A program made the position numbers and the translations under genes. Source: Salinimicrobium sediminis (GTDB lineage Bacteria > Bacteroidota > Bacteroidia > Flavobacteriales > Flavobacteriaceae). Taken from it: a stretch of 64,000 nt of DNA. This document shows positions 1 to 64,000 of this stretch, piece after piece (the first letter of the stretch is position 1; each line of letters opens with the position of its first letter). The notes under the pieces are model-generated. The model made no database searches and was not told the DNA's origin. It was given only the letters and a program-made list of their open reading frames with translations. Where the stretch lies: assembly GCF_900215295.1 (NCBI RefSeq), contig NZ_OCMF01000003.1:62001-126000 (forward strand), in the 5' to 3' direction.

Positions 1-948
1 CCCCACGTAAAGGACGAGGAGGGAAGATTTCAGGCGAGTGAAAGCCTGGCTTTTCAGGAAGGATTTTTAGAATTGCCGGTGATTGACATTTGGGCAGTGA
101 GATTTCGTGAAATTCTGAAAGAAAAGTTTCCGAATTATGTTTTCCAGGAGAGGGAATTTTCAGCAAATTCTGTTATTACCGTTACTGAAGCTTTCTGCTA
201 TCGAAAAAAGGGAATAGTAAGAGTTGTTCTTGGTCTACTTGTGGATCTGCTTCAGCTAAGGCCTAAACATGTGCTACACCGGCTCCAGGTCATGCTTAAG
301 TTCAGAAAAGATCCCTATGATGTTTACTCGCGTTTGATCAGACTTCTGAAAAAGCATAAAGTGGAGATGAAATTCATGTTCCAGGTGAGTGATTTTTCCA
401 CTTATGACCGTAACATTAATCATAATCGGCTGGAGCTGCAAAGTCTCATCAAATCTGTTGCCGATTATGCCGAAGTTGGTTTGCAGCCGGGATACTATGC
501 CAATATGAAATTTAAGGTGCTTAAAGAAGAAAAGCAGAGGCTGGAGGATATCATGAAAAGGCCAGTAGTGAGTGGGATAAATAATCATTATAACCTGTTA
601 TTGCCAGATTCCTATAATCACATGGTAGAATTGGAATTTAAGAACGATTATTCAATGGGTTATCCTGAAGCAATTGGATTTAGAGCAGGTACATGTACAC
701 CCTTTCTTTTTTACGATTTGAATTTTGAAATTACTACTCCATTACTGCTTCATCCATATGCTATAAGTATAGGAGCACTTCAAAAATATAAAGAAACAGA
801 AATTGAATATAAGGTTCGGGAAATAAAACGACAGATAAAACTGGTGAACGGCACTTTAACTGCGGTTTTTAGCAATATCGATTTTTCGGAATATGCCAAT
901 TCCAGGATCAATTACACAATTTTAAAGACAGTAAATGAAATTCAGTAA
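1..948 (+). CDS. Polysaccharide deacetylase-like protein, 3' part only
   Basis: The reading frame is open from base 1 to a TAA at 946-948, so the 5' end lies outside the window; the TTG at 73 is an internal codon. The 315 visible residues resemble the C-terminal part of flavobacterial polysaccharide deacetylase family proteins (NodB-like fold, usually behind a DUF7033-type N-terminal domain). Hallmarks are an ADYAEVGLQPGYY segment and a GYPEAIGFRAGTCTPFLFYDL-like segment near the C-terminus (FRAGT, FYDL). The usual metal-binding Asp pair of the family is not visible; the equivalent stretch reads VITVTEAFCYRKKG. The usual GLHPS histidine is replaced by Gln (GLQPG). It may therefore be a non-catalytic or altered relative acting on cell-envelope glycans. 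It overlaps the next gene by 14 bases, suggesting coupled translation. Confidence 0.7.
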   Translation, partial: PHVKDEEGRFQASESLAFQEGFLELPVIDIWAVRFREILKEKFPNYVFQEREFSANSVITVTEAFCYRKKGIVRVVLGLLVDLLQLRPKHVLHRLQVMLKFRKDPYDVYSRLIRLLKKHKVEMKFMFQVSDFSTYDRNINHNRLELQSLIKSVADYAEVGLQPGYYANMKFKVLKEEKQRLEDIMKRPVVSGINNHYNLLLPDSYNHMVELEFKNDYSMGYPEAIGFRAGTCTPFLFYDLNFEITTPLLLHPYAISIGALQKYKETEIEYKVREIKRQIKLVNGTLTAVFSNIDFSEYANSRINYTILKTVNEIQ

Positions 949-1624
949 CATACGTCACATATTCTTTGATCTGGATCATACGTTATGGGATTTTGATAAG
1001 AATTCAGGTCTTGCATTTAATTCGATTTTTCAGAAGCATAAGATCATGGTACCTCTGGAGGATTTTCTAAAGATTTACACCCCAATAAATGAAAATTACT
1101 GGAAGCTTTACCGGGAAGACAAAGTGACCAAAGAAGATCTAAGGTATGGCAGGCTTAAGGAATCTTTTGATGGGCTGAACATCAATGTGACCGATACGCA
1201 GATAGACCTGTTAAGCGTAGATTATATTGATCACCTGCCCAATCATAACCATCTTCTTGAGGGAGCACTGGAGATATTGGATTATTTAAGATCCTCCTAT
1301 AAACTACATATTATCACCAATGGTTTTAAAGAGGTACAACATAAAAAACTTGAGAGTTCAGGAATTCTGAAATATTTTACAACCATTACTACTTCTGAAG
1401 ATGTTGGAGTGAAAAAACCTCACCCTAGAATCTTTGAAACGGCACTTGCCAATGCTGAAGCCAATGTAGATGAAAGTCTGATGATTGGAGATAACCTGGA
1501 AGCAGATATTCTTGGTGCTCAAAAATTGGGGATGAGAGCTATTTTATATAATTATTACAAGAATGATTTTTCCAAAGAATTCCACCAGGTATTGGAAATG
1601 AGGGAATTGATAAAGTTCCTGTAA
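935..1624 (+). CDS. yjjG: YjjG-family noncanonical pyrimidine nucleotidase (HAD superfamily)
   Basis: A 229-residue haloacid-dehalogenase-type phosphatase. Motif I is DLDHTLWDFD at residues 12-21, with the two catalytic Asp (D12, D14). Motif II is the ITNGF segment, motif III the Lys in GVKKPHPRIF, and motif IV is MIGDNLEADILGA. The helical cap between motifs I and II fits the YjjG subgroup, which dephosphorylates pyrimidine nucleoside monophosphates including noncanonical ones and so cleans the nucleotide pool. The family and cytoplasmic location are well supported. The exact substrate is inferred from the subfamily. The start overlaps the preceding gene, so the two are probably co-transcribed. 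Confidence 0.88.
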   Translation: MKFSNIRHIFFDLDHTLWDFDKNSGLAFNSIFQKHKIMVPLEDFLKIYTPINENYWKLYREDKVTKEDLRYGRLKESFDGLNINVTDTQIDLLSVDYIDHLPNHNHLLEGALEILDYLRSSYKLHIITNGFKEVQHKKLESSGILKYFTTITTSEDVGVKKPHPRIFETALANAEANVDESLMIGDNLEADILGAQKLGMRAILYNYYKNDFSKEFHQVLEMRELIKFL

Positions 1625-1650
1625 TAACCCGCCATTAATTTCGTTTGATA

Positions 1651-2211
1651 ATGAATTGTATGAACATGCCTCCTACGAAATACCTGTTCAAAATAGCATT
1701 TTTACTCCTGCTTGTTTCTCTCACTTCCTGTGTTAAGGATGTAGATCTTAACCAGGCTGAGGAAATTGTAATTCCCCCTACTGCTGCTATAGATCTAATA
1801 TATTTTGATTTAACCTCAGATGAATTTATTTTGGGGCCCGGGGGCAATTTAAGAGCTGTAGACGAATCCCGTCTGGATTTTCTCGACGATGATTATATCC
1901 AGACAGGCTTAATGCGGGCTGATTTCAATTTTAGGTTTATAAATTCCTTTGAAAATGCCTTTAAAATTAATATTCTGTTCAGGTCTCCCACAAATGCAAT
2001 AAGATATCAGATTCCTATTGAAATTCCTGCAGGAAGTATGGAGGCCCCTGCAGTTATTGATTACACAGAAATAGTCGATAACTCACAAATAGATAAAATA
2101 AGAAAAAGTATAAAAGTGTCCATTGATATAGACATGCTGGAAGATCCTGTAGTGACCGAAGGTAGTCTTCAGCTAAAATCTAAAGGCACTTATTACTTCG
2201 AATTCAAATGA
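1651..2211 (+). CDS. Hypothetical lipoprotein, first gene of a three-gene envelope operon
   Basis: I do not recognise a named family. The N-terminus has a lipoprotein signal: a Lys-containing n-region, a Leu-rich core and the lipobox LTSC, then VKDVDLNQ, so it should be lipid-anchored in the envelope. The rest (about 160 residues) is acidic and predicted beta-rich with no enzymatic motif. ATG at 1651 is chosen; ATGs at 1660 and 1666 are equally possible and would give a more compact signal peptide. Its stop overlaps the ATG of the DUF5723 gene by four bases (ATGA), so translation is coupled and the two products probably act together. Confidence 0.7.
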   Translation: MNCMNMPPTKYLFKIAFLLLLVSLTSCVKDVDLNQAEEIVIPPTAAIDLIYFDLTSDEFILGPGGNLRAVDESRLDFLDDDYIQTGLMRADFNFRFINSFENAFKINILFRSPTNAIRYQIPIEIPAGSMEAPAVIDYTEIVDNSQIDKIRKSIKVSIDIDMLEDPVVTEGSLQLKSKGTYYFEFK

Positions 2212-3611
2212 TGAGAATACTCCTGTTCTTCTTCATATTGCTCCTCACTATCCCATCCTCTGCTCAAAACAAGCAGCTCCTATATAATTACGATTATTTA
2301 CCCCAAACTTTGATGATAAACCCCGGAGGGGAAACAAATTTTGATATGCATTTCGGGTTGCCATTGCTGTCTCAGATCCATATTTCTGCCGGATCTTCGG
2401 GAGCTTCTTTATATGATATTTTCAAAAAGGATGGAAGTTCTATTAATGACAGGATAAGAAGCACGATTCATAAAATGGACCGGAATGATTTTTTTACGGT
2501 GAATCAACAAATGGAGATCCTTTCCCTTGGCTGGCGCGATAAGAATCGAAGATATTTTACCGCAGGCATTTATCAGGAATTGGATGCATTTGCCTATTTC
2601 CCTAAAGATCCTGCTGTGCTGGCTTATGAAGGAAACAGGAATTACATTGGTGAGAATTTCGATTTTTCAGATGTTGCTTTTACGGCAGAGGCTCTCAACG
2701 TCTTCCATATTGGATTTACAAACTATTATTCCAAGGATTTCAACTACGGTTTTCGTGGAAAGATATATTCAGGAGTTTTTAATGCCTATAGCGTTGGTAA
2801 CAGGGGAATTTTCAGGACCGAAAATTCACCCGAAGGTCCAAACCTTTACCGTCACTATATGACAGGAGTTGATATACTCATTAATACAGCAGGGTGGGCA
2901 GATATGGAAGAATCTGACAATATCACCGGATTGGGAATGATGAATAAGATCGCCAGAAAGGCTTTTTTTGGAGGTAATCTCGGACTCGGCCTGGACGCCG
3001 GCTTTACCTGGTATCCCGAGGATCACATCCAGGTAACGGGAAGTATTCTGGATATTGGTTTTATTCATCAGTCCAAAAATGTGGAAAATTACCGCTATTA
3101 CGGAAATTACACTACAGATGGAATCGAACTGCTTTTTCCCGAAGGAAATTCTCCTTCCTACTGGGATGAATGGGAAGATGAACTGGACCGCAATCTTAAA
3201 GATGAAACGCTAACCAACTCTTACGTGACATGGAGACCGGTAAAGTTAAATGCCTCAGTGGATTTTGGATGGTTTGAGAATTCTGAACCCTGTAATTGTT
3301 ACCGGCCAATGGGAAGAAGGAGGTATTACAATCACATTGGGGCACAGTTTTTCGCTATGAAGCGTCCTCGAGGGCTTAATTATGCTACTACCCTGTACTA
3401 CGATCGTACCTTCAATGAAAAATTCCGGGGAAAGCTTACCTACACTGCAGATTCCTATTCCTTTTCGAACATAGGACTGTTGTTATCGGCAACGATTTAC
3501 AATTTTAATGTTTATATTGCTGCAGACAATCTGCTGGATTATACCAATCTGGCCAAAGCCCGTAATGCTTCGGTGCAGCTTGGATTTCAGCTATTATTTT
3601 CCCGGGAATGA
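2208..3611 (+). CDS. DUF5723 family outer-membrane-type protein
   Basis: A 467-residue protein with a Sec signal peptide (hydrophobic core at residues 3-17, cleavage after SSAQ). The mature start, LLYNYDYLPQTLMINPG, is characteristic of the DUF5723 family in Bacteroidota. The body has alternating aromatic and glycine-rich strands (FGWFENSEP, YYNHIGAQFF, ATTLYYDRTF) like an outer-membrane beta-barrel, and ends with an aromatic-containing strand. The family has no established function; some members look like transport or gliding-associated barrels. It lies between a lipoprotein and a secreted Glu-rich protein, with four-base overlaps on both sides, which points to one envelope complex. Confidence 0.8.
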   Translation: MMRILLFFFILLLTIPSSAQNKQLLYNYDYLPQTLMINPGGETNFDMHFGLPLLSQIHISAGSSGASLYDIFKKDGSSINDRIRSTIHKMDRNDFFTVNQQMEILSLGWRDKNRRYFTAGIYQELDAFAYFPKDPAVLAYEGNRNYIGENFDFSDVAFTAEALNVFHIGFTNYYSKDFNYGFRGKIYSGVFNAYSVGNRGIFRTENSPEGPNLYRHYMTGVDILINTAGWADMEESDNITGLGMMNKIARKAFFGGNLGLGLDAGFTWYPEDHIQVTGSILDIGFIHQSKNVENYRYYGNYTTDGIELLFPEGNSPSYWDEWEDELDRNLKDETLTNSYVTWRPVKLNASVDFGWFENSEPCNCYRPMGRRRYYNHIGAQFFAMKRPRGLNYATTLYYDRTFNEKFRGKLTYTADSYSFSNIGLLLSATIYNFNVYIAADNLLDYTNLAKARNASVQLGFQLLFSRE

Positions 3612-4459
3612 CAAAATTTATTTATTTTTTAAGCTGTTTTTTTATTGTTGCTTCTCTGGCAGCTCAGGAAATCCACTATGAATACATCAAGGTGCCGGAC
3701 AAATTTGAATTTCAGAAAGCCGAGAACCAATATCAGCTAAATGCCCTAACAGCATTTCTATTTGAAAAATATGGTTTTAAGACATTATATAAAAATGGAA
3801 TGCCGGCGGGTGTAAAACCTTGTGATGTATTAACTGCCAATGTGCATGATGATTCTAACCTGTTCAGAACAAAATTGTATGTAACTCTTACCGATTGTGA
3901 AAATCGTGTAGTATTTACAACAGAGACCGGTAGCAGCAGGGAAAAGGCTTTCAAACCTTCCCAACATGAAGCTTTGCGTAATGCCTTTGCTTCTTTTGAA
4001 AATGTTGAAATCACTTCCAAGGTTACTGAGAAGGTCGCTTCAGGCAATAATAATAATGAAAAAGAGCTTCCGGAAGAGATAGTTGTTGATCCAATTGTCA
4101 CTTCTGAAGAGATTGAAGAAGTCGCTGTTGAAGAAATCTCTTCTGAAGCAGAAGCAGAAATTACTCCTTCCGAAGCTGAGAGAAATCCTTCAGAAGCCGG
4201 AAAAATTCAAAAATTCACCAATGGTCCTGTTACCTATCTGCTCAGGAGCACTTCCGCAGGGTATGAGCTTTTCAGGGAAGGGGAGCAGCAGAAGTTTGCA
4301 AGTCTCATGAAGTCCGGTGGAGGGGATAATTTTTTATACTCTTCAAAAAATGTTTCTGGAAATGCCTTTTTTGACGGGCAGGGAAATCTTGTGGTGGAAT
4401 ATTTGGATCCCAATTCCCAACAGTTGATTTCAGTTATTTACAAAGTGCAGGCTCAATAG
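3608..4459 (+). CDS. Secreted hypothetical protein with Glu-rich linker
   Basis: A 283-residue protein with an N-terminal signal peptide ending near SLAAQE. An N-terminal domain of about 100 residues (starting EIHYEYIKVPDKF) is followed by a low-complexity Glu/Ser-rich linker at about residues 150-200 with repeated EEI and SEAE units. A short C-terminal domain (TYLLRSTSAGYELFREG and onward) follows. No catalytic motif was seen. It overlaps the DUF5723 gene by ATGA and is the last gene of the operon. Its stop overlaps the convergent rarA stop by seven bases. The periplasmic or surface location is inferred from the signal and linker. Confidence 0.72.
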   Translation: MTKFIYFLSCFFIVASLAAQEIHYEYIKVPDKFEFQKAENQYQLNALTAFLFEKYGFKTLYKNGMPAGVKPCDVLTANVHDDSNLFRTKLYVTLTDCENRVVFTTETGSSREKAFKPSQHEALRNAFASFENVEITSKVTEKVASGNNNNEKELPEEIVVDPIVTSEEIEEVAVEEISSEAEAEITPSEAERNPSEAGKIQKFTNGPVTYLLRSTSAGYELFREGEQQKFASLMKSGGGDNFLYSSKNVSGNAFFDGQGNLVVEYLDPNSQQLISVIYKVQAQ

Positions 4460-5730
4460 CCGTATTTGCCTTTCCATCGTTTCTGAAGAAAATCCCGCTG
4501 TGCCTGCTCCCGCTGGTTACTGCCGGGATGGAAAAATGTAGTGTTTGAAATTTCCTTCGGAAGGAATTCGGCTGCGGCAAAATTTCCTTCATAGCTGTGG
4601 GCGTATTTGTAATCTTCTCCATAGCCTAGATCCTTCATCAATTTAGTGGGTGCATTCCTTATTGCGAGTGGCACAGGAAGATCGCCAGTCTTTTTTACCA
4701 TCGCCTGCGCCTCATTAATAGCCATGTAAGAAGCATTGGATTTCGGGGATGTGGCAAGGTAAATACAGCATTGACTTAAAATTATTCGCGACTCCGGAAA
4801 TCCTATGGTCGAAACCGCCTGGAAAGTATTGTTGGCAAGGATCAAAGCAGTGGGATTGGCATTTCCAATATCTTCAGCAGCTAGAATAATCAGTCTTCGG
4901 GCGATGAACTTTACATCCTCTCCACCCTCGATCATTCTCGCAAGCCAGTAAACTGCTGCATTGGGATCACTACCGCGGATCGATTTAATGAATGCTGAAA
5001 TAATATCATAATGCTGTTCTCCTGTCTTGTCATACAGCACGGTGTTTTGCTGCACTTTGTGCAACACCATTTTGTTAGTTACCACGACTTTTTCATCCTC
5101 TTCAGACGTGATGATGAGTTCAAAGATATTGAGCAGTTTTCTGGCATCGCCGCCGCTAAGTCTTAGGAGAGCTTCGGTTTCTTCAAGAATTACTTCCTTT
5201 TTGGAAAGGATTTCGTCTTCTTTCAAAGCCCTTTCCAGCAGCGCGAGCAAGTCTTCTTTGGTAAAAGGATTGAGCACATACACCTGACTTCTGGAGAGCA
5301 GTGCCGGAATAACTTCAAAACTTGGATTTTCTGTGGTAGCGCCAATAAGGGTGATCCACCCTTTTTCTACAGCTCCTAAAAGGGAATCCTGCTGCGATTT
5401 GCTAAAGCGATGGATCTCGTCAATAAAAAGGATGGGATTTTTGGTGGTGAAAAGTCCGTCGCTTTTTTTGGCTTTTTCAATGACCTCCCGCACATCTTTT
5501 ACTCCGCTGCTAATAGCGCTAAGGGTAAAAAACGGCCTTCCGGACTCGGTGGCAATGATGTTGGCCAGGGTAGTTTTCCCCACTCCGGGTGGCCCCCAAA
5601 AGATCATGCTGGGAATGATGTCTCTTTTGATCTGTTTTCGCAGTGCAGCTTCAGGTCCTATGAGGTGCTGCTGACTCAGGTAATCATCAAGCGTCCGGGG
5701 ACGTAATCTTTCGGCCAATGGTTTATTCAT
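4453..5730 (-). CDS. rarA: Replication-associated recombination protein A (RarA/MgsA AAA+ ATPase)
   Basis: A 425-residue clamp-loader-like AAA+ ATPase that acts at stalled replication forks. Walker A is GPPGVGKTT at residues 46-54, Walker B is LFIDEIHRF near residues 97-105, and a sensor GATTENPSF follows. The C-terminal part has the family segments [15 protein letters not shown] and [10 protein letters not shown], used for tetramerisation and SSB/DNA interaction. Length matches the family (about 420-450). It starts at an ATG (5728-5730) and converges with the upstream operon, the two stops overlapping by seven bases with no room for a separate terminator. Confidence 0.95.
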
Positions 5731-5907
5731 GAAGTAAAAATAGTAAATTGGGTTTGGGTGCAGAAAACTTTCGGCTTTTTATAGAAGCAGGATGACGAAC
5801 TGGCATGAAGTGGAGAAGCAGGGAAGTAAGAGGTGCTTAAAAAGGCATTTTTGGAGGGGTGTGTCAGGAGAAAATTACAGTGGTTGAATTTTTGTTAGAC
5901 AGATTGT

Positions 5908-6663
5908 ATGAAACGTCAAAGGCTAAAAACTGAAGAACCATTCCAGTTTACAACCGGAGTTTTGGGATATCCACTTCTCTTTGTATTGCTCATCTGGATC
6001 GTGTTTTGGATGGAAATACGCTTTGGCTGGGACTTTACCAGTTTTGGAGTTTATCCCCGAAGGATAGAAGGACTAAGAGGTGTTCTTTTTTCTCCCTTCA
6101 TACACAGCGATATCAAACACCTGTTTCATAACACTATTCCGCTGTTCGTGCTTTCGTTATCCCTGTTTTACTTTTACAGAAAATTAAGCTGGAAAATCCT
6201 CTTTTTAGGTCTCCTGCTTTCAGGGTTTTTGACCTGGACCATTGGCAGGCCGGCCTATCATATTGGAGCTTCCGGAATAATATATTTATTGGCTGGTTTC
6301 CTCTTTTTTAAAGGGATCTTTTCAAAATATTTCAGGCTTGTTGCCCTTTCACTGATTGTTGTATTCCTGTACGGCGGACTACTTTGGTATATTACCCCTA
6401 TAGATCCCAAGATCTCCTGGGAAGGTCATTTAGCGGGATTGGTTTCGGGGCTTGTCTTTGCCCTGATCTACAAGAAAAATATTGCCCGGGCACCTAAATA
6501 TGAATGGGAAAAAGAAACTTATAAAGAAGAGGAAGATCCTTTTATGAGGCATTTTGATGAAAACGGAAATTTTATTGAAAACCCCTATGGAGAGGAAGAG
6601 CCTCAATACATTTACCATTTCAGGAAATCAGAAAAAGATGCAGATAGTTCAAAAGGGGCTTAG
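5908..6663 (+). CDS. Rhomboid-family intramembrane serine protease
   Basis: A 251-residue polytopic protein that should cleave transmembrane substrates inside the inner membrane. The catalytic serine sits in GASG at residues 120-123 (Ser122). The partner His is in the WEGHLAG segment (His174). The oxyanion-region motif HLFHN (His71-Asn75) is present, so the catalytic set is complete. About six membrane segments span residues 20-190. The C-terminal 60 residues form an acidic cytosolic tail. Physiological substrates are unknown. It is a single-gene unit between convergent rarA and rlmB. Confidence 0.9.
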   Translation: MKRQRLKTEEPFQFTTGVLGYPLLFVLLIWIVFWMEIRFGWDFTSFGVYPRRIEGLRGVLFSPFIHSDIKHLFHNTIPLFVLSLSLFYFYRKLSWKILFLGLLLSGFLTWTIGRPAYHIGASGIIYLLAGFLFFKGIFSKYFRLVALSLIVVFLYGGLLWYITPIDPKISWEGHLAGLVSGLVFALIYKKNIARAPKYEWEKETYKEEEDPFMRHFDENGNFIENPYGEEEPQYIYHFRKSEKDADSSKGA

Positions 6664-6678
6664 CCTCTTTCTGTTAAA

Positions 6679-7413
6679 TTAAAGCCTTTGTCTTACCACC
6701 TCATAAAGGAAAGCTCCACAGGCTACAGACACATTTAAGGAGCCTATACTGCCCAGCATGGGAAGTTTTGCCTTTTCATCTGCAAGCTTCAGCACTGAAT
6801 CTGATATTCCTTTACCTTCATTACCCATAATTAATGCAACGGGTTGTGCGAGATCTGCATTATAAAGTAAGGTATCGGTTTTTTCTGTCGCCGCTACAAC
6901 TTTTATTCCGGAAGCCTGCATGTAATATATCGCATCTTTAATATGATCCACTTTTATAAGAGGAATATTAAAAATAGCTCCTGCCGATGTTTTTACAGTA
7001 TCGGCGGTAACGGGCGCACCTCCTTTTTTGGGAATGATGATTCCATCTACTCCACAACATTCGGCAGTTCGTATGATGGCTCCGAAATTACGTACATCAT
7101 CAATTTGGTCCAGCAAAAGAAATAAGGGAGCAGTACCTTTAGATAATGCATTCTCAACAACTTCTTCCAGATCAGAAAAAGCGATAGGAGAAATTTTGGC
7201 TACTACGCCCTGGTGGTTTCCCTTCACCAGTTTATTGAGTTTTTCTACCGGAACGTAGGAGATATTATAATCACCGGATTTGGTTTTTTGCTGTAGCTCC
7301 TGAAATAATTGTCCGCTAAGTCCTTTTTGGACATAGATCTTGTCAATGGTTTCGCCGTTATGGATTGCTTCAAGTACAGCGCGTATTCCAAAGATGGTTG
7401 TGGTTTCCTGCAT
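6679..7413 (-). CDS. rlmB: 23S rRNA (guanosine-2'-O-)-methyltransferase RlmB (TrmH/SpoU family)
   Basis: A 244-residue SPOUT-class methyltransferase predicted to 2'-O-methylate G2251 (E. coli numbering) in the peptidyl-transferase P loop using S-adenosylmethionine. An N-terminal substrate-binding domain (residues 1-75, IFGIRAVLEAI) precedes the SPOUT domain. That domain carries DDVRNFGAIIRTAECCG, the knot motif IMGNEGKGIS, and SLNVSVACGAFLYE near the C-terminus. Length fits RlmB. A perfect TACCTTTG box ends only four bases before the ATG, so the mRNA may be leaderless or nearly so. Confidence 0.9.
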   Translation of the reverse strand: MQETTTIFGIRAVLEAIHNGETIDKIYVQKGLSGQLFQELQQKTKSGDYNISYVPVEKLNKLVKGNHQGVVAKISPIAFSDLEEVVENALSKGTAPLFLLLDQIDDVRNFGAIIRTAECCGVDGIIIPKKGGAPVTADTVKTSAGAIFNIPLIKVDHIKDAIYYMQASGIKVVAATEKTDTLLYNADLAQPVALIMGNEGKGISDSVLKLADEKAKLPMLGSIGSLNVSVACGAFLYEVVRQRL

Positions 7414-7417
7414 CGTG

Positions 7418-7425
7418 CAAAGGTA
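7418..7425 (-). promoter_or_regulatory. Flavobacterial -7 box for rlmB
   Basis: The minus strand reads TACCTTTG here, an exact match to the Bacteroidota -7 consensus TAnnTTTG. No good -33 TTTG is visible 19-21 bases upstream. The box ends four bases before the rlmB ATG, implying a very short or absent 5' leader. Confidence 0.5.
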
Positions 7426-7455
7426 AATTTTATTTCAGGCTTTTTCGAGGGAAGT

Positions 7456-9222
7456 CTAAAGTTTCTGTTCCTGTGAGAGTACAGAAAACTCCTTTTTTAT
7501 AGAAACCGGATCTCCTTCTTCTGTAAAGCCTTCCAGTTGAATCTCATATTTTCCGGAAACATCTGAAGTGAAAAACTCTACAGTTTCCTTTTCGGAATTG
7601 AAATTCAGTGAAGGTTCCCAGTGAAGTTGGGTCCTAAAATCGGGAATCCTTTCTTTTGCCAGAGAGAGATTTTCCTCATAAGATTGCCTGAAATAATACC
7701 TTTTTGGCAGCGGCATTTCAAGTTCAATGCTTTTTATTTTTTCGGAATTTAAATTTTCCCAGAAATCTCCTTCAATGGTTTTAACATCAATAATTCCTGC
7801 GAAGATCTGAGATCCCAAGAAGAAATTATTCCTCAATATCGCGATACTTTGAACTGCTTTTGCAGGATAGTCTATAAATAACTCATGATCCTGGACCATA
7901 AGACCGTCTACAATTAGTAGTGCGGGCAGATAATATTTTGTTGCACCTTCTGGCTGCCTCACAACGATTTCCGGTTTGCCTGTTCTTCCCGAAGAAAGAT
8001 AAGAGTACTTGATAATCTCGACGAAGGTTTCTTTTATAGTGTTGAACCTTGTGTAGGCGTCAAGGTCATAAAGTTCCGGTTGAACAGTATAAAACGGCTC
8101 TGTTTGAACCAGCGCTTTCAAAGTGTCTGGTTTTACACTGTAGTAGGCATTTTCAATTTGATTGTAAACGCTGCGATCCACGATCCATTCTTTAAGATTG
8201 GGATTAATGAAAAAATCCTCAAAATTGAGATCGGAAATTTCCATATGCGGAGTTGGATCTAAAACAATTTTAAAATCTTCGGAATCCTTTCCAATTACCT
8301 GCAGTAAAGCTTCTGAAGTAGCATAGGGTTCATCTAGATTTATGTAGAATTTTCCATTGCGATCTGTGGTGGCGACTTTATAGATGTAGCTTTCCCCCGG
8401 AATAGAAAAGGCTACTTTTCTACCTGCGAGTTTGGCGGTTTCAGAAGTGTTGCTAATAATTTTTCCTGAAAGAAGGTTGCCACGTAATTCAGGTAGATAA
8501 ATAGAATCTAAATGTTTTGCCTGAGAGAACAGATTATTGCTGAAGTTATTAGAAGAAAATTTTTCAGGAATATTAATGCTGTCTTTGATCCTTACAGAGA
8601 GGGAATATTTTCCGGCGTCACCCTTAATTTCGATTGCTACTTTTTCCCTCTTTCCAAAAATGGAATTATTTAATGTCATTTTTAAATCACCTTCTTTGGA
8701 TCCTGAGGTTTTATTTGCAACAGGAATTTTTTCCGCAGGAATTTCAGATTTTAAAGAATCCTGAGGTGTTTGGGCAGTTAGAGCCGATTGATCTCCCCGG
8801 TAGGGATTAATGATCACTACATCTCCCGCAAAAAAAGCACCATTGTTTCTCATCCAGTTAGTGTAAGCTAAAAGCTTGTATTTTCCTGAAGGAACATCTG
8901 TGGGAATAAAGAAATCTCCCTGTCCAAGCCCGTTTTCCAGAAGAATTTTCTGCTGAAAGATAGTAGTGTCTTTTTCTGCCACCAGGTCCAGATAAGCCAC
9001 TTTACTCAACCCGCTCAATTCGCCGGTCTCGGAATTGAGGGTGTAAAGGCGGTAGTACAAATATTCCCCGGCGAAGAGGAGGGAAGAATTGTAATGAACA
9101 AAGATCTTTTCTTCCGGGATCTCCTCCAGAAGTTTTTCTCCTTCCGAAGGAGCTACTGCCTGAGCAAAAACAGAACTCTGTTGGAATAAAATGACAAATA
9201 ATAAAGCGACTAATTTTTTCAT
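7456..9222 (-). CDS. Large secreted protein with macroglobulin-like N-terminal and beta-sandwich domains
   Basis: 588 residues from the ATG at 9222. This start gives a clean Sec signal (MKKLVALLFVILFQQ, cleavage after VFAQ); an earlier start would run into the upstream gene. The N-terminal part (EEKIFVHYNSSLLFAGEYLYYR and SGKYKLLAYTNWMRN) resembles MG-type domains that often precede TonB plug-like or carboxypeptidase-regulatory domains in Bacteroidota. A region around residues 250-330 looks like a CarboxypepD-regulatory fold (LLSGKIIS, GRKVAFSIPG, DRNGKFYINL). No enzyme motif was found. It is the last gene of a four-gene operon with a TonB receptor and a DUF4249 lipoprotein, eight bases behind the latter. 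A role in surface binding or uptake is inferred only from context. Confidence 0.72.
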   Translation of the reverse strand: MKKLVALLFVILFQQSSVFAQAVAPSEGEKLLEEIPEEKIFVHYNSSLLFAGEYLYYRLYTLNSETGELSGLSKVAYLDLVAEKDTTIFQQKILLENGLGQGDFFIPTDVPSGKYKLLAYTNWMRNNGAFFAGDVVIINPYRGDQSALTAQTPQDSLKSEIPAEKIPVANKTSGSKEGDLKMTLNNSIFGKREKVAIEIKGDAGKYSLSVRIKDSINIPEKFSSNNFSNNLFSQAKHLDSIYLPELRGNLLSGKIISNTSETAKLAGRKVAFSIPGESYIYKVATTDRNGKFYINLDEPYATSEALLQVIGKDSEDFKIVLDPTPHMEISDLNFEDFFINPNLKEWIVDRSVYNQIENAYYSVKPDTLKALVQTEPFYTVQPELYDLDAYTRFNTIKETFVEIIKYSYLSSGRTGKPEIVVRQPEGATKYYLPALLIVDGLMVQDHELFIDYPAKAVQSIAILRNNFFLGSQIFAGIIDVKTIEGDFWENLNSEKIKSIELEMPLPKRYYFRQSYEENLSLAKERIPDFRTQLHWEPSLNFNSEKETVEFFTSDVSGKYEIQLEGFTEEGDPVSIKKEFSVLSQEQKL

Positions 9223-9229
9223 AAATTTT

Positions 9230-10417
9230 TTATTCTTTCCAGAAATCAGGCATTTCATTAGTTCCATAAACGGTGCAGTCTACGCATTCTGTTGCTACTA
9301 CTCTTATAGGGCCTTCTCCAATTTCTCCCTCGACAGGAGCTCCTGCGAAGTTCATAAACCGAACTGTGCCACTTTGGATCATGCCAATGGGAGTCTCAAT
9401 TAGTTCTCCGGGTCTAAAAGGGATACAATCTTCTGGAAATTTGGGCCTCGGTTCATCAAAATCAAAAAAGTCATAATAATTAAAATAGATCCTTTTGGTT
9501 GACACTTCTGAAAGCGTGAAATATCCTATTACTTTTTCATCATCATCATTTATTGAATACATATTTCCATTTACGAACCCGGGTTGATTTTGGGAAAGCA
9601 AACTCTCTGAGCTGGAGATCTTTTTTAAAGTAGAATAATAAGAATAAGCCTCTCCTGTAAGAGAATACTGTTTTACCAGAATGCTGTAGCGCTGTCCTAA
9701 TACAGGGTCGTCTTTCCGGATAAACCGGACCAGGAATGAATCCAGGTTATTACTGCTAAGGGCACTGGTATTTGAAAGAATGATTTCTTTGGAAGGAACA
9801 GTATTATAACAAATAGTTTCCTGTTTTGTATTTGGAACGACTCGCCAGTTATTCCCTTCAAATTCAATGGTGCTTCGTACTACAATTGGCGAAACAATCT
9901 TGTAGGTTTCTTCATATTCGTAAAGCGCATATTTGGAAGCTGTCTCAGAGTTTTTGCTGTCCACTAATAAAGCAATACCATCTTCCCCCTGCAACACCAC
10001 ACGTTCGGCATAAAGATCTTCTATGTCATTTCCGGGTACCATTTGGGTGGGATCTGAAGAATAGCTTCCTCCATCCCGGGTCTGAATAAGAAGTTGATAT
10101 TTGCGTTGAGGTTGTATTCCAAATTCAACATTAGAGATGTATTTTCCCGGAGTCATCTCGTAAAAAAAGAATTCATTGCCCTGATCATCGGTGACTACGA
10201 CATCGGCAAAAGATTCGGCTGTCGGAAAATCGTCTTCCAGCCTGTAGGTGCGGGAGATTTGTATTTCCTGAAATTTAATTTCATCCGTTAATATAGCCTC
10301 CACAACCAATGCATCTTCAAAAGTTTCAGTTTCAAATTCGTAAGGCTCAACACAGCCATAGACCGCAAGGAAGGTGGCTATCAGGAAGATTATCTTGTAA
10401 TTTTTTATATATATCAT
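9230..10417 (-). CDS. DUF4249 domain-containing lipoprotein
   Basis: 395 residues with a lipoprotein signal (IIFLIATFLAVYGC, lipidated Cys at residue 22), followed by VEPYEFETETFEDALVVEAILTD, the typical DUF4249 opening. An early transthyretin-like domain gives way to a long beta-rich region with paired cysteines near the C-terminus (VVATECVDCTVYG). DUF4249 proteins are regularly encoded next to TonB-dependent receptors in Bacteroidota and probably act as surface or periplasmic partners, analogous to but unrelated to SusD. Here the receptor gene ends eight bases upstream, so the pair is co-transcribed. The substrate is unknown. Confidence 0.88.
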   Translation of the reverse strand: MIYIKNYKIIFLIATFLAVYGCVEPYEFETETFEDALVVEAILTDEIKFQEIQISRTYRLEDDFPTAESFADVVVTDDQGNEFFFYEMTPGKYISNVEFGIQPQRKYQLLIQTRDGGSYSSDPTQMVPGNDIEDLYAERVVLQGEDGIALLVDSKNSETASKYALYEYEETYKIVSPIVVRSTIEFEGNNWRVVPNTKQETICYNTVPSKEIILSNTSALSSNNLDSFLVRFIRKDDPVLGQRYSILVKQYSLTGEAYSYYSTLKKISSSESLLSQNQPGFVNGNMYSINDDDEKVIGYFTLSEVSTKRIYFNYYDFFDFDEPRPKFPEDCIPFRPGELIETPIGMIQSGTVRFMNFAGAPVEGEIGEGPIRVVATECVDCTVYGTNEMPDFWKE

Positions 10418-10425
10418 TCTATACC

Positions 10426-13191
10426 CTAGAATTTAAAATTATATGTAATTGTTGGCACCGGGATCGAAAAGATGGAACTTTTATAGGCTTTTATTTCACC
10501 CTGGTCTGTTACAAAGAATACCGAGTAGGGGTTGTTTCTGCCTAAAACATTATAAACCGAAATATTCCAGAAACTATGAGCGAACTTTTTGATCTTGTGG
10601 TTTCCTTCCACATTAAAACTAAGATCGAGACGATAGTAATCGGGAATTCTAAACCTGTTTCTGTCACTGTAAAGCACATATTCCATCCCGTTTTGATTGT
10701 ATTTTCCAGTGGGGTAGGTCACAGGTCTTCCTGTTTGATAGACAAAGTTTGCTGAAAAACTGAACCTTTGAGTTACCTTATAATTAGCCACCACACTTAC
10801 ATCGTGAGGCTTATCGTAGTTAGCGGGAAAATACTCCCCGTTATTAACAATTTCTTCTCTATGTTCCCCGTCCAGTTGGAGGTAAGAACGGGAGTAGGAG
10901 TAACCCAACCATCCGTTTAACCTGCCTTCGGTCTTTTTCAGCAGGAATTCCAGACCATAAGAACGGCCTTTCCCCTGCAGCACTTCTGTTTCAATATTTT
11001 CGTTTAGGAAAAGTTGTGCCCCCACCTTATAGTCCAGGATATTTTCTGAAGTTTTGTAGTAGCCTTCCAGGCTAAGTTCATATTCGTTACTGTCGAAATT
11101 CTTATATAAGCCAAGGGAATATTGATTGGCCCTTTGAGGTTCTATATACCTGTCAGAAAGTTTATACGTGTCAGTAGGGGAGACTGTAGTATTGTTAGAG
11201 AGGGTATGAATGTACTGGTAAGTGCTGTTGTAACTTGCTTTGGCAGAAAGATCGGGAAGAATGAAGTAACGGGCCGAAAACCTCACTTCCGGGCCACTAT
11301 AGGTTTCCATGACTTCATTTTTACCATAATAAAGTGTATCCACTAAAGTCGCCTCGCTTTTAGGTTGTCCCTCTTCATAGATCTTTTGCGCTTTTTCTCC
11401 CAGGGCTGCATATAGGGAATACCTGATCCCTGCATTGAGCAGTAAGCGGTCATTTACCTCGAACTGGTCTGATATATAAACAGCCGATTCCAATCCTTTT
11501 TCCTGCGGAATTTCAAATGGCTGTATAATTGACTCTGCACCCAATGGATCAATTTCTCCGGGTTGAACATTATACAGTTTTCCGGAAATACCATAGTCGA
11601 ATTTATGCGCTTTACTGTGCAGATAACGCATGTTTAACTGGGCTTCGGTCTCATTAATTCGGTATCCGGAAATGAAATTATTGTTGAACTGGCTATCGTA
11701 TTCTATATCAAAATTATAACTGCTATTGGATAACAATAGGCTCCCGGTATTTTTTTCATTCAGTTTATGATCTGCCTGAAGAGAGAAAAGGAGGTTTTGG
11801 TAGTTATACAAAGAATCTGAGGTTATACTAAACCTGTCATTACTAAAGTAACCTGTGGTTTTTACCGAAATTTTATCGTTGAATTTGTGATTGTACTTCA
11901 CAAGTACATCACTAAAAGAAGCTTCGCTGTTCTTTAAGGATTCTTCCTCCAGGGATTTAAGGATCCAGTCTGAGTAGGTGCTTCTTCCCCCAATTATAAT
12001 CCCCGATTTATTTTCTATGACAGGAATTTCAAGGGCCACATTGGCTGTAACCGGTCCTACCGAAACTTCCCCGGCAAATTCTTTTGTGTTGGCATCTTTT
12101 GAGGTAATATCAAAAACAGAAGAAAGCCTTCCACCAAATTGTGCGGGAATATGACCTTTATAAATGGTCATGTCGCCTGATGTAAAAGGATTGATAGCAG
12201 AAAAGATCCCAAAGAAATGTGCCGGATTATAAATTACTGCACCGTCAAGAAGAATAAGATTTTGATCGGTTTTTCCTCCCCTTACGTTGTACCCGGCTGC
12301 TCCTTCTCCTGCCGTGGAAATACCCGGAAGGGTGGCGGCAACCTTCATAACATCCCTTTCACCCAGGATCAACGGAATATTTTTAACCTCCTCAATATTG
12401 ATGTTCTCTTCCCCGGCCGTTGCATTGTTTACATTTTTATCCGGGTTAGATTCCAACATAACTTCTCCCAAGAGTTCATAGTCCTCTCTTAAGTTGAGGT
12501 TTAGAGATCCATTGTTATATAAAAGCAGCCTCTTCTGAACATCTTCATTTCCGAAGGAACGAGTCTCTAAAATATGAGTTCCGGCAGGTATTTTTAGAGA
12601 GTAAAATCCCGATTGATCTGTTACTGTTCCAATCTCGGTCCCCCGAACAAGGATAGCAAGGTTGGCTATTGGCTCCCCCGTTTCAAGATTTTTTACAGTT
12701 CCTGACAGGGTGTATATTCTCTTGCCGCCAGCTTGATCCTGTTTTCCAATATACACAGTCTCAATATTGGTTTGAGATCTTTTGTTAGGGCCATAGAAAA
12801 TGGGATTATAGCTATCTACTACAGTTGTTTCTGTCTTTGTGGATAAAGAATCAACTTTAGGAAAAAAACCTTCAGGTAATCGATCATAAATTATGTTATT
12901 CCTGGTAATTACAACCTGGCCATTTTCCAGCTGGTAAAAATTGAGAGGGGTGTTTGCCAATACTTTCTGAAGTGCTTCTTCTAAAGTTACATCCTGTAAG
13001 CTGAGAGTAACATGTCCACGGTCTACCCACTCATCTGCAAAAAAGAGTTTGAAACCAGATTGGCCTTCTATTTTTAAAATGGCTTCCTTTAGAGTGGCAT
13101 CCTGTAATTCAAGACTGATTTTTTTGGAAGGATCTTGTGCGAAAACAAAATAGCAACTAAAAAGCATTAAGAGCAGCGTAAATATTTTCAA
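10426..13191 (-). CDS. TonB-dependent receptor with STN and carboxypeptidase-regulatory-like domains
   Basis: A 921-residue outer-membrane transporter. Order: signal peptide (residues 1-18, ending FVFAQ); STN domain about 20-95 (ISLELQDATLKEAILKIEGQSGF and VTLEEALQKVL); a linker; a carboxypeptidase D regulatory-like domain about 160-240 (LSGTVKNLETGEPIANLAI); plug domain about 265-380 (GYNVRGGKTDQNLILLDGAV); then a 22-strand-type barrel ending in an aromatic residue (TITYNFKF). The start is TTG at 13189-13191; the next ATG would destroy the signal peptide. STN domains usually relay signals to FecR/FecI regulators, but no such pair is adjacent. It is co-transcribed with a DUF4249 protein. The ligand is unknown. 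Confidence 0.9.
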   Translation of the reverse strand: MKIFTLLLMLFSCYFVFAQDPSKKISLELQDATLKEAILKIEGQSGFKLFFADEWVDRGHVTLSLQDVTLEEALQKVLANTPLNFYQLENGQVVITRNNIIYDRLPEGFFPKVDSLSTKTETTVVDSYNPIFYGPNKRSQTNIETVYIGKQDQAGGKRIYTLSGTVKNLETGEPIANLAILVRGTEIGTVTDQSGFYSLKIPAGTHILETRSFGNEDVQKRLLLYNNGSLNLNLREDYELLGEVMLESNPDKNVNNATAGEENINIEEVKNIPLILGERDVMKVAATLPGISTAGEGAAGYNVRGGKTDQNLILLDGAVIYNPAHFFGIFSAINPFTSGDMTIYKGHIPAQFGGRLSSVFDITSKDANTKEFAGEVSVGPVTANVALEIPVIENKSGIIIGGRSTYSDWILKSLEEESLKNSEASFSDVLVKYNHKFNDKISVKTTGYFSNDRFSITSDSLYNYQNLLFSLQADHKLNEKNTGSLLLSNSSYNFDIEYDSQFNNNFISGYRINETEAQLNMRYLHSKAHKFDYGISGKLYNVQPGEIDPLGAESIIQPFEIPQEKGLESAVYISDQFEVNDRLLLNAGIRYSLYAALGEKAQKIYEEGQPKSEATLVDTLYYGKNEVMETYSGPEVRFSARYFILPDLSAKASYNSTYQYIHTLSNNTTVSPTDTYKLSDRYIEPQRANQYSLGLYKNFDSNEYELSLEGYYKTSENILDYKVGAQLFLNENIETEVLQGKGRSYGLEFLLKKTEGRLNGWLGYSYSRSYLQLDGEHREEIVNNGEYFPANYDKPHDVSVVANYKVTQRFSFSANFVYQTGRPVTYPTGKYNQNGMEYVLYSDRNRFRIPDYYRLDLSFNVEGNHKIKKFAHSFWNISVYNVLGRNNPYSVFFVTDQGEIKAYKSSIFSIPVPTITYNFKF

Positions 13192-13207
13192 ACTGTTGTG
13201 GATTATA

Positions 13208-13915
13208 TTATTGGTTAATTTCCTGAAGAAGTCTTATCATGAATTCATCTGGACTGTTTTTCCGTAGCGACTTGTTCCTTCTGAAAAAGTTTTTTATCTC
13301 CTTTTCTTTATCGGGAAAAATCTTCAAAAAATCTCTTCTGGAACTTACGGAATAATAGAGTGAATTATGATTCAACACATAGGCAGGTTCATCTTCTTCA
13401 AAGCGGTAATAGGTAAAGTTATCATCAAGTTCTTTGTGAATTTTTTTAAAATGTTTCTTGAGAAGTAGAGATTCCTTGCTGTCAAGGAGAATTTCATAGA
13501 AACCTTTAAGATCATTATCTTCTTTAACATTGATAAAGTTATGCTCATCTATTCTGAAAGATGTGATTTTATTCTTGTGTAACTTAATAGTTGAATTTCC
13601 ATCGGAGGTATTGAGGAAGACAAGGAGGACATCATCAAAAATATTATACTTAAGTAGAACCGGATAATATAACTGTTCATCATATGTAACCTGTCCTTTC
13701 AGAAACGAAGAGGACAAGAAATATTTATGTTGATCATCTCTGATTATATGAGGTTCAATATATTCTTCTCCATTGGCAAGGCTGGTATTTTCAATCCTTA
13801 CAATTTGATCAAATAATTCCAAAGGAATCGGGTTTTCCTGAAGTTCCTGGGAATGGAGGTTGGTAAAGAATAGAAAGAGAAAGGCAAAAGAGATCCTTGC
13901 AGAAAGTATTTTCAT
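13208..13915 (-). CDS. Secreted hypothetical protein, first gene of the TonB receptor operon
   Basis: 235 residues with a clear Sec signal (MKILSARISFAFLFLFFTNLHSQ). The mature part is Lys/Asp/Glu-rich with mixed beta and helical character (FRIDEHNFINVKEDNDLKGFYEIL) and no cysteines or catalytic motif that I can identify. I do not recognise the family. It precedes the TonB receptor by 16 bases in the same direction, so it is probably a periplasmic accessory of that transport system. Confidence 0.68.
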   Translation of the reverse strand: MKILSARISFAFLFLFFTNLHSQELQENPIPLELFDQIVRIENTSLANGEEYIEPHIIRDDQHKYFLSSSFLKGQVTYDEQLYYPVLLKYNIFDDVLLVFLNTSDGNSTIKLHKNKITSFRIDEHNFINVKEDNDLKGFYEILLDSKESLLLKKHFKKIHKELDDNFTYYRFEEDEPAYVLNHNSLYYSVSSRRDFLKIFPDKEKEIKNFFRRNKSLRKNSPDEFMIRLLQEINQ

Positions 13916-14309
13916 ATTATTATGCCTGTGACATTAAAATTTGAGTGGTTTGTTTGAGCTCCATAACCTGATATACCACATAGATTTATTATTCCTTGAG
14001 TTGAAGATTACAACTATAAGGTGCTCTTCGATGGTAAGGTTTAAAATAAAGTTAACCTGTTCTTATTTAATGACTCTAATTTTTTAAAAGGTTGCGTCAT
14101 TTTAATAATAAAATTGCCTGTCTAGTATTCTGGTCCCCATAATAAATCCCCACGTGCCTGCATTTAGAAGCTCATAATTAGTAAATGTACACTTTTAATT
14201 AAAATATGAACAATCCGGGATTGGAAGGAAGCGCGGCAATTATTGCTCATAAAAAAACCACCTAATGTGAATTAGGTGGTTTTAGTTTAGGAATTATATT
14301 CGTTTTGGT
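13916..14309. other. Intergenic region between two TonB-related operons
   Basis: 394 AT-rich bases without a credible ORF. It must hold the promoter of the minus-strand 13915 gene, but I find no convincing TAnnTTTG/TTTG pair; TATAGTTG on the minus strand is only a weak candidate. Its right end carries the terminator of the SusC/SusD operon. Nothing else recognisable. Confidence 0.6.
14254..14283 (-). terminator. Intrinsic terminator of the SusC/SusD operon
   Basis: AAAACCACCTAAT (14254-14266) pairs perfectly with ATTAGGTGGTTTT (14271-14283) around a GTGA loop. On the minus strand the hairpin is followed by seven or more T residues (complement of the A run at 14251-14257). It lies 26 bases past the SusD stop codon. 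Confidence 0.9.
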
Positions 14310-15743
14310 TTAGTCCAGATCCCAGAACACTCGGGTTTGTTGAGTGTCACCTCCCATTGCGCTTGCGGCAGCGGCAAGGTTATCACCATTTAGAGTAGCT
14401 TCTGTTGTAGGATAAGTAAACCTTAGTGGTACAGGAAGACCAGACTGTGCTGCGTTTGGTAATTCAGGCACGTCAAGTTTTCTCCAGGTAGACCATGCTT
14501 CAAATCCTCTGTTGTAAAGAGCGATCCATTTCTGAATACCAATTCTTTCCAACCAAATAGATTCATCCCATGCAACTTCAGGTTGAGCCAGGTAAGCATC
14601 AGCTTCTGCTTCAGTTCCACCCCAATAAATAATAGATGCAGTTACAGCTTCGTTATAGTGAGTTTCAGCATCTTCAGTGATATAACCTCTGGCTGCAGCT
14701 TCAGCTATAAGGAATTCAACTTCGGCATAGTCAAGAATAACACCTTCTAAAGTAGGATCTGTGAAGATCTCACCAAAGATTGTACTGTTCCCCTGGGTAT
14801 TACCGTTAGCACCATAAGTACCTCCTTTGTAAACACCCTCGCCAAGATTCTGAGCGAAATAATCATCTCTTCTTGGATCATCAAGCTCATTCATGACGTC
14901 TACAATAGTATTGGCTGCAACGAAATCTTTACGACCTGATTGTACAAGGTCTGTCCAAATTGGGTTTGTGTTAGGTGCAGAAGCCTGATACTGAATAGTA
15001 GCATTGTCATCTTGTGATTCGAAAACTCCTGCTGCGATAGCTTCAGTAGCCATTGTTGCTGCTTTTGTATCATCAACGTTAGCATATCTTAAAGCTAATC
15101 TCAATTTAAGAGAATTTGCAAATTTTGACCATTTGGCTGCATCACCATCATAGATGTAATCTGCACCCCCGCCAAAACCACCGGCTCCGGCTTCAAGTTG
15201 ATCAATAGCTCCATTTAAACGCACCACAAGGTCTGCGTAGATAGCAGCGTCGTCATCATATACAGGAGTTGAATTCTCAAGATCAAGAGCTTCAGTATAA
15301 GGAATGTCACCAAAGGTGTCAACCAGTACATGCCAGGTGAAAACCTGAAGTACTTCGATCATGGCTAACCTGTTTTGAATATTCGCTTCAGAAAGGGTAG
15401 GATCAGGATTTTCGTTTAAGATCATTTCCGCTTCCTTTAAATCCTTCAGAACATCTCTGTAAAGAATGATCCATTGTGCACCGTTAATATCTCTTCCGAT
15501 CAAATCGTAGTTCGCCTCATCGGTATAAGTGGTTTCTGTCCAGTACTGGGCCACCATCTTAAAGATACCGCGGTTCACGTTCGTGCTGACCATTTGGTCA
15601 AACAGGTTCTTGGTTGCATTTGAGAAAAGTACATCTGCAGGTACTTCAGTCGGGCTTTTGGTGTCGACGTTGACACTAGACAGGTCATCTGAACATGACA
15701 CCACACCAGCAGCCAGTAATAAAATTAAAAATATTTTCTTCAT
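14310..15743 (-). CDS. SusD/RagB-family outer-membrane lipoprotein
   Basis: 477 residues with a lipoprotein signal (MKKIFLILLLAAGVVSC, lipidated Cys17, then SDDLSS, an acidic surface-export-type start). The helical TPR-like scaffold of the SusD-like type 2 family is seen in QYWTETTYTDEANYDL, VLQVFTWHVLVDTFGDIPYTEAL, and KWSKFANSLKLRLALRYA. The C-terminal part contains EVEFLIAEAAARGY and YNRGFEAWSTWRKLD. It should cap the adjacent SusC barrel as a ligand-capturing lid at the cell surface. It starts 11 bases after the SusC stop and is followed by a strong terminator. The substrate is unknown; no glycoside hydrolase is adjacent, so glycan specificity should not be assumed. Confidence 0.95.
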   Translation of the reverse strand: MKKIFLILLLAAGVVSCSDDLSSVNVDTKSPTEVPADVLFSNATKNLFDQMVSTNVNRGIFKMVAQYWTETTYTDEANYDLIGRDINGAQWIILYRDVLKDLKEAEMILNENPDPTLSEANIQNRLAMIEVLQVFTWHVLVDTFGDIPYTEALDLENSTPVYDDDAAIYADLVVRLNGAIDQLEAGAGGFGGGADYIYDGDAAKWSKFANSLKLRLALRYANVDDTKAATMATEAIAAGVFESQDDNATIQYQASAPNTNPIWTDLVQSGRKDFVAANTIVDVMNELDDPRRDDYFAQNLGEGVYKGGTYGANGNTQGNSTIFGEIFTDPTLEGVILDYAEVEFLIAEAAARGYITEDAETHYNEAVTASIIYWGGTEAEADAYLAQPEVAWDESIWLERIGIQKWIALYNRGFEAWSTWRKLDVPELPNAAQSGLPVPLRFTYPTTEATLNGDNLAAAASAMGGDTQQTRVFWDLD

Positions 15744-15754
15744 GATTTATTTTT

Positions 15755-18700
15755 TTAGAATTGTAGTCTTACGTTAAAACCATATTCCCTTGCAGTTGGA
15801 ATTGCTCCGGACTGGTATCCCTGGATGTTTCCAGAACTTAATCCTGCTTCAGGATCTGAATATGGAATGTTTTTGTCGATGATCCAAAGGTTTCTTCCAA
15901 CTGCAGAAAGAGTAATGTCTGCCATTGAAATTCTGTCTGTGATGCTTTCTGGTAAAGAATAAGAAAGAGTCATCTCTCTTAGTTTAACAAAACTAGCATC
16001 ATAAGTGTGGTAAGCATTTGGTGCATAACCATAACCTATAGCATTGGCATAGTTACTCATTTGTGTACGTGTAGTGTTTGGAGAACCATCAGGATTCACA
16101 CCTTCTAAAAGAAGACCACCACCGTCTGCAACTGGATCCCTCAATGGATTTCCAAGTTCATTCAAACCTGCAGTATTGGCAGGAACACCGGTAGCATAAC
16201 CGTACCAGGTATCAAGAGAGAAGATATCTCCACCTTTCTGGATGTCAATAAGGAAGCTGAAAGAAAGATCTTTGTAAGATAATGAGTTGCTAATACCCGC
16301 TTTCCAGTCTGGGTTGATATCACCAATTACCTGTGGAGTTCCGTCTACAACAAATCTTCCGTTAGTTGGGTTGATCACTCTTTCTCCATTTAAGAAAGTA
16401 TAGTTAGTTCCCCAAATAGTACCGTAAGGCTGTCCTACTGTAGCATTGATGGTTACACCTCCCTGAAGAGAAGCCATTTGAAGGTTCTTGTTGTCTCCGT
16501 AAAGGGAAATAACTTCACTCTCATTCTTGTACCAGTTAGCGTTAACTCTCCATTCAAAATCCTCTGTTCTTATAGGGCTTCCATGGAGGCTAAGTTCAAT
16601 ACCTTTGTTTTCAATCTCCCCTGCGTTTACCCATCTTGAAGTATAACCTGTTGCTGCGGTAATTGTCACCGGCATTAGTTGATCAACAGAATTAGATTGG
16701 TAAGCAGCAACATCAAATCCTAAACGTCTCTGGAAAAATTCCATTTCCAAACCAACTTCCCAACTCTTAGTTGTTTCGTTCTTAAGGTTCGGGTTATTTG
16801 CTGTACTTGATACAGAATAAAGTGGTGTTGTAAAGTTCGTTGGACTCGCATAAACATCCTGAACAGACAATGGAGGAGCATAGTTACCTACTTCTGCATA
16901 GTTGGCACGGAATTTACCGAAGCTCAACCAGTCTGTATCCAATAACTGAGAGAATACAACACTTGTAGAAATAGATGGATAGAAATAAGTGTTGTCTTCT
17001 TCTGGTAATGAAGATACTTCATCAACCCTTCCTGTAGCATCCAGGTATAAGAAATCTCTATATCCAAAAGATGCACTCGCAAAATAACCGTTTGTATGTA
17101 ATTCTGTAACTGCCTCGTTTGGAGGAGTCAAAAGGTTTTGAGAGTTTGAAAGAGCGAAAAGTCCTGGAATAACCAAACCACCTGTAGTTCCTGCTCTCAT
17201 TTGAGCATTGTCAAGTCTTCTTGCTGTGGCTCCTAATATACCGGCAAGGTTAATGTCCTCATTAAGATCATAGTCGAAGTTCAAAAGGAAATCGTAGTTT
17301 ATCTCCTTGTAAGTTCCGTCATATCTTTGATAATGAGATACTCCATTACTTCCAACGTTTCTTCTTTCCTCACGGAAATCTCCGTAGTAGTCCATGGAAA
17401 CACGTCCAGTAGCAGACAACCAGTCGGTTAATTCATAATTAATGTTGAAATTACCGTACAGCCTGTTTCTTTCGTCTGTTTGGTAGTTTTCATACAGCTG
17501 CCAGTATGGGTTGTCTGTGTAGATAGGAGAGAAATCCCCGTTTTCTGCATCTGCATAGTTCCAGGTAATGTTACGGCCTGTATTGAAATAGGCTCTACGT
17601 TGTGCTTCGAAATCTACGTTAGCCTGGTTCCACTGACGCATAGATTGGAAAATGTTGGTTCCGCTATAACCTGTACCATAGCGACCTTTTCCGTTTGTAT
17701 TAGTGAAAGTCGCAGTAACACCTGCAGTAAGCTTTTCAGTAAAGTCATGAGTAGCTTTAATATCTACTGTATTTCTTCTGATCCTACTGTTAGGAAGAAT
17801 ACCTTCCTGATCGTAAAGTGTGTATCCTAATCTGTAAGTACTTTTGTCTGTACCACCGTCAAGAGCAACACTGTTGTTAAAAGTCACCCCAGTTCTGAAA
17901 ATAGATTCAGGACCATTCTCTGCAGCAACCCAAGGAGTAGCCTGCAGGTAGTTTGGAGATTCAGGATATAAAGCATCCCATTGGAAAACCAATAAATTTG
18001 GATCGAATCTTCCACCAAAAGAAGCATCTTCTGTGAAAGGAACCACAAGGTCATCGGTTCCGTCTCCGTCTACGTCCCAGCTATCAAAATAACCTGTTTC
18101 ATAGAATTCACCGTAACCTGCACCGTATTCTTTTTGGTACTCAACAAAAGTGTCGTCATCCATTTTAGAGAAGGTAACACCTGAACTAATAGTTACACCA
18201 ATGTTTTCATTTTTTTGACCAGATTTGGTAGTAATGATAATTACCCCGTTTGCAGCACGTGAACCATAAAGAGCAGATGCAGCAGCACCTTTCAATACGT
18301 TTACAGAAGCAACATCATCAGGGTTAATATCCATAGCGGCGTTACCATAATCGTAACCACCTCTACCTGTTTGCTGGTTTGCAGTGTTGGTGTTGGCATT
18401 ACTAATTGGCACTCCGTCTACTACGAAAAGAGGCTGGTTGTTACCTGTTAAGGAAGTGTAACCACGAATAATAATGTTTGAAGATCCACCTAAAGTACTA
18501 CTCTTCTTAATGTCAAGACCTGATACTTTACCAGATAATGAGTTAATGAAGTTTCCTTCTTTTGCAGTGTTTACTTCAGCTCCGGCTACCTCTTCTGTGG
18601 CATAACCAAGAGATCTTTTCTCTCTGGAAATACCTAGGGCCGTGACCACTACTTCTTCAAGTTGGGCAGCATCCTGCTCCAGGACTACATCAATGGTATC

Positions 18701-18967
18701 CACATTTGTTACAGGATACTCAGTAGTTTTCATCCCTAAATAAGAGAAGACAAGGACTTCGCCCTGATCTACTTCAATAGAGTAGTTACCGTCAAAATCG
18801 GTTTGTACTCCTTGAGTTGTACCTTTTACCAGTACGTTAACCCCCGGGAGGGGCATTCCATTCGAATCGGTCACAGTTCCTGAGACCGTCATCTGTTGCT
18901 GTGCAAAAGCAAATTGCACAACTAACGCCAGTAAAAGCGTTAGTATTCCACTAAACTTTGTTTTCAT
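15755..18967 (-). CDS. SusC/RagA-family TonB-linked outer-membrane transporter
   Basis: 1070 residues. Order: signal peptide (to about residue 22, FAFAQ); carboxypeptidase-regulatory-like domain about 25-105 (VSGTVTDSNGMPLPGVNVLVKG); TonB-box region around LEEVVVTALG at about 103-112; plug domain about 115-230 (GKVSGLDI, IIIRGYTSLTGNNQPLFVVDGVP, LKGAAASALYGSRAANGVIIITT); then the beta-barrel ending FNVRLQF. It imports a large ligand across the outer membrane using TonB/ExbBD energy, with the SusD lipoprotein encoded 11 bases downstream. Full length and intact. Confidence 0.96.
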   Translation of the reverse strand: MKTKFSGILTLLLALVVQFAFAQQQMTVSGTVTDSNGMPLPGVNVLVKGTTQGVQTDFDGNYSIEVDQGEVLVFSYLGMKTTEYPVTNVDTIDVVLEQDAAQLEEVVVTALGISREKRSLGYATEEVAGAEVNTAKEGNFINSLSGKVSGLDIKKSSTLGGSSNIIIRGYTSLTGNNQPLFVVDGVPISNANTNTANQQTGRGGYDYGNAAMDINPDDVASVNVLKGAAASALYGSRAANGVIIITTKSGQKNENIGVTISSGVTFSKMDDDTFVEYQKEYGAGYGEFYETGYFDSWDVDGDGTDDLVVPFTEDASFGGRFDPNLLVFQWDALYPESPNYLQATPWVAAENGPESIFRTGVTFNNSVALDGGTDKSTYRLGYTLYDQEGILPNSRIRRNTVDIKATHDFTEKLTAGVTATFTNTNGKGRYGTGYSGTNIFQSMRQWNQANVDFEAQRRAYFNTGRNITWNYADAENGDFSPIYTDNPYWQLYENYQTDERNRLYGNFNINYELTDWLSATGRVSMDYYGDFREERRNVGSNGVSHYQRYDGTYKEINYDFLLNFDYDLNEDINLAGILGATARRLDNAQMRAGTTGGLVIPGLFALSNSQNLLTPPNEAVTELHTNGYFASASFGYRDFLYLDATGRVDEVSSLPEEDNTYFYPSISTSVVFSQLLDTDWLSFGKFRANYAEVGNYAPPLSVQDVYASPTNFTTPLYSVSSTANNPNLKNETTKSWEVGLEMEFFQRRLGFDVAAYQSNSVDQLMPVTITAATGYTSRWVNAGEIENKGIELSLHGSPIRTEDFEWRVNANWYKNESEVISLYGDNKNLQMASLQGGVTINATVGQPYGTIWGTNYTFLNGERVINPTNGRFVVDGTPQVIGDINPDWKAGISNSLSYKDLSFSFLIDIQKGGDIFSLDTWYGYATGVPANTAGLNELGNPLRDPVADGGGLLLEGVNPDGSPNTTRTQMSNYANAIGYGYAPNAYHTYDASFVKLREMTLSYSLPESITDRISMADITLSAVGRNLWIIDKNIPYSDPEAGLSSGNIQGYQSGAIPTAREYGFNVRLQF

Positions 18968-18996
18968 TTTTAAGATTTGTTTGAATTAGCCAGTGC

Positions 18997-19027
18997 CAAA
19001 TTTGATAATTTATTGTTAAGCGGGCAA
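18997..19027 (-). promoter_or_regulatory. Putative promoter of the SusC/SusD operon
   Basis: The minus strand has TTG (complement of 19025-19027), a 20-base spacer, and CAAATTTG (18997-19004), one mismatch from TAnnTTTG. It lies 30 bases before the SusC ATG. Suggestive rather than certain. Confidence 0.4.
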
Positions 19028-19445
19028 CTTTTTTCCTGTAAAACTTTCTTTTTATCTGATTTCTTTCTGAAAGTTTAAGTTTTTCTTAACGCTTTTGATA
19101 TTTCTAATCTTTTGGGTCATGGGGTTTTAGAGGAAAATCGTTCTAACCACGGAAGAAAATTGTAATAGATTCATAATTATGATGTTAACATAATCTCATC
19201 AGTACCTTACCGGAAAGTACAGGGATATACAGAAAATCTTTACACTAATGGACCAGCTACCGTAAGGGGTAAAAATATGATCCTTACATAATATATAGGT
19301 AAAAAGAAAGTTGGGTTCTTATCTTCTGGGAAATCCTTCAATTTGCCCTCTTAGTAAGGTCTGCAGTTTTTTTTCTTTTTTTCCCAGGTTTTGTGCTCTG
19401 GAATTTTAGAGAAAAAAGATCAAGCTGAAAATTAATTAATTAAGA

Positions 19446-19476
19446 TTTGAATACTTCGGTTTTATTTCTACCTTTG
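19446..19476 (+). promoter_or_regulatory. Promoter of the rpsL-rpsG-fusA ribosomal super-operon
   Basis: TTTG at 19446-19449, exactly 19 bases of spacer, and TACCTTTG at 19469-19476: a full match to the Bacteroidota -33/-7 consensus TTTG-N19-TAnnTTTG. The leader to the rpsL ATG is about 50 bases. It also shows that the longer ORF starting at 19447 cannot be the true rpsL start, because that would lie in the promoter. Confidence 0.88.
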
Positions 19477-19530
19477 CAGACCTTTTTAAAAAGGGAGAAT
19501 AATAAAACAATAATTAGTGTAAAAGAAATT

Positions 19531-19905
19531 ATGCCAACAATTTCACAATTAGTACGAAAAGGAAGAGCCACAATTACCAAGAAGAGTAAATCGGCTGCTT
19601 TGGATTCGTGCCCTCAAAGAAGAGGAGTTTGTACGCGTGTTTACACCACTACCCCTAAGAAACCTAACTCTGCTATGCGTAAAGTAGCAAGGGTTAGATT
19701 GACCAACGGGAAAGAGGTGAACGCATACATTCCCGGAGAAGGGCACAACCTGCAAGAGCACTCGATAGTATTGGTTAGAGGCGGAAGAGTTAAGGATTTG
19801 CCTGGAGTTAGGTATCATATTGTACGTGGAGCTCTTGACACCGCAGGTGTTGCGGGAAGAACTCAGCGTAGATCAAAGTATGGTGCTAAAAGGCCTAAGA
19901 AATAA
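19531..19905 (+). CDS. rpsL: 30S ribosomal protein S12
   Basis: 124 residues from the ATG at 19531 ([12 protein letters not shown]), the family's usual length and start; the frame stays open upstream but runs into the promoter. S12 lines the decoding centre. TPKKPNSAM (residues 41-49) and RVKDLPG (86-92) are present. They carry the lysines (Lys43, Lys88) whose change gives streptomycin resistance, here in the sensitive form, and the Asp89 that is methylthiolated in many bacteria. First gene of the ribosomal block, followed 42 bases later by rpsG. Confidence 0.98.
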
Positions 19906-19947
19906 TCTTTCCGGGGCAAGTAACAATTAACTTATTACAAAGAAGAA

Positions 19948-20424
19948 ATGAGAAAAAGACAGGCGAAAAAAAGGCCACTTTTACCAGATCCAAAGTTTAA
20001 TGATCAGTTAGTAACGCGTTTTGTTAACATGATGATGTGGGATGGTAAAAAATCTGTTGCCTTTAAAGTTTTCTATGATGCAATCGCGATCGTAGAGGAG
20101 AAAAAACAGGATGAAGAAAAATCAGGACTTGAACTTTGGAAAGATGCTCTTTCTAACGTTATGCCACACGTAGAGGTGCGTAGCCGTAGAGTTGGAGGTG
20201 CTACTTTTCAGATCCCAATGCAGATTAGACCAGATCGTAAAGTTTCAACTGCTATGAAGTGGTTGATTTCCTATTCGAGAAAGCGTAACGAGAAATCTAT
20301 GGCTCAGAGACTTGCTGCAGAGGTTCTTGCTGCTGCTAAAGAAGAAGGTGCGGCTGTGAAGAAGAGGGTTGATACCCATAAGATGGCTGAAGCTAACAAA
20401 GCATTCTCTCACTTTAGATTCTAA
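19948..20424 (+). CDS. rpsG: 30S ribosomal protein S7
   Basis: 158 residues, usual length. S7 nucleates assembly of the 16S 3' major domain and contacts the E-site tRNA. Typical segments are [17 protein letters not shown] at the N-terminus, the [16 protein letters not shown] beta-hairpin, and [13 protein letters not shown] at the C-terminus. It lies between rpsL and fusA, only three bases before the latter, as in a classic str operon. Confidence 0.98.
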
Positions 20425-20427
20425 AAA

Positions 20428-22539
20428 ATGGCACAAAGAGATTTAAAATTTACAAGAAATATAGGTATTGCTGCGCATATTGATGCCGGTAAAACCACTA
20501 CAACAGAACGTATTCTTTTCTACACCGGTATTAGCCATAAGATTGGTGAAGTGCACGATGGAGCTGCGACTATGGACTGGATGGAGCAGGAGCAGGAGCG
20601 TGGGATCACCATTACTTCGGCTGCTACACATTGTAAGTGGATGTACCGTGATCAGGAATATACTGTTAATATTATTGATACTCCGGGTCACGTTGACTTT
20701 ACCGTAGAGGTAGAGCGTTCATTGCGTGTACTTGATGGGATGGTTGCTCTTTTCAGTGCGGTTGATGGTGTGGAACCTCAATCTGAAACTGTTTGGAGGC
20801 AGGCCGACAAATATAAAGTTCCAAGATTAGGTTTCGTTAATAAAATGGACCGTCAGGGAGCTGACTTCTTTAAAGTATGTAGTCAGGTAAGAGAAATGCT
20901 TGGAGGGAACCCTGTTCCGCTTCAGGTGCCGATTGGTGATGAAGTAGATTTCAAAGGTGTTGTTGATCTTATCGCTAAGAAAGCTATTATCTGGAACGAA
21001 GAAGATTTCGGAATGACTTATGAAACCATCGATATTCCTGAGGAATTGATGGAAGACGTAAATAAATACCGGGCTGAACTTGTTGAGGCGGTTGCCGAAT
21101 ACGATGAGGCTCTTATGGAGAAGTTCTTCGAAGACGAAAACTCAATTACCGAAGATGAGATCATTGCTGCGCTTAGGGCTGCAACAATTGATATGTCTAT
21201 CATTCCAATGATGTGTGGTTCTTCCTTTAAGAATAAAGGAGTGCAGGCAATGTTGGATGCGGTAATGCGTTACCTTCCTTCTCCGGTAGATATTGAAGCT
21301 ATTCAGGGGATCAATCCTGATACTGAAAAAGAAGAAAGCAGAAAACCTTCTGTAGATTCTCCTTTTGCAGCTCTTGCTTTTAAAATTGCTACCGATCCTT
21401 TCGTTGGGCGTTTAGCTTTCTTTAGAGTTTACTCTGGTGCACTTGATGCCGGATCTTACATTTTGAACACCCGTTCAGGAAAGAAAGAGCGTATCTCACG
21501 TATTTACCAAATGCATGCTAATAAACAGCAGCCAATTGATAGAATTGAGGCAGGAGATATAGGTGCAGCTGTTGGATTTAAAGATATTAAGACAGGGGAT
21601 ACCATGACAGATGAGAAGCACCCAATCGTGCTTGAGTCTATGTCTTTCCCTGAGCCGGTAATTGGTATCTCTGTGGAGCCTAAAACTAAGGCAGATGTTG
21701 ATAAGATGGGTATGGCTTTAGCAAAACTTGCCGAAGAGGATCCAACTTTCCAGGTGAAGACAGATGAGGCTTCAGGTCAAACAATTATCTCTGGTATGGG
21801 TGAGCTTCACCTTGAGATCCTTGTTGATCGTCTTAAAAGAGAATTTAAAGTTGAAGTTAACCAGGGGCAGCCTCAGGTTGAGTATAAGGAAGCTGTTACT
21901 AAAGTTGCAGACCATAGAGAGGTTTATAAGAAACAATCTGGTGGTCGTGGTAAATTTGGGGACATTGTTTTCAAATTGGGACCTGCAGATGCAGATTTCA
22001 AGGGACCCGGACTTCAATTCGTTGATGAGATCAAAGGTGGACGTATTCCTAAAGAATTCATTCCATCTGTAGAAAAAGGATTTAGAGAAGCTATGAAAAA
22101 CGGGCCTCTTGCCGGGTTTAACATGGATACTCTAAAAGTTAACCTTTTGGATGGATCTTTCCACCCCGTGGATTCCGATCAACTTTCGTTTGAACTGGCT
22201 GCTAAAATGGGATATAAAGTAGCTGCTAAAAAAGCAGGGGCTGTGATCCTTGAGCCAATCATGAAAGTAGAAGTGGTTACTCCTGAAGAGAACATGGGAG
22301 ATATCGTAGGAGATTTGAACAGACGTAGAGGACAGGTAAATGACATGTCAGACCGTTCCGGAGCTAAAGTTATCAAGGCTGAAGTTCCATTATCTGAAAT
22401 GTTCGGATATGTTACTACACTTCGTACCCTTTCTTCGGGTCGTGCAACTTCTACAATGGAATTCTCTCATTATGCTGAAACTCCTTCAAATGTTTCAGAA
22501 GAAGTTATTAAAGCAGCTAAGGGATCCGCTAACGATTAA
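20428..22539 (+). CDS. fusA: Elongation factor G
   Basis: 703 residues, five-domain translational GTPase that drives tRNA-mRNA translocation and, with RRF, ribosome recycling. G1 is AHIDAGKTT (residues 16-24), G3 is DTPGHVDF (84-91, catalytic His88), and G4 is NKMD near 138-141. Domain II has the [12 protein letters not shown] segment; domain IV has [11 protein letters not shown]; the C-terminal EF-G domain has [13 protein letters not shown]. Full length. The next gene is rpsJ rather than tuf. Confidence 0.98.
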
Positions 22540-22550
22540 TTATCAGGAAA

Positions 22551-22856
22551 ATGAGTCAAAAAATCAGAATAAAACTAAAATCTTACGATCATAACCTGGT
22601 AGATAAATCTGCCGAAAAGATCGTAAAAACCGTAAAAAGTACGGGAGCTGTGGTAACTGGACCAATTCCATTGCCAACTCACAAGAAGATCTTTACTGTA
22701 TTGCGTTCTCCTCACGTTAATAAAAAATCGAGAGAACAGTTTGAGTTAAGCTCTTATAAGAGACTACTTGATATTTACAGTTCGTCTTCTAAAACTATTG
22801 ATGCCTTGATGAAACTTGAATTGCCAAGTGGAGTAGAGGTAGAGATAAAAGTGTGA
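22551..22856 (+). CDS. rpsJ: 30S ribosomal protein S10
   Basis: 101 residues ([14 protein letters not shown]). S10 is part of the 30S head and the NusG/NusE antitermination partner. The [22 protein letters not shown] segment and [13 protein letters not shown] are characteristic. It lies 11 bases after fusA, so str and S10 clusters are fused. A 150-base structured spacer separates it from rplC. Confidence 0.98.
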
Positions 22857-23006
22857 TAAACACAACCGGCTTCGAAGGTGTTCGCGGCCATACATGTCCC
22901 GAGCCTTAGGCAAGGGAAAAACGGTGAAAAATACATTCAGGATTGGAAGTGTTTTTCAATCCTGAATATTTTTAAATAAATATAAATTAATAACTAATAA
23001 TTAATT
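22857..23006 (+). promoter_or_regulatory. Structured spacer before rplC, candidate r-protein leader or attenuator
   Basis: In a block where most spacers are below 20 bases this one is 150. It contains a compact element with CCC (22898-22900) pairing to GGG (22914-22916) and GCC (22903-22905) pairing to GGC (22909-22911), separated by a GA/AA internal loop. Downstream is a perfect 11-bp stem (22935-22945 with 22957-22967) followed by ATTTTT. The second stem could be an attenuator or processing site; the first could bind a ribosomal protein. Function inferred from structure and position only. Confidence 0.5.
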
Positions 23007-23618
23007 ATGTCTGGGTTAATAGGAAAAAAGATTGGCATGACCAGCATTTTTGACGAGAACGGAAAGAACATTCCTTGTACCGTTATTGAAGCAGGACCAT
23101 GTGTAATTACCCAAGTCAGAACCAAAGAGGTTGACGGGTACGAAGCTCTTCAACTTGGTTTCGATGACAAAAAGACTGCTAATAAGGCTGCTACAGGGCA
23201 CGCCAAAAAAGCCGGAGCCGCAGCAATGCGCAAAGTCGTTGAATTCAAGGGATTTGAAGGAGAGCACAAATTAGGTGATACTATCACCGTAGAACATTTT
23301 ACTGAAGGTGAATTCATTGACGTTTCCGGAATTTCTAAAGGGAAAGGTTTTCAAGGGGTTGTAAAGCGCCACGGTTTTGGTGGTGTGGGACAAGCTACTC
23401 ACGGACAGCATAACAGATTAAGAGCTCCTGGTTCTATTGGTGCTGCTTCTTATCCTGCGAGAGTTTTCAAAGGAATGAGAATGGCCGGAAGAATGGGTGG
23501 CGAAAAAGTAAAAGTAGAAAACCTGAGAGTTCTAAAAGTGATTGCCGATAAGAATCTGCTTGTAGTAAGTGGAGCTGTACCGGGACATAAGAACTCTTAC
23601 GTAATCATTCAGAAGTAA
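23007..23618 (+). CDS. rplC: 50S ribosomal protein L3
   Basis: 203 residues ([19 protein letters not shown]). L3 reaches toward the peptidyl-transferase centre. The [20 protein letters not shown] loop contains the Gln that is methylated in many bacteria, and [27 protein letters not shown] is the classic signature. It overlaps rplD by one base (TAATG), so translation is coupled. Confidence 0.98.
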
Positions 23619-24247
23619 TGGAAGTAGCAGTTTTAGATATAAAAGGAAAAGAAACAGGGAGAAAGGCAAACCTTTCTGATGCTGTTTTTGCAGTGGAGCC
23701 GAACAACCATGCTGTTTATCTTGATGTGAAGCAATACCTGGCCAATCAAAGGCAGGGAACTCACAAGGCGAAAGAACGTGCAGAGATTTCTGGTTCTACC
23801 CGTAAGATCAAGAAACAAAAAGGTACAGGTACTGCCCGTGCGGGAAGTATCAAGTCTCCTATTTTTAAAGGAGGAGGTAGAGTTTTTGGTCCAAGACCAA
23901 GAAGCTATTCCTTCAAATTGAATAAGAACCTGAAGAGACTGGCAAGAAAATCTGCCTTGTCTATGAAAGCAAATGACAACTCCATAATAGTTGTAGAAGA
24001 TTTTTCTTTTGACACTCCAAAAACAAAGAATTTTATCGATGTTTTGAATGCATTGGGGCTGGCAGGGAAAAAATCTTTGATAGTGTTGGGTGACTCGAAT
24101 AAAAACGTATATTTGTCGTCACGCAATTTAAAGGCCTCTGAGGTTGTAAGTGCTTCAGAATTAAGCACTTACAAAATTTTAAACGCAAATAATCTTGTGT
24201 TTTTAGAGGGGTCTCTGGAAGGAATTGAGTCGAATTTAAGTAAATAA
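23618..24247 (+). CDS. rplD: 50S ribosomal protein L4
   Basis: 209 residues. L4 lines the exit tunnel and is the S10-operon autorepressor in enterobacteria. The extended tunnel loop ([38 protein letters not shown]) and the C-terminal Rossmann-like part ([16 protein letters not shown]) are present. It starts on the last base of the rplC stop. Whether L4 regulates this operon is not shown by the sequence. Confidence 0.97.
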
Positions 24248-24252
24248 GCATT

Positions 24253-24543
24253 ATGAGTATCTTAATAAAACCTATTATTACAGAGAAAGCTACAGCCGAT
24301 AGCGAACTTAACAATAAGTACGCTTTTGTAGTTGATAATAAGGCGAATAAGATTGAAATTAAAGACGCAGTTGAGTCTGCTTATGGTGTTTCAGTTACTA
24401 AAGTTCGTACAATTAACGTTCGCCCGGACAGAAAAACCCGTTACACAAAGACGGGTGTTGTCACTGGTAAAACCAGCGCCTATAAAAAGGCACTAGTACA
24501 GGTGGCGGAAGGTGAGACTATTGATTTATATAGTAATCTTTAA
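24253..24543 (+). CDS. rplW: 50S ribosomal protein L23
   Basis: 96 residues (MSILIKPIITEKATADSE). L23 sits at the tunnel exit and docks trigger factor and the SRP, whose GTPase Ffh is also encoded in this window. The N-terminal PIITEKAT motif and the NVRPDRKTRYTKTG loop are typical. It lies five bases after rplD and nine before rplB. Confidence 0.97.
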   Translation: MSILIKPIITEKATADSELNNKYAFVVDNKANKIEIKDAVESAYGVSVTKVRTINVRPDRKTRYTKTGVVTGKTSAYKKALVQVAEGETIDLYSNL

Positions 24544-24552
24544 GATTAAAAA

Positions 24553-25380
24553 ATGTCAGTTAGAAAATTAAAACCAATTACCCCTGGTCAGCGATTTAGA
24601 GTAGTGAACGGATTTGACGCGATCACTACTGATAAGCCGGAGAAAAGTTTATTGGCTCCGAACAAAAGATCTGGTGGTAGAAACAGTCAAGGTAAAATGA
24701 CCATGCGCTACATTGGTGGTGGTCATAAAAAACGTTACAGGATCATTGATTTTAAGAGGGACAAGCAGGGAATTCCTGCAACTGTAGCTTCTATTGAATA
24801 TGATCCAAACAGAACTGCCTTTATCGCACTATTGAATTATCAGGATGGTGAGAAACGATATATTATTGCTCAAAATGGACTTCAGGTTGGGCAGAACATA
24901 GTATCGGGAGTTGAAGATGTAGCGCCGGAGATCGGAAATGCTATGCCTTTGTCTAATATTCCATTAGGTACTATTATCTCTTGTATTGAGCTTAGACCTG
25001 GACAGGGAGCTGTTATGGCTCGTAGCGCCGGTGCATTCGCTCAGTTAATGGCAAGAGAAGGGAAATACGCAACCATTAAACTACCTTCAGGAGAGATCCG
25101 TAGAGTATTGGCTAGCTGTGTTGCAACAATTGGAGCTGTTTCAAACAGTGATCACCAGTTGCTTGTTTCAGGAAAAGCCGGTAGAAACAGATGGTTGGGT
25201 AGAAGACCAAGAACAAGACCGGTTGTAATGAACCCAGTAGATCACCCAATGGGTGGTGGGGAAGGCCGTGCTTCTGGAGGTCACCCGCGTTCAAGAAAGG
25301 GTATTCCTGCTAAAGGATTCAGAACCCGTTCTAAGACCAAAGCGAGTAATAAATATATTGTAGAACGTAGAAAGAAATAA
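24553..25380 (+). CDS. rplB: 50S ribosomal protein L2
   Basis: 275 residues. L2 binds domain IV of 23S rRNA and is needed for subunit association and peptidyl transfer. [18 protein letters not shown] opens the protein, [22 protein letters not shown] follows, and the conserved C-terminal [19 protein letters not shown] holds the key His. Length and motifs are normal. Six bases separate it from rpsS. Confidence 0.98.
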
Positions 25381-25386
25381 TAAGAT

Positions 25387-25665
25387 ATGGCACGTTCATT
25401 AAAAAAAGGACCTTACGTTCACTATAAATTAGAGCAGAAAGTAGCTCAGAACACAGAGTCTGGAAAAAAAGCGGTTATTAAGACCTGGTCAAGGGCTTCC
25501 ATGATCACTCCGGATTTTGTTGGACAAACTATTGCCGTTCACAACGGACGTCAATTTGTTCCGGTTTATATCACTGAGAACATGGTAGGTCACAAATTAG
25601 GTGAATTTTCACCAACAAGATCTTTTAGAGGTCATGCTGGTGCTAAAAATAAAGGTAAAAAATAA
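25387..25665 (+). CDS. rpsS: 30S ribosomal protein S19
   Basis: 92 residues ([15 protein letters not shown]). S19 is a 30S head protein contacting the A-site finger and S13. The [16 protein letters not shown] and [17 protein letters not shown] segments are signatures. Position between rplB and rplV is canonical. Confidence 0.98.
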
Positions 25666-25673
25666 TTGAAGCT

Positions 25674-26081
25674 ATGGGAGTTCGTAAAAGAGAAAGAGCA
25701 GAGCAAACGAAAGAAGCTAAGAAGCAGATAGCTTTTGCTAAACTAAATAACTGCCCTACTTCACCAAGAAAAATGCGTTTGGTTGCAGACCTTGTTCGTG
25801 GTGAAAAAGTAGAAAGAGCGCTTCATATTTTGAAATTCAATTCTAAGGATGCATCCAAGAATCTTGAAAAACTGTTATTGTCGGCAATTGCTAACTGGCA
25901 GTCAAAGAATGAAGATGCAAGCATTGAAGATGCAGAGTTGTTTGTAAAGGAGATTCGTGTTGACGGTGGGAGTATGTTGAAAAGACTACGTCCTGCTCCA
26001 CAGGGTCGCGCACATAGAATTAGAAAACGTTCCAACCACGTCACATTAGTGCTTGGAGCTAACAATAATACACAAAGCTAG
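25674..26081 (+). CDS. rplV: 50S ribosomal protein L22
   Basis: 135 residues, about 25 longer than the E. coli protein because of a Lys/Glu-rich N-terminal extension ([18 protein letters not shown]) before the core [20 protein letters not shown]22 lines the exit tunnel; its hairpin region [17 protein letters not shown] is intact. The extension appears normal for Bacteroidota. Eight bases separate it from both neighbours. Confidence 0.96.
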
Positions 26082-26089
26082 TTAAGAGT

Positions 26090-26812
26090 ATGGGACAAAA
26101 AACAAATCCAATCGGGAATCGTCTTGGTATCATTAGAGGATGGGAATCCAACTGGTACGGAGGAAATGACTACGGCGACAAATTAGCCGAAGACGATAAG
26201 ATTAGAAAATACATCCATGCTCGTCTTTCTAAAGCGAGTGTATCAAGAGTAATTATTGAGCGTACTCTTAAGCTTGTAACCGTTACTATCACCACAGCCC
26301 GTCCTGGTATCATTATTGGTAAAGGCGGCCAGGAGGTAGACAAGTTGAAGGAAGAGCTTAAAAAAATTACCGACAAGGAAGTTCAGATCAACATCTTTGA
26401 GATCAAAAGGCCAGAACTTGACGCACATCTTGTTGCATCAAGTGTTGCAAGACAAATCGAGAATCGTATCTCCTACCGTCGTGCAATTAAAATGGCTATT
26501 GCGGCTGCGATGAGAATGAACGCTGAAGGAATTAAGATCCAGATCTCCGGCCGTTTAAACGGTGCTGAGATGGCGCGTTCAGAAGGTTACAAAGATGGAC
26601 GAATTCCTTTGTCTACATTTAGAGCCGACATTGATTATGCTTTAGTTGAAGCTCATACTACTTATGGTAGATTGGGTGTTAAGGTATGGATCATGAAAGG
26701 TGAGGTATACGGTAAAAGAGAACTTTCTCCACTTGTTGGCATGGCCAAAAAACAAGGAGGAAAAACCGGAACCGGACGAAGTGGTGCACCAAAATCACGT
26801 CGTAGAAAGTAA
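26090..26812 (+). CDS. rpsC: 30S ribosomal protein S3
   Basis: 240 residues ([18 protein letters not shown]). S3 forms part of the mRNA entry channel. The KH domain contains [18 protein letters not shown] (about residues 70-90) and the C-terminal domain has [31 protein letters not shown] Lys/Arg-rich tail ends the protein. Confidence 0.98.
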
Positions 26813-26831
26813 TTTTTTAAAGTAAAAGAAA

Positions 26832-27251
26832 ATGTTACAGCCTAAAAGAACAAAATATCGCAAAATGCAAAAGGGCCGTATGAAAGGTGTTTCTCAAAGA
26901 GGACACAGGCTTTCTAACGGAACTTTTGGTATCAAGTCTTTAGACTCAAATTTTGTGACTGCAAGACAAATAGAAGCTGCGCGTATTGCTGCTACCCGTT
27001 TCATGAAGAGGGAAGGTTCACTCTGGATCAAAATTTTTCCAGACAAGCCAATCACCAAGAAGCCTCTTGAAGTACGTATGGGTAAAGGTAAAGGTGCCGT
27101 GGAATACTGGGCTGCAGTTGTAAAACCCGGAAGAATACTTTTTGAAGTAGGAGGTGTACCTTTTGATGTTGCAAAAGAGGCTTTACGCCTGGCAGCACAA
27201 AAACTTCCTGTGAAAACTAAGTTCATTGTAGCTAGAGATTATCAAGCTTAA
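26832..27251 (+). CDS. rplP: 50S ribosomal protein L16
   Basis: 139 residues ([19 protein letters not shown]). L16 helps position A-site tRNA. The [15 protein letters not shown] segment, the [19 protein letters not shown] loop and [10 protein letters not shown] are all typical. It follows rpsC by 19 bases and precedes rpmC by 11. Confidence 0.98.
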
Positions 27252-27262
27252 TAAGATACGTT

Positions 27263-27454
27263 ATGAAACAATCAGAAGTTAGAGAATTGTCTGTAGCAGA
27301 ATTACAGGAAGAACTTGGTAAATCAAGGAAAGCATATTCCGATCTTAAAATGGCTCACGCAGTATCGCCATTAGAGAACCCAATACAGTTAAGAACTGTA
27401 AGAAGATCTATAGCGCGTATTGCTACAGAGTTAACTAAAAGAGAACAACAATAA
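27263..27454 (+). CDS. rpmC: 50S ribosomal protein L29
   Basis: 63 residues, a two-helix protein at the tunnel exit next to L23. [24 protein letters not shown] and the conserved Arg-rich [14 protein letters not shown] are present. Normal length and position. Confidence 0.97.
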
Positions 27455-27471
27455 GTGTTATTCTGCTGAAA

Positions 27472-27729
27472 ATGGAAAAAAGAAACTTAAGAAAAGAGCG
27501 TATAGGTGTTGTCACCAGTAATAAGATGATGAAATCTATTGTGGTTTCTGAAACTAAAAAGGTAAAGCACCCCATGTATGGAAAATTCGTTTTGAAAACG
27601 AAGAAGTACGTGGCTCACGACGAAACAAATGACTGCAACATTGGAGATACAGTAAGGATCATGGAAACACGTCCTATGAGTAAGTCTAAATGTTGGAGAC
27701 TAGTAGAAATAATTGAAAGAGCGAAGTAA
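27472..27729 (+). CDS. rpsQ: 30S ribosomal protein S17
   Basis: 85 residues, an OB-fold primary 16S rRNA binder. Motifs are [38 protein letters not shown], and [24 protein letters not shown]. Two bases separate it from rplN. Confidence 0.98.
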
Positions 27730-27731
27730 TT

Positions 27732-28100
27732 ATGGTACAACAAGAGTCTAGATTAAGAGTTGCAGACAATACCGGAGCTAAAGAAGTTTTAGTGATCCGC
27801 GTATTGGGCGGTACAAATAGAAGATACGCTTCTGTTGGAGACAAAATCGTTGTCAGCGTAAAAGAAGCTACACCGAACGGAAACGTAAAAAAGGGTGCAG
27901 TTTCAACAGCAGTTGTTGTTCGTACCAAAAAAGAAGTGCGCAGACCAGACGGATCATATATCCGTTTTGATGATAATGCCTGTGTTCTGCTTAACCCTGC
28001 TGGGGAAATGAGGGGAACACGTGTATTTGGACCTGTAGCGCGTGAGCTTCGTGATAAGCAATTCATGAAGATCGTATCATTGGCACCAGAAGTGCTTTAA
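27732..28100 (+). CDS. rplN: 50S ribosomal protein L14
   Basis: 122 residues ([19 protein letters not shown]). L14 forms intersubunit bridges with h14 of 16S rRNA. The [17 protein letters not shown] and [29 protein letters not shown] signatures are both intact. First gene of the spc-type segment in other bacteria, here continuous with S10 genes. Confidence 0.98.
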
Positions 28101-28112
28101 TACAGAAACAAG

Positions 28113-28424
28113 ATGAAAAAGCTTAAAATAAAAACCGGAGATACTGTTCGCGTAACTGCTGGAGACCACAAAGGTCAGGAAGGTAAAGTACAGCTGGTAT
28201 TAATGGATAAGAATAAAGCCATTGTTGAAGGTGTAAATATGGTTTCTAAACATGAGAAGCCAAGCGCATCAAATCCTCAGGGCGGAATTAAGAAGAAGGA
28301 AGCACCTATTCATATTTCCAATCTTTCTTTAATAGACAAAAATGGTGATACCACCAGGGTTGGATATAGAACAGAGAATGATAAGAAAGTAAGGTTTTCC
28401 AAAAAATCCAATGAAGTAATTTAG
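28113..28424 (+). CDS. rplX: 50S ribosomal protein L24
   Basis: 103 residues with the KOW motif near the N-terminus ([22 protein letters not shown]). L24 starts 50S assembly. [14 protein letters not shown] and [11 protein letters not shown] are family-typical. Two bases separate it from rplE. Confidence 0.97.
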
Positions 28425-28426
28425 TT

Positions 28427-28978
28427 ATGGCCTACGAACCAAGACTTAAGAAAGAGTATAAAGAGAGAGTGATCTCCGCTCTTACAGAAGAATTCAGCTA
28501 CTCCAATGTTATGGAGGTTCCTAAACTACAGAAGATAGTTGTGAGCCGCGGAGTTGGAGCTGCTGTTGCAGATAAAAAGCTTATTGACTATGCAGTTGAT
28601 GAATTGACTGCTATTACCGGTCAAAAAGCTGTTTCGACCATATCTAAAAAGGATGTTGCTTCTTTTAAATTACGTAAGGGGATGCCAATTGGGGCAAAAG
28701 TTACCTTACGTGGAGAAAGAATGTATGAATTTCTTGATCGTTTGATCACTTCTGCACTTCCACGTGTAAGGGATTTCAACGGAATCAATGCAACAGGCTT
28801 TGATGGAAGAGGAAACTATAACCTGGGTGTTACAGAACAAATCATTTTCCCTGAGATCGATATCGACAAGGTGAACAGGATCAACGGGATGGATATCACC
28901 TTTGTTACCAGCGCCAATACCGATAAGGAAGCAAAATCATTGTTAACTGAACTGGGGTTACCTTTTAAAAAGAATTAA
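28427..28978 (+). CDS. rplE: 50S ribosomal protein L5
   Basis: 183 residues. L5 binds 5S rRNA and touches P-site t[21 protein letters not shown], the [23 protein letters not shown] segment, and [15 protein letters not shown] are characteristic. Two bases separate it from rpsN. Confidence 0.98.
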
Positions 28979-28980
28979 TT

Positions 28981-29250
28981 ATGGCTAAAGAATCAATGAA
29001 AGCCCGTGAGGTGAAGAGACAAAAAATGGTAGAAAAGTATGCTGAAAAACGCAAGGCTCTAAAAGAGGCTGGTGATTATGATGCACTACAAAAATTACCA
29101 AAGAATGCCTCTCCAGTTCGTTTGCATAACCGTTGTAAGCTAACAGGAAGACCTCGGGGATATATGAGACAATTTGGAATCTCCCGTGTTACCTTTAGAG
29201 AAATGGCTAACAATGGATTGATCCCGGGTGTTAAAAAAGCAAGTTGGTAA
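28981..29250 (+). CDS. rpsN: 30S ribosomal protein S14, zinc-free (C-) type
   Basis: 89 residues ([20 protein letters not shown]), the longer S14 type lacking the two CxxC zinc pairs; only a single Cys is seen in [13 protein letters not shown]. The C-terminus [27 protein letters not shown] is canonical. S14 completes the 30S head. A 61-base foldable spacer separates it from rpsH. Confidence 0.97.
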
Positions 29251-29261
29251 GAATATAAATT

Positions 29262-29297
29262 GGAAGAAGGTTCGACATGAGATCGAAAACCACTTCC
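29262..29297 (+). promoter_or_regulatory. Hairpin before rpsH, candidate S8 autoregulatory site
   Basis: GGAAG (29262-29266) pairs with CTTCC (29293-29297) and GGTTCGA (29269-29275) pairs with TCGA...ACC (29283-29291), leaving an A-rich bulge and an AA/A internal loop, with a CATGAGA loop. The S8 protein represses the spc operon in E. coli by binding a 16S-like helix with conserved A residues. This element just upstream of the S8 gene could serve the same purpose. Structure is seen; function is inferred. Confidence 0.45.
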
Positions 29298-29311
29298 GCA
29301 AATTGAAATAG

Positions 29312-29710
29312 ATGAATACAGATCCTATTGCAGATTATTTAACAAGAATTAGAAATGCGGTTGCTGCAAACCACAGAGTGGTGGAGATCCCCGCTTCTAA
29401 TCTTAAAAAGGAAATTACCAAGATTCTTTTTGATCAGGGGTACATCCTTAGCTACAAGTTTGATGATTCTACTGCCCAGGGCAGCATCAAAATTGCACTA
29501 AAATATGATAAGGTAACCAAAGAACCTGTTATCAAAAAAATTCAGCGCATAAGTAAACCCGGTTTACGTAAATATGCCGGTGCCAATGAACTTCCTCGTA
29601 TCCTTAACGGCCTTGGAATTGCTATTGTTTCTACTTCCCACGGTGTAATGACCGGAAAGCAGGCACAACAGGAAAAAGTTGGTGGTGAGGTATTGTGCTA
29701 CGTTTACTAA
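29312..29710 (+). CDS. rpsH: 30S ribosomal protein S8
   Basis: 132 residues (MNTDPIADYLTRIRNAVAA). S8 is a primary binder of 16S rRNA helix 21. The core RISKPGLRKYAGANELPRILNGLGIAIVSTSHGVMTGKQA carries the RNA-binding STSHG loop. It is preceded by the longest spacer of the spc segment, which can fold. Confidence 0.98.
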   Translation: MNTDPIADYLTRIRNAVAANHRVVEIPASNLKKEITKILFDQGYILSYKFDDSTAQGSIKIALKYDKVTKEPVIKKIQRISKPGLRKYAGANELPRILNGLGIAIVSTSHGVMTGKQAQQEKVGGEVLCYVY

Positions 29711-29729
29711 TATTTAAAGACGAAAAGAA

Positions 29730-30272
29730 ATGTCCAGAATAGGTAAAAGTCCAATCACAGTTCCAGAGGGTGTTACAGTAAACATTAATGACGGGATTGT
29801 AACGGTAAAAGGAAAATTAGGAGAGCTTTCTCAGGAATTCTCAGAGATCGATATTACTATCGAGGACGGGGTAATCACTTTGGAGCGTCCTTCAGATAAA
29901 AAGGAACATAAAGCGAAACACGGTCTTTACCGTGCTTTGATTAATAATATGATCGAAGGTGTGTCTAAAGGATTTACACATGAGCTTGAACTTGTTGGTG
30001 TAGGTTACAGAGCAACAAACCAGGGACAAAAATTGGATCTGGCTGTTGGGTACTCTCATAACATTGTCTTAGATTTGGCACCCGAAGTTAAAGTGGAAAC
30101 AGTTTCAGATAAAGGTAAGAACCCAATCGTGAAATTAACTTCACATGACAAGCAACTGGTTGGTCAAATAGCTGCAAAGATCCGTTCTTTCCGTGCACCG
30201 GAACCTTATAAAGGTAAAGGTATTAAGTTCAAAGGAGAACAATTAAGAAGAAAAGCAGGTAAATCAGCTTAA
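29730..30272 (+). CDS. rplF: 50S ribosomal protein L6
   Basis: 180 residues ([17 protein letters not shown]), two tandem L6 folds, located near the sarcin-ricin loop. [19 protein letters not shown] and [25 protein letters not shown] are typical. Usual length. Confidence 0.98.
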
Positions 30273-30283
30273 TAAGTAAGATT

Positions 30284-30643
30284 ATGGCAGTGTCAAAACA
30301 AGATAGAAGAAATAAGCTCAGGAAGAGGATCAGAAGAGATATCAATGGTACTCAAGGTCGTCCAAGACTTTCAGTTTTCAGAAGCAATAAGGAGATCTAT
30401 GCTCAAATTGTCAATGATGTGGATGGAAAAACTTTGGTATCCGCTTCTTCAAGAGATAAAGAAGTTGCATCTGCGACTGTAGAGAACAAAATAGAGCAGG
30501 CAGCCTTAGTTGGTAAAGCTATTGCTGAAAAGGCTTTAAAGGCCGGGATAGAAACCATTTCTTTTGATAGGGGAGGTTACTTGTATCACGGAAGAGTAAA
30601 ATCATTAGCAGAAGGTGCTCGCGAAGGAGGACTAAAATTCTAG
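30284..30643 (+). CDS. rplR: 50S ribosomal protein L18
   Basis: 119 residues. L18 carries 5S rRNA into the large subunit. [36 protein letters not shown] and the C-terminal [26 protein letters not shown] match the family throughout. Confidence 0.98.
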
Positions 30644-30648
30644 AAGAT

Positions 30649-31173
30649 ATGTATCAGGATTATAAAAACGTAGAACTTGTAAAACCGGGCGGACTTGAAT
30701 TAAAGGATCGTTTGGTAGGTGTACAACGTGTTACCAAGGTTACAAAAGGTGGTAGAGCTTTCGGCTTTTCTGCAATTGTAGTTGTAGGTGATGAAAATGG
30801 TGTTGTAGGCCACGGGTTAGGAAAATCAAAAGAGGTAGCCGACGCAATCTCTAAAGCAGTAGAAGACGCAAAGAAAAACCTGGTGCGTATTCCTCTTAAC
30901 AAGGGTACACTTCCTCACGAGCAAAAAGGTAAATACGGTGGTGCAAGAGTTATGTTGTTACCAGCAGCTCCCGGTACTGGAGTAATTGCCGGTGGTGCTA
31001 TTCGTGCGGTACTGGAATCTGTTGGGGTACATGATGTACTTTCGAAGAATCAGGGATCTTCTAACCCTCACAACGTGGTAAAAGCTACTTTTGATGCTTT
31101 ACTTCAATTGAGGAGTGCAGAGACCGTTGCAAAGCAACGCGGTATTTCTCTTGAAAAAGTTTTTAAAGGATAA
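30649..31173 (+). CDS. rpsE: 30S ribosomal protein S5
   Basis: 174 residues. S5 shapes the mRNA channel and translational fidelity. The dsRBD-like part has [31 protein letters not shown], and the second domain has [30 protein letters not shown]. Normal spacing in the spc segment. Confidence 0.98.
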
Positions 31174-31185
31174 TAACAAGGAATA

Positions 31186-31368
31186 ATGGGAAAAATAAAA
31201 GTTACTCAGGTAAAAAGTGCTATTAAACGCACTCAAAACCAAAAACGTACTTTGGAAGCGCTTGGTCTAAGAAAGCTTGGACAGGTTGTGGAGCATGAGA
31301 ATACGCCAAACATCCTTGGTATGGTAAATAAAGTTAATCACCTGGTTTCCGTTGAGGAGACAAAATAA
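31186..31368 (+). CDS. rpmD: 50S ribosomal protein L30
   Basis: 60 residues (MGKIKVTQVKSAIKRTQNQ), standard small L30 with LEALGLRKLGQVVEHENTPNILGMVNKVNHLV. It lies between rpsE and rplO as usual. Confidence 0.97.
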   Translation: MGKIKVTQVKSAIKRTQNQKRTLEALGLRKLGQVVEHENTPNILGMVNKVNHLVSVEETK

Positions 31369-31377
31369 GAATTGCAC

Positions 31378-31830
31378 ATGGATTTAAGTAACTTAAAACC
31401 TGCTAAAGGTTCAGTTCAAAGTAACAGTAAACGTGTTGGGCGTGGAGAAGGATCAGGGAAAGGCGGAACTGCTACCCGTGGTCACAAAGGTGCCAAATCA
31501 CGTTCAGGTTACTCCAGGAAAATTGGATTTGAAGGAGGACAAATGCCACTTCAAAGACGAGTTCCAAAATTTGGTTTTACCAACATAAATCGTAAGGACT
31601 ACCAGGGGATCAATCTTGATACACTTCAGTCTCTTGTTGATGAAGGTAGAATTACAGATACGGTTGATATGAATGTTCTTGTTGAGAACGGGTTGGCCGG
31701 GAAAAATGAGTTGGTTAAGATATTGGGTAGAGGAGAATTAAAAGCTAAGTTGAAAATATCTGTTCATAAATTTACTGCCTCAGCAAAGCAAGCTATCGAA
31801 GCTGCTGGTGGTGAAGCTGTTACTTTATAA
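31378..31830 (+). CDS. rplO: 50S ribosomal protein L15
   Basis: 150 residues from the ATG at 31378 (MDLSNLKPAKGS); a TTG two codons earlier is less likely. L15 bridges domains II and V of 23S rRNA. The GRGEGSGKGGTATRGHKGAKSRSG N-terminal tail and FEGGQMPLQRRVPKFGF are signatures. It precedes secY by ten bases. Confidence 0.97.
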   Translation: MDLSNLKPAKGSVQSNSKRVGRGEGSGKGGTATRGHKGAKSRSGYSRKIGFEGGQMPLQRRVPKFGFTNINRKDYQGINLDTLQSLVDEGRITDTVDMNVLVENGLAGKNELVKILGRGELKAKLKISVHKFTASAKQAIEAAGGEAVTL

Positions 31831-31840
31831 TAGATAAGCA

Positions 31841-33178
31841 ATGAAATTCATCAATACATTAAAGAATATCTGGAAAATCGAGGAGCTAAAAAACAGAATT
31901 TTAGTGACCCTCGGTTTGTTGTTGGTGTATCGTTTTGGAGCACAGGTAGTGCTTCCGGGGATTGATGCGTCTCAATTAGCTAATTTAGCCACTCAAACAG
32001 ACGGTGGTCTTTTAGGATTGCTGAATGCTTTTACAGGAGGTGCATTTTCAAATGCTTCTGTATTTGCCCTGGGGATTATGCCTTATATCTCTGCTTCGAT
32101 TGTAGTGCAGTTGATGGGAATTGCGGTTCCATATCTTCAGAAATTGCAAAAGGAAGGAGAAAGTGGCCGTAGAAGGATCAATCAAATTACGAGATGGCTT
32201 ACCATTGCTATTACTTTGGTACAGGGGCCGGGTTATATTTATAACCTTTTTGCCACCCTTCCGTCAAGTGCTTTCCTGTTAGGAAGTACTGTGACATTTG
32301 TGGCTTCATCTGTAATTATCCTTACAACAGGAACCATTTTTGCCATGTGGTTGGGTGAGAAAATTACCGATAAAGGTATTGGTAACGGGATCTCTCTACT
32401 TATCATGGTTGGTATTATCGCAACTTTACCGCAGGCGTTCATTCAGGAATTTGCTTCCAGGGTATTCGAATCAAACGGTGGTCTTATTATGATCCTAATC
32501 GAACTTGTTATCTGGTTCGTGATCATTCTGGCCAGTGTGATGTTGGTGATGGCTGTACGACAAATCCCGGTGCAGTATGCTAGAAGAACTGCAACCGGTG
32601 GTTATGAAAAGAATGTTTTTGGTTCAAGACAATATATCCCTTTAAAGCTTAATGCTTCGGGAGTAATGCCTATTATTTTCGCACAGGCGATCATGTTTAT
32701 ACCTGCGGCCGTAGCCGGACTTTCACAGTCTGATACTGCCCAGGGAGTAACTGCAGCCTTCAGTGATATTTTCGGCTTCTGGTACAATTTGGTGTTCGCG
32801 TTGTTAATCATAATTTTTACGTACTTTTACACCGCAATTACTGTACCTACCAATAAAATGGCAGATGATCTTAAACGTAGTGGTGGTTTCATTCCGGGGA
32901 TTCGTCCCGGTACAGAAACTGCCGAATTTTTAGACAGGATCATGTCACAAATCACCCTACCGGGTTCTGTTTTCCTGGCGCTTATCGCAGTGTTCCCTGC
33001 AATTATCGTTTCACTTTTAGGAGTACAGGCTGGATGGGCTTTGTTCTTTGGAGGAACATCATTATTGATCATGGTTGGAGTTGCAATCGACACCATGCAA
33101 CAGGTAAATTCATACTTGTTGAACAGGCATTATGATGGACTGATGAAAACCGGTAAAAACAGAAAAGCAGTAGCGTAA
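31841..33178 (+). CDS. secY: Protein translocase subunit SecY
   Basis: 445 residues with ten membrane segments, the channel of the Sec translocon. Signatures are an N-terminal [51 protein letters not shown] in TM2, and [14 protein letters not shown] in the C4 loop. The C-terminal half has [12 protein letters not shown]. Location after rplO is canonical. The stop overlaps the infA ATG by one base (TAATG). Confidence 0.98.
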
Positions 33179-33393
33179 TGGCAAAACAATCGGCAATTGA
33201 ACAAGACGGAACGATCATTGAAGCATTATCAAATGCGATGTTCCGGGTGGAATTAGAGAATGGTCATGTGGTGACCGCGCATATTTCAGGTAAGATGCGT
33301 ATGCATTATATTAAGTTGTTACCTGGAGACAAAGTGAAATTAGAAATGAGCCCGTACGATTTATCAAAGGCTCGAATAACTTACAGATACTAA
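33178..33393 (+). CDS. infA: Translation initiation factor IF-1
   Basis: 71 residues, OB-fold factor that fills the A site during initiation. [32 protein letters not shown], the [19 protein letters not shown] loop and [10 protein letters not shown] are all typical. It starts on the last base of secY and is followed by rpmJ five bases later. Confidence 0.98.
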
Positions 33394-33398
33394 TAACG

Positions 33399-33515
33399 AT
33401 GAAAGTTAGAGCATCAATTAAAAAAAGAAGTGCCGAGTGCAAAATTGTGCGAAGAAAAGGCAGACTGTACGTGATTAACAAAAAGAATCCAAAATTTAAA
33501 CAAAGACAAGGGTAG
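33399..33515 (+). CDS. rpmJ: 50S ribosomal protein L36, zinc-free (C-) type
   Basis: 38 residues starting [15 protein letters not shown] and ending NPKFKQRQG, too short for most ORF callers but an unmistakable L36. Of the four zinc ligands of the classical protein only one Cys (residue 14) remains; the other positions carry Ser, Asn and Phe. It is therefore the zinc-independent type. It sits between infA (five bases upstream) and rpsM (two bases downstream), the standard place. Confidence 0.96.
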
Positions 33516-33517
33516 TT

Positions 33518-33892
33518 ATGGCTAGAATTGCAGGTGTTGATATACCAAAACAAAAGCGAGGCGTTATAGCATTGACCTATATCTTCGGAATTGGAAAGAG
33601 CAGAGCTCAGGAAATTCTTAAAGAGGCCAACGTAGATGAGAGCAAGAAAGTTTCAGATTGGAACGATGACGAGATCGGAAGCATCCGTGAAGCCGTTGGA
33701 GCTTTTAAGATTGAAGGAGAATTACGTTCAGAGATCCAGTTAAGCATTAAGCGCTTGATGGATATTGGAAGTTACAGGGGAATTCGTCACAGAGCGGGAT
33801 TACCGTTAAGAGGACAAAGAACCAAGAACAACTCCAGAACCAGAAAAGGAAGAAGAAAAACAGTTGCAAACAAAAAGAAAGCAACTAAATAA
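33518..33892 (+). CDS. rpsM: 30S ribosomal protein S13
   Basis: 124 residues ([15 protein letters not shown]). S13 contacts P-site tRNA and L5. [17 protein letters not shown] is the helix-two-turn-helix, and [26 protein letters not shown] is the signature. A Lys-rich tail closes the protein. Confidence 0.98.
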
Positions 33893-33900
33893 TAAGTAGG

Positions 33901-34290
33901 ATGGCAAAAGCAAAAGCAACTCAAAAGAAGCGTAAGGTAAATGTTGAGTCTATTGGAGAAGCGCATGTTACTGCTTCTTTCAACAACATTATCATTTCGT
34001 TGACCAATAAAAAAGGTGATGTGATCTCCTGGTCTTCTGCCGGTAAAATGGGCTTTAGAGGATCTAAGAAAAACACTCCTTATGCAGCACAATTGGCTGC
34101 AGAAGACGCATCTAAAGTGGCTCATGAAGCCGGTCTTCGTAAGGTAAAAGTATATGTGAAAGGACCAGGAAACGGTAGAGAATCTGCGATTCGTTCCCTT
34201 CACAATGCCGGAATTGAAGTAACCGAGATCATCGATGTTACTCCACTTCCACACAACGGATGTCGTCCTCCAAAAAGACGTAGAGTTTAA
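33901..34290 (+). CDS. rpsK: 30S ribosomal protein S11
   Basis: 129 residues. S11 lies on the 30S platform next to the mRNA exit. [37 protein letters not shown] and the C-terminal [20 protein letters not shown]-type end (here [15 protein letters not shown]) are diagnostic. The spacer to rpsD is 88 bases and foldable. Confidence 0.98.
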
Positions 34291-34305
34291 TTAACAAGTA
34301 TAACA

Positions 34306-34363
34306 AAAGTAAGCAAAGAGATCTGCGAAGGACAGTGACCTTAATTCCACGATCGCTTGCTTT
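34306..34363 (+). promoter_or_regulatory. Structured leader before rpsD, candidate S4-binding element
   Basis: A nine-base-pair stem (34306-34314 with 34355-34363, one T-G wobble) continues after a five-base AAAGA bulge into GATC/GATC (34320-34323 with 34351-34354). It encloses a smaller AAGG/CCTT hairpin (34328-34331 with 34339-34342). It lies 15 bases before the rpsD ATG in an otherwise tightly packed operon. S4 is a known translational repressor in other bacteria, so an S4 target is a reasonable inference. Confidence 0.5.
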
Positions 34364-34378
34364 ATAATCAATTTTTCA

Positions 34379-34984
34379 ATGGCAAGATATACTGGTCCAA
34401 AGACTAAAATCGCCCGTAAATTCGGGGAAGCTATTTTCGGAGATGACAAATCATTCGAAAAAAGGAATTATCCTCCGGGACAGCACGGTAACAACCGTCG
34501 TCGCGGTAAAAAATCTGAATATGCTATCCAGTTAATGGAAAAGCAAAAAGCAAAGTATACCTATGGTATCCTTGAGCGTCAATTCAGAAACATGTTTGAA
34601 AAAGCAACACGTGCCCAGGGAATTACCGGGGAGGTGCTTTTACAACTTGCAGAGTCTCGTTTAGACAATGTGGTATACCGAATGGGTATTTCTCCTTCTA
34701 GACGTGGAGCAAGACAATTAGTTTCTCACAGGCACATTACCGTTAACGGAGAATTAGTAAACATTCCTTCTTACCAGCTTAAGGCGGGAGATGTTGTAGG
34801 AGTAAGAGAGAAATCTAAATCCTTAACTGCCATCCAGGATTCATTGGCTAATTCAAGCAGTGTATATGAATGGATCACATTCAACAACGAAACTAAGCAA
34901 GGAACTTATGTTTCTGTACCGGCAAGAGTTCAGATTCCGGAAAATATAAATGAACAATTCATCGTCGAATTATATTCGAAATAA
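34379..34984 (+). CDS. rpsD: 30S ribosomal protein S4
   Basis: 201 residues ([17 protein letters not shown]). Primary 16S assembly protein, part of the mRNA entry helicase, and a repressor of its own operon in several bacteria. The S4 RNA-binding domain has [34 protein letters not shown]. The N-terminal zinc-ligand cysteines found in some S4 proteins are absent. A foldable leader precedes it. Confidence 0.98.
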
Positions 34985-35004
34985 TAATTCACAGAAGTCG
35001 TAAT

Positions 35005-35997
35005 ATGGCAATATTAAATTTTCAGAAGCCCGATAAAGTTATAATGATTGATTCAACCGATTTCGAAGGGAAATTTGAATTTCGCCCTTTGGAACCAGGT
35101 TATGGATTAACTGTTGGTAACGCTCTAAGGAGAGTACTTTTATCTTCACTTGAAGGGTTCGCTATTACTTCGGTTCGTATCGAAGGAGTAGAACACGAAT
35201 TCTCAACTATCCCGGGGGTAGTGGAAGACGTAACCGAAATCATTCTTAACCTTAAACAGGTAAGGTTTAAAAGGCAAATTGATGAAATAGACAATGAAGC
35301 CGTTACAATTTCTGTTTCAGGACAAGAGCAGTTAACTGCCGGGCATTTCCAAAAGTTCATCTCGGGATTCCAAATCCTTAACCCGGATCTTGTGATCTGC
35401 AATATGGATAAGAAGGTAAATGTGAACATGGAAATTACCGTTGAAAAAGGTAGAGGATATGTTCCTGCTGAAGAGAACAGGAAAGCCAACGCCGCTTTAG
35501 GTTCTATCTATGTTGACTCGATCTACACTCCGGTGAAGAACGTTAAGTACAGCATTGAGAACTATAGGGTTGAACAAAAGACCGATTATGAGAAACTTGT
35601 ATTTGAGATCTCTACAGATGGTTCTATTCATCCTAAAGAAGCGCTTACTGAAGCTGCCAAGACTCTAATCCACCACTTTATGTTGTTCTCTGATGAGCGC
35701 ATCACTTTGGAGGCCGATGAAATTGCACAAACTGAAACCTATGATGAAGAATCTCTTCACATGCGCCAGTTGCTAAAAACCAAACTTGTTGACATGGATC
35801 TTTCAGTTAGAGCATTGAACTGCCTGAAAGCTGCTGAAGTTGACACTCTTGGTGACCTGGTATCATACAACAAGAATGATCTAATGAAGTTCCGCAACTT
35901 CGGAAAGAAATCTCTTACTGAACTTGAAGAATTGGTGAACAACAAAGGATTGAACTTTGGAATGGATCTTTCAAAATATAAATTAGATAAAGACTAG
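35005..35997 (+). CDS. rpoA: DNA-directed RNA polymerase subunit alpha
   Basis: 330 residues. The N-terminal dimerisation domain ([26 protein letters not shown] and [23 protein letters not shown]) is followed by a linker near 235-250 and the alpha-CTD ([35 protein letters not shown]). The alpha-CTD helix-hairpin-helix is intact and contacts activators and UP elements. It is embedded between rpsD and rplQ. Confidence 0.98.
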
Positions 35998-36095
35998 TTG
36001 CGGCTTAAATCGCAATTAGCAACCTTATAATACAATAACCGTCATAATTTGCTCCTCAAAGCGGGTCGCAGCAAGATGATGAAACAAAAAATGTC
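35998..36095 (+). promoter_or_regulatory. 98-base spacer before rplQ with short stems
   Basis: Longer than most spacers in the operon. TTGCG (35998-36002) can pair with CGCAA (36011-36015), and TTGCT (36049-36053) with AGCAA (36070-36074), the latter enclosing a GCG/CGC mini-stem. The helices are short, so this is weaker than the rpsD or rplC spacers. Confidence 0.3.
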
Positions 36096-36590
36096 ATGAG
36101 ACACGGAAAGAAAATAAACCACTTAGGAAGACAAACTGCTCATCGCAAGGCGATGTTGGCAAACATGGCTTGTTCTTTAATTGAGCACAAGCGTATCAAC
36201 ACTACTGTAGCAAAAGCTAAAGCTTTAAAGCAATTCGTGGAGCCGTTGGTAACTAAGTCGAAAGAAGATACTACTCACAACAGAAGAATAGTTTTCAGTA
36301 AACTTCGCGATAAAGAAGCGATCACTGAACTTTTCCGTGAAGTAGCCCCTAAGGTAGGTGACCGTCCCGGTGGATATACCAGGATCATTAAATTGGGTAA
36401 CCGTTTAGGAGATAACGCAGATATGGCCCTTATCGAGCTTGTAGATTATAACGAAACTTATAACGTGAACAAGCCGGAGAAGAAGAAATCTACCCGTAGA
36501 GCTGGTAGAGGTAAGAAAGCTGCCGATGCGCCTCAGGCAAAACCTGAAGCTTCTGCTGATGACAAGAAAACTGAAGGAAACGAGGAATAG
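36096..36590 (+). CDS. rplQ: 50S ribosomal protein L17 with charged C-terminal extension
   Basis: 164 residues. The core is standard L17 ([60 protein letters not shown]). About 40 extra residues follow, Lys/Arg-rich then Glu/Asp/Ala-rich and of low complexity. Such tails are common in Bacteroidota. Last gene of the ribosomal unit, 26 bases before its terminator. Confidence 0.97.
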
Positions 36591-36615
36591 AAATGAATCT
36601 TTCTTCATAAATTTT

Positions 36616-36651
36616 AAAAAGGATAAGCCATTAAAGCTTATCCTTTTTTTA
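36616..36651 (+). terminator. Intrinsic terminator of the ribosomal super-operon
   Basis: GGATAAGC (36621-36628) pairs with GCTTATCC (36636-36643), extended by flanking A/T pairs, loop CATTAAA, followed by eight T residues. It lies just downstream of rplQ. Confidence 0.93.
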
Positions 36652-36742
36652 TACCCTCTCCCCGGGGATTCCTGAAAGGGGAAAAATTGAAGTGTTTTAA
36701 AATCAATAAATAGCAACTCAAAGTTATCTCATTCAAAAATGA

Positions 36743-36750
36743 TAGTTTTG
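36743..36750 (+). promoter_or_regulatory. -7 box for carA
   Basis: TAGTTTTG is an exact TAnnTTTG match 25 bases before the carA ATG. A -33 TTTG at the right distance is not evident. An AAGGAG ribosome-binding site at 36761-36766, unusual for this phylum, precedes the ATG by nine bases. Confidence 0.5.
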
Positions 36751-36775
36751 TAGAAGAAAAAAGGAGAAAGCGTTT

Positions 36776-37888
36776 ATGAAATACCAAACCAGAAAAAAGG
36801 CAATCCTGTTATTGGAAGACGGAACCATCTTTCATGGAAAAGCCGTAGGCGACAAAGATGGAAAAGCCTTTGGAGAAGTCTGTTTCAACACGGGAATGAC
36901 CGGGTATCAGGAAATTTTTACAGATCCGTCATATTTTGGGCAGATCATGGTGACCACTAATGCACATATTGGTAATTATGGGGCAAAGGAAGATGAAAAA
37001 GAAGCTGAAACTGCGCAGATCTCAGGGTTGGTTTGCAAGAACTTCAGCTATAATCAATCACGGCCTGCTGCAGATGAAACCCTGAAAGAGTTTTTGGATA
37101 AAAGCGATCTTTTTGCCATTTCAGACGTGGATACCCGTGCACTGGTGACCTACATTAGGGAAAATGGTGCTATGAATGCTGTGATCACCACAGACTTTGA
37201 GGATATGGAAGCTCTTAAAAATGAACTTTCAGAAGTGCCTGATATGAATGGGCTTGAACTGGCTTCAAAGGTTTCCACCAAAGAACCTTATTTCTTCGGT
37301 GATGAATCAGCCCGCTTTAAAGTAGCGGTTCTTGATGTGGGTGTCAAAAAGAGCATTTTAAAGCACCTTTCCACCAGGGATGTCTATTGCAAGGTTTTCC
37401 CGTATAATGCCACTTATAATGAAATGAAGGAATGGGAGCCACAGGGATACCTTATTTCTAACGGACCCGGTGATCCACAGCCGCTAGGAAATGCCATTCA
37501 GGTTGCCAAAGATATTATTGCTGAAGATAAACCGCTTTTCGGGATCTGTCTCGGCCACCAGATAATCGCTCTTGCTAACGGAATTTCAACTTACAAAATG
37601 CACCACGGGCATAGGGGGATTAATCATCCTATCTTAAATTTAGAAACAGGAAAAGGGGAGATCACCTCGCAAAATCATGGATTCTCAATTAACAAAGAAG
37701 AGACCGAAGCGCATCCTGATGTATTGGTGACCCATACCCATCTAAACGACCAAACGGTGGCAGGGATTAGGATTAAGAACAAGAATTGTTTTTCTGTTCA
37801 GTATCATCCTGAAGCCAGCCCGGGCCCAAATGATGCTCATTATTTATTTGATGAGTTCATTCACAACCTTATCAAGGTAAAAGCTTAA
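36776..37888 (+). CDS. carA: Carbamoyl-phosphate synthase small (glutaminase) subunit
   Basis: 370 residues. It hydrolyses glutamine and channels ammonia to CarB for carbamoyl phosphate, used in arginine and pyrimidine synthesis. The N-terminal CPSase domain has GEVCFNTGMTGYQEIFTDPSY. The class I amidotransferase domain has the nucleophile Cys258 in GICLGH and His344/Glu346 in QYHPEAS, so the catalytic triad is complete. carB is not adjacent. It has its own -7 box, a recognisable Shine-Dalgarno site, and a terminator. Confidence 0.97.
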   Translation: MKYQTRKKAILLLEDGTIFHGKAVGDKDGKAFGEVCFNTGMTGYQEIFTDPSYFGQIMVTTNAHIGNYGAKEDEKEAETAQISGLVCKNFSYNQSRPAADETLKEFLDKSDLFAISDVDTRALVTYIRENGAMNAVITTDFEDMEALKNELSEVPDMNGLELASKVSTKEPYFFGDESARFKVAVLDVGVKKSILKHLSTRDVYCKVFPYNATYNEMKEWEPQGYLISNGPGDPQPLGNAIQVAKDIIAEDKPLFGICLGHQIIALANGISTYKMHHGHRGINHPILNLETGKGEITSQNHGFSINKEETEAHPDVLVTHTHLNDQTVAGIRIKNKNCFSVQYHPEASPGPNDAHYLFDEFIHNLIKVKA

Positions 37889-37892
37889 AATT

Positions 37893-37920
37893 AAATCCCC
37901 GCACCGGCGGGGATTTTTTA
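37893..37920 (+). terminator. Intrinsic terminator after carA
   Basis: AAATCCCCGC (37893-37902) pairs perfectly with GCGGGGATTT (37907-37916) around an ACCG loop, then a T run. It lies five bases after the carA stop. Confidence 0.93.
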
Positions 37921-38032
37921 TCTACATCGGTTTCGTTAATAAAATTCTCTTAATTCCATTGAAGTATAAACGCAGGTTTTTACTATTCTTTTGAAGTATT
38001 CGTATCTTGCAGGGGCTAAAAAAGATAATTAA

Positions 38033-39340
<1,308 letters not shown>

Positions 39341-39362
39341 TTAATTAAGTAGAACAAATATT

Positions 39363-39391
39363 AAAGCCTTTCCTTTTCGGAAAGGCTTTTT
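39363..39391 (+). terminator. Intrinsic terminator after eno
   Basis: AAAGCCTTTCC (39363-39373) pairs with GGAAAGGCTTT (39379-39389) around a TTTTC loop, followed by T residues. Confidence 0.92.
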
Positions 39392-39612
39392 GTTTTAAAA
39401 TATGATGTTTGTCATACTTCCTGAATTCCATCCTATTTATATTTAACTAAATTGAAAATAGTAGAAAAGATAACCTTTTTAGAAAAGGCTGTTGTTGCCG
39501 GGATTTTCCCTGCTATTCTAGTCAAGGAAAAGGCTGTTCCTGTCCGAAAATAAGGGAGAATTTTGTAAATTAGCAATCCTTAAAATAAATTAAAAGCAAA
39601 TCCATAAAAGAT

Positions 39613-40902
39613 ATGTCAAAAGTAGCTACTCTAAAAATAGATGGAAAGACCTACGACCTGCCGATGGTAGTGGGCACAGAAAATGAGGTCGCAATCGATA
39701 TTACCAAGTTAAGAGGTGAAAGTGGGGCCATTACCCTGGACCCGGGTTACAAAAATACCGGAGCTTGTGAAAGCGCGATAACTTTTCTTGATGGGGAAGA
39801 AGGTATTTTAAGATATCGTGGTTATTCCATTGAAGAACTTGCTGAAAAGGCTGATTTTCTGGAGGTAGCATACCTGCTTATTTTTGGGGAGTTGCCTAAT
39901 GCTTCTCAACTACAGAAATTTAATACAGATATTCTTGATCAAAGCATTGTAAATGAAGACATGAAAACCGTGCTAAAAGGTTTTCCTGAAACTGCACACC
40001 CAATGGGAGTTCTTTCTTCCCTTACAAGTGCCCTTACTGCTTTCAATCCCAAGTCTGTCAATGTAGATTCGGAAGAAGATATGTATAGGGCTATAGTAAA
40101 GATCCTTGCAAAATTTCCGGTGCTTGCTGCATGGACCCTAAGGAAAAAGAATGGGCAGACTCTTTATAATAAAGATACCAACCTTGGGTACGTGGAAAGT
40201 CTTCTAAAAATGATGTTCCAGGACGATAATCCAAAGAGAAATTATAAGCAGAATAAAGTGGTAGTGAATGCTCTTGATAAATTGCTTATTCTGCACGCAG
40301 ACCATGAGCAAAACTGTTCTACTTCCACAGTAAGGATCGTGGGCTCTTCTCACGCAGGTTTGTTCGCTTCTATATCTGCAGGTGTTTCTGCCCTTTGGGG
40401 ACCTCTTCATGGAGGTGCTAATCAGGCTGTGATCGAAATGCTGGAGGAGATCAAAGCAGATGGAGGGGATACTTCTAAATTCATTGAAAAAGCAAAAGAT
40501 AAGGATGATCCATTCAGATTAATGGGCTTTGGACACAGAGTATATAAAAACTTTGATCCAAGAGCTAAAATCATTAAAAAAGCAGCCGATGAAGTACTTG
40601 GGCAGTTAGGAGTTGATGATCCTATTCTTGAAATTGCTAAGGGCCTTGAAAAGGCAGCCTTAGAAGATCAATATTTTATTGACAGGAAGCTTTATCCCAA
40701 CGTGGATTTCTATTCAGGAATTATATACCGCGCAATGGGTATACCTACAGAAATGTTCACAGTTATGTTTGCGGTAGGTCGTCTTCCAGGTTGGATCGCC
40801 CAGTGGAGAGAAATGAGACTTAACAAGGAGCCAATAGGCCGTCCACGTCAGGTTTATATTGGAGAGACTAAGCGTTCTTTTAAATCAATAGAAAACAGAT
40901 AG
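39613..40902 (+). CDS. gltA: Citrate synthase, type I (GltA)
   Basis: 429 residues. It condenses acetyl-CoA and oxaloacetate at the TCA entry. The N-terminal beta domain typical of the hexameric type opens the protein (SKVATLKIDGKTYDLPM). Active-site residues are His in ILHADHEQNCSTSTVR, His in MGFGHRVYKNFDPRA and Asp in LYPNVDFYSG. The upstream TAAATTAG (39566-39573) is one base from the -7 consensus. A bidirectional terminator follows. Confidence 0.97.
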   Translation: MSKVATLKIDGKTYDLPMVVGTENEVAIDITKLRGESGAITLDPGYKNTGACESAITFLDGEEGILRYRGYSIEELAEKADFLEVAYLLIFGELPNASQLQKFNTDILDQSIVNEDMKTVLKGFPETAHPMGVLSSLTSALTAFNPKSVNVDSEEDMYRAIVKILAKFPVLAAWTLRKKNGQTLYNKDTNLGYVESLLKMMFQDDNPKRNYKQNKVVVNALDKLLILHADHEQNCSTSTVRIVGSSHAGLFASISAGVSALWGPLHGGANQAVIEMLEEIKADGGDTSKFIEKAKDKDDPFRLMGFGHRVYKNFDPRAKIIKKAADEVLGQLGVDDPILEIAKGLEKAALEDQYFIDRKLYPNVDFYSGIIYRAMGIPTEMFTVMFAVGRLPGWIAQWREMRLNKEPIGRPRQVYIGETKRSFKSIENR

Positions 40903-40924
40903 AATATCTTCAGGTATTCTGTAA

Positions 40925-40959
40925 AAAAAGCTCTGTAGAGGAATCTGCAGAGCTTTTTT
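40925..40959. terminator. Bidirectional terminator between gltA and the glycosyltransferase fusion gene
   Basis: GCTCTGTAGA (40930-40939) pairs with TCTGCAGAGC (40944-40953), one G-T wobble, loop GGAA, with A residues before and T residues after. The T run overlaps the stop codon of the minus-strand gene, so the hairpin serves both directions. Confidence 0.88.
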
Positions 40960-43900
40960 AATATCCACCTCTTATTAAAACTGGAGTATGAAGAATTTCC
41001 CGGCTTTGTAAAACTCCATCTGAATCTTTACTCGTTGCAGATAAAAGAATTTCATAGTTTTCATAATCTTCAGGAATTTTAACATTTATCGATTTTCCTT
41101 CTCCAAGATCACGGGCCGCTAAGGGATTTCCAAAGATGTCATTTTTGATGAGTTTCCATTCAAAAATGAAATCTTCTGAAATTTGAGAACCCTGAAGCCA
41201 ATTGTTGTCTTCATAGAGTGCAGCATGATAAGTTACAGTTTGGTGTGGGAGTAATGGAATGGCAGGTTTTACAATTTTTATTGTGGAAAACACTCGATCC
41301 TTTTGAAACCTGAAATGATCTTGAGCTGTATAATACGTTCTTTTCTTTCGGCCGGAGAAATCCAACAATCCGTCAAAAGATAGCCTGTGGCTGTATCTTT
41401 CATCCTGCCAGTTTTCAAGTATAATATTGGTTTCAGGTAAAGAAGGCACTGTAGCAATAAGGTCGGCAGGAGTGGAACTCAAAAAAACAGGTATATTTCT
41501 ATCCTTGGAGAAGGCTAAGGTTTTTTTAAGGTGGGTAGAATCCTTCAGCATTAGGCCAAAAGCATCCACGGGAATAATTTGATCCAGCTCAAGGAGTTCT
41601 GCAGGGGTTGACCTTTTAAGGGGGAGATCAAGGAATATTAACTTTTCAGGATCAATCTCTTTTATTCTTTTAATTAGATAGGCCAGCCAATCTGCATAGG
41701 CTTGTTTTTGGTAGAACAGTAAGGGTTTGGAGTAGTAAAGATCGAGATTGTAGTTGAAGCTGTAAGAGACAATGGCTGGATTAGATTTTAATTCTTCGAC
41801 TTTTTCAAGAATATATTCTGTAAGCTTCGCATTTTCAGAATCTCGGTTTATAAACCCTTGAGAGAGATCGATGTCAAATTCGTAGATCCCCTTTAAATCC
41901 CTTTCCTCAATGTACTTGAGGAGATTATATTCATAGACGTTTCCGCCTTTGAAATGAACTGTGTTGATGCCTGCTTCTTTCATCTTTTTAAAATCGGCAA
42001 GCAAATGTTCACGTGTAAGCACGTAATAATTATCCTTCCAATCTTCTCCTTTCTTATATCTAACTCCTCTTATGTTTTTCACCGGTTTATTTTCCGTTTT
42101 CCCAGCAATAAGAGCAGGAGAAGTATTTGAGAAAAGAGGGGTCTCATCGAAGTGAGCACTTATAATAGACAGGGAATCTGTGGTCCAGTCAAGGTAGGGC
42201 CTTTTGTACCAGTTATTGACCGGAATATTATTGTCGTAGGCGCTGTTAAATAGAACCACAGCGCTAATCTCTGTGAGGACCCCGGAGATAGAGGTCATTG
42301 CATTCTTCAGCCAGGCATTCTGATTACCGTTGAGATTTAGAGAACCAAATTCTGCCAGCATTACAGGTTTTCTTGTGAACCAGTGCAGCTTATTTCTAAA
42401 AGGAAGGTAAAGATCCTCAAAAGCAACTTCCTCACCATTCTGGTTTAGCCCCTGATAGTTTAACATGGTTAGACCTACCCAATCCACATATTGGTCTCCG
42501 GGATAATATTGTTCCATTCCTTGTGGATCCCAGGGATTCCATACCATCATCACTTCATTTGCACCCCGATCTTTTAATATTTCATGGACATGTCTCCAGG
42601 CTGCTTTAAAATCTGCCGGAGTGTTTCCTCCATCGGCAGACCAGGGATATCCGGGATTATTAAATTCATGAGCAAATCTTAGAAATACCGGTTTATTGTA
42701 TTTTGCCAACTTGTCGGCAAATTTTGTAATGTAATCGTCAAAAAGACCCTCGTGGATGTATTTAAGTACTCTCCTGTTTTCCCGCAGATCAGAATTTTCT
42801 TCGGCCAGGTCGAAATCTGAACTCCAGGGTTCCCAGGTGATCATGGGAACTGCATTTTTCACTGCTATGCTATTAAGAAGCTGGTCCGGAAAATTTTCCA
42901 CGTTATCCTCGTTCCAGGCCATGTACAGCGAAATGATATCAAAATTAAGATTGTTCCTGGCTTCCAGGGCATTAATATCTTCAAGATCAATCCAGCCGGT
43001 GTCTTCGGGGGGATGAAAGATGCCCAGTAACTTTCCTGTTTTTTTAATGTAATAATTAGCTTCCACATTCTCCCATCTGTTGTTTTTCATTTGTTGCTTA
43101 AAAGCCAAAGTTGAAAAAAGTGCAATGATCAATAGGGGCAGAGCTCCTTTTCTTGTTATAGTGAAAGCTGTATGGAAAAGGTTTCTAAGTTTTTGTTTTG
43201 TTGAAAACAGGTTCTTAACCGTGGAGTCGCTTAAGTTTGATCTAAGGATTCTGTTTTGATTAGTAACCTTCACTGTAAGATAAATACCAAACAACATTAT
43301 GCAGGTATTGAAAAAAGCAAAACCTGCCATGAAAATGGAAAAAGGAGTGAAATCCCTGCGCAAACCATAAATAATGGCAAATACAGAAATAACAGCAACA
43401 GCAATGTTCGGAATTACGATCTTCAGATTTGTATTGAATTCACTTTGTTTAGGGGTAGGCAGGTAGGGAACATTTTTATTAAAGATGGTATAAACAAATC
43501 CAAGCATATAGATCCACCAGGTATTGATCTGGAGTAAGCCTCCTGTTATATGAAATCCTCTTTCTTCTTTTTCGATCACCCATTTTTGTACAAAAGCCCT
43601 TATCAATAATGCACTCATAGCCACGGGAAGTAAAGCAAGAATAAAATCTATAATATTTCCTTCCCAGGGGGTAGTTGAAAAAACAAGGGCTAGTACAGGA
43701 ATCAAGAAATTTAAAAAGTACATGACTCCACTCAGGTAATGCAAAGGGAGGATACCGAAGTGTATCTTCTGTCTTACATTAAGCTTTTTAAACACTTTTG
43801 GATAAACATTGAATAAGAGGTCGAAAGTGCCACGCGCCCATTTCAATTGTTGTTTGTAATATGTGGTAAGATTTGAAGGTGCCAGTCCGCGGGCAATAAC

Positions 43901-44734
43901 TTCGGGAACATACACTGCTTTCCATCCCTTGGCATAAAGCAACATAGCGGTATGCATATCTTCACACAAACCGGGAGCATGTCCTCCTATGCTATCAAGA
44001 GCTTTTCTTCTGAAAACACAATTGGCTCCAATAGCATTTACAGTTTCATATGAATTAAGGGTCATCATCATTGGCCCGTAGAACTGAAAGGTCTGTTCGG
44101 CCGCTCCTCTTGCCACCAGAGTATCCTTGATGTTGTAGTAAGATTGTACAGTTTGTACAAATCCAATGTCAGGATCGGCAAAGTAGGGTAGAATAACATC
44201 CAGGAAATCCGGTTCCGGAATATGATCGGGGTCAAGAACCACACAAATATCTCCGGTTGCAACTGTCCTCAATGCATTATTAATATTTCCTGCCTTAGCG
44301 TCTTTTCGATTATTACGGGTGACGTGTATGATCCCATTCCTTTCACAAAAATCCTTTAAATATGGATCATTTGCTTCATCACATAAATAGGCTGTGTGAG
44401 GATGGGTAATCTGGGTAATGGCTTCCAGAGTGGTAACGATCATTTGGTAAGGTTCTCCGGGAAAATAGGTGGTGAGGATGTCTACTGTTACGTCGAGAGA
44501 GGTAGAAGGTTTTTCCGGAACTGAAATATTTGCATAGTTGTACCACATGTACAGCTTCTTAAAAATGCTGTAGGAGATGGTAATAAAAAGCAAAAGAAAG
44601 AGGTAATTATTTCCCTGATGTTCGGGTTGGAGGAAGAAGAACAAAAAATTAGCTATGCTGAAAAGTGCTAGCAGGATCAAAAGTTTAATAGTTCTTTCTT
44701 CTCTTACCGTAGGTGCTTTAATACTATTCCTCAT
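40958..44734 (-). CDS. Polytopic GT2 glycosyltransferase fused to GH26-like hydrolase and degenerate TIM-barrel/Ig module
   Basis: 1258 residues, an unusual multi-domain enzyme. Two N-terminal membrane helices (about 17-36, 43-61) precede a processive family-2 glycosyltransferase (about 80-310). Its substrate motifs are CDEAND (Asp119), LDPDH (Asp168, Asp170), LCEDM (Asp259) and QQLKW (295-299) in place of the usual Q(Q/R)xRW. Further helices lie at about 325-352, 361-380, 402-420, 437-457, 465-488 and 530-547. An extracytoplasmic GH26-like TIM barrel (about 560-850) has RFAHEFN (acid/base Glu690) and MLAEFGS (nucleophile Glu795). A second barrel (about 885-1140) resembles the neighbouring lipoprotein but has NLD instead of the catalytic NE. 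A C-terminal Ig-like domain follows. I infer inner-membrane polymer synthesis coupled to periplasmic cleavage or transfer; polymer and exporter are unknown. It overlaps the upstream gene by 11 bases. Confidence 0.85.
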   Translation of the reverse strand: MRNSIKAPTVREERTIKLLILLALFSIANFLFFFLQPEHQGNNYLFLLLFITISYSIFKKLYMWYNYANISVPEKPSTSLDVTVDILTTYFPGEPYQMIVTTLEAITQITHPHTAYLCDEANDPYLKDFCERNGIIHVTRNNRKDAKAGNINNALRTVATGDICVVLDPDHIPEPDFLDVILPYFADPDIGFVQTVQSYYNIKDTLVARGAAEQTFQFYGPMMMTLNSYETVNAIGANCVFRRKALDSIGGHAPGLCEDMHTAMLLYAKGWKAVYVPEVIARGLAPSNLTTYYKQQLKWARGTFDLLFNVYPKVFKKLNVRQKIHFGILPLHYLSGVMYFLNFLIPVLALVFSTTPWEGNIIDFILALLPVAMSALLIRAFVQKWVIEKEERGFHITGGLLQINTWWIYMLGFVYTIFNKNVPYLPTPKQSEFNTNLKIVIPNIAVAVISVFAIIYGLRRDFTPFSIFMAGFAFFNTCIMLFGIYLTVKVTNQNRILRSNLSDSTVKNLFSTKQKLRNLFHTAFTITRKGALPLLIIALFSTLAFKQQMKNNRWENVEANYYIKKTGKLLGIFHPPEDTGWIDLEDINALEARNNLNFDIISLYMAWNEDNVENFPDQLLNSIAVKNAVPMITWEPWSSDFDLAEENSDLRENRRVLKYIHEGLFDDYITKFADKLAKYNKPVFLRFAHEFNNPGYPWSADGGNTPADFKAAWRHVHEILKDRGANEVMMVWNPWDPQGMEQYYPGDQYVDWVGLTMLNYQGLNQNGEEVAFEDLYLPFRNKLHWFTRKPVMLAEFGSLNLNGNQNAWLKNAMTSISGVLTEISAVVLFNSAYDNNIPVNNWYKRPYLDWTTDSLSIISAHFDETPLFSNTSPALIAGKTENKPVKNIRGVRYKKGEDWKDNYYVLTREHLLADFKKMKEAGINTVHFKGGNVYEYNLLKYIEERDLKGIYEFDIDLSQGFINRDSENAKLTEYILEKVEELKSNPAIVSYSFNYNLDLYYSKPLLFYQKQAYADWLAYLIKRIKEIDPEKLIFLDLPLKRSTPAELLELDQIIPVDAFGLMLKDSTHLKKTLAFSKDRNIPVFLSSTPADLIATVPSLPETNIILENWQDERYSHRLSFDGLLDFSGRKKRTYYTAQDHFRFQKDRVFSTIKIVKPAIPLLPHQTVTYHAALYEDNNWLQGSQISEDFIFEWKLIKNDIFGNPLAARDLGEGKSINVKIPEDYENYEILLSATSKDSDGVLQSREILHTPVLIRGGY

Positions 44735-46067
44735 TCGCAGGATTTAGGACGTAAAAAGGAATGTTTGCAGTGGCATAATACCCAGTATTGTTGGTGATCA
44801 TAAGATGAAGCCGGTAGGGGCCTTCTTGTACGGGTGCTTCAAATCTTACCCGATTATCTTCAACATGAAATTCCATTCCCGGGATCACCTGACTTATGTG
44901 GTAAGCATACCAGGATTCTTCTCTTATTTCCCAATGGAAGGTATAGCCTTTAGGCGGCCTATCAAAAAATATTTCTGCAATTGCCGGTTGGCCTGCTGCC
45001 AGTATAATATCATCCAGTGCGCCTTTTTCATTGAGTAATATATACTCGAGTTGCGGTCCGGGAAATTCCGCATCTAATCCTTTCCAGATTTTAGCAAGTT
45101 CAAATACTGCCTGACTTTTCAAATGATTTGGTTCGAAAAGGCTGTACCAGGTTGGCGTGATCTCATTCTTTTGCCCCCAATAAAAAACAAAACTCCCCAG
45201 AGAATTACTGTTTTTAAGAGGTTTAATATAATCCCGGTATCTCTGTATTATTTGTTCTGCTTTTTTTGTGCTCGTCTCTTCTATGGGTACACCCCACGAA
45301 GTAAGTGGAGCTTCCCATGGCCCGTTGACACCCCACTCGGTGATCACATGAGGTCCGTTCCACAAAGGTGCGATAGGTTTTAAACGATCAGTAAAGGTGC
45401 TTAGGGATCCAAAGGAATTAAAGGAAATAAAATCCAGTTGGGGACTTTTCAGTTCTATAGAAAGCACCCTCAATTTATTTGCACCTATAGTTGTTGTACT
45501 TACGGGATGATCGGGGTCTAACTCATGAATAAGATCTATTAGAATATTAAATCGTTCATAGAATTTTGTGTCCTTGTAGAAGTAGGGGTAATATAATTCA
45601 TTTCCTAAATTCCAATATAACAGGGCAGGGTGATCTTTGTGCTGCGTAACCACTCTGGCAACCCTGCTGTACATTTCTTCAAAAAGATCATTGTCTTCAT
45701 AGAAAATACCATCTGTATGTTCTTTAGGCATGGGAATGTCGACAACAGCCGCAAGACCCAATAGTTGCGCTTTATCCAAAGTGCTTTTAAGATCAATGGT
45801 GTCATAAATGCGGGCCGTATTCGCACCGGCATCTTTTAGCTCCTCTAAAAAATCTTTGTGTGCTGCAGCACCATGCATATAAAATGGTTCCCCATTGCGA
45901 ATAAGCTGGTATTTTCCTTTGTTTTTTGAAATGTGTACGGCCGGAACAAATTTATGCTCAGATTCCTGATTTTCACAGGAAGAACACAAAATGAGGAGTA
46001 GAGGGAAAAGAAAATTTTTCGCCCTGAATCTAATATTGGATAATTTAATTTCTAAGGCTCGTAACAA
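44724..46067 (-). CDS. GH2-like TIM-barrel lipoprotein with C-terminal Ig-like domain
   Basis: Up to 447 residues. A lipoprotein-type signal ends near Cys31 (LILCSSC). The barrel (about 50-330) resembles the GH2 catalytic domain: RNGEPFYMHGAAAHKDF, GANTARIYDT, acid/base Asn156-Glu157 in YWNLGNELYY, and nucleophile Glu244 in VITEWGVNGPW. Both catalytic Glu are intact. A C-terminal Ig-like domain (about 360-440) ends the protein. The only in-frame conventional start is TTG at 46065-46067, 12 bases after an in-frame stop. That TTG is also the end of a TACATTTG promoter-like box, so an ATT start at codon 12 (giving a neat signal peptide) should be considered. It overlaps the glycosyltransferase fusion by 11 bases; the two form an operon and probably trim or modify its product. 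Confidence 0.8.
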   Translation of the reverse strand: MLRALEIKLSNIRFRAKNFLFPLLLILCSSCENQESEHKFVPAVHISKNKGKYQLIRNGEPFYMHGAAAHKDFLEELKDAGANTARIYDTIDLKSTLDKAQLLGLAAVVDIPMPKEHTDGIFYEDNDLFEEMYSRVARVVTQHKDHPALLYWNLGNELYYPYFYKDTKFYERFNILIDLIHELDPDHPVSTTTIGANKLRVLSIELKSPQLDFISFNSFGSLSTFTDRLKPIAPLWNGPHVITEWGVNGPWEAPLTSWGVPIEETSTKKAEQIIQRYRDYIKPLKNSNSLGSFVFYWGQKNEITPTWYSLFEPNHLKSQAVFELAKIWKGLDAEFPGPQLEYILLNEKGALDDIILAAGQPAIAEIFFDRPPKGYTFHWEIREESWYAYHISQVIPGMEFHVEDNRVRFEAPVQEGPYRLHLMITNNTGYYATANIPFYVLNPANEE

Positions 46068-46239
46068 ATGTATTGATCAAAGTATCTGCTCTTTCCTTTG
46101 AGGAAATTAGCAGTGGAATTCCTTTTGGTTTGTAGACAAAAATAGAAAAACAGATTTTAGTAATTATAAATAAAAGAGAAAGCAGGAAAAATAAAAATAT
46201 ATGCCTCCATAGGCTTTTAAATCAGACAAATCCTTTTGC

Positions 46240-46247
46240 TATATTTG
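46240..46247 (+). promoter_or_regulatory. -7 box for the DDAH-like/ctlX operon
   Basis: TATATTTG matches TAnnTTTG exactly. TTTT at 46215-46218, 21 bases upstream, is a near match to the -33 TTTG. The box ends 17 bases before the ATG. Confidence 0.6.
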
Positions 46248-46264
46248 CAGCAAATTTGGGGTTT

Positions 46265-47176
46265 ATGAAACTGAATATTAAAAATGAGACTTCCCGTTTA
46301 AGAGCAGTAGTTCTGGGTACTGCCGAGAGTCCGGGGCCGGTGCCGGAGCTGGAAAATGCCTACGATCCAAAATCTGCCGAACATATCGAAGCAGGAACCT
46401 ATCCCACAGAGGAAGATATGGTGAAAGAAATGGAGGCGGTTAGGGAGGTGCTTGAGAAATATGATGTTAAAGTTTACCGCCCGCAATTGGTAAAAGACCT
46501 CAACCAGATCTTTACCCGGGATATAGCCTTTGTTATTGACGACAAGTTCATTAAGGCTAATATTTTACCCGATAGGGAGGAAGAGATCGAAGCCATCCAA
46601 TATGTCATAGATCAAATAGATAAGGATAAGGTAATTGAGCTTCCGGAAGATGTGCATGTAGAGGGAGGAGACGTTATGTTGTACAATGACTACCTGTTTA
46701 TAGGTGCCTATTATGGGGAAGATTATGCAGATTTTATCACGGCCCGTACCAACCTTAAAGGTGTGGAGCATCTAAGAGAAATGTTTCCAAATAAAAAGGT
46801 GAAGTCCTTTAATTTGAGGAAATCAAATACCGAGGCGAGAGACAATGCCCTGCACCTGGATTGTTGTTTCCAGCCTGTAGGCCGTGGAAAAGCGATAATT
46901 CATAAGAATGGTTTCCTTAACAGGGAGGAATATGAGTGGCTCGTAGATTTCTTCGGAAAGGAAAACGTATTCGAAATTACCCGGCAGGAAATGTATGACA
47001 TGAACTCTAATGTTTTCTCTATTTCTGAAGATGTGGTGATCTCCGAAAAGAATTTTACCCGCCTCAACACCTGGCTCCGTGAAAACGGTCTTACAGTGGA
47101 GGAGGTGCCTTATGCCGAAATAGCAAAGCAGGAAGGACTTTTAAGATGTTCCACCCTGCCATTAATAAGAGATTAA
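46265..47176 (+). CDS. Dimethylarginine dimethylaminohydrolase/arginine deiminase family protein
   Basis: 303 residues from the ATG at 46265 (MKLNIKNETSRLRAVVLG); a TTG three codons earlier is less likely. It belongs to the guanidino-group modifying (amidinotransferase-fold) superfamily. Its set is FTRD (83-86), EGGD (133-136), the catalytic His197 in NALHLDC, and the C-terminal nucleophile Cys295 in LLRCSTLPL. It should hydrolyse a guanidino or ureido compound such as a methylated arginine, arginine or citrulline; the exact substrate cannot be told. It is followed by ctlX, which makes a two-gene arginine/citrulline catabolic unit likely. Confidence 0.85.
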   Translation: MKLNIKNETSRLRAVVLGTAESPGPVPELENAYDPKSAEHIEAGTYPTEEDMVKEMEAVREVLEKYDVKVYRPQLVKDLNQIFTRDIAFVIDDKFIKANILPDREEEIEAIQYVIDQIDKDKVIELPEDVHVEGGDVMLYNDYLFIGAYYGEDYADFITARTNLKGVEHLREMFPNKKVKSFNLRKSNTEARDNALHLDCCFQPVGRGKAIIHKNGFLNREEYEWLVDFFGKENVFEITRQEMYDMNSNVFSISEDVVISEKNFTRLNTWLRENGLTVEEVPYAEIAKQEGLLRCSTLPLIRD

Positions 47177-47181
47177 ACGAT

Positions 47182-48117
47182 TTGAAAAAGCAAATAACAG
47201 ATACAGTTTTAATGGTACGGCCGGTGGCTTTCAGAATGAATGAGCAAACCGCCGTAAACAATTATTTTCAGGAAGGACTACACCTCTCCAATGAACAGAT
47301 CAACAAAAAAGCACAGGAGGAATTTGATGCTTTTGTAGAGAAGTTAAGGAGTGTGGGTGTAAATGTGATCGTGGTGAATGATGATGAGAAGCTGGATACT
47401 CCCGACTCAATTTTTCCCAACAACTGGGTCACCTTTCATGAAGATGCTACTGCAGCTCTTTATCCACTTTTTGCCGAAAACAGAAGACGTGAACGCCGTC
47501 CCGAAGTTTTTGACAAAATAGAGGAGGCAGGATATCTCATAGAAGATGTCATTGATTACACCAGTGCTGAAGAGGAAGGTCTTTTCCTCGAATCAACGGG
47601 GGTTTTGATCATTGACAGAGTTAATGAAAAAGCTTATTGTGCACTTTCTCCCAGGGCAAGTGAAGAATTACTTATAGAATTTTGCGAGGATTTTGAACTT
47701 ACTCCGGTAATCTTTACTGCTTACCAGGATGTTGACGGCCGCAGGATGCCTATCTATCACACTAATGTAATGATGTGCCTGGCAGAAAATTTTGCAGTGA
47801 TCTGTCTGGACAGCATTGATGACGTCAAGGAGCGAAAAAATGTGATTAAGCATCTTAAATCTGATGGGAAAGAGATCATTGAGATCACTGAAGCCCAGAT
47901 GCATCATTATGCGGGAAATATGCTCCAGGTACAGGGAGCAGAAGGTAAAAAATACCTGGTGATGAGTGAGGCGGCAAGAAAAAGTTTAACTCCGGCCCAG
48001 GTAGCAGCAATTGAAAGACATTGTGAGATCCTTAGCAGTGATCTTACCACCATAGAAACCTGTGGTGGAGGCAGTGCCCGCTGTATGCTGGCAGAAGTTT
48101 TTCTCCCAAAAAAGTAA
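47182..48117 (+). CDS. ctlX: Citrulline utilization hydrolase CtlX-like protein
   Basis: About 311 residues. It is a second member of the amidinotransferase fold, matching CtlX (citrulline ureidase-type, citrulline to ornithine) by the N-terminal MVRPVAFRMNEQTAVNNYFQ block, PDSIFPNNWVTFH, YHTNVMMCL (catalytic His), and the C-terminal CGGGSARCMLAEVF (nucleophile Cys). The TTG at 47182 gives the start usual for the family (about nine residues before MVRP). An ATG at 47146 would overlap the preceding gene by 31 bases. The activity is inferred from family resemblance. A terminator follows. Confidence 0.87.
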   Translation: MKKQITDTVLMVRPVAFRMNEQTAVNNYFQEGLHLSNEQINKKAQEEFDAFVEKLRSVGVNVIVVNDDEKLDTPDSIFPNNWVTFHEDATAALYPLFAENRRRERRPEVFDKIEEAGYLIEDVIDYTSAEEEGLFLESTGVLIIDRVNEKAYCALSPRASEELLIEFCEDFELTPVIFTAYQDVDGRRMPIYHTNVMMCLAENFAVICLDSIDDVKERKNVIKHLKSDGKEIIEITEAQMHHYAGNMLQVQGAEGKKYLVMSEAARKSLTPAQVAAIERHCEILSSDLTTIETCGGGSARCMLAEVFLPKK

Positions 48118-48122
48118 ATTTT

Positions 48123-48150
48123 AAAGCCCTTGAAAAAGGGCTTTTTTTAT
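48123..48150 (+). terminator. Terminator after ctlX
   Basis: AAGCCCTT (48124-48131) pairs with AAGGGCTT (48136-48143) with a GAAA tetraloop, followed by T residues. It lies a few bases before the convergent minus-strand gene's stop and could also act in reverse thanks to the flanking A residues. Confidence 0.88.
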
Positions 48151-48152
48151 CC

Positions 48153-48587
48153 CTATTCCTGATCGTCTACACGTGGCAAAGCTTTATCGGCTTTGTAATG
48201 TCTCAGCTTTTTAATAAAGGCATGCACCTCATGTTCATTGGCGCCCGCCCAAACTTTTATGAAGTAATTATCTTTGTAGAAAGAATATTCCTCACTCCTG
48301 CCTTTATAGATCTTTAGTTTATAAAAGGGTATCACGAGCGAATAAGATTCCCCCGCAGCTCTAAAGCTTATCATTACACCTTTAGGACGAATTTCTATAG
48401 TACAATGGCTATTTCCCTCGTTGAGTACAAGTAAATTGTAGATTTCTATACTTGCGGCTGTAATTGGAATATTTGGCAGACTTGTGCCTTCCAGTTCTTT
48501 TCTTTCTTCAAGGGGAAATGCTTTGCCTATCAATTGATTGATCTCTTCTCTTTTCTCACTAAAATCTTTTGAAATATTGACTAGCAT
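48153..48587 (-). CDS. Hypothetical cytosolic protein
   Basis: 144 residues from the ATG at 48587 (MLVNISKDFSEKREEINQL); an ATG-less extension upstream (M at 48611) is possible but not needed. There is no signal peptide or membrane segment. The sequence has a short helical start and a beta-rich core (CTIEIRPKGVMISFRAAGESYSLVIPFYKLKIYKG, YFIKVWAGANEHEVHAFIKKLRHY), perhaps a PH-like fold. I do not recognise a named family. It is divergent from argS and convergent with ctlX. Confidence 0.68.
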   Translation of the reverse strand: MLVNISKDFSEKREEINQLIGKAFPLEERKELEGTSLPNIPITAASIEIYNLLVLNEGNSHCTIEIRPKGVMISFRAAGESYSLVIPFYKLKIYKGRSEEYSFYKDNYFIKVWAGANEHEVHAFIKKLRHYKADKALPRVDDQE

Positions 48588-48625
48588 GCTCTTTTTTCTA
48601 AAGATAAGCATTTGCCTTCAAACCG

Positions 48626-48656
48626 TTTACCCAAGCCTAAATTTCTGTTATCTTTG
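48626..48656 (+). promoter_or_regulatory. Promoter of argS
   Basis: TTTA at 48626-48629 (one base from TTTG), exactly 19 bases, then TATCTTTG at 48649-48656, a perfect -7 box. The leader to the argS ATG is about 35 bases. Confidence 0.75.
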
Positions 48657-48696
48657 CGCTTCCTGTTTCCCAGGGAATAAAATAAAATTGGAAAAA

Positions 48697-50466
48697 ATGA
48701 ATGTTCAGGAAACTCTGGCCCTTCAGGTAAAAGAGGCGGTAAAAAATATATTTCAGGTGGAACCCGAGTCGGTTGAATTTCAGCCTACCCGAAAGGATTT
48801 TGAAGGAGATATCACTTTGGTGACCTTTCCAATGTTGAGGCAGATCAAAACCAATCCTGTGAAGCTCGGGGAAGCAATTGGTCAATACCTGGTGGAACAT
48901 AACCGGGAGATCCAAAAATTCAACGTCGTACAGGGATTTCTGAATATTGTTCTTGATGATCAATATTACCTGGATTTCTTCGGAAAGATGAAAGATGATC
49001 AAAACTTCGGAAGAACTCCTGAAGCTGAGGAATCTATCATGGTGGAATATTCTTCTCCCAATACAAACAAGCCGTTGCATTTGGGCCACATCAGGAATAA
49101 CCTTTTAGGCTATTCTGTTGCTGAGATTTTAAAGGCCTCCGGAAAGAAAGTCTATAAGACCCAGATCATCAACGACCGCGGAATTCACATCTGTAAGTCA
49201 ATGCTTGCATGGCAACGTTTTGGAGATCATGAAACTCCTGCAACTTCAGGTTTAAAAGGTGATAAGCTGGTTGGGAATTACTATGTGAAGTTCGATAAAG
49301 CCTACAAGGAAGAGGTTTCTTATCTCGTAGCCCAGGGAAAAACTGAAGAAGAGGCAAAAGCTGAAGCACCAATTCTAAAGGATGCACAGGAAATGCTTCG
49401 CAAATGGGAAGCGGGTGATGCTGAGGTTGTGGATTTATGGAAGACCATGAACCAGTGGGTGTATGATGGGTTCGAGCAAACTTATCAAAAGCTCGGGGTG
49501 GATTTCGACAAAAATTATTACGAAAGCGACACCTATCTCCTTGGGAAAAATGTGGTTGCCGAAGGTCTTAAAAAAGGTGTTTTTTATCGTAAGGATGACG
49601 GCAGCGTGTGGATTGATCTTACTGCCGACGGACTTGATGAGAAGATCGTGCTTCGAAGTGACGGTACCGCGGTTTACATGACCCAGGACATAGGTACGGC
49701 CATCCAGAGAGTAGAAGATTTTCATATTAACGGAATGGTCTATACCGTAGGAAACGAGCAGGATTATCACTTCAAAGTGCTCTTTTTGATACTGAAAAAA
49801 TTGGGTTACGAATGGGCAGAAAATCTCTATCATCTTAGCTACGGAATGGTCGATCTTCCCAGCGGGAAAATGAAGAGTAGGGAAGGTACTGTTGTAGACG
49901 CCGATGATCTTATTGAAGAAATGACTGCCACCGCCCGAAAGATCTCTGAAGAACTTGGAAAACTTGACGGTTATTCTGAAGCCGAAAAGGAGGAGCTCTA
50001 CAGGATCATCGGGCTTGGAGCTTTAAAGTATTATATTCTGAAGGTCGATCCACGTAAAAGGATACTTTTTAATCCTGAAGAGTCAGTAGATTTCCAGGGA
50101 AATACCGGGCCGTTCATCCAATACACTTACGCCCGTATCCAGTCCATCCTTCGAAAAGCAGAATTTGATTATTCTGAGGTCATTTCAGAATATCAGCTAA
50201 ATGACAAGGAAAAACAGTTGATCAAGCAGCTGCAGCTTTATCCCGAAACTGTGAATCTTGCTGCCGAAAATCATAGTCCTGCATTGGTTGCCAATTACAC
50301 TTATGAACTGGTGAAAGAATTCAATAGTTTCTACCAAAATGTCACAATTTTAGGAACCGAAGACGAAACTGAAAAGAAATTCAGGGTGCAGCTTTCAAAA
50401 GCAGTGGGAGACGTGATCAAATCTTCCTTTGAACTGCTGGGAATTCAGGTGCCGGAGAGAATGTAG
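48697..50466 (+). CDS. argS: Arginine--tRNA ligase
   Basis: 589 residues from the ATG at 48697 (MNVQETLALQVKEAV). The frame is open further upstream but the extension would contain the promoter. Class I synthetase that charges tRNA-Arg. The N-terminal additional domain (1-110) is followed by the HIGH-type PLHLGHIRNN in the Rossmann fold. The KMSK-region equivalent is SGKMKSREGT, and the C-terminal DALR anticodon-binding domain starts near FIQYTYARIQSIL. Its neighbourhood of guanidino hydrolases and argS shares the arginine theme. Confidence 0.97.
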   Translation: MNVQETLALQVKEAVKNIFQVEPESVEFQPTRKDFEGDITLVTFPMLRQIKTNPVKLGEAIGQYLVEHNREIQKFNVVQGFLNIVLDDQYYLDFFGKMKDDQNFGRTPEAEESIMVEYSSPNTNKPLHLGHIRNNLLGYSVAEILKASGKKVYKTQIINDRGIHICKSMLAWQRFGDHETPATSGLKGDKLVGNYYVKFDKAYKEEVSYLVAQGKTEEEAKAEAPILKDAQEMLRKWEAGDAEVVDLWKTMNQWVYDGFEQTYQKLGVDFDKNYYESDTYLLGKNVVAEGLKKGVFYRKDDGSVWIDLTADGLDEKIVLRSDGTAVYMTQDIGTAIQRVEDFHINGMVYTVGNEQDYHFKVLFLILKKLGYEWAENLYHLSYGMVDLPSGKMKSREGTVVDADDLIEEMTATARKISEELGKLDGYSEAEKEELYRIIGLGALKYYILKVDPRKRILFNPEESVDFQGNTGPFIQYTYARIQSILRKAEFDYSEVISEYQLNDKEKQLIKQLQLYPETVNLAAENHSPALVANYTYELVKEFNSFYQNVTILGTEDETEKKFRVQLSKAVGDVIKSSFELLGIQVPERM

Positions 50467-50508
50467 TTTGAAGTTAGAAGGTAGAAGTGCGATTTTAGAA
50501 GTAAAAAT

Positions 50509-50543
50509 AAGAGGTATCAAAAATGACATTTTTGACACCTCTT
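50509..50543 (+). repeat. Long near-perfect inverted repeat between argS and ffh
   Basis: AAGAGGTATCAAAAAT (50509-50524) pairs with ATTTTTGACACCTCTT (50528-50543), one A-C mismatch, around a three-base GAC loop. A poly-T stretch follows 10 bases later, so it may terminate argS transcription, though the gap is unusual. Before it lies a run of imperfect TTAGAAG/TAGAAGT units (50471-50502). Confidence 0.7.
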
Positions 50544-50604
50544 ACGGAGGAATTTTTTTTCCGAAGAAAAAGATATATTTAAAACTGATGTGGCGCTGAA
50601 AAAA

Positions 50605-50635
50605 TTTTCACTTCAGGCTCAATTCATTAAATTTG
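50605..50635 (+). promoter_or_regulatory. Promoter of ffh
   Basis: TTTT at 50605-50608 (one base from TTTG), 19 bases of spacer, then TAAATTTG at 50628-50635, a perfect -7 box. The leader to the ffh ATG is about 40 bases. Confidence 0.7.
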
Positions 50636-50678
50636 CAACTGCCGGTGAAAACTGCTGTTATATAAAATCTGAGAGATT

Positions 50679-52007
50679 ATGTTCGAAAGTTTAAGCGATA
50701 AGTTAGATAATGCCTTACATGTCCTTAAGGGGCATGGCCAAATTACCGAGGTTAACGTTGCCGAAACCCTTAAAGAGGTACGTCGCGCGCTTGTGGATGC
50801 CGATGTTAACTATAAAATTGCCAAGGAATTCACCACTACGGTGAAGGAAAAAGCATTGGGCCAGGATGTACTTACCGCTTTAAAACCCGGGCAAATGATG
50901 GTGAAGCTCGTCAAGGATGAGCTTACTCAATTGATGGGAGGAGATGCAGAGGGTATAAACCTTTCAGGAAATCCGTCGGTGATCCTTATGTCGGGATTGC
51001 AGGGAAGTGGTAAAACCACTTTTTCGGGAAAACTGGCTAACTACCTTAAAACAAAAAAGAGCAAAAAGCCATTACTGGTTGCCTGTGACGTTTATCGTCC
51101 TGCGGCGATTAACCAGCTGCACGTAGTTGGAGATCAGGTGGGAGTTGAGGTGTTCAGCGATGAGGGCAACCAGGATCCGGTTGCTATTTCAAAAGCTGCT
51201 ATTGCGCATGCGAAAGCCAATGGTCATAACGTGGTGATCATAGATACCGCCGGTCGACTTGCCGTTGACGAGGCGATGATGACAGAGATCGCAAATATTC
51301 ACAGCGCCATTCAGCCGCAGGAAACGCTCTTCGTAGTAGATTCCATGACAGGGCAGGATGCAGTGAATACAGCAAAAGCCTTTAACGACCGACTTAATTT
51401 CGACGGTGTTGTGCTCACAAAACTCGACGGGGATACCCGTGGGGGTGCGGCAATTTCGATCAAATCTGTCGTCAACAAGCCTATAAAATTCATTGGTACG
51501 GGTGAAAAAATGGATGCTATTGATGTGTTCTATCCTTCCCGTATGGCCGATCGTATTCTTGGAATGGGTGACGTTGTTTCCCTTGTGGAAAGAGCCCAGG
51601 AGCAGTATGATGAAGAGGAAGCGAGAAAACTTCAGAAGAAGATCGCCAAAAACGAATTCGGATTTGATGACTTCCTAAACCAGCTTCAGCAGATCAAGAA
51701 GATGGGATCTATGAAAGATCTTATGGGCATGATCCCCGGAGCAGGAAAAATGCTGAAAGATGTGGAGATCGATGATGATGCTTTCAAGCCTATTGAGGCT
51801 ATCATTCACTCCATGACGCCCGAAGAACGCTCAAAACCTTCTATCATTAATGCCTCAAGAAAAAAGAGAATAGGAAAAGGTTCCGGTACTTCGGTACAAC
51901 AAGTGAATCAGCTTTTAAAGCAGTTTAGCCAAATGAGCAAGATGATGAAAATGATGCAGGGCGGCGGCGGAAGAAAGATGATGCAGATGATGAAGGGAAT
52001 GAAGTAA
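50679..52007 (+). CDS. ffh: Signal recognition particle protein Ffh (SRP54)
   Basis: 442 residues. Co-translational targeting of membrane proteins with 4.5S RNA and FtsY. The N domain (1-90) is followed by the GTPase G domain with P loop SGLQGSGKTTFSGKLA (about 105-120), DVYRPAAINQL, DTAGRLAVDE, and LTKLDGDTRGGAA. The Met-rich M domain at the end binds RNA and signal sequences (QMSKMMKMMQGGGGRKMMQMM). Length is usual. The stop is directly followed by the left inverted repeat. Confidence 0.98.
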   Translation: MFESLSDKLDNALHVLKGHGQITEVNVAETLKEVRRALVDADVNYKIAKEFTTTVKEKALGQDVLTALKPGQMMVKLVKDELTQLMGGDAEGINLSGNPSVILMSGLQGSGKTTFSGKLANYLKTKKSKKPLLVACDVYRPAAINQLHVVGDQVGVEVFSDEGNQDPVAISKAAIAHAKANGHNVVIIDTAGRLAVDEAMMTEIANIHSAIQPQETLFVVDSMTGQDAVNTAKAFNDRLNFDGVVLTKLDGDTRGGAAISIKSVVNKPIKFIGTGEKMDAIDVFYPSRMADRILGMGDVVSLVERAQEQYDEEEARKLQKKIAKNEFGFDDFLNQLQQIKKMGSMKDLMGMIPGAGKMLKDVEIDDDAFKPIEAIIHSMTPEERSKPSIINASRKKRIGKGSGTSVQQVNQLLKQFSQMSKMMKMMQGGGGRKMMQMMKGMK

Positions 52008-52040
52008 AAGTGCTCAGTGGTCAGAGCTCAGTGAACAGCT
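52008..52040 (+). repeat. Left copy of 33-bp inverted repeat flanking a pseudogene
   Basis: Built from iterated TCAGTG-like units. It matches the reverse complement of 52439-52471 at 27 of 33 positions. It begins immediately after the ffh stop codon. Confidence 0.8.
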
Positions 52041-52050
52041 AAATTTAGTT

Positions 52051-52425
52051 ATGAAATTTCAGGATTTGTTTGCATATCAGAAGTCAGTAACCCTTTCAAT
52101 GCAAATATTTGAGATTTCTAAAAAATTTCCGAAGGAGGAAACTTATTCATTGACAGACCAGATTCGACGTTCATCCCGAAGCGTTTCCGCGGCTATTGCT
52201 GAGGCTTACAGAAAAAGAAATTATCCCCGGCACTTTGCAAGCAAATTGACAGACTGAGATGCGGAAAATTCTGAAACACAAGTGTGGCTTGAATAGGCCT
52301 TCAGGTGTAAATATATTACCGAAGATGATTTCAAGAAGTTGATAATAGAGAGTGATGAAGTAGGCAAATTAATTAATTACATGATTCTCAACCCTGGAAA
52401 ATTTGGTGTCAAAACAGAAGAATAA
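52051..52425 (+). pseudogene. Four-helix-bundle (S23/IVP-like) protein gene broken by two in-frame stops
   Basis: The reading frame codes for MKFQDLFAYQKSVTLSMQIF, then a TDQIRRSSRSVSAAIAEAYRKRNY block characteristic of four-helix-bundle proteins (23S rRNA-intervening-sequence type). The frame continues, without shift, to a TAA at 52423-52425 (ITEDDFKKLI, YMILNPGKFG). It is interrupted by TGA at 52255-52257 and by TAG at 52297-52299. The full unbroken product would be about 124 residues, the usual family size. The first 68 residues alone could be translated. Family function is unknown. It is flanked on both sides by the 33-bp inverted repeat, as if inserted between ffh and folD. Confidence 0.85.
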
Positions 52426-52438
52426 TATACTTATAATT

Positions 52439-52471
52439 AACTGATCACTGACCACTGATCACTGAACACTT
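52439..52471 (-). repeat. Right copy of 33-bp inverted repeat flanking a pseudogene
   Basis: On the + strand it reads AACTGATCACTGACC and onward, ending GAACACTT. Its reverse complement matches 52008-52040 at 27 of 33 positions. It ends eight bases before the folD ATG, so it forms the folD 5' region. Confidence 0.8.
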
Positions 52472-52478
52472 ATAAAAC

Positions 52479-53378
52479 ATGGAGCTCCTCGACGGTAAAA
52501 AACTAAGCAACGATATTCAGGAAGAAATTGCCCTGGAAGTTCAAAAAATGAAAGAACGCGGGGAGAAGGTCCCGCACTTAGCTGCCATTATTGTTGGTAG
52601 TGATGGCGCCAGTTTGACTTACGTGAATGCAAAAGTCAATGCCTGTAAAAGAGTGGGCTTCGAATCTTCGGAATACCGGATGTCCTCTAATACCAGTGAA
52701 CTGGAATTACTTGCAAAGATAGAGGAGCTGAACAACAATGATGATATCGACGGTTTTATCGTGCAGTTGCCGCTTCCGCCACAGATTAACACTCAAAAGG
52801 TACTTTTAGCAGTAAGTCCCGATAAAGATGTGGATGGTTTCCACCCCACCAATTTCGGAAAAATGTCCCTGGACATGACTTCTTTCATTCCTGCAACGCC
52901 TTTCGGAATTCTGGAAATGCTGGAGCGATATAATATTCCGACGAAAGGAAAACACACCTGTGTGATTGGACGTAGTTATATCGTGGGCAGGCCAATGAGT
53001 ATTCTGATGGGAAGACAGGGTTTCCCTGGAAATTCCACGGTTACTCTTACTCACGAGTTCACCAAAAACATCACCCAAATAACTTCGCAGGCAGATATTA
53101 TCATTATTGCCGTAGGTATTCCAAACTTCCTCAAAGCCGAAATGGTCAAGGATGATGCCGTAGTAATAGACGTGGGAATCACCCGCGTTCCCGATGAAAG
53201 TAAACCAAAAGGTTACAGGATCACAGGAGACGTGGATTTTGAAAATGTCTCCAAAAAAGCAAGTTACATAACACCTGTCCCCGGTGGAGTAGGTCCAATG
53301 ACTATCGCAATGCTCCTTAAGAACACCTTGTTAGCAAGAGAAACTCATCGCACCAGGGAAAAAGAACTGAAAAGCTGA
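52479..53378 (+). CDS. folD: Bifunctional methylenetetrahydrofolate dehydrogenase/cyclohydrolase
   Basis: 299 residues. It interconverts 5,10-methylene-, methenyl- and 10-formyl-tetrahydrofolate with NADP. The catalytic Lys lies in TYVNAKVNACKRVG, VQLPLPPQ is a signature, CVIGRSYIVGRPMSILM forms the cofactor site, and TPVPGGVGPMTIAMLL closes the family. Usual length. It ends one base from the stop of the convergent DUF1232 gene. Confidence 0.97.
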   Translation: MELLDGKKLSNDIQEEIALEVQKMKERGEKVPHLAAIIVGSDGASLTYVNAKVNACKRVGFESSEYRMSSNTSELELLAKIEELNNNDDIDGFIVQLPLPPQINTQKVLLAVSPDKDVDGFHPTNFGKMSLDMTSFIPATPFGILEMLERYNIPTKGKHTCVIGRSYIVGRPMSILMGRQGFPGNSTVTLTHEFTKNITQITSQADIIIIAVGIPNFLKAEMVKDDAVVIDVGITRVPDESKPKGYRITGDVDFENVSKKASYITPVPGGVGPMTIAMLLKNTLLARETHRTREKELKS

Positions 53379-53379
53379 T

Positions 53380-53787
53380 CTAAGAATTTAGCAGCTTCGC
53401 CTCATCTATTTTCCAGTCAAGATAGGCATGTAGGTCAGATTCAAGGAAACGAATAGCTACGGTAAAGAGCGCGAAATCATCAACATATCCCACACCCGGG
53501 AGGAAATCGGGTAGCATGTCCATTGGATTTAATACATAAAGCAGGGTAAGACCTATAGCTGCTATTGTAAACCAGGGCACCCTTTGGTATTCTCCTTTTT
53601 TATAATCTTTTAGCATGCCAAACATTAGTTTTCCCAGTTCCGCGTATTTCTTCATGCCGGAACCTTTCAGCTTCTTGTCAATCGCTTCCTTGTTTTTCAT
53701 CACCATATCAAGATCCCCATCATCCACCTTAGAAACTTCAGATTTTAGATAATCTTCATTGATCTTCTTTTTTACATTTTCCAGCAT
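53380..53787 (-). CDS. YkvA/DUF1232 family membrane protein
   Basis: 135 residues. The DUF1232 core is LLYVLNPMDMLPDFLPGVGYVDDFALFTVAI (about residues 76-110), with a membrane segment just before and within it. The N-terminal 60 residues are helical and charged. The function is not established. It is the last gene of a minus-strand run, 15 bases after the AI-2E-type permease. Confidence 0.88.
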   Translation of the reverse strand: MLENVKKKINEDYLKSEVSKVDDGDLDMVMKNKEAIDKKLKGSGMKKYAELGKLMFGMLKDYKKGEYQRVPWFTIAAIGLTLLYVLNPMDMLPDFLPGVGYVDDFALFTVAIRFLESDLHAYLDWKIDEAKLLNS

Positions 53788-53802
53788 AGCTTATTTTTTT
53801 AG

Positions 53803-54822
53803 TTATAGTTTATTTTCAGTTTTTCCGTATTCATGCTTGTATATCTTTAAGATAAGCAAAAACATGGATACCAGCAAAGGTCCAAATATGAGTCCTATGA
53901 ATCCAAAAAGCGGTACTCCCACCAGTACCCCAAAAAGGGTGATAAGAGGGTGGACACTTGCGAGTCGGTTTAGAATATATAGTCGTAAAATATTATCGGT
54001 GATCCCAACAATCACAAATCCGTAGATTAAAATAAAGATCGCCTGCCATTCCATTTCCATTGAAAAGAGCAGAATGGCTACCGGTAAAATACCAATAGCA
54101 GTTCCAATAAAAGGAACCATGGCGCCAATAGCCGTAATAACGAACCAAAAGAGGGGATCGGGAACTCCTACGATGAGATAACCTATTAAGGCAACAATTC
54201 CCTGGAAAAAAGCAACCAAAGGAATGCCTAATGCGTTAGACTTTACTATTTCATCTCCTTCTTCCCCAATGACCTGCAGGTTTTCTTCCCCCAAAGGGAT
54301 ATAGGAAACTACAATGCCTTTCATTTGATCTCTGTACATCAACATATAGTAAAGCATAAAGTACATGATACTTATGGCAATGAAAGCATTGAAAGTGCCT
54401 GCGCCAAGAGACTGCAGGTTATTAGATAGCCAGTTGGTCACGCTGGCAGAATCGATGCTTTGACTTATATCGTAGTTTACGTAAGTTTCGGCATGATTAA
54501 TTTGTTCTTTAATTACCTGCAATACCTTTTCTGAGTTTGCGACAGCCTTTCCTATTTTGGAAGTCAGCATGAGAACGGTGAGGGTAACCGGAACCAGAAT
54601 TCCTATAAAAGAAAGGAACATTAAAAAGGATGCTGCCATAACCGGTCTCCATCCTTTATTTACCAGTTTGATCATGGGTTTTCGCAAAATAACAAAAAGG
54701 GTGATAGCCCCAAGAATTCCCGAGAGGTAAGGTAAAATTTCTCTAAAGATTAAAACCAGGAGAAATAATATGAGAAGTAGTACGAATAACTGTCGTACCA
54801 GTGATGGTTTTAATCGGTTCAT
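53803..54822 (-). CDS. AI-2E family transporter (PerM/YdiK type)
   Basis: 339 residues, about seven to eight membrane segments. The paired N-terminal helices with a short loop are followed by a soluble helical region (VLQVIKEQINHAETYVNYD). The C-terminal half carries GTAFNAFIAI-like, PFIGTAIGILPVAI and HPLITLFGVLVGVPLFGFIGLIFGPLL. The family name comes from E. coli TqsA, but most members probably export other small molecules or ions. It lies 13 bases after the VOC gene. Confidence 0.92.
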   Translation of the reverse strand: MNRLKPSLVRQLFVLLLILFLLVLIFREILPYLSGILGAITLFVILRKPMIKLVNKGWRPVMAASFLMFLSFIGILVPVTLTVLMLTSKIGKAVANSEKVLQVIKEQINHAETYVNYDISQSIDSASVTNWLSNNLQSLGAGTFNAFIAISIMYFMLYYMLMYRDQMKGIVVSYIPLGEENLQVIGEEGDEIVKSNALGIPLVAFFQGIVALIGYLIVGVPDPLFWFVITAIGAMVPFIGTAIGILPVAILLFSMEMEWQAIFILIYGFVIVGITDNILRLYILNRLASVHPLITLFGVLVGVPLFGFIGLIFGPLLVSMFLLILKIYKHEYGKTENKL

Positions 54823-54835
54823 TTAGGTTGAGTAA

Positions 54836-55261
54836 TTATTTTGCAAATAGTTGGTCTATATTTTGAAAGGCTTTAAACTCTAATGCATTTCCACAGGGAT
54901 CTTTAAAGAACATAGTGGCCTGTTCTCCCACCTGTCCCTCAAACCTGATGTAAGGTTCGATCACAAATTTGACGTTCTTTCGTTTTAATTCTTCTGAAAA
55001 TTTCTGAAAAGTGTCCCAATCGAGCACTACACCAAAATGAGGAATTGGCACATCCTTTCCGTCGACAGGATTACTGCCGGTATTTTTTGGTTCATCGGCA
55101 GCTTTATAATGGATCACCAGCTGATGACCAAAAAAATTAAAATCTACCCAGTGGTCGCTGCTTCTTCCTTCCTCACAGCCCAATGTGTCCCTGTAAAAGA
55201 TTCTGGCTTTCTCAAGATCGTCTACCGGGATCGCAAGATGAAAAGGTTGTATTTTGTGCAT
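54836..55261 (-). CDS. VOC superfamily (glyoxalase-like) protein
   Basis: 141 residues from the ATG at 55261 ([13 protein letters not shown]); an in-frame TTG two codons earlier overlaps the upstream gene. The VOC fold shows [53 protein letters not shown] and [16 protein letters not shown]. Metal ligands typical of glyoxalases (His, His, Glu) seem present, but the reaction cannot be told; small-molecule modification is inferred. Confidence 0.88.
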
Positions 55262-55263
55262 TT

Positions 55264-55509
55264 TCAATGATTTCGTAAAGCGTTAATAAGTTCTTTTTTA
55301 CTCATTTTTGATCTCCCTTCAATACCGACCTCTTTGGCTTTCTTGTAAAGATCATCCTTACTGCGGTCTTCGTATTTATCGGCGTTACCACCTTTCTTTC
55401 CTGAATTTGAAGAATTGGCTATACGGGCAGCTTTTTCTTTGCTGGCACCCTTATCTCTTAATGCCTCATACTGATCTTCGTTCTTAATGCGATTACTTTG
55501 CTTTGCCAT
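55264..55509 (-). CDS. Small DUF7218/Rho-N-like protein
   Basis: 81 residues, highly charged. The N-terminal half ([26 protein letters not shown]) resembles DUF7218 proteins. The C-terminal half ([33 protein letters not shown]) resembles the Rho N-terminal/SAP-like helical domain that binds nucleic acids. A nucleic-acid-binding or stress role is plausible, not shown. It is close upstream of the VOC gene, with the stop overlapping the latter's TTG region. Confidence 0.78.
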
Positions 55510-55567
55510 TTTTCTATTTTTTTATTAAAAATAGGCAGTAATCATCATTTTATGGCTTAATTCTCTG

Positions 55568-56422
55568 TTAAGATTCCCGATCCTTCCTTCCGGAATTTTT
55601 TCGGGTTTTTGGCTGAAGCCTTTTATTTTCGGAAGCTTTAAAGGATTTAGGCCTTTGTGTGTTTTTCTCTTCAGAAGCAGGAGTTATCAAAGACCCTTCT
55701 TCAGTTTTAATGGAAGCACCGGTCAATTTATCCAGTTCTTCAAGTTCTTTTTTGGTAAGATGACGGTACTGGCCCACTGGCACGTCCAGTTCAATATTCA
55801 TGATCCTTATGCGCTTCAGCTTCACGACTTCATATCCCAGATATTCACACATGCGCCTTATCTGCCTGTTGAGGCCCTGGGTTAAAACGATCCTGAAGAC
55901 ATATTTACTCAGCTGCTCTACCTCACATTCTTTTGTTACTGTATCTAAAATAGGAATTCCTGATGCCATGCGGTTGATAAAATCAGCAGAAATAAGCCTG
56001 TCTACAGTGACTATGTATTCTTTTTCGTGATTGTTTCTTGCCCTTAGGATCTTGTTTACAATATCTCCATCATCGGTAAGAAGAATGAGGCCTTCACTGG
56101 GTTTATCGAGACGGCCAATAGGAAAAATTCGGGTTGGATAATTGATGTAATCAACAATGTTCTTCTTGTCCTTAGGATTGGTGGTGCAAACTATTCCTAT
56201 GGGTTTGTTGAAAGCCAGGTAAACATTATCTTTTTTGGGAGGTACAATCAGTTCCCCGTTTACACGTACTTCATCTCCGGGTTTTACTTTGGTTCCCATT
56301 TCAGGAACTTCACCATTTATGGTTACCCGCCCCTGTTCTATGAGGCTGTCTGCCTTACGGCGGGAACAATAGCCTACTTCACTCAAGTATTTATTTAAAC
56401 GGGTAAGATTATCAGCAGACAT
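55568..56422 (-). CDS. rluF: 23S rRNA pseudouridine synthase RluF
   Basis: 284 residues. It isomerises a uridine in 23S rRNA (U2604 in E. coli). The S4 RNA-binding domain opens the protein ([31 protein letters not shown]). The catalytic domain has the Asp in [21 protein letters not shown] and the RluF-type [31 protein letters not shown]. The last 50 residues are a basic, low-complexity tail ([14 protein letters not shown]) common in Bacteroidota. It follows the lipoprotein gene by 20 bases. Confidence 0.93.
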
Positions 56423-56442
56423 TGATGTGATTTAGGTTTGGG

Positions 56443-56997
56443 TTAATCCCAGGCGATCATAAAATATTTAATTGGCGCATTATCAGGAATTTGGGAAGCC
56501 TGAATCCTGGATTGGGTATCATACCTTAGTTCTACAGGAAGATTCTTTTTATCTATGGTTACATACATGTTAAGATCGTCAATAAAAATGACAGCAGCAC
56601 TTAAAGTGTTTTCAATACGCGAAATATTGTAATTCTCCACGATATCTTTAAACGTGCTTTCCGTACCCAATCCTTTTGCGGTCTTAAAGCGGGGATCCAA
56701 TACCTGGATGAATCCAATGGTGCTCGTGGAATCAAAAGCCTGTACAGGTTCCAACAGCAATAATTTTTTACCCGATCTATCATAGATCTCGATCTCATTG
56801 CTCTTGCGGTAAAACTCACCGTCACTCACTTGTTTCACTATAGAATCTTCTGCAAAAACAGAATCCAGTTGAGTGATCTTTACATCTCTGGTGAGTAAAC
56901 CAATACTGTTTGCGCTAATTAAAAATGGATCCTGCTCTTTTTCACAGGCTATGAATAAAGTAGAAGTAATTGCTAGAATTAGGAGGCTTTGTCGCAT
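56443..56997 (-). CDS. Hypothetical lipoprotein
   Basis: 184 residues with a lipoprotein signal (LLILAITSTLFIAC, then EKEQDPFLIS). The body is beta-rich (IGLLTRDVKITQLDSVFAEDS, NEIEIYDRSGKKLLLLEP, NMYVTIDKKNLPVELRYDT). It is a type widespread in flavobacteria without assigned function. It lies between the HerA-like ATPase gene (15 bases) and rluF (20 bases), probably within one transcription unit. Confidence 0.75.
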   Translation of the reverse strand: MRQSLLILAITSTLFIACEKEQDPFLISANSIGLLTRDVKITQLDSVFAEDSIVKQVSDGEFYRKSNEIEIYDRSGKKLLLLEPVQAFDSTSTIGFIQVLDPRFKTAKGLGTESTFKDIVENYNISRIENTLSAAVIFIDDLNMYVTIDKKNLPVELRYDTQSRIQASQIPDNAPIKYFMIAWD

Positions 56998-57012
56998 GAT
57001 TGTGGTAACAGG

Positions 57013-58542
57013 TTATTTTAATAGTTTATTTAGGACTCCCATTACACCCCTAATAAAAGTTGCGCTGGTGAGTACTTTAACAATTGCTTTTTGTGGGTCG
57101 GCGGAAGTATTTCTGCGTCTGCCGGTAGTGGTTTTTTCCAGTTTTTTTCTTTCTTCCTTTGCTTTTTCCCTGGCTTCCTCAACATCGGCCCTTTCAATTT
57201 TTGCTTTTAGGATCTCATAAGCGCTTTCCCTGTCAATCGTCTGGTTGTATTTATTTACCAATCCCGAAGCATCAATGAGATCTTTCAGTTCACCTTCAGA
57301 AAGAATGTCCATTCTGCTCATTGGAGCCCTTAGCATAGTTGCAGCCAGGGGTGTTGGTCTTCCTTTTTCATCCAGTGCCGTTACCAGCGCTTCCCCAATT
57401 CCTAACGATGTAAGCTCATTTTTGGTATCGTAGAATTCAGAAATAGGATAATTTTCTGCAGCAAGTTTTATCGCTTTTCTGTCTTTAGCCGTAAAAGCCC
57501 TTAAAGCGTGCTGAACTTTTAATCCTAATTGCCCCAAAACATCTGCAGGTATATCGGCAGGATTTTGAGTGACAAAATAAATACCTACTCCTTTGGATCT
57601 TATCAATTTAACAATGCTTTCTATCTGGTCCAGCAGGGCAGAAGAGGCTTGTTCAAAAATAAGATGAGCTTCATCTATAAACATCACAAGCTTTGGCTTA
57701 TCGCTGTCTCCCTGTTCGGGAAAGGTGTTATAGATCTCGGCCAGCAGGCTTAACATGAAAGTGGAGAAAAGTTTGGGGCGGTCCTGGATATCGGTTAATC
57801 TTAAGATATTAATATACCCGTCGCCATTACCGTCCTTTCGCAGCAGGTCTTCAACTTCAAACGATTTTTCTCCAAAGAAAAGATCAGCTCCCTGTTGTTC
57901 AAGGGCTACAATTTTTCTAAGGATAGCGCCTGTCGAAGCTGCAGAAATTCGGCCGTAATCCTTTTCAAATTCCTCTTTTCCATCTCCGGTGGAATACTGC
58001 AATATTTGTTTAAGATCTTTAAGGTCCAGGAGTGGCAGGTGATTGTCATCACAATACTTGAAGATGATGGAGAGAATACCGCTTTGTGTATCTGAAAGGT
58101 CCAGGATCCTGGATAGCAGAACCGGACCAAATTCGCTGACAGTAGCTCTTAGTCGCACGCCCTTTTCTTCGGAAAGGCTTAAGATTTCCACCGGTGAAGC
58201 CGAAGCTTTAAAAGGGAAATTCAGCTTTTCATGGCGGGCATGTATAAAGGCCTCTCCGGCTGAAGGTTTTGCCACACCGCTTAGATCCCCTTTCACATCC
58301 ATAAGCAGTACCGGGACTCCCTTTTTTGAAAGATTTTCGGCAAGGATCTGCAGGGTCTTTGACTTGCCGGTTCCGGTAGCGCCGGCGATAAGTCCATGAC
58401 GGTTCATGGTCTTCAACGGAATTTTCACTGCTGCATCGGAAAAGACTTCCCCATCATGCATAGCCGCACCCAGGTAAATAAAATCTCCTTTAGGTTGGTA
58501 ACCTGCAGCAATACTCTCAGAAAAATCTTTTTTACCGACCAC
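57013..58542 (-). CDS. HerA-like ATPase (DUF853 family)
   Basis: 509 residues starting with GTG at 58540-58542. It is a hexameric FtsK/HerA-type ATPase. Walker A is AGATGTGKSKT (about 53-63) and Walker B is LVMFIDEAHLIFEQ. The VYFVTQNPADIPADVLGQLG segment and HALRAFTAKDRKAIKLAA are family-typical. The C-terminal 60 residues are a charged helix (EEAREKAKEERKKLEK) followed by a short hydrophobic end. DUF853 proteins are linked to DNA processing, but no NurA-type nuclease is nearby. Confidence 0.9.
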   Translation of the reverse strand: MVGKKDFSESIAAGYQPKGDFIYLGAAMHDGEVFSDAAVKIPLKTMNRHGLIAGATGTGKSKTLQILAENLSKKGVPVLLMDVKGDLSGVAKPSAGEAFIHARHEKLNFPFKASASPVEILSLSEEKGVRLRATVSEFGPVLLSRILDLSDTQSGILSIIFKYCDDNHLPLLDLKDLKQILQYSTGDGKEEFEKDYGRISAASTGAILRKIVALEQQGADLFFGEKSFEVEDLLRKDGNGDGYINILRLTDIQDRPKLFSTFMLSLLAEIYNTFPEQGDSDKPKLVMFIDEAHLIFEQASSALLDQIESIVKLIRSKGVGIYFVTQNPADIPADVLGQLGLKVQHALRAFTAKDRKAIKLAAENYPISEFYDTKNELTSLGIGEALVTALDEKGRPTPLAATMLRAPMSRMDILSEGELKDLIDASGLVNKYNQTIDRESAYEILKAKIERADVEEAREKAKEERKKLEKTTTGRRRNTSADPQKAIVKVLTSATFIRGVMGVLNKLLK

Positions 58543-58603
58543 TTTTAAATTTTTATAAAAGTAAGAATTGTGAGGGACTGGCAGGGTTTAAAAACTTCAG
58601 AAT

Positions 58604-59659
58604 TTAACTTACTGCAGGAGAAAGGAGTTTGAAAGTACCTTTTTCTGCATCCATTTCTGCCCGTATTCCATTAGGAATTGTCACATTATCATTGATATGG
58701 CCTATCATAGCTCCTGAAAAAGCCGGAATTCCAAGGGGCTTGATATAATGGTCAATGACTTCTTCAAGAGTTAGAGATCCGTATCCGCTGCTACCTCCTG
58801 GATCACATTCGGTACATTTCCCGAAGATAAAGCCGCTGATCTTTCCAAGAACTCCCCCCAGCTGTAGCTGCGTCATCATCCTGTCTACAGCATAAATTTT
58901 TTCGCCTACATCTTCCAGGTACAGGATTTTGTTCTCCCAATTTTCAGGAAAATAGGGGGTACCCATAATATTCGTGAGTACAGAAAGATTACCTCCTAAG
59001 AGCCCGCCGGTTGCAGTACCCGGGGTGATGGTCCGAATCCTGTTCCTGGTTTGAGTGAGTAAGCCTCCTTTATCTGAAGGATTGTCATATTGCACGGCTT
59101 CGGCTTCAAAAAGGAGTTTTTGGAAGTGTTCTGCCGCAAAGTTATTCCATGTGGAAGTGGCAAGAGGGCCGTGAAAAGTGACCAGTCCTGTTTTCTTATA
59201 GATTGCCAGGTGCAATGCAGTGATATCACTGTAACCAATAAAAATCTTCGGATTTTTCTCAATGGTCTCATAATCCAGAAGCGGCAGGATCCTGGCAGCA
59301 CCAGATCCGCCTCTAAGGCAAATAATGGCATCAACATCGGGATCTCTCCACATCTCGTTGAATTCCTCTGCACGTTGTTCGTCGGTTCCTGCAAGGTGAC
59401 CGTGACGGGTACGCACATATTCTCCCAGTTTCACCTTAAGACCCATGGCTTCCATAGACTCTACTGCGATCTCATATGGCTCGGATTCATATATAGCCCC
59501 TGCCGGACTTACGATCCCGATAGTGTCACCTTTTTTAAGCCGTTTCGGTCTTTTTACCTCCTGAAAATAATTTGTGGTTGGTATTGAATTGGCTAGGCTA
59601 TGGAGGGGGATTGCAAGGCTGCCCAGCCCAACATTCATCAGAAAATTACGTCTTTGCAT
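58604..59659 (-). CDS. S66-family LD-carboxypeptidase
   Basis: 351 residues. The N-terminus QRRNFLMNVGLG looks like a twin-arginine export signal, followed by a hydrophobic stretch. The S66 (LdcA/MccF) fold has KKGDTIGIVSPAG, the nucleophile Ser in FIGYSDITALH, the GGLLGGNLSVL segment, Glu in YLEDVGEK, and His in MIGHINDN. It should trim the terminal D-Ala from murein tetrapeptides during wall recycling. It lies next to a PBP4-type carboxypeptidase. Confidence 0.9.
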   Translation of the reverse strand: MQRRNFLMNVGLGSLAIPLHSLANSIPTTNYFQEVKRPKRLKKGDTIGIVSPAGAIYESEPYEIAVESMEAMGLKVKLGEYVRTRHGHLAGTDEQRAEEFNEMWRDPDVDAIICLRGGSGAARILPLLDYETIEKNPKIFIGYSDITALHLAIYKKTGLVTFHGPLATSTWNNFAAEHFQKLLFEAEAVQYDNPSDKGGLLTQTRNRIRTITPGTATGGLLGGNLSVLTNIMGTPYFPENWENKILYLEDVGEKIYAVDRMMTQLQLGGVLGKISGFIFGKCTECDPGGSSGYGSLTLEEVIDHYIKPLGIPAFSGAMIGHINDNVTIPNGIRAEMDAEKGTFKLLSPAVS

Positions 59660-59701
59660 TTAGAGATAGATTAAAAATGGGCTTTTTGAGCCTCTATAAA
59701 A

Positions 59702-61045
59702 CTAATAATTTAAATAGATATTGCGCAGGATAAGCTCCATTCCTGCCTTTATTTCTGCGGAAGGGACAGTATAATTATTATTCATAAAACTAAAGATAAG
59801 CACCTTGCCGCTCTTTGTTTTTAAGTACCCGCTTAAGGCATGTACATTACTAATGGTACCGGTCTTTGCAAAAACATAGGGTTCCTCCGCTTTGTAGAAA
59901 TTCTTGATGGTACCCGATTCTCCGCCGGCGGGTAGCAGCTGAAAAAGCCTTTTTTGAGGTACTTCTTCTGAAATTTTTTCCAGAAGTTTAACCACAGACC
60001 GTGGTGTGAATTTGTTGTAAACCGACAACCCTGATCCATCTACCCAAATCACCTCGTCAGGGAGGTCCTGCAGGTAATTTTTCTGCATGTAATCAATAGC
60101 AATATCTGTTTTGAGGGTATCTGAAATAACCTGTGAACTCATAAGCAGGAGTTGTTCGGCAATGAGGTTGTCGCTAACCTGCAACATCCTTTTGTACAGA
60201 CTGTCTGCCGGAATACTGTAAAGAATTTTGCTGTTGCTGAAATCGGCTTTTTCGGAAGGTAAAATTTTAACTGGTTTTTGAAGGGTATCGCTAAGAAGTT
60301 CGGTTACTAACTGTGGACTGTAGACAAAGGGCACCTCCCGACTTCTTTTTTCAGCTCCTGCTGGCTGATGATAGAGAAATTTGTTTTGGTCACGCTCCCG
60401 CATTACCCGAAAGTTGTCTCCTGTCGCAAGAGAATCCTTCAGAAGAAATCGGTAGAAAAACTTTGGTTTCGCAACAGGGATTTCCGCTTCAGAAGTAGAG
60501 GTGAAAGTAGCATAGTTTCCAAAGACAGGCATGTCAGAGCGTTCCACGGAATAATAATAGTTATAGTCATCCCAGGACCAGCCCGGGCCAAAATGCTCCT
60601 CCCGGAAAATTGGAGGCACATAATACAATGTTTCATTTCTCGTCTTCAGGAAGTCGAGAACTCTGGTAGATTCCAGTTTGTCGTAAAGGAAGGAAGGGTC
60701 TCCGGTTCCCCTAAAGAGGAGGGAATCTTCTTTTACCACATATTCCAACCCTGCTGCGGAATCACCCAGGATCTTCAATCCGGTATAGAAAGTAAAAAGT
60801 TTTGTGTTGGACGCCGGAGTAAAATATTTTTCAGAATTATGCTCATAAACCACCTTTTTGGCAACCGGGTCATAGATCATGATTCCCGTGAATCCGGTTT
60901 CAAAGGCGGGGAATTCCTCCAGGGTCTCATCCAGTTGAGAGGTTAAAACTTTTGAGGAGGAGCAGGAGGTAAAGACCAGCACAACAATAAATATTCGAAA
61001 AATATTTTTCAGAATCGGGGCTTTTAGGCGGCGAAGTATTTTCAC
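59702..61045 (-). CDS. dacB: D-alanyl-D-alanine carboxypeptidase/endopeptidase (PBP4, S13 family)
   Basis: 447 residues starting with GTG at 61043-61045 and carrying a lipoprotein signal (IVVLVFTSC). Penicillin-binding-protein motifs are SxxK in ASNTK (Ser79, Lys82), SxN in SDN, and KTG in FAKTGTIS. It removes terminal D-Ala and may cleave cross-links in the periplasm. Two consecutive wall-trimming genes (with the S66 gene 42 bases downstream) suggest a shared peptidoglycan maturation function. Lipidation is unusual relative to E. coli PBP4. Confidence 0.92.
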   Translation of the reverse strand: MKILRRLKAPILKNIFRIFIVVLVFTSCSSSKVLTSQLDETLEEFPAFETGFTGIMIYDPVAKKVVYEHNSEKYFTPASNTKLFTFYTGLKILGDSAAGLEYVVKEDSLLFRGTGDPSFLYDKLESTRVLDFLKTRNETLYYVPPIFREEHFGPGWSWDDYNYYYSVERSDMPVFGNYATFTSTSEAEIPVAKPKFFYRFLLKDSLATGDNFRVMRERDQNKFLYHQPAGAEKRSREVPFVYSPQLVTELLSDTLQKPVKILPSEKADFSNSKILYSIPADSLYKRMLQVSDNLIAEQLLLMSSQVISDTLKTDIAIDYMQKNYLQDLPDEVIWVDGSGLSVYNKFTPRSVVKLLEKISEEVPQKRLFQLLPAGGESGTIKNFYKAEEPYVFAKTGTISNVHALSGYLKTKSGKVLIFSFMNNNYTVPSAEIKAGMELILRNIYLNY

Positions 61046-61123
61046 GGGAAAATGATTTAAAGGAGAACTTATAGTTAATTTATAATTGCTTAAAGGGTTG
61101 AATTTAAAGGAATTTTAAATTAT

Positions 61124-61131
61124 TAGCTTTG
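61124..61131 (+). promoter_or_regulatory. -7 box for the second SusC gene
   Basis: TAGCTTTG matches TAnnTTTG exactly, about 56 bases before the ATG. A TTG at 61098-61100 is 23 bases upstream, slightly far for a -33 element. Confidence 0.5.
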
Positions 61132-61187
61132 AAATGTGAAAAAATTTAATAACTTCTCATCTTAATTTTAATTCAAATTCCAAACAA

Positions 61188-64000
61188 ATGAGAAACAAAA
61201 TTACACTGTTTACATTCATGATCGCTATTCTGCAGTTTATGAATGTACAGGCTCAGGAGAGGGTGATTTCGGGAACGGTAACTACGGCCGATCAGGGGAT
61301 GCCGCTTCCCGGAGTAAACGTTATTATTGAAGGTACCAGAACCGGTACTGTAACAGATTTTGATGGGAACTATTCTATCAATGCAGAAGCGGGAGATGTA
61401 TTAAGCTTCTCCTCGATGGGATACCAAACTGTTAAACGTACAGTGGGTGCCGAAGACGAAATTAATGTAGCCATGGAAGCCGATCTACAGGCATTGGACG
61501 AGGTGGTGGTAACTTCTTTTGGTATTGAGCGGGAAACAAAGGCATTGGGTTATGCTGTTCAGGAATTATCTTCTGAAGATATTGTTCAGTCCAATCAGCA
61601 GAATGTTGTAAGTGCCTTACAGGGGCAGGCTGCAGGAGTGCAGATCACGAACGCGGGTGGTGCTCCCGGACAGAGTTCAAGGATCATCATTAGAGGTATA
61701 AATTCTCTTGATCCAAACGCCGATAATCAACCATTATTTGTAATCGATGGAGTGCCTGTTGACAACTCTACTACAGAATCTGCGGGGACTCCTCGCGGAC
61801 TTTCTAACAGGGCAGCCGATTTAAATCCAAACGACATCGAATCCCTAAACGTTCTAAAAGGTGCTGCAGCTACAGCTCTTTATGGAGTGAGAGCAGCAAA
61901 CGGTGCAGTTATTATCACTACAAAAAAGGGAAAATCGGGAGCTATGCGAATTAACCTCAACAGTTCTGTGGGCTTTGAAGAGATCAATCGATATCCCGAT
62001 GTGCAGGAAGTTTATGGACAGGGATTTTCAGGGGAATATGAGGCCGATTCTTTCTGGCCAAACTGGGGACCTTCCATGGAGGAGATCAACCAAATAGATC
62101 CTGATGTTCGGTTTTATGATATTTGGAGAGATGCTTTTAGAACCGGAGTCCAATTTGATAATACGCTCAGTATTTCAGGAGGTGGTGAAAATGCAACCTT
62201 TTATGGTTCCCTGGGAAATCTTGACCATAAGGGAATAATGCCTTTCAGTGATTGGGGGAGAACTTCTGCCAAACTAAGTGGGGAAGTAAAAATGAGTGAT
62301 AAATTTAGATTTTCAGGAAATATAAATTACACTATTTCAGGAGGAAATAGGGTGCCACATGACAGATTTATGGAACGGATGATGTATTGGGCACCCAATC
62401 ATGACGTCACAGATTATATCAATCCCGATGGCACTATGAAAACCTATGGGAATACAAATCCCTTATATGATGCCCGCTTCAGTACTTTTGAAGATGAGGT
62501 TAACCGAACTATTGGTAGTTTGAACTTTGTTTACAGTCCGGTAGAATGGTTAGATGTCAATTACATAATCGGAACCGACTACTATAGTGACAGTCGAACA
62601 GAAATAACTCCGGGTCCCCTGGGTATTGCGGGAGAAATTCCATTAAGTAGTACAGGTTTTATCACTGAAACCCGTATTACCAGCCGGGATATAAATTCCA
62701 ACCTTTTCCTCACCTTCAATAATACGTGGAGTGAAAAAATCTCAACAACTTTAAGGGTGGGTAATGATATCTTTGAAAGGGACTATGAGCGCATTGACGC
62801 TACAGGAGAAAACTTTGTGATTCCGCGTTTTTATGACCTTAGCTACACAAGCCAGATATCAAATTCCCAGCATAAAAGAAAGAAAAGATTGGTGGGGTTA
62901 TACGGAGACCTGTTAGTTGATTATGATGATATGCTTTTCCTGAATATCACAGCAAGAAATGACTGGACTTCAACCTTACCAATAGGTAATAATTCTTTCT
63001 TCTACCCTTCGGTTAACCTGAGTTATGTCTTTACTGAAAATATTGAGGTGCCAGATTTCTTAAGCTTTGGGAAATTACGTGCTTCCTGGGCAGAGGTTGG
63101 AAAAGATACAGATCCTTACCAGATAGGACAAACCTATACTTCCCCATCAGTCTATCCACTAAACGGCCAGGTTGGTTTCACCAGGTTCAGCAGATTTGGA
63201 GATCCGGAATTGAAACCTGAAAGAACAACTTCCATAGAATTTGGAACAGACCTACGGTTTTTAGAAAACAGGTTAGGATTAGATTTCACCTGGTACAAGT
63301 CTAATAGTAAGGACCAAATAATACCTGTACCGGTATCTGAGGCGGCAGGTTTTTCAACTTTTGTAACCAATGCCGGAGAAATTGAAAACAAGGGTGTGGA
63401 ATTCGTTTTAAGGGGCTCTCCCATCATGACCGAAGATTTTAGCTGGGAAGTTTCTTTCAATGCCTCCTATAATAAAAACAAGGTAGTTAATATCCGCGAG
63501 GGAATTGATGAAATTGTTGTAGGCAGCCAGTTTGGATATGCAGGAAGTACGGTTACAATGAAATTAATAGAAGGTGAAGCCTATGGGAATATCTTTGGTA
63601 GCAGCTATGCACGATATGGCGCCGATCCTAACAGTATTTTCCTGAACGAAGATCTGCCGATTATTATTGGAGCCAATGGTTTTCCGGTAAGAAACGGTTC
63701 TCAACTGGTTCTAGGAAACACCACTCCAAAATGGTTTGGGGGTCTGAGGAATGAATTTAACTATAAAGGTTTCGATCTTTCCTTTTTGGTCGACTTTAGG
63801 ACCGGGCTTGAGCAGTACAGCCAGTATGATAATTTTATGGCGGCATTTGGAATAGCCGAGTACACTTTAGCACGGAATGACACCCGTGTTTTTGAAGGGG
63901 TTCTTGAAGATGGATCTCCAAATGCCCAGGCGGTATGGCTTGGCCAGGGGGTAGGTCCTGATGGCAGGGATTATGGGGCCGGTTTTTACCGAAATACCTA
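61188..64000 (+). CDS. SusC/RagA-family TonB-linked outer-membrane transporter, 3' end outside the window
   Basis: The frame runs from the ATG at 61188 (MRNKITLFTFMIAIL) to the window end without a stop, 937 codons so far. Signal peptide to about residue 23 (NVQAQ). A carboxypeptidase-regulatory-like domain follows (VISGTVTTADQGMPLPGVNVIIEG). The TonB-box region is LDEVVVTSFGIE, and the plug has GQAAGVQI, IIIRGINSLDPNAD, PLFVIDGVPVDN and LKGAAATALYGVRAANGAVIITT. The visible barrel is intact. It lies divergent from dacB. A SusD gene would be expected just past 64000. Confidence 0.93.
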   Translation, partial: MRNKITLFTFMIAILQFMNVQAQERVISGTVTTADQGMPLPGVNVIIEGTRTGTVTDFDGNYSINAEAGDVLSFSSMGYQTVKRTVGAEDEINVAMEADLQALDEVVVTSFGIERETKALGYAVQELSSEDIVQSNQQNVVSALQGQAAGVQITNAGGAPGQSSRIIIRGINSLDPNADNQPLFVIDGVPVDNSTTESAGTPRGLSNRAADLNPNDIESLNVLKGAAATALYGVRAANGAVIITTKKGKSGAMRINLNSSVGFEEINRYPDVQEVYGQGFSGEYEADSFWPNWGPSMEEINQIDPDVRFYDIWRDAFRTGVQFDNTLSISGGGENATFYGSLGNLDHKGIMPFSDWGRTSAKLSGEVKMSDKFRFSGNINYTISGGNRVPHDRFMERMMYWAPNHDVTDYINPDGTMKTYGNTNPLYDARFSTFEDEVNRTIGSLNFVYSPVEWLDVNYIIGTDYYSDSRTEITPGPLGIAGEIPLSSTGFITETRITSRDINSNLFLTFNNTWSEKISTTLRVGNDIFERDYERIDATGENFVIPRFYDLSYTSQISNSQHKRKKRLVGLYGDLLVDYDDMLFLNITARNDWTSTLPIGNNSFFYPSVNLSYVFTENIEVPDFLSFGKLRASWAEVGKDTDPYQIGQTYTSPSVYPLNGQVGFTRFSRFGDPELKPERTTSIEFGTDLRFLENRLGLDFTWYKSNSKDQIIPVPVSEAAGFSTFVTNAGEIENKGVEFVLRGSPIMTEDFSWEVSFNASYNKNKVVNIREGIDEIVVGSQFGYAGSTVTMKLIEGEAYGNIFGSSYARYGADPNSIFLNEDLPIIIGANGFPVRNGSQLVLGNTTPKWFGGLRNEFNYKGFDLSFLVDFRTGLEQYSQYDNFMAAFGIAEYTLARNDTRVFEGVLEDGSPNAQAVWLGQGVGPDGRDYGAGFYRNT

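Follow-up and report, generated by a model that had tools for sequence, protein, structure and literature searches.

A membrane GT2 synthase fused to a lichenase-type GH26 domain and paired with a GH158 gene in Salinimicrobium sediminis: a putative beta-glucan machine

Introduction

One gene of Salinimicrobium sediminis appears to join a polysaccharide synthase and a hydrolase in a single protein, which raises the question of what such a protein makes and why it carries its own cutting domain. The gene was analysed in the window, i.e., the whole stretch of 64,000 nucleotides of contig NZ_OCMF01000003.1, together with its upstream neighbour and its relatives in other genomes.

Results

One uninterrupted chain

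The open reading frame, its coordinates and its GT2 motifs were as given in a preliminary description of the sequence, and a Pfam scan found GT2 (8e-24) and GH26 (8e-11) on the same polypeptide of 1258 residues. The chain begins with a BcsA-like GT2 that has six membrane helices; a basic linker and helix 7 lead on to the GH26, after which come a second barrel and an Ig domain. AlphaFold2 modelled residues 1-1150 with a pLDDT of 90.3 and a pTM of 0.81. The family alignment comprised 82 members, namely the window and those within the best-scoring 80 of 305 loci, a choice that biases the set towards complete chains. In 78 of the 82 the chain runs for at least 1200 aa without a stop; of the four shorter ones, L038, L073 and L110 stop at contig ends and L101 is broken. 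An assembly join of two genes, the objection raised in the preliminary description, is therefore ruled out and the single chain is real. The following features were assigned (TM, transmembrane):

40958..44734, minus strand: fused synthase, GT2 - TM - GH26 - pseudo-GH158 barrel - Ig, 1258 aa (open reading frame, Pfam, AlphaFold2, family alignment)
44534..44707, minus strand: TM helices 1-2, residues 10-67 (AlphaFold2 helices 10-34 and 43-67; hydropathy)
43745..44497, minus strand: GT2 catalytic core, residues 80-330, with D85, D119, D168/D170, E258-D259 and QQLKW at 295-299 (conservation, BcsA alignment)
43274..43732, minus strand: TM helices 3-6 and interfacial helices, residues 335-487 (AlphaFold2 335-352, 361-385, 437-460, 464-487; Foldseek)
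43073..43273, minus strand: basic linker and TM helix 7, residues 488-554 (AlphaFold2 helices 503-529 and 531-554; hydropathy)
42215..43042, minus strand: GH26 domain of the CtLic26A (lichenase) type, residues 565-840 (profile comparison, fold match)
42665..42667, minus strand: codon of the GH26 acid/base Glu690 (Glu in 82/82)
42350..42352, minus strand: codon of the GH26 nucleophile Glu795 (Glu in 81/82)
41315..42097, minus strand: pseudo-GH158 barrel without the catalytic Glu pair, residues 880-1140 (profile comparison, AlphaFold2, Foldseek, alignment)
40961..41302, minus strand: Ig-like domain of the pseudo-GH158 module, residues 1145-1258 (AlphaFold2; same barrel and Ig layout in BuGH158)
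40923..40959, no strand: A-run, ten-pair hairpin and T-run separating gltA from the convergent synthase gene (direct reading of the sequence)

Judged by its letters, the hairpin is likely a two-way terminator. It is absent from the list produced by a pattern scan, in which promoter and terminator counts were near chance.

The GT2 half and its topology

Within the fused chain, conservation across the family alignment is highest in the GT2 core. At D85, D119, D168, D170, E258, D259, Q295, K298 and W299 the residue is identical in 81 of 82 rows; the last row is a fragment without these sites. The QxxRW motif reads QxxKW in every row covering that site. The core matches BcsA at 7e-31 by sequence and 1e-24 by fold, with 4p00 as best Foldseek match. 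The D, D, DxD and ED motifs of a processive GT2 are present, as is the GT2 fold with a TM channel (AlphaFold2, Foldseek). The TIGR03030 score, 144.7 bits, lies below the cut-off of 699 bits, and no PilZ domain was found in the Pfam scan of the fused chain.

The basic linker is probably cytosolic, and TM helix 7 would place the C-terminal half on the periplasmic side, as helix count and charge suggest. The claim of a covalent union of synthase and extracytoplasmic hydrolase thus stands, its first part as one chain and its second as predicted topology. Given the covalent joining and the predicted periplasmic hydrolase, cleavage, trimming or transglycosylation at the channel exit would be the natural reading.

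The GH26 domain

Residues 560-850 had been proposed to form a GH26-type barrel, and AlphaFold2 placed an eight-stranded (beta/alpha)8 barrel at residues 569-829, with one glutamate after strand 4 (E690) and one on strand 7 (E795). When aligned to the CtLic26A chain, these glutamates, already named as the catalytic pair, fall on its Glu109 and Glu222 (alignment numbering), which we take to be its catalytic residues. The profile matched CtLic26A with an E of 5e-40, whereas other GH26 enzymes (mannanases, xylanases) were matched at 2e-11 and weaker; likewise, the TMt was 0.80-0.84 to CtLic26A (0.84 to 2vi0) and at most 0.65 to mannanases and xylanases. By profile and modelled fold the domain is of the lichenase type. 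Its assignment as a mannanase is unsupported, both measures being far nearer CtLic26A. In four further loci (L010, L013-L015) the GH26 is decayed and from two (L011, L012) it is missing, so that GH26 catalysis is dispensable in some.

A degenerate GH158 module and a GH158 partner gene

In a sequence-only search the third domain had no Pfam match, and its best PDB match, at 0.17, was an antibody. Comparison with GH158 by hhalign gave 99.5% (E 4e-23), the top six Foldseek matches were all GH158, and the AlphaFold2 model of the module reached a pLDDT of 93.6; the Ig part alone matched the partner profile weakly (29.9%). An acid/base Glu is present in 0/82 members, a Glu in the nucleophile column in 16/82 and both in 0/82. 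Since no member has the catalytic pair, the third domain is, by alignment and model, a degenerate GH158 and a pseudo-enzyme. The second glycosidase-like barrel with an Ig domain that had been described therefore holds as a fold; as an active glycosidase it is ruled out.

The finding text of the preliminary description does not describe the gene upstream of the synthase. Its features are:

44724..46067, minus strand: GH158 partner gene, 447 aa, TTG start uncertain (profile E 1e-95 to 9oro, 6e-89 to 6pal)
45597..45599, minus strand: codon of the GH158 acid/base Glu157 (Glu in 81/81; aligned to the GNE Glu in 6pal, E137 of BuGH158 by motif)
45336..45338, minus strand: codon of the GH158 nucleophile Glu244 (Glu in 81/81; aligned to the TEWG Glu in 6pal, E220 of BuGH158 by motif)

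The two profile matches are to GH158(Pro) (1e-95) and BuGH158 (6e-89), and homology to the GH158 barrel and Ig was found together with the catalytic glutamates. To judge from its sequence the partner is probably a membrane-anchored lipoprotein. Its 3' end overlaps the synthase start by 11 bases. The two-gene unit is conserved: in 79/82 family members the partner lies directly upstream, ending at most 300 bases from the synthase start, and 64 of these 79 pairs overlap when the longest-frame starts are used. A GH158-family frame also stands beside the synthase in 12/12 further loci where this is visible (L003-L008 and L010-L015, of which L014 is partly cut; the genomes overlap in part with those of the other loci counted), and it is retained where the GH26 is decayed or missing.

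According to PMC7157763, the GH158 of Bacteroides uniformis (BuGH158) is an endo-beta-(1,3)-glucanase from a beta-(1,3)-glucan PUL and is far more active on laminarin than on mixed-linkage glucan. GH158(Pro) crystals were, by the titles of the structure entries, soaked with laminaritetraose and also with a mixed-linkage oligosaccharide.

Neighbourhoods and relatives

Apart from the pair itself, each gene family occurs in at most 17 of the 81 neighbourhoods, and no conserved outer-membrane exporter adjoins the pair. The BcsB, BcsC and BcsZ of a bcs system are not among the conserved neighbours. The fused system shares with BcsA/BcsZ the GT2 fold, channel and motifs and the presence of a hydrolase; however, BcsZ, a member of family GH8, is encoded by a separate gene (E. 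coli operon), whereas the fused system is without PilZ, BcsB and BcsC. The mixed-linkage glucan synthase BgsA (bgsBA) also has a GT2, and its product would be a lichenase substrate, but it has no fused hydrolase and an HlyD-type partner, the like of which was found in 0/81 neighbourhoods.

Two GT2 trees were calculated, one of 37 rows (stars on 10 of 34 inner branches) and one of 33 rows (stars on 17/30), from which four long branches, namely OpgH, PgaC, the GT2 of the same genome and L018, had been removed. BgsA groups with BcsA, apart from the fused clade, in both (100/93 and 100/98, respectively), so the sugar cannot be read from the GT2 sequence and the trees are not decisive as a guide to linkage.

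Two relatives differ in architecture. In L016 a GT2 of the fused-clade type and a GH26 are separate adjacent genes, with a TPR gene. L115 of B. multivorans is an 880-aa fusion that shares the GT2-TM-GH26 order but has no pseudo-GH158; it groups with aps (GT2 100/100, GH26 100/99), lies beside what are presumably decarboxylase-, galE- and UDP-glucose-dehydrogenase-like frames, and by its sequence probably arose independently.

Discussion

The architecture, the folds, the conserved catalytic residues and the gene pair come directly from computation. The reading that we prefer, at slightly better than even odds (about 0.55), is that the two genes encode an inner-membrane machine that would make a glucan with beta-(1,3) links, which may be of mixed linkage, and would trim or release it at the exit. 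The polymer, left open in the preliminary description, is narrowed to such a glucan, as suggested by the lichenase-type GH26 and the GH158 partner; its linkage, beta-(1,3) or mixed beta-(1,3;1,4), we infer. The GT2 would polymerise a nucleotide sugar in the cytosol, most likely UDP-glucose, and thread the growing chain outward through a BcsA-type channel. Anchored in the periplasm by helix 7, the GH26 would cleave or transglycosylate the emerging chain, while the membrane-anchored partner would cut beta-(1,3) links. The non-cutting pseudo-GH158 module probably binds and guides the beta-(1,3)-containing chain, or docks the partner. Together, GH26 and partner may determine how long the chains become, remove jams or set a soluble glucan free; we infer this length control as well as the destination of the product. 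Counted against a glucan synthase are the QxxKW motif, the decay or absence of the GH26, the laminarin preference of BuGH158 and the lack of a conserved exporter. GH158 is a nutrient enzyme in PULs, and by analogy the substrate of the partner could be foreign glucan. A more specific version, which we put forward tentatively, is a self-contained Bacteroidota synthase of beta-(1,3;1,4)- or beta-(1,3)-rich glucan that makes, holds and cuts its chain; it would carry a catalytic lichenase and, as a chain-binding ruler that gives a defined product length, a dead copy of the GH158 of its partner.

Unlikely, in our view, is a synthase of periplasmic (osmoregulated-type) or cyclic glucan, in which the GH26 would be a transglycosylase that cuts periplasmic chains and closes or shortens them. 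The absence of a conserved exporter and a partner that looks membrane-anchored would suit it, but CtLic26A is a hydrolase. The logic of this alternative is that of the Pseudomonas 'Orphan'/NdvB proteins, GT2-GH17 fusions in one chain for beta-(1,3)-glucan, for which cutting and transfer at the channel exit have been proposed (PMC10237404). They share with the fused synthase a BcsA-like GT2 and a periplasmic glycosidase (in the fused synthase by predicted topology) on one polypeptide; however, family and domain order differ, as their GH17 is N-terminal, where the fused synthase has none, and its GH26 is C-terminal, and the accessible part of that paper mentions no pseudo-GH158 or GH158 partner. 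Also in favour of this alternative, NdvB glucans are glycerol-phosphorylated (PMC10237404) and a gene of the sulfatase/LtaS type occurs close to the pair, though in only 5/81 neighbourhoods (one member domain-scanned). By analogy, these fusions are a mechanistic precedent for the fused synthase, and the idea of a fusion without precedent has to be given up.

Unlikely, too, is an aps-like heteropolysaccharide system, in which the GT2 would make an arabinose- or xylose-containing polymer and the GH26 would be its endoglycanase. The Sinorhizobium meliloti operon uxs1-uxe-apsS-apsH1-apsE-apsH2 yields an arabinose-containing polysaccharide (PMC7902896). In the rhizobial and Sulfitobacter records examined, GT2 (ApsS) and GH26 (ApsE) are likewise encoded adjacently, behind UDP-glucuronate decarboxylase and galE-type genes; the gene in the ApsE place is GH26 by Pfam, and the family GH26 profile matches aps GH26 genes at 1e-24 to 4e-29. 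However, these are separate genes in an operon with UDP-sugar and DUF995 genes. Of the 81 neighbourhoods, only 3 (L046, L070, L073; the window is not among them) contain a frame resembling the decarboxylase or galE of S. medicae, and DUF995-like frames occur in 0/81, so the uxs, uxe and DUF995 genes of an aps operon are lacking beside the fused gene of the window. The 37-row tree draws the ApsS group inside an unresolved fork of the fused rows, whereas the 33-row tree sets it apart from every other row (100/100, branch 6.5); as it joins there at an unresolved fork, the fused clade is monophyletic only tentatively. The GH26 tree also separates aps from Bacteroidota (100/99), so that aps is distant by GT2 in the 33-row tree and by GH26 in this one. 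No GH158 is annotated in the aps stretches examined, and the nearest solved GH26 is a lichenase.

A catabolic locus that degrades algal beta-glucan or mannan, with an incidental GT2, is very improbable, for although BuGH158 belongs to a PUL and one fused gene has been counted among lignocellulose enzymes, the GT2 motif residues and core are conserved as described above and families that we take to be SusC- and SusD-like occur in just 7/81 and 9/81 neighbourhoods, respectively. This role is implied by PMC9690682 (2022), the only open-licence paper found to mention the fusion, which files Robertkochia solimangrovi DMZ48_06700, GT2 and GH26 in one gene, as a beta-mannanase; it has the same fusion, and L045, a locus of that strain, is presumably this gene. 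Partner, pseudo domain and role of the fusion are not described in its accessible part. The system had been called undescribed, which nearly holds, apart from this one report: the fusion itself is in print and the GT2-plus-hydrolase kind is known, but the variant with GH26, pseudo-GH158 and GH158 partner is new.

When synthase, hydrolase and guide lie in separate genes, it is hard to find out how synthase-dependent polysaccharides acquire their length and how the chains are released; in this system two genes supply all three. Relatives offer natural controls, namely the unfused L016, the GH26-less L011 and L012, and L010 and L013-L015 with decayed GH26. The chemical prediction is sharp, a glucan cut by lichenase and GH158 alike. 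Bacteroidota are known mainly for eating such glucans and less for making them, and the reading as a glucan synthase, if true, would correct the published mannanase label.

Architecture of the fused synthase

The unit consists of two overlapping genes, a fused synthase and its partner gene:

40958-44734, minus strand: fused synthase, 1258 aa without internal stop in the translation
44724-46067, minus strand: partner gene, GH158, 11-base overlap with the start of the fused synthase

The preliminary description had proposed that a GT2 core and a GH26-like domain reside in one polypeptide. This was confirmed, as the frame is intact and Pfam detects both GT2 families (best stretch at residues 101-302) and GH26 (667-757) in it. 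The NCBIfam cellulose synthase model matched residues 75-501 with 144.7 bits, far under the cut-off of 699. In the sequences of solved structures, BcsA was matched by residues 32-380 (7e-31) and, separately, the lichenase CtLic26A (endoglucanase H of C. thermocellum) by residues 594-837 (4e-18). The fused synthase is single-copy in the S. sediminis genome, which encodes one further, weakly similar GT2.

Residues 1-1150 were modelled with AlphaFold2 (62 sequences in the alignment; pLDDT 90.3, pTM 0.81). The model shows two helices before the GT2 core and four after it. Residues 488-530 then form a basic stretch, which leads into a seventh helix at 531-554. As the number of crossings after the GT2 core is even, helix count and charge predict that the basic linker is cytosolic and the remainder after the seventh helix periplasmic. 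The GH26-type barrel expected from the sequence was found in the model, with strands at 569, 600, 629, 683, 728, 752, 791 and 823; E690 directly follows strand 4, and strand 7 carries E795. BcsA was the top Foldseek match of the model (1e-24). For the GH26 part, CtLic26A entries reached a TMt of 0.80-0.84, followed by a mixed-linkage xylanase (0.65), a beta-1,3-xylanase (0.60) and mannanases (0.45-0.58), and a GH26 profile of 38 sequences matched CtLic26A with 5e-40 and the next enzyme with 2e-11.

Between the convergent gltA and fused synthase genes lies an A-run, a ten-pair hairpin and a T-run (40923-40959), probably a terminator for both.

Distribution and natural variants

Two GT2-derived patterns were searched against one genome per species (84,980 species), yielding 305 stretches with relatives. 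Only the best 80 loci were kept as the family set, so that the family counts lean towards complete chains. These 80 belong to Bacteroidota, including Christiangramia, Salinimicrobium, Chitinophaga, Pedobacter, Neolewinella and Prolixibacteraceae, and to a few Balneolaceae bins; among them Christiangramia and Salinimicrobium are nearest to the window's chain (53-57% identity). Together with the window, and with two members in one locus (L093), the family comprises 82 members. An assembly error joining two genes, considered in the preliminary description, is contradicted by 78/82 members being uninterrupted over at least 1200 aa; of the remaining four, contig ends truncate three and the frame of L101 is broken.

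In the phylum sample, 14/395 genomes, our own included, hold a chain of the fused-synthase clade, counted from the match list. Eight have GT2, GH26 and third domain (one cut by the contig), four a GT2 with a GH26 remnant, and two GT2 and third domain without GH26. The family sample gave 12/199 genomes at E 1e-100 or better, ten near full length, one over residues 4-560 in a 976-aa frame and one over the GT2 only.

Two unit copies per genome were seen in Chitinophaga japonensis (tandem pair, L093), Chitinophaga deserti (L083 and L098) and Gelidibacter sediminis (L101 and L104, one synthase frame broken in two).

In the excerpted text of PMC9690682, GH26 and GT2 in one gene is stated to be unreported before, and DMZ48_06700 of Robertkochia solimangrovi is entered as 'GH26 + GT2 sub-family 3' under beta-mannanase. 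No description of the two-gene unit was found in excerpts of open-licence papers on the fusion or on GT2-hydrolase fusions.

The GH158 partner and the third domain

The partner was assigned to GH158 by profile matches of 1e-95 and 6e-89, and both catalytic Glu are kept in 81/81 partners. It ends at most 300 bases from the synthase start in 79/82 family members, and with longest-frame starts 64 of these 79 pairs overlap. The other three are a broken partner frame (L081), a contig edge (L109) and a partner preceding the broken synthase front piece (L101). By a crude pattern, 50/81 partners carry a lipobox, the window's among them; most of the others start with a hydrophobic stretch. A GH158-family frame also adjoins the synthase in 12/12 further phylum-sample loci with visible neighbourhood, which partly overlap the best-80 set (L004/L050, L005/L080 and L006/L067 seem to be the same genomes). 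These include loci with decayed GH26 (L010, L013, L014, L015) and without GH26 (L011, L012), all of which keep GT2 and the GH158 neighbour. As GH158 stays beside the synthase even where GH26 is decayed or absent, GT2 and GH158 form the constant core of the unit.

The third domain, the C-terminal barrel and Ig part, matched no Pfam family and gave no significant phmmer match. An hhalign comparison of its profile with the partner profile covered 323 columns at a probability of 99.5% (E 4e-23). The barrel by itself reached 99.2% and the Ig part by itself only 29.9%; the GH26 and GT2 control profiles gave at most 1.5%. Modelled by itself (pLDDT 93.6), its six best PDB matches were all GH158 chains. 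The second glycosidase-like barrel with Ig domain of the preliminary description thus holds as a GH158-type fold but not as a catalytic one: Glu occupies the acid/base column in 0/82 rows and the nucleophile column in 16/82, and the pair is absent in 82/82. We assign the third domain as a pseudo-GH158, sharing a chain with the synthase.

Origin and genomic location of the unit

Locus L016 has the same GT2 type with a separate GH26 and a TPR gene. The L016 GH26 is basal to the fused set with weak support (84/77), and the L016 GT2 is placed differently in the two GT2 trees. Loci L019-L031 (family f18) carry a different GT2 operon, in the scanned L019 a TPR protein, GT2 and GH8 in a cellulose-like layout. 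In Alphaproteobacteria, GT2 and GH26 are separate genes within aps-type operons (aps: excerpts of PMC7902896). Burkholderia multivorans encodes the following fusion:

L115:3824-6463 (NZ_CP143551.1): GT2-GH26 fusion, 880 aa

The frames ahead of it are presumably decarboxylase-, galE- and UDP-glucose-dehydrogenase-like. As its GT2 falls with aps at 100/100 and its GH26 at 100/99, this fusion probably arose independently of the Bacteroidota one.

The window's unit is flanked by gltA and an arginine-deiminase-like gene. Sixty genomes were matched and 30 gltA loci examined; the unit occupies this site in S. sediminis and in G400, a member of the same genus. In 27/28 other loci the flanking genes lie close together, the remaining locus being cut by a contig end, and five or more of these 28 genomes hold the unit elsewhere (G406, G410, G414, G419, G432). 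The unit is therefore an accessory cassette whose genomic position varies.

Citrate synthase is 93% identical between the window and G400, the fused chain 55%. Compared with Salinimicrobium catena (L035), identity is 79% in the GT2 core, 51% in GH26, 44% in the third-domain barrel and 45% in the partner. The unit (40958-46067) diverges far faster than neighbouring genes, mainly in the periplasmic domains; by these sequence comparisons, the fastest-changing parts are the predicted periplasmic ones.

Neighbouring genes and putative product

Two gene pairs recur near the unit:

L042:1849-6146, also L046, L055, L057, L070: sulfatase/LtaS-type membrane protein adjoining a protein of 570-580 aa whose two halves are GH26-like
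L045:12809-15249, also L049, L061, L063, L065: DltB/MBOAT-type O-acyltransferase (type from the L045 member scan) and a 321-362 aa gene without family

The first pair occurs in 5/81 neighbourhoods and the double-GH26-like family in 11/81. A single member of either family was scanned, with GH26 lying under the Pfam cut-off; both proteins are possible decoration enzymes. The second follows the unit on the other strand in these five loci, all from Robertkochia, a hint that the polymer may be O-acylated there.

The cyclic beta-1,2-glucan synthase with its fused phosphorylase domain is one precedent for cutting at the channel exit. Another is the GT2-GH17 fusion of Pseudomonas, whose proposed product is a cyclic beta-(1,3)-glucan (excerpts of PMC10237404). 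A mixed-linkage glucan would suit both GH26 and GH158. However, BuGH158 of B. uniformis acts preferentially on laminarin (excerpts of PMC7157763), and the mixed-linkage glucan synthase BgsA (excerpts of PMC10374906 and PMC9495663) groups with BcsA and not with the fused clade in both GT2 trees. Because two hydrolases of beta-glucan type surround one synthase, the likeliest product of the GT2 would be a beta-(1,3)-containing glucan.
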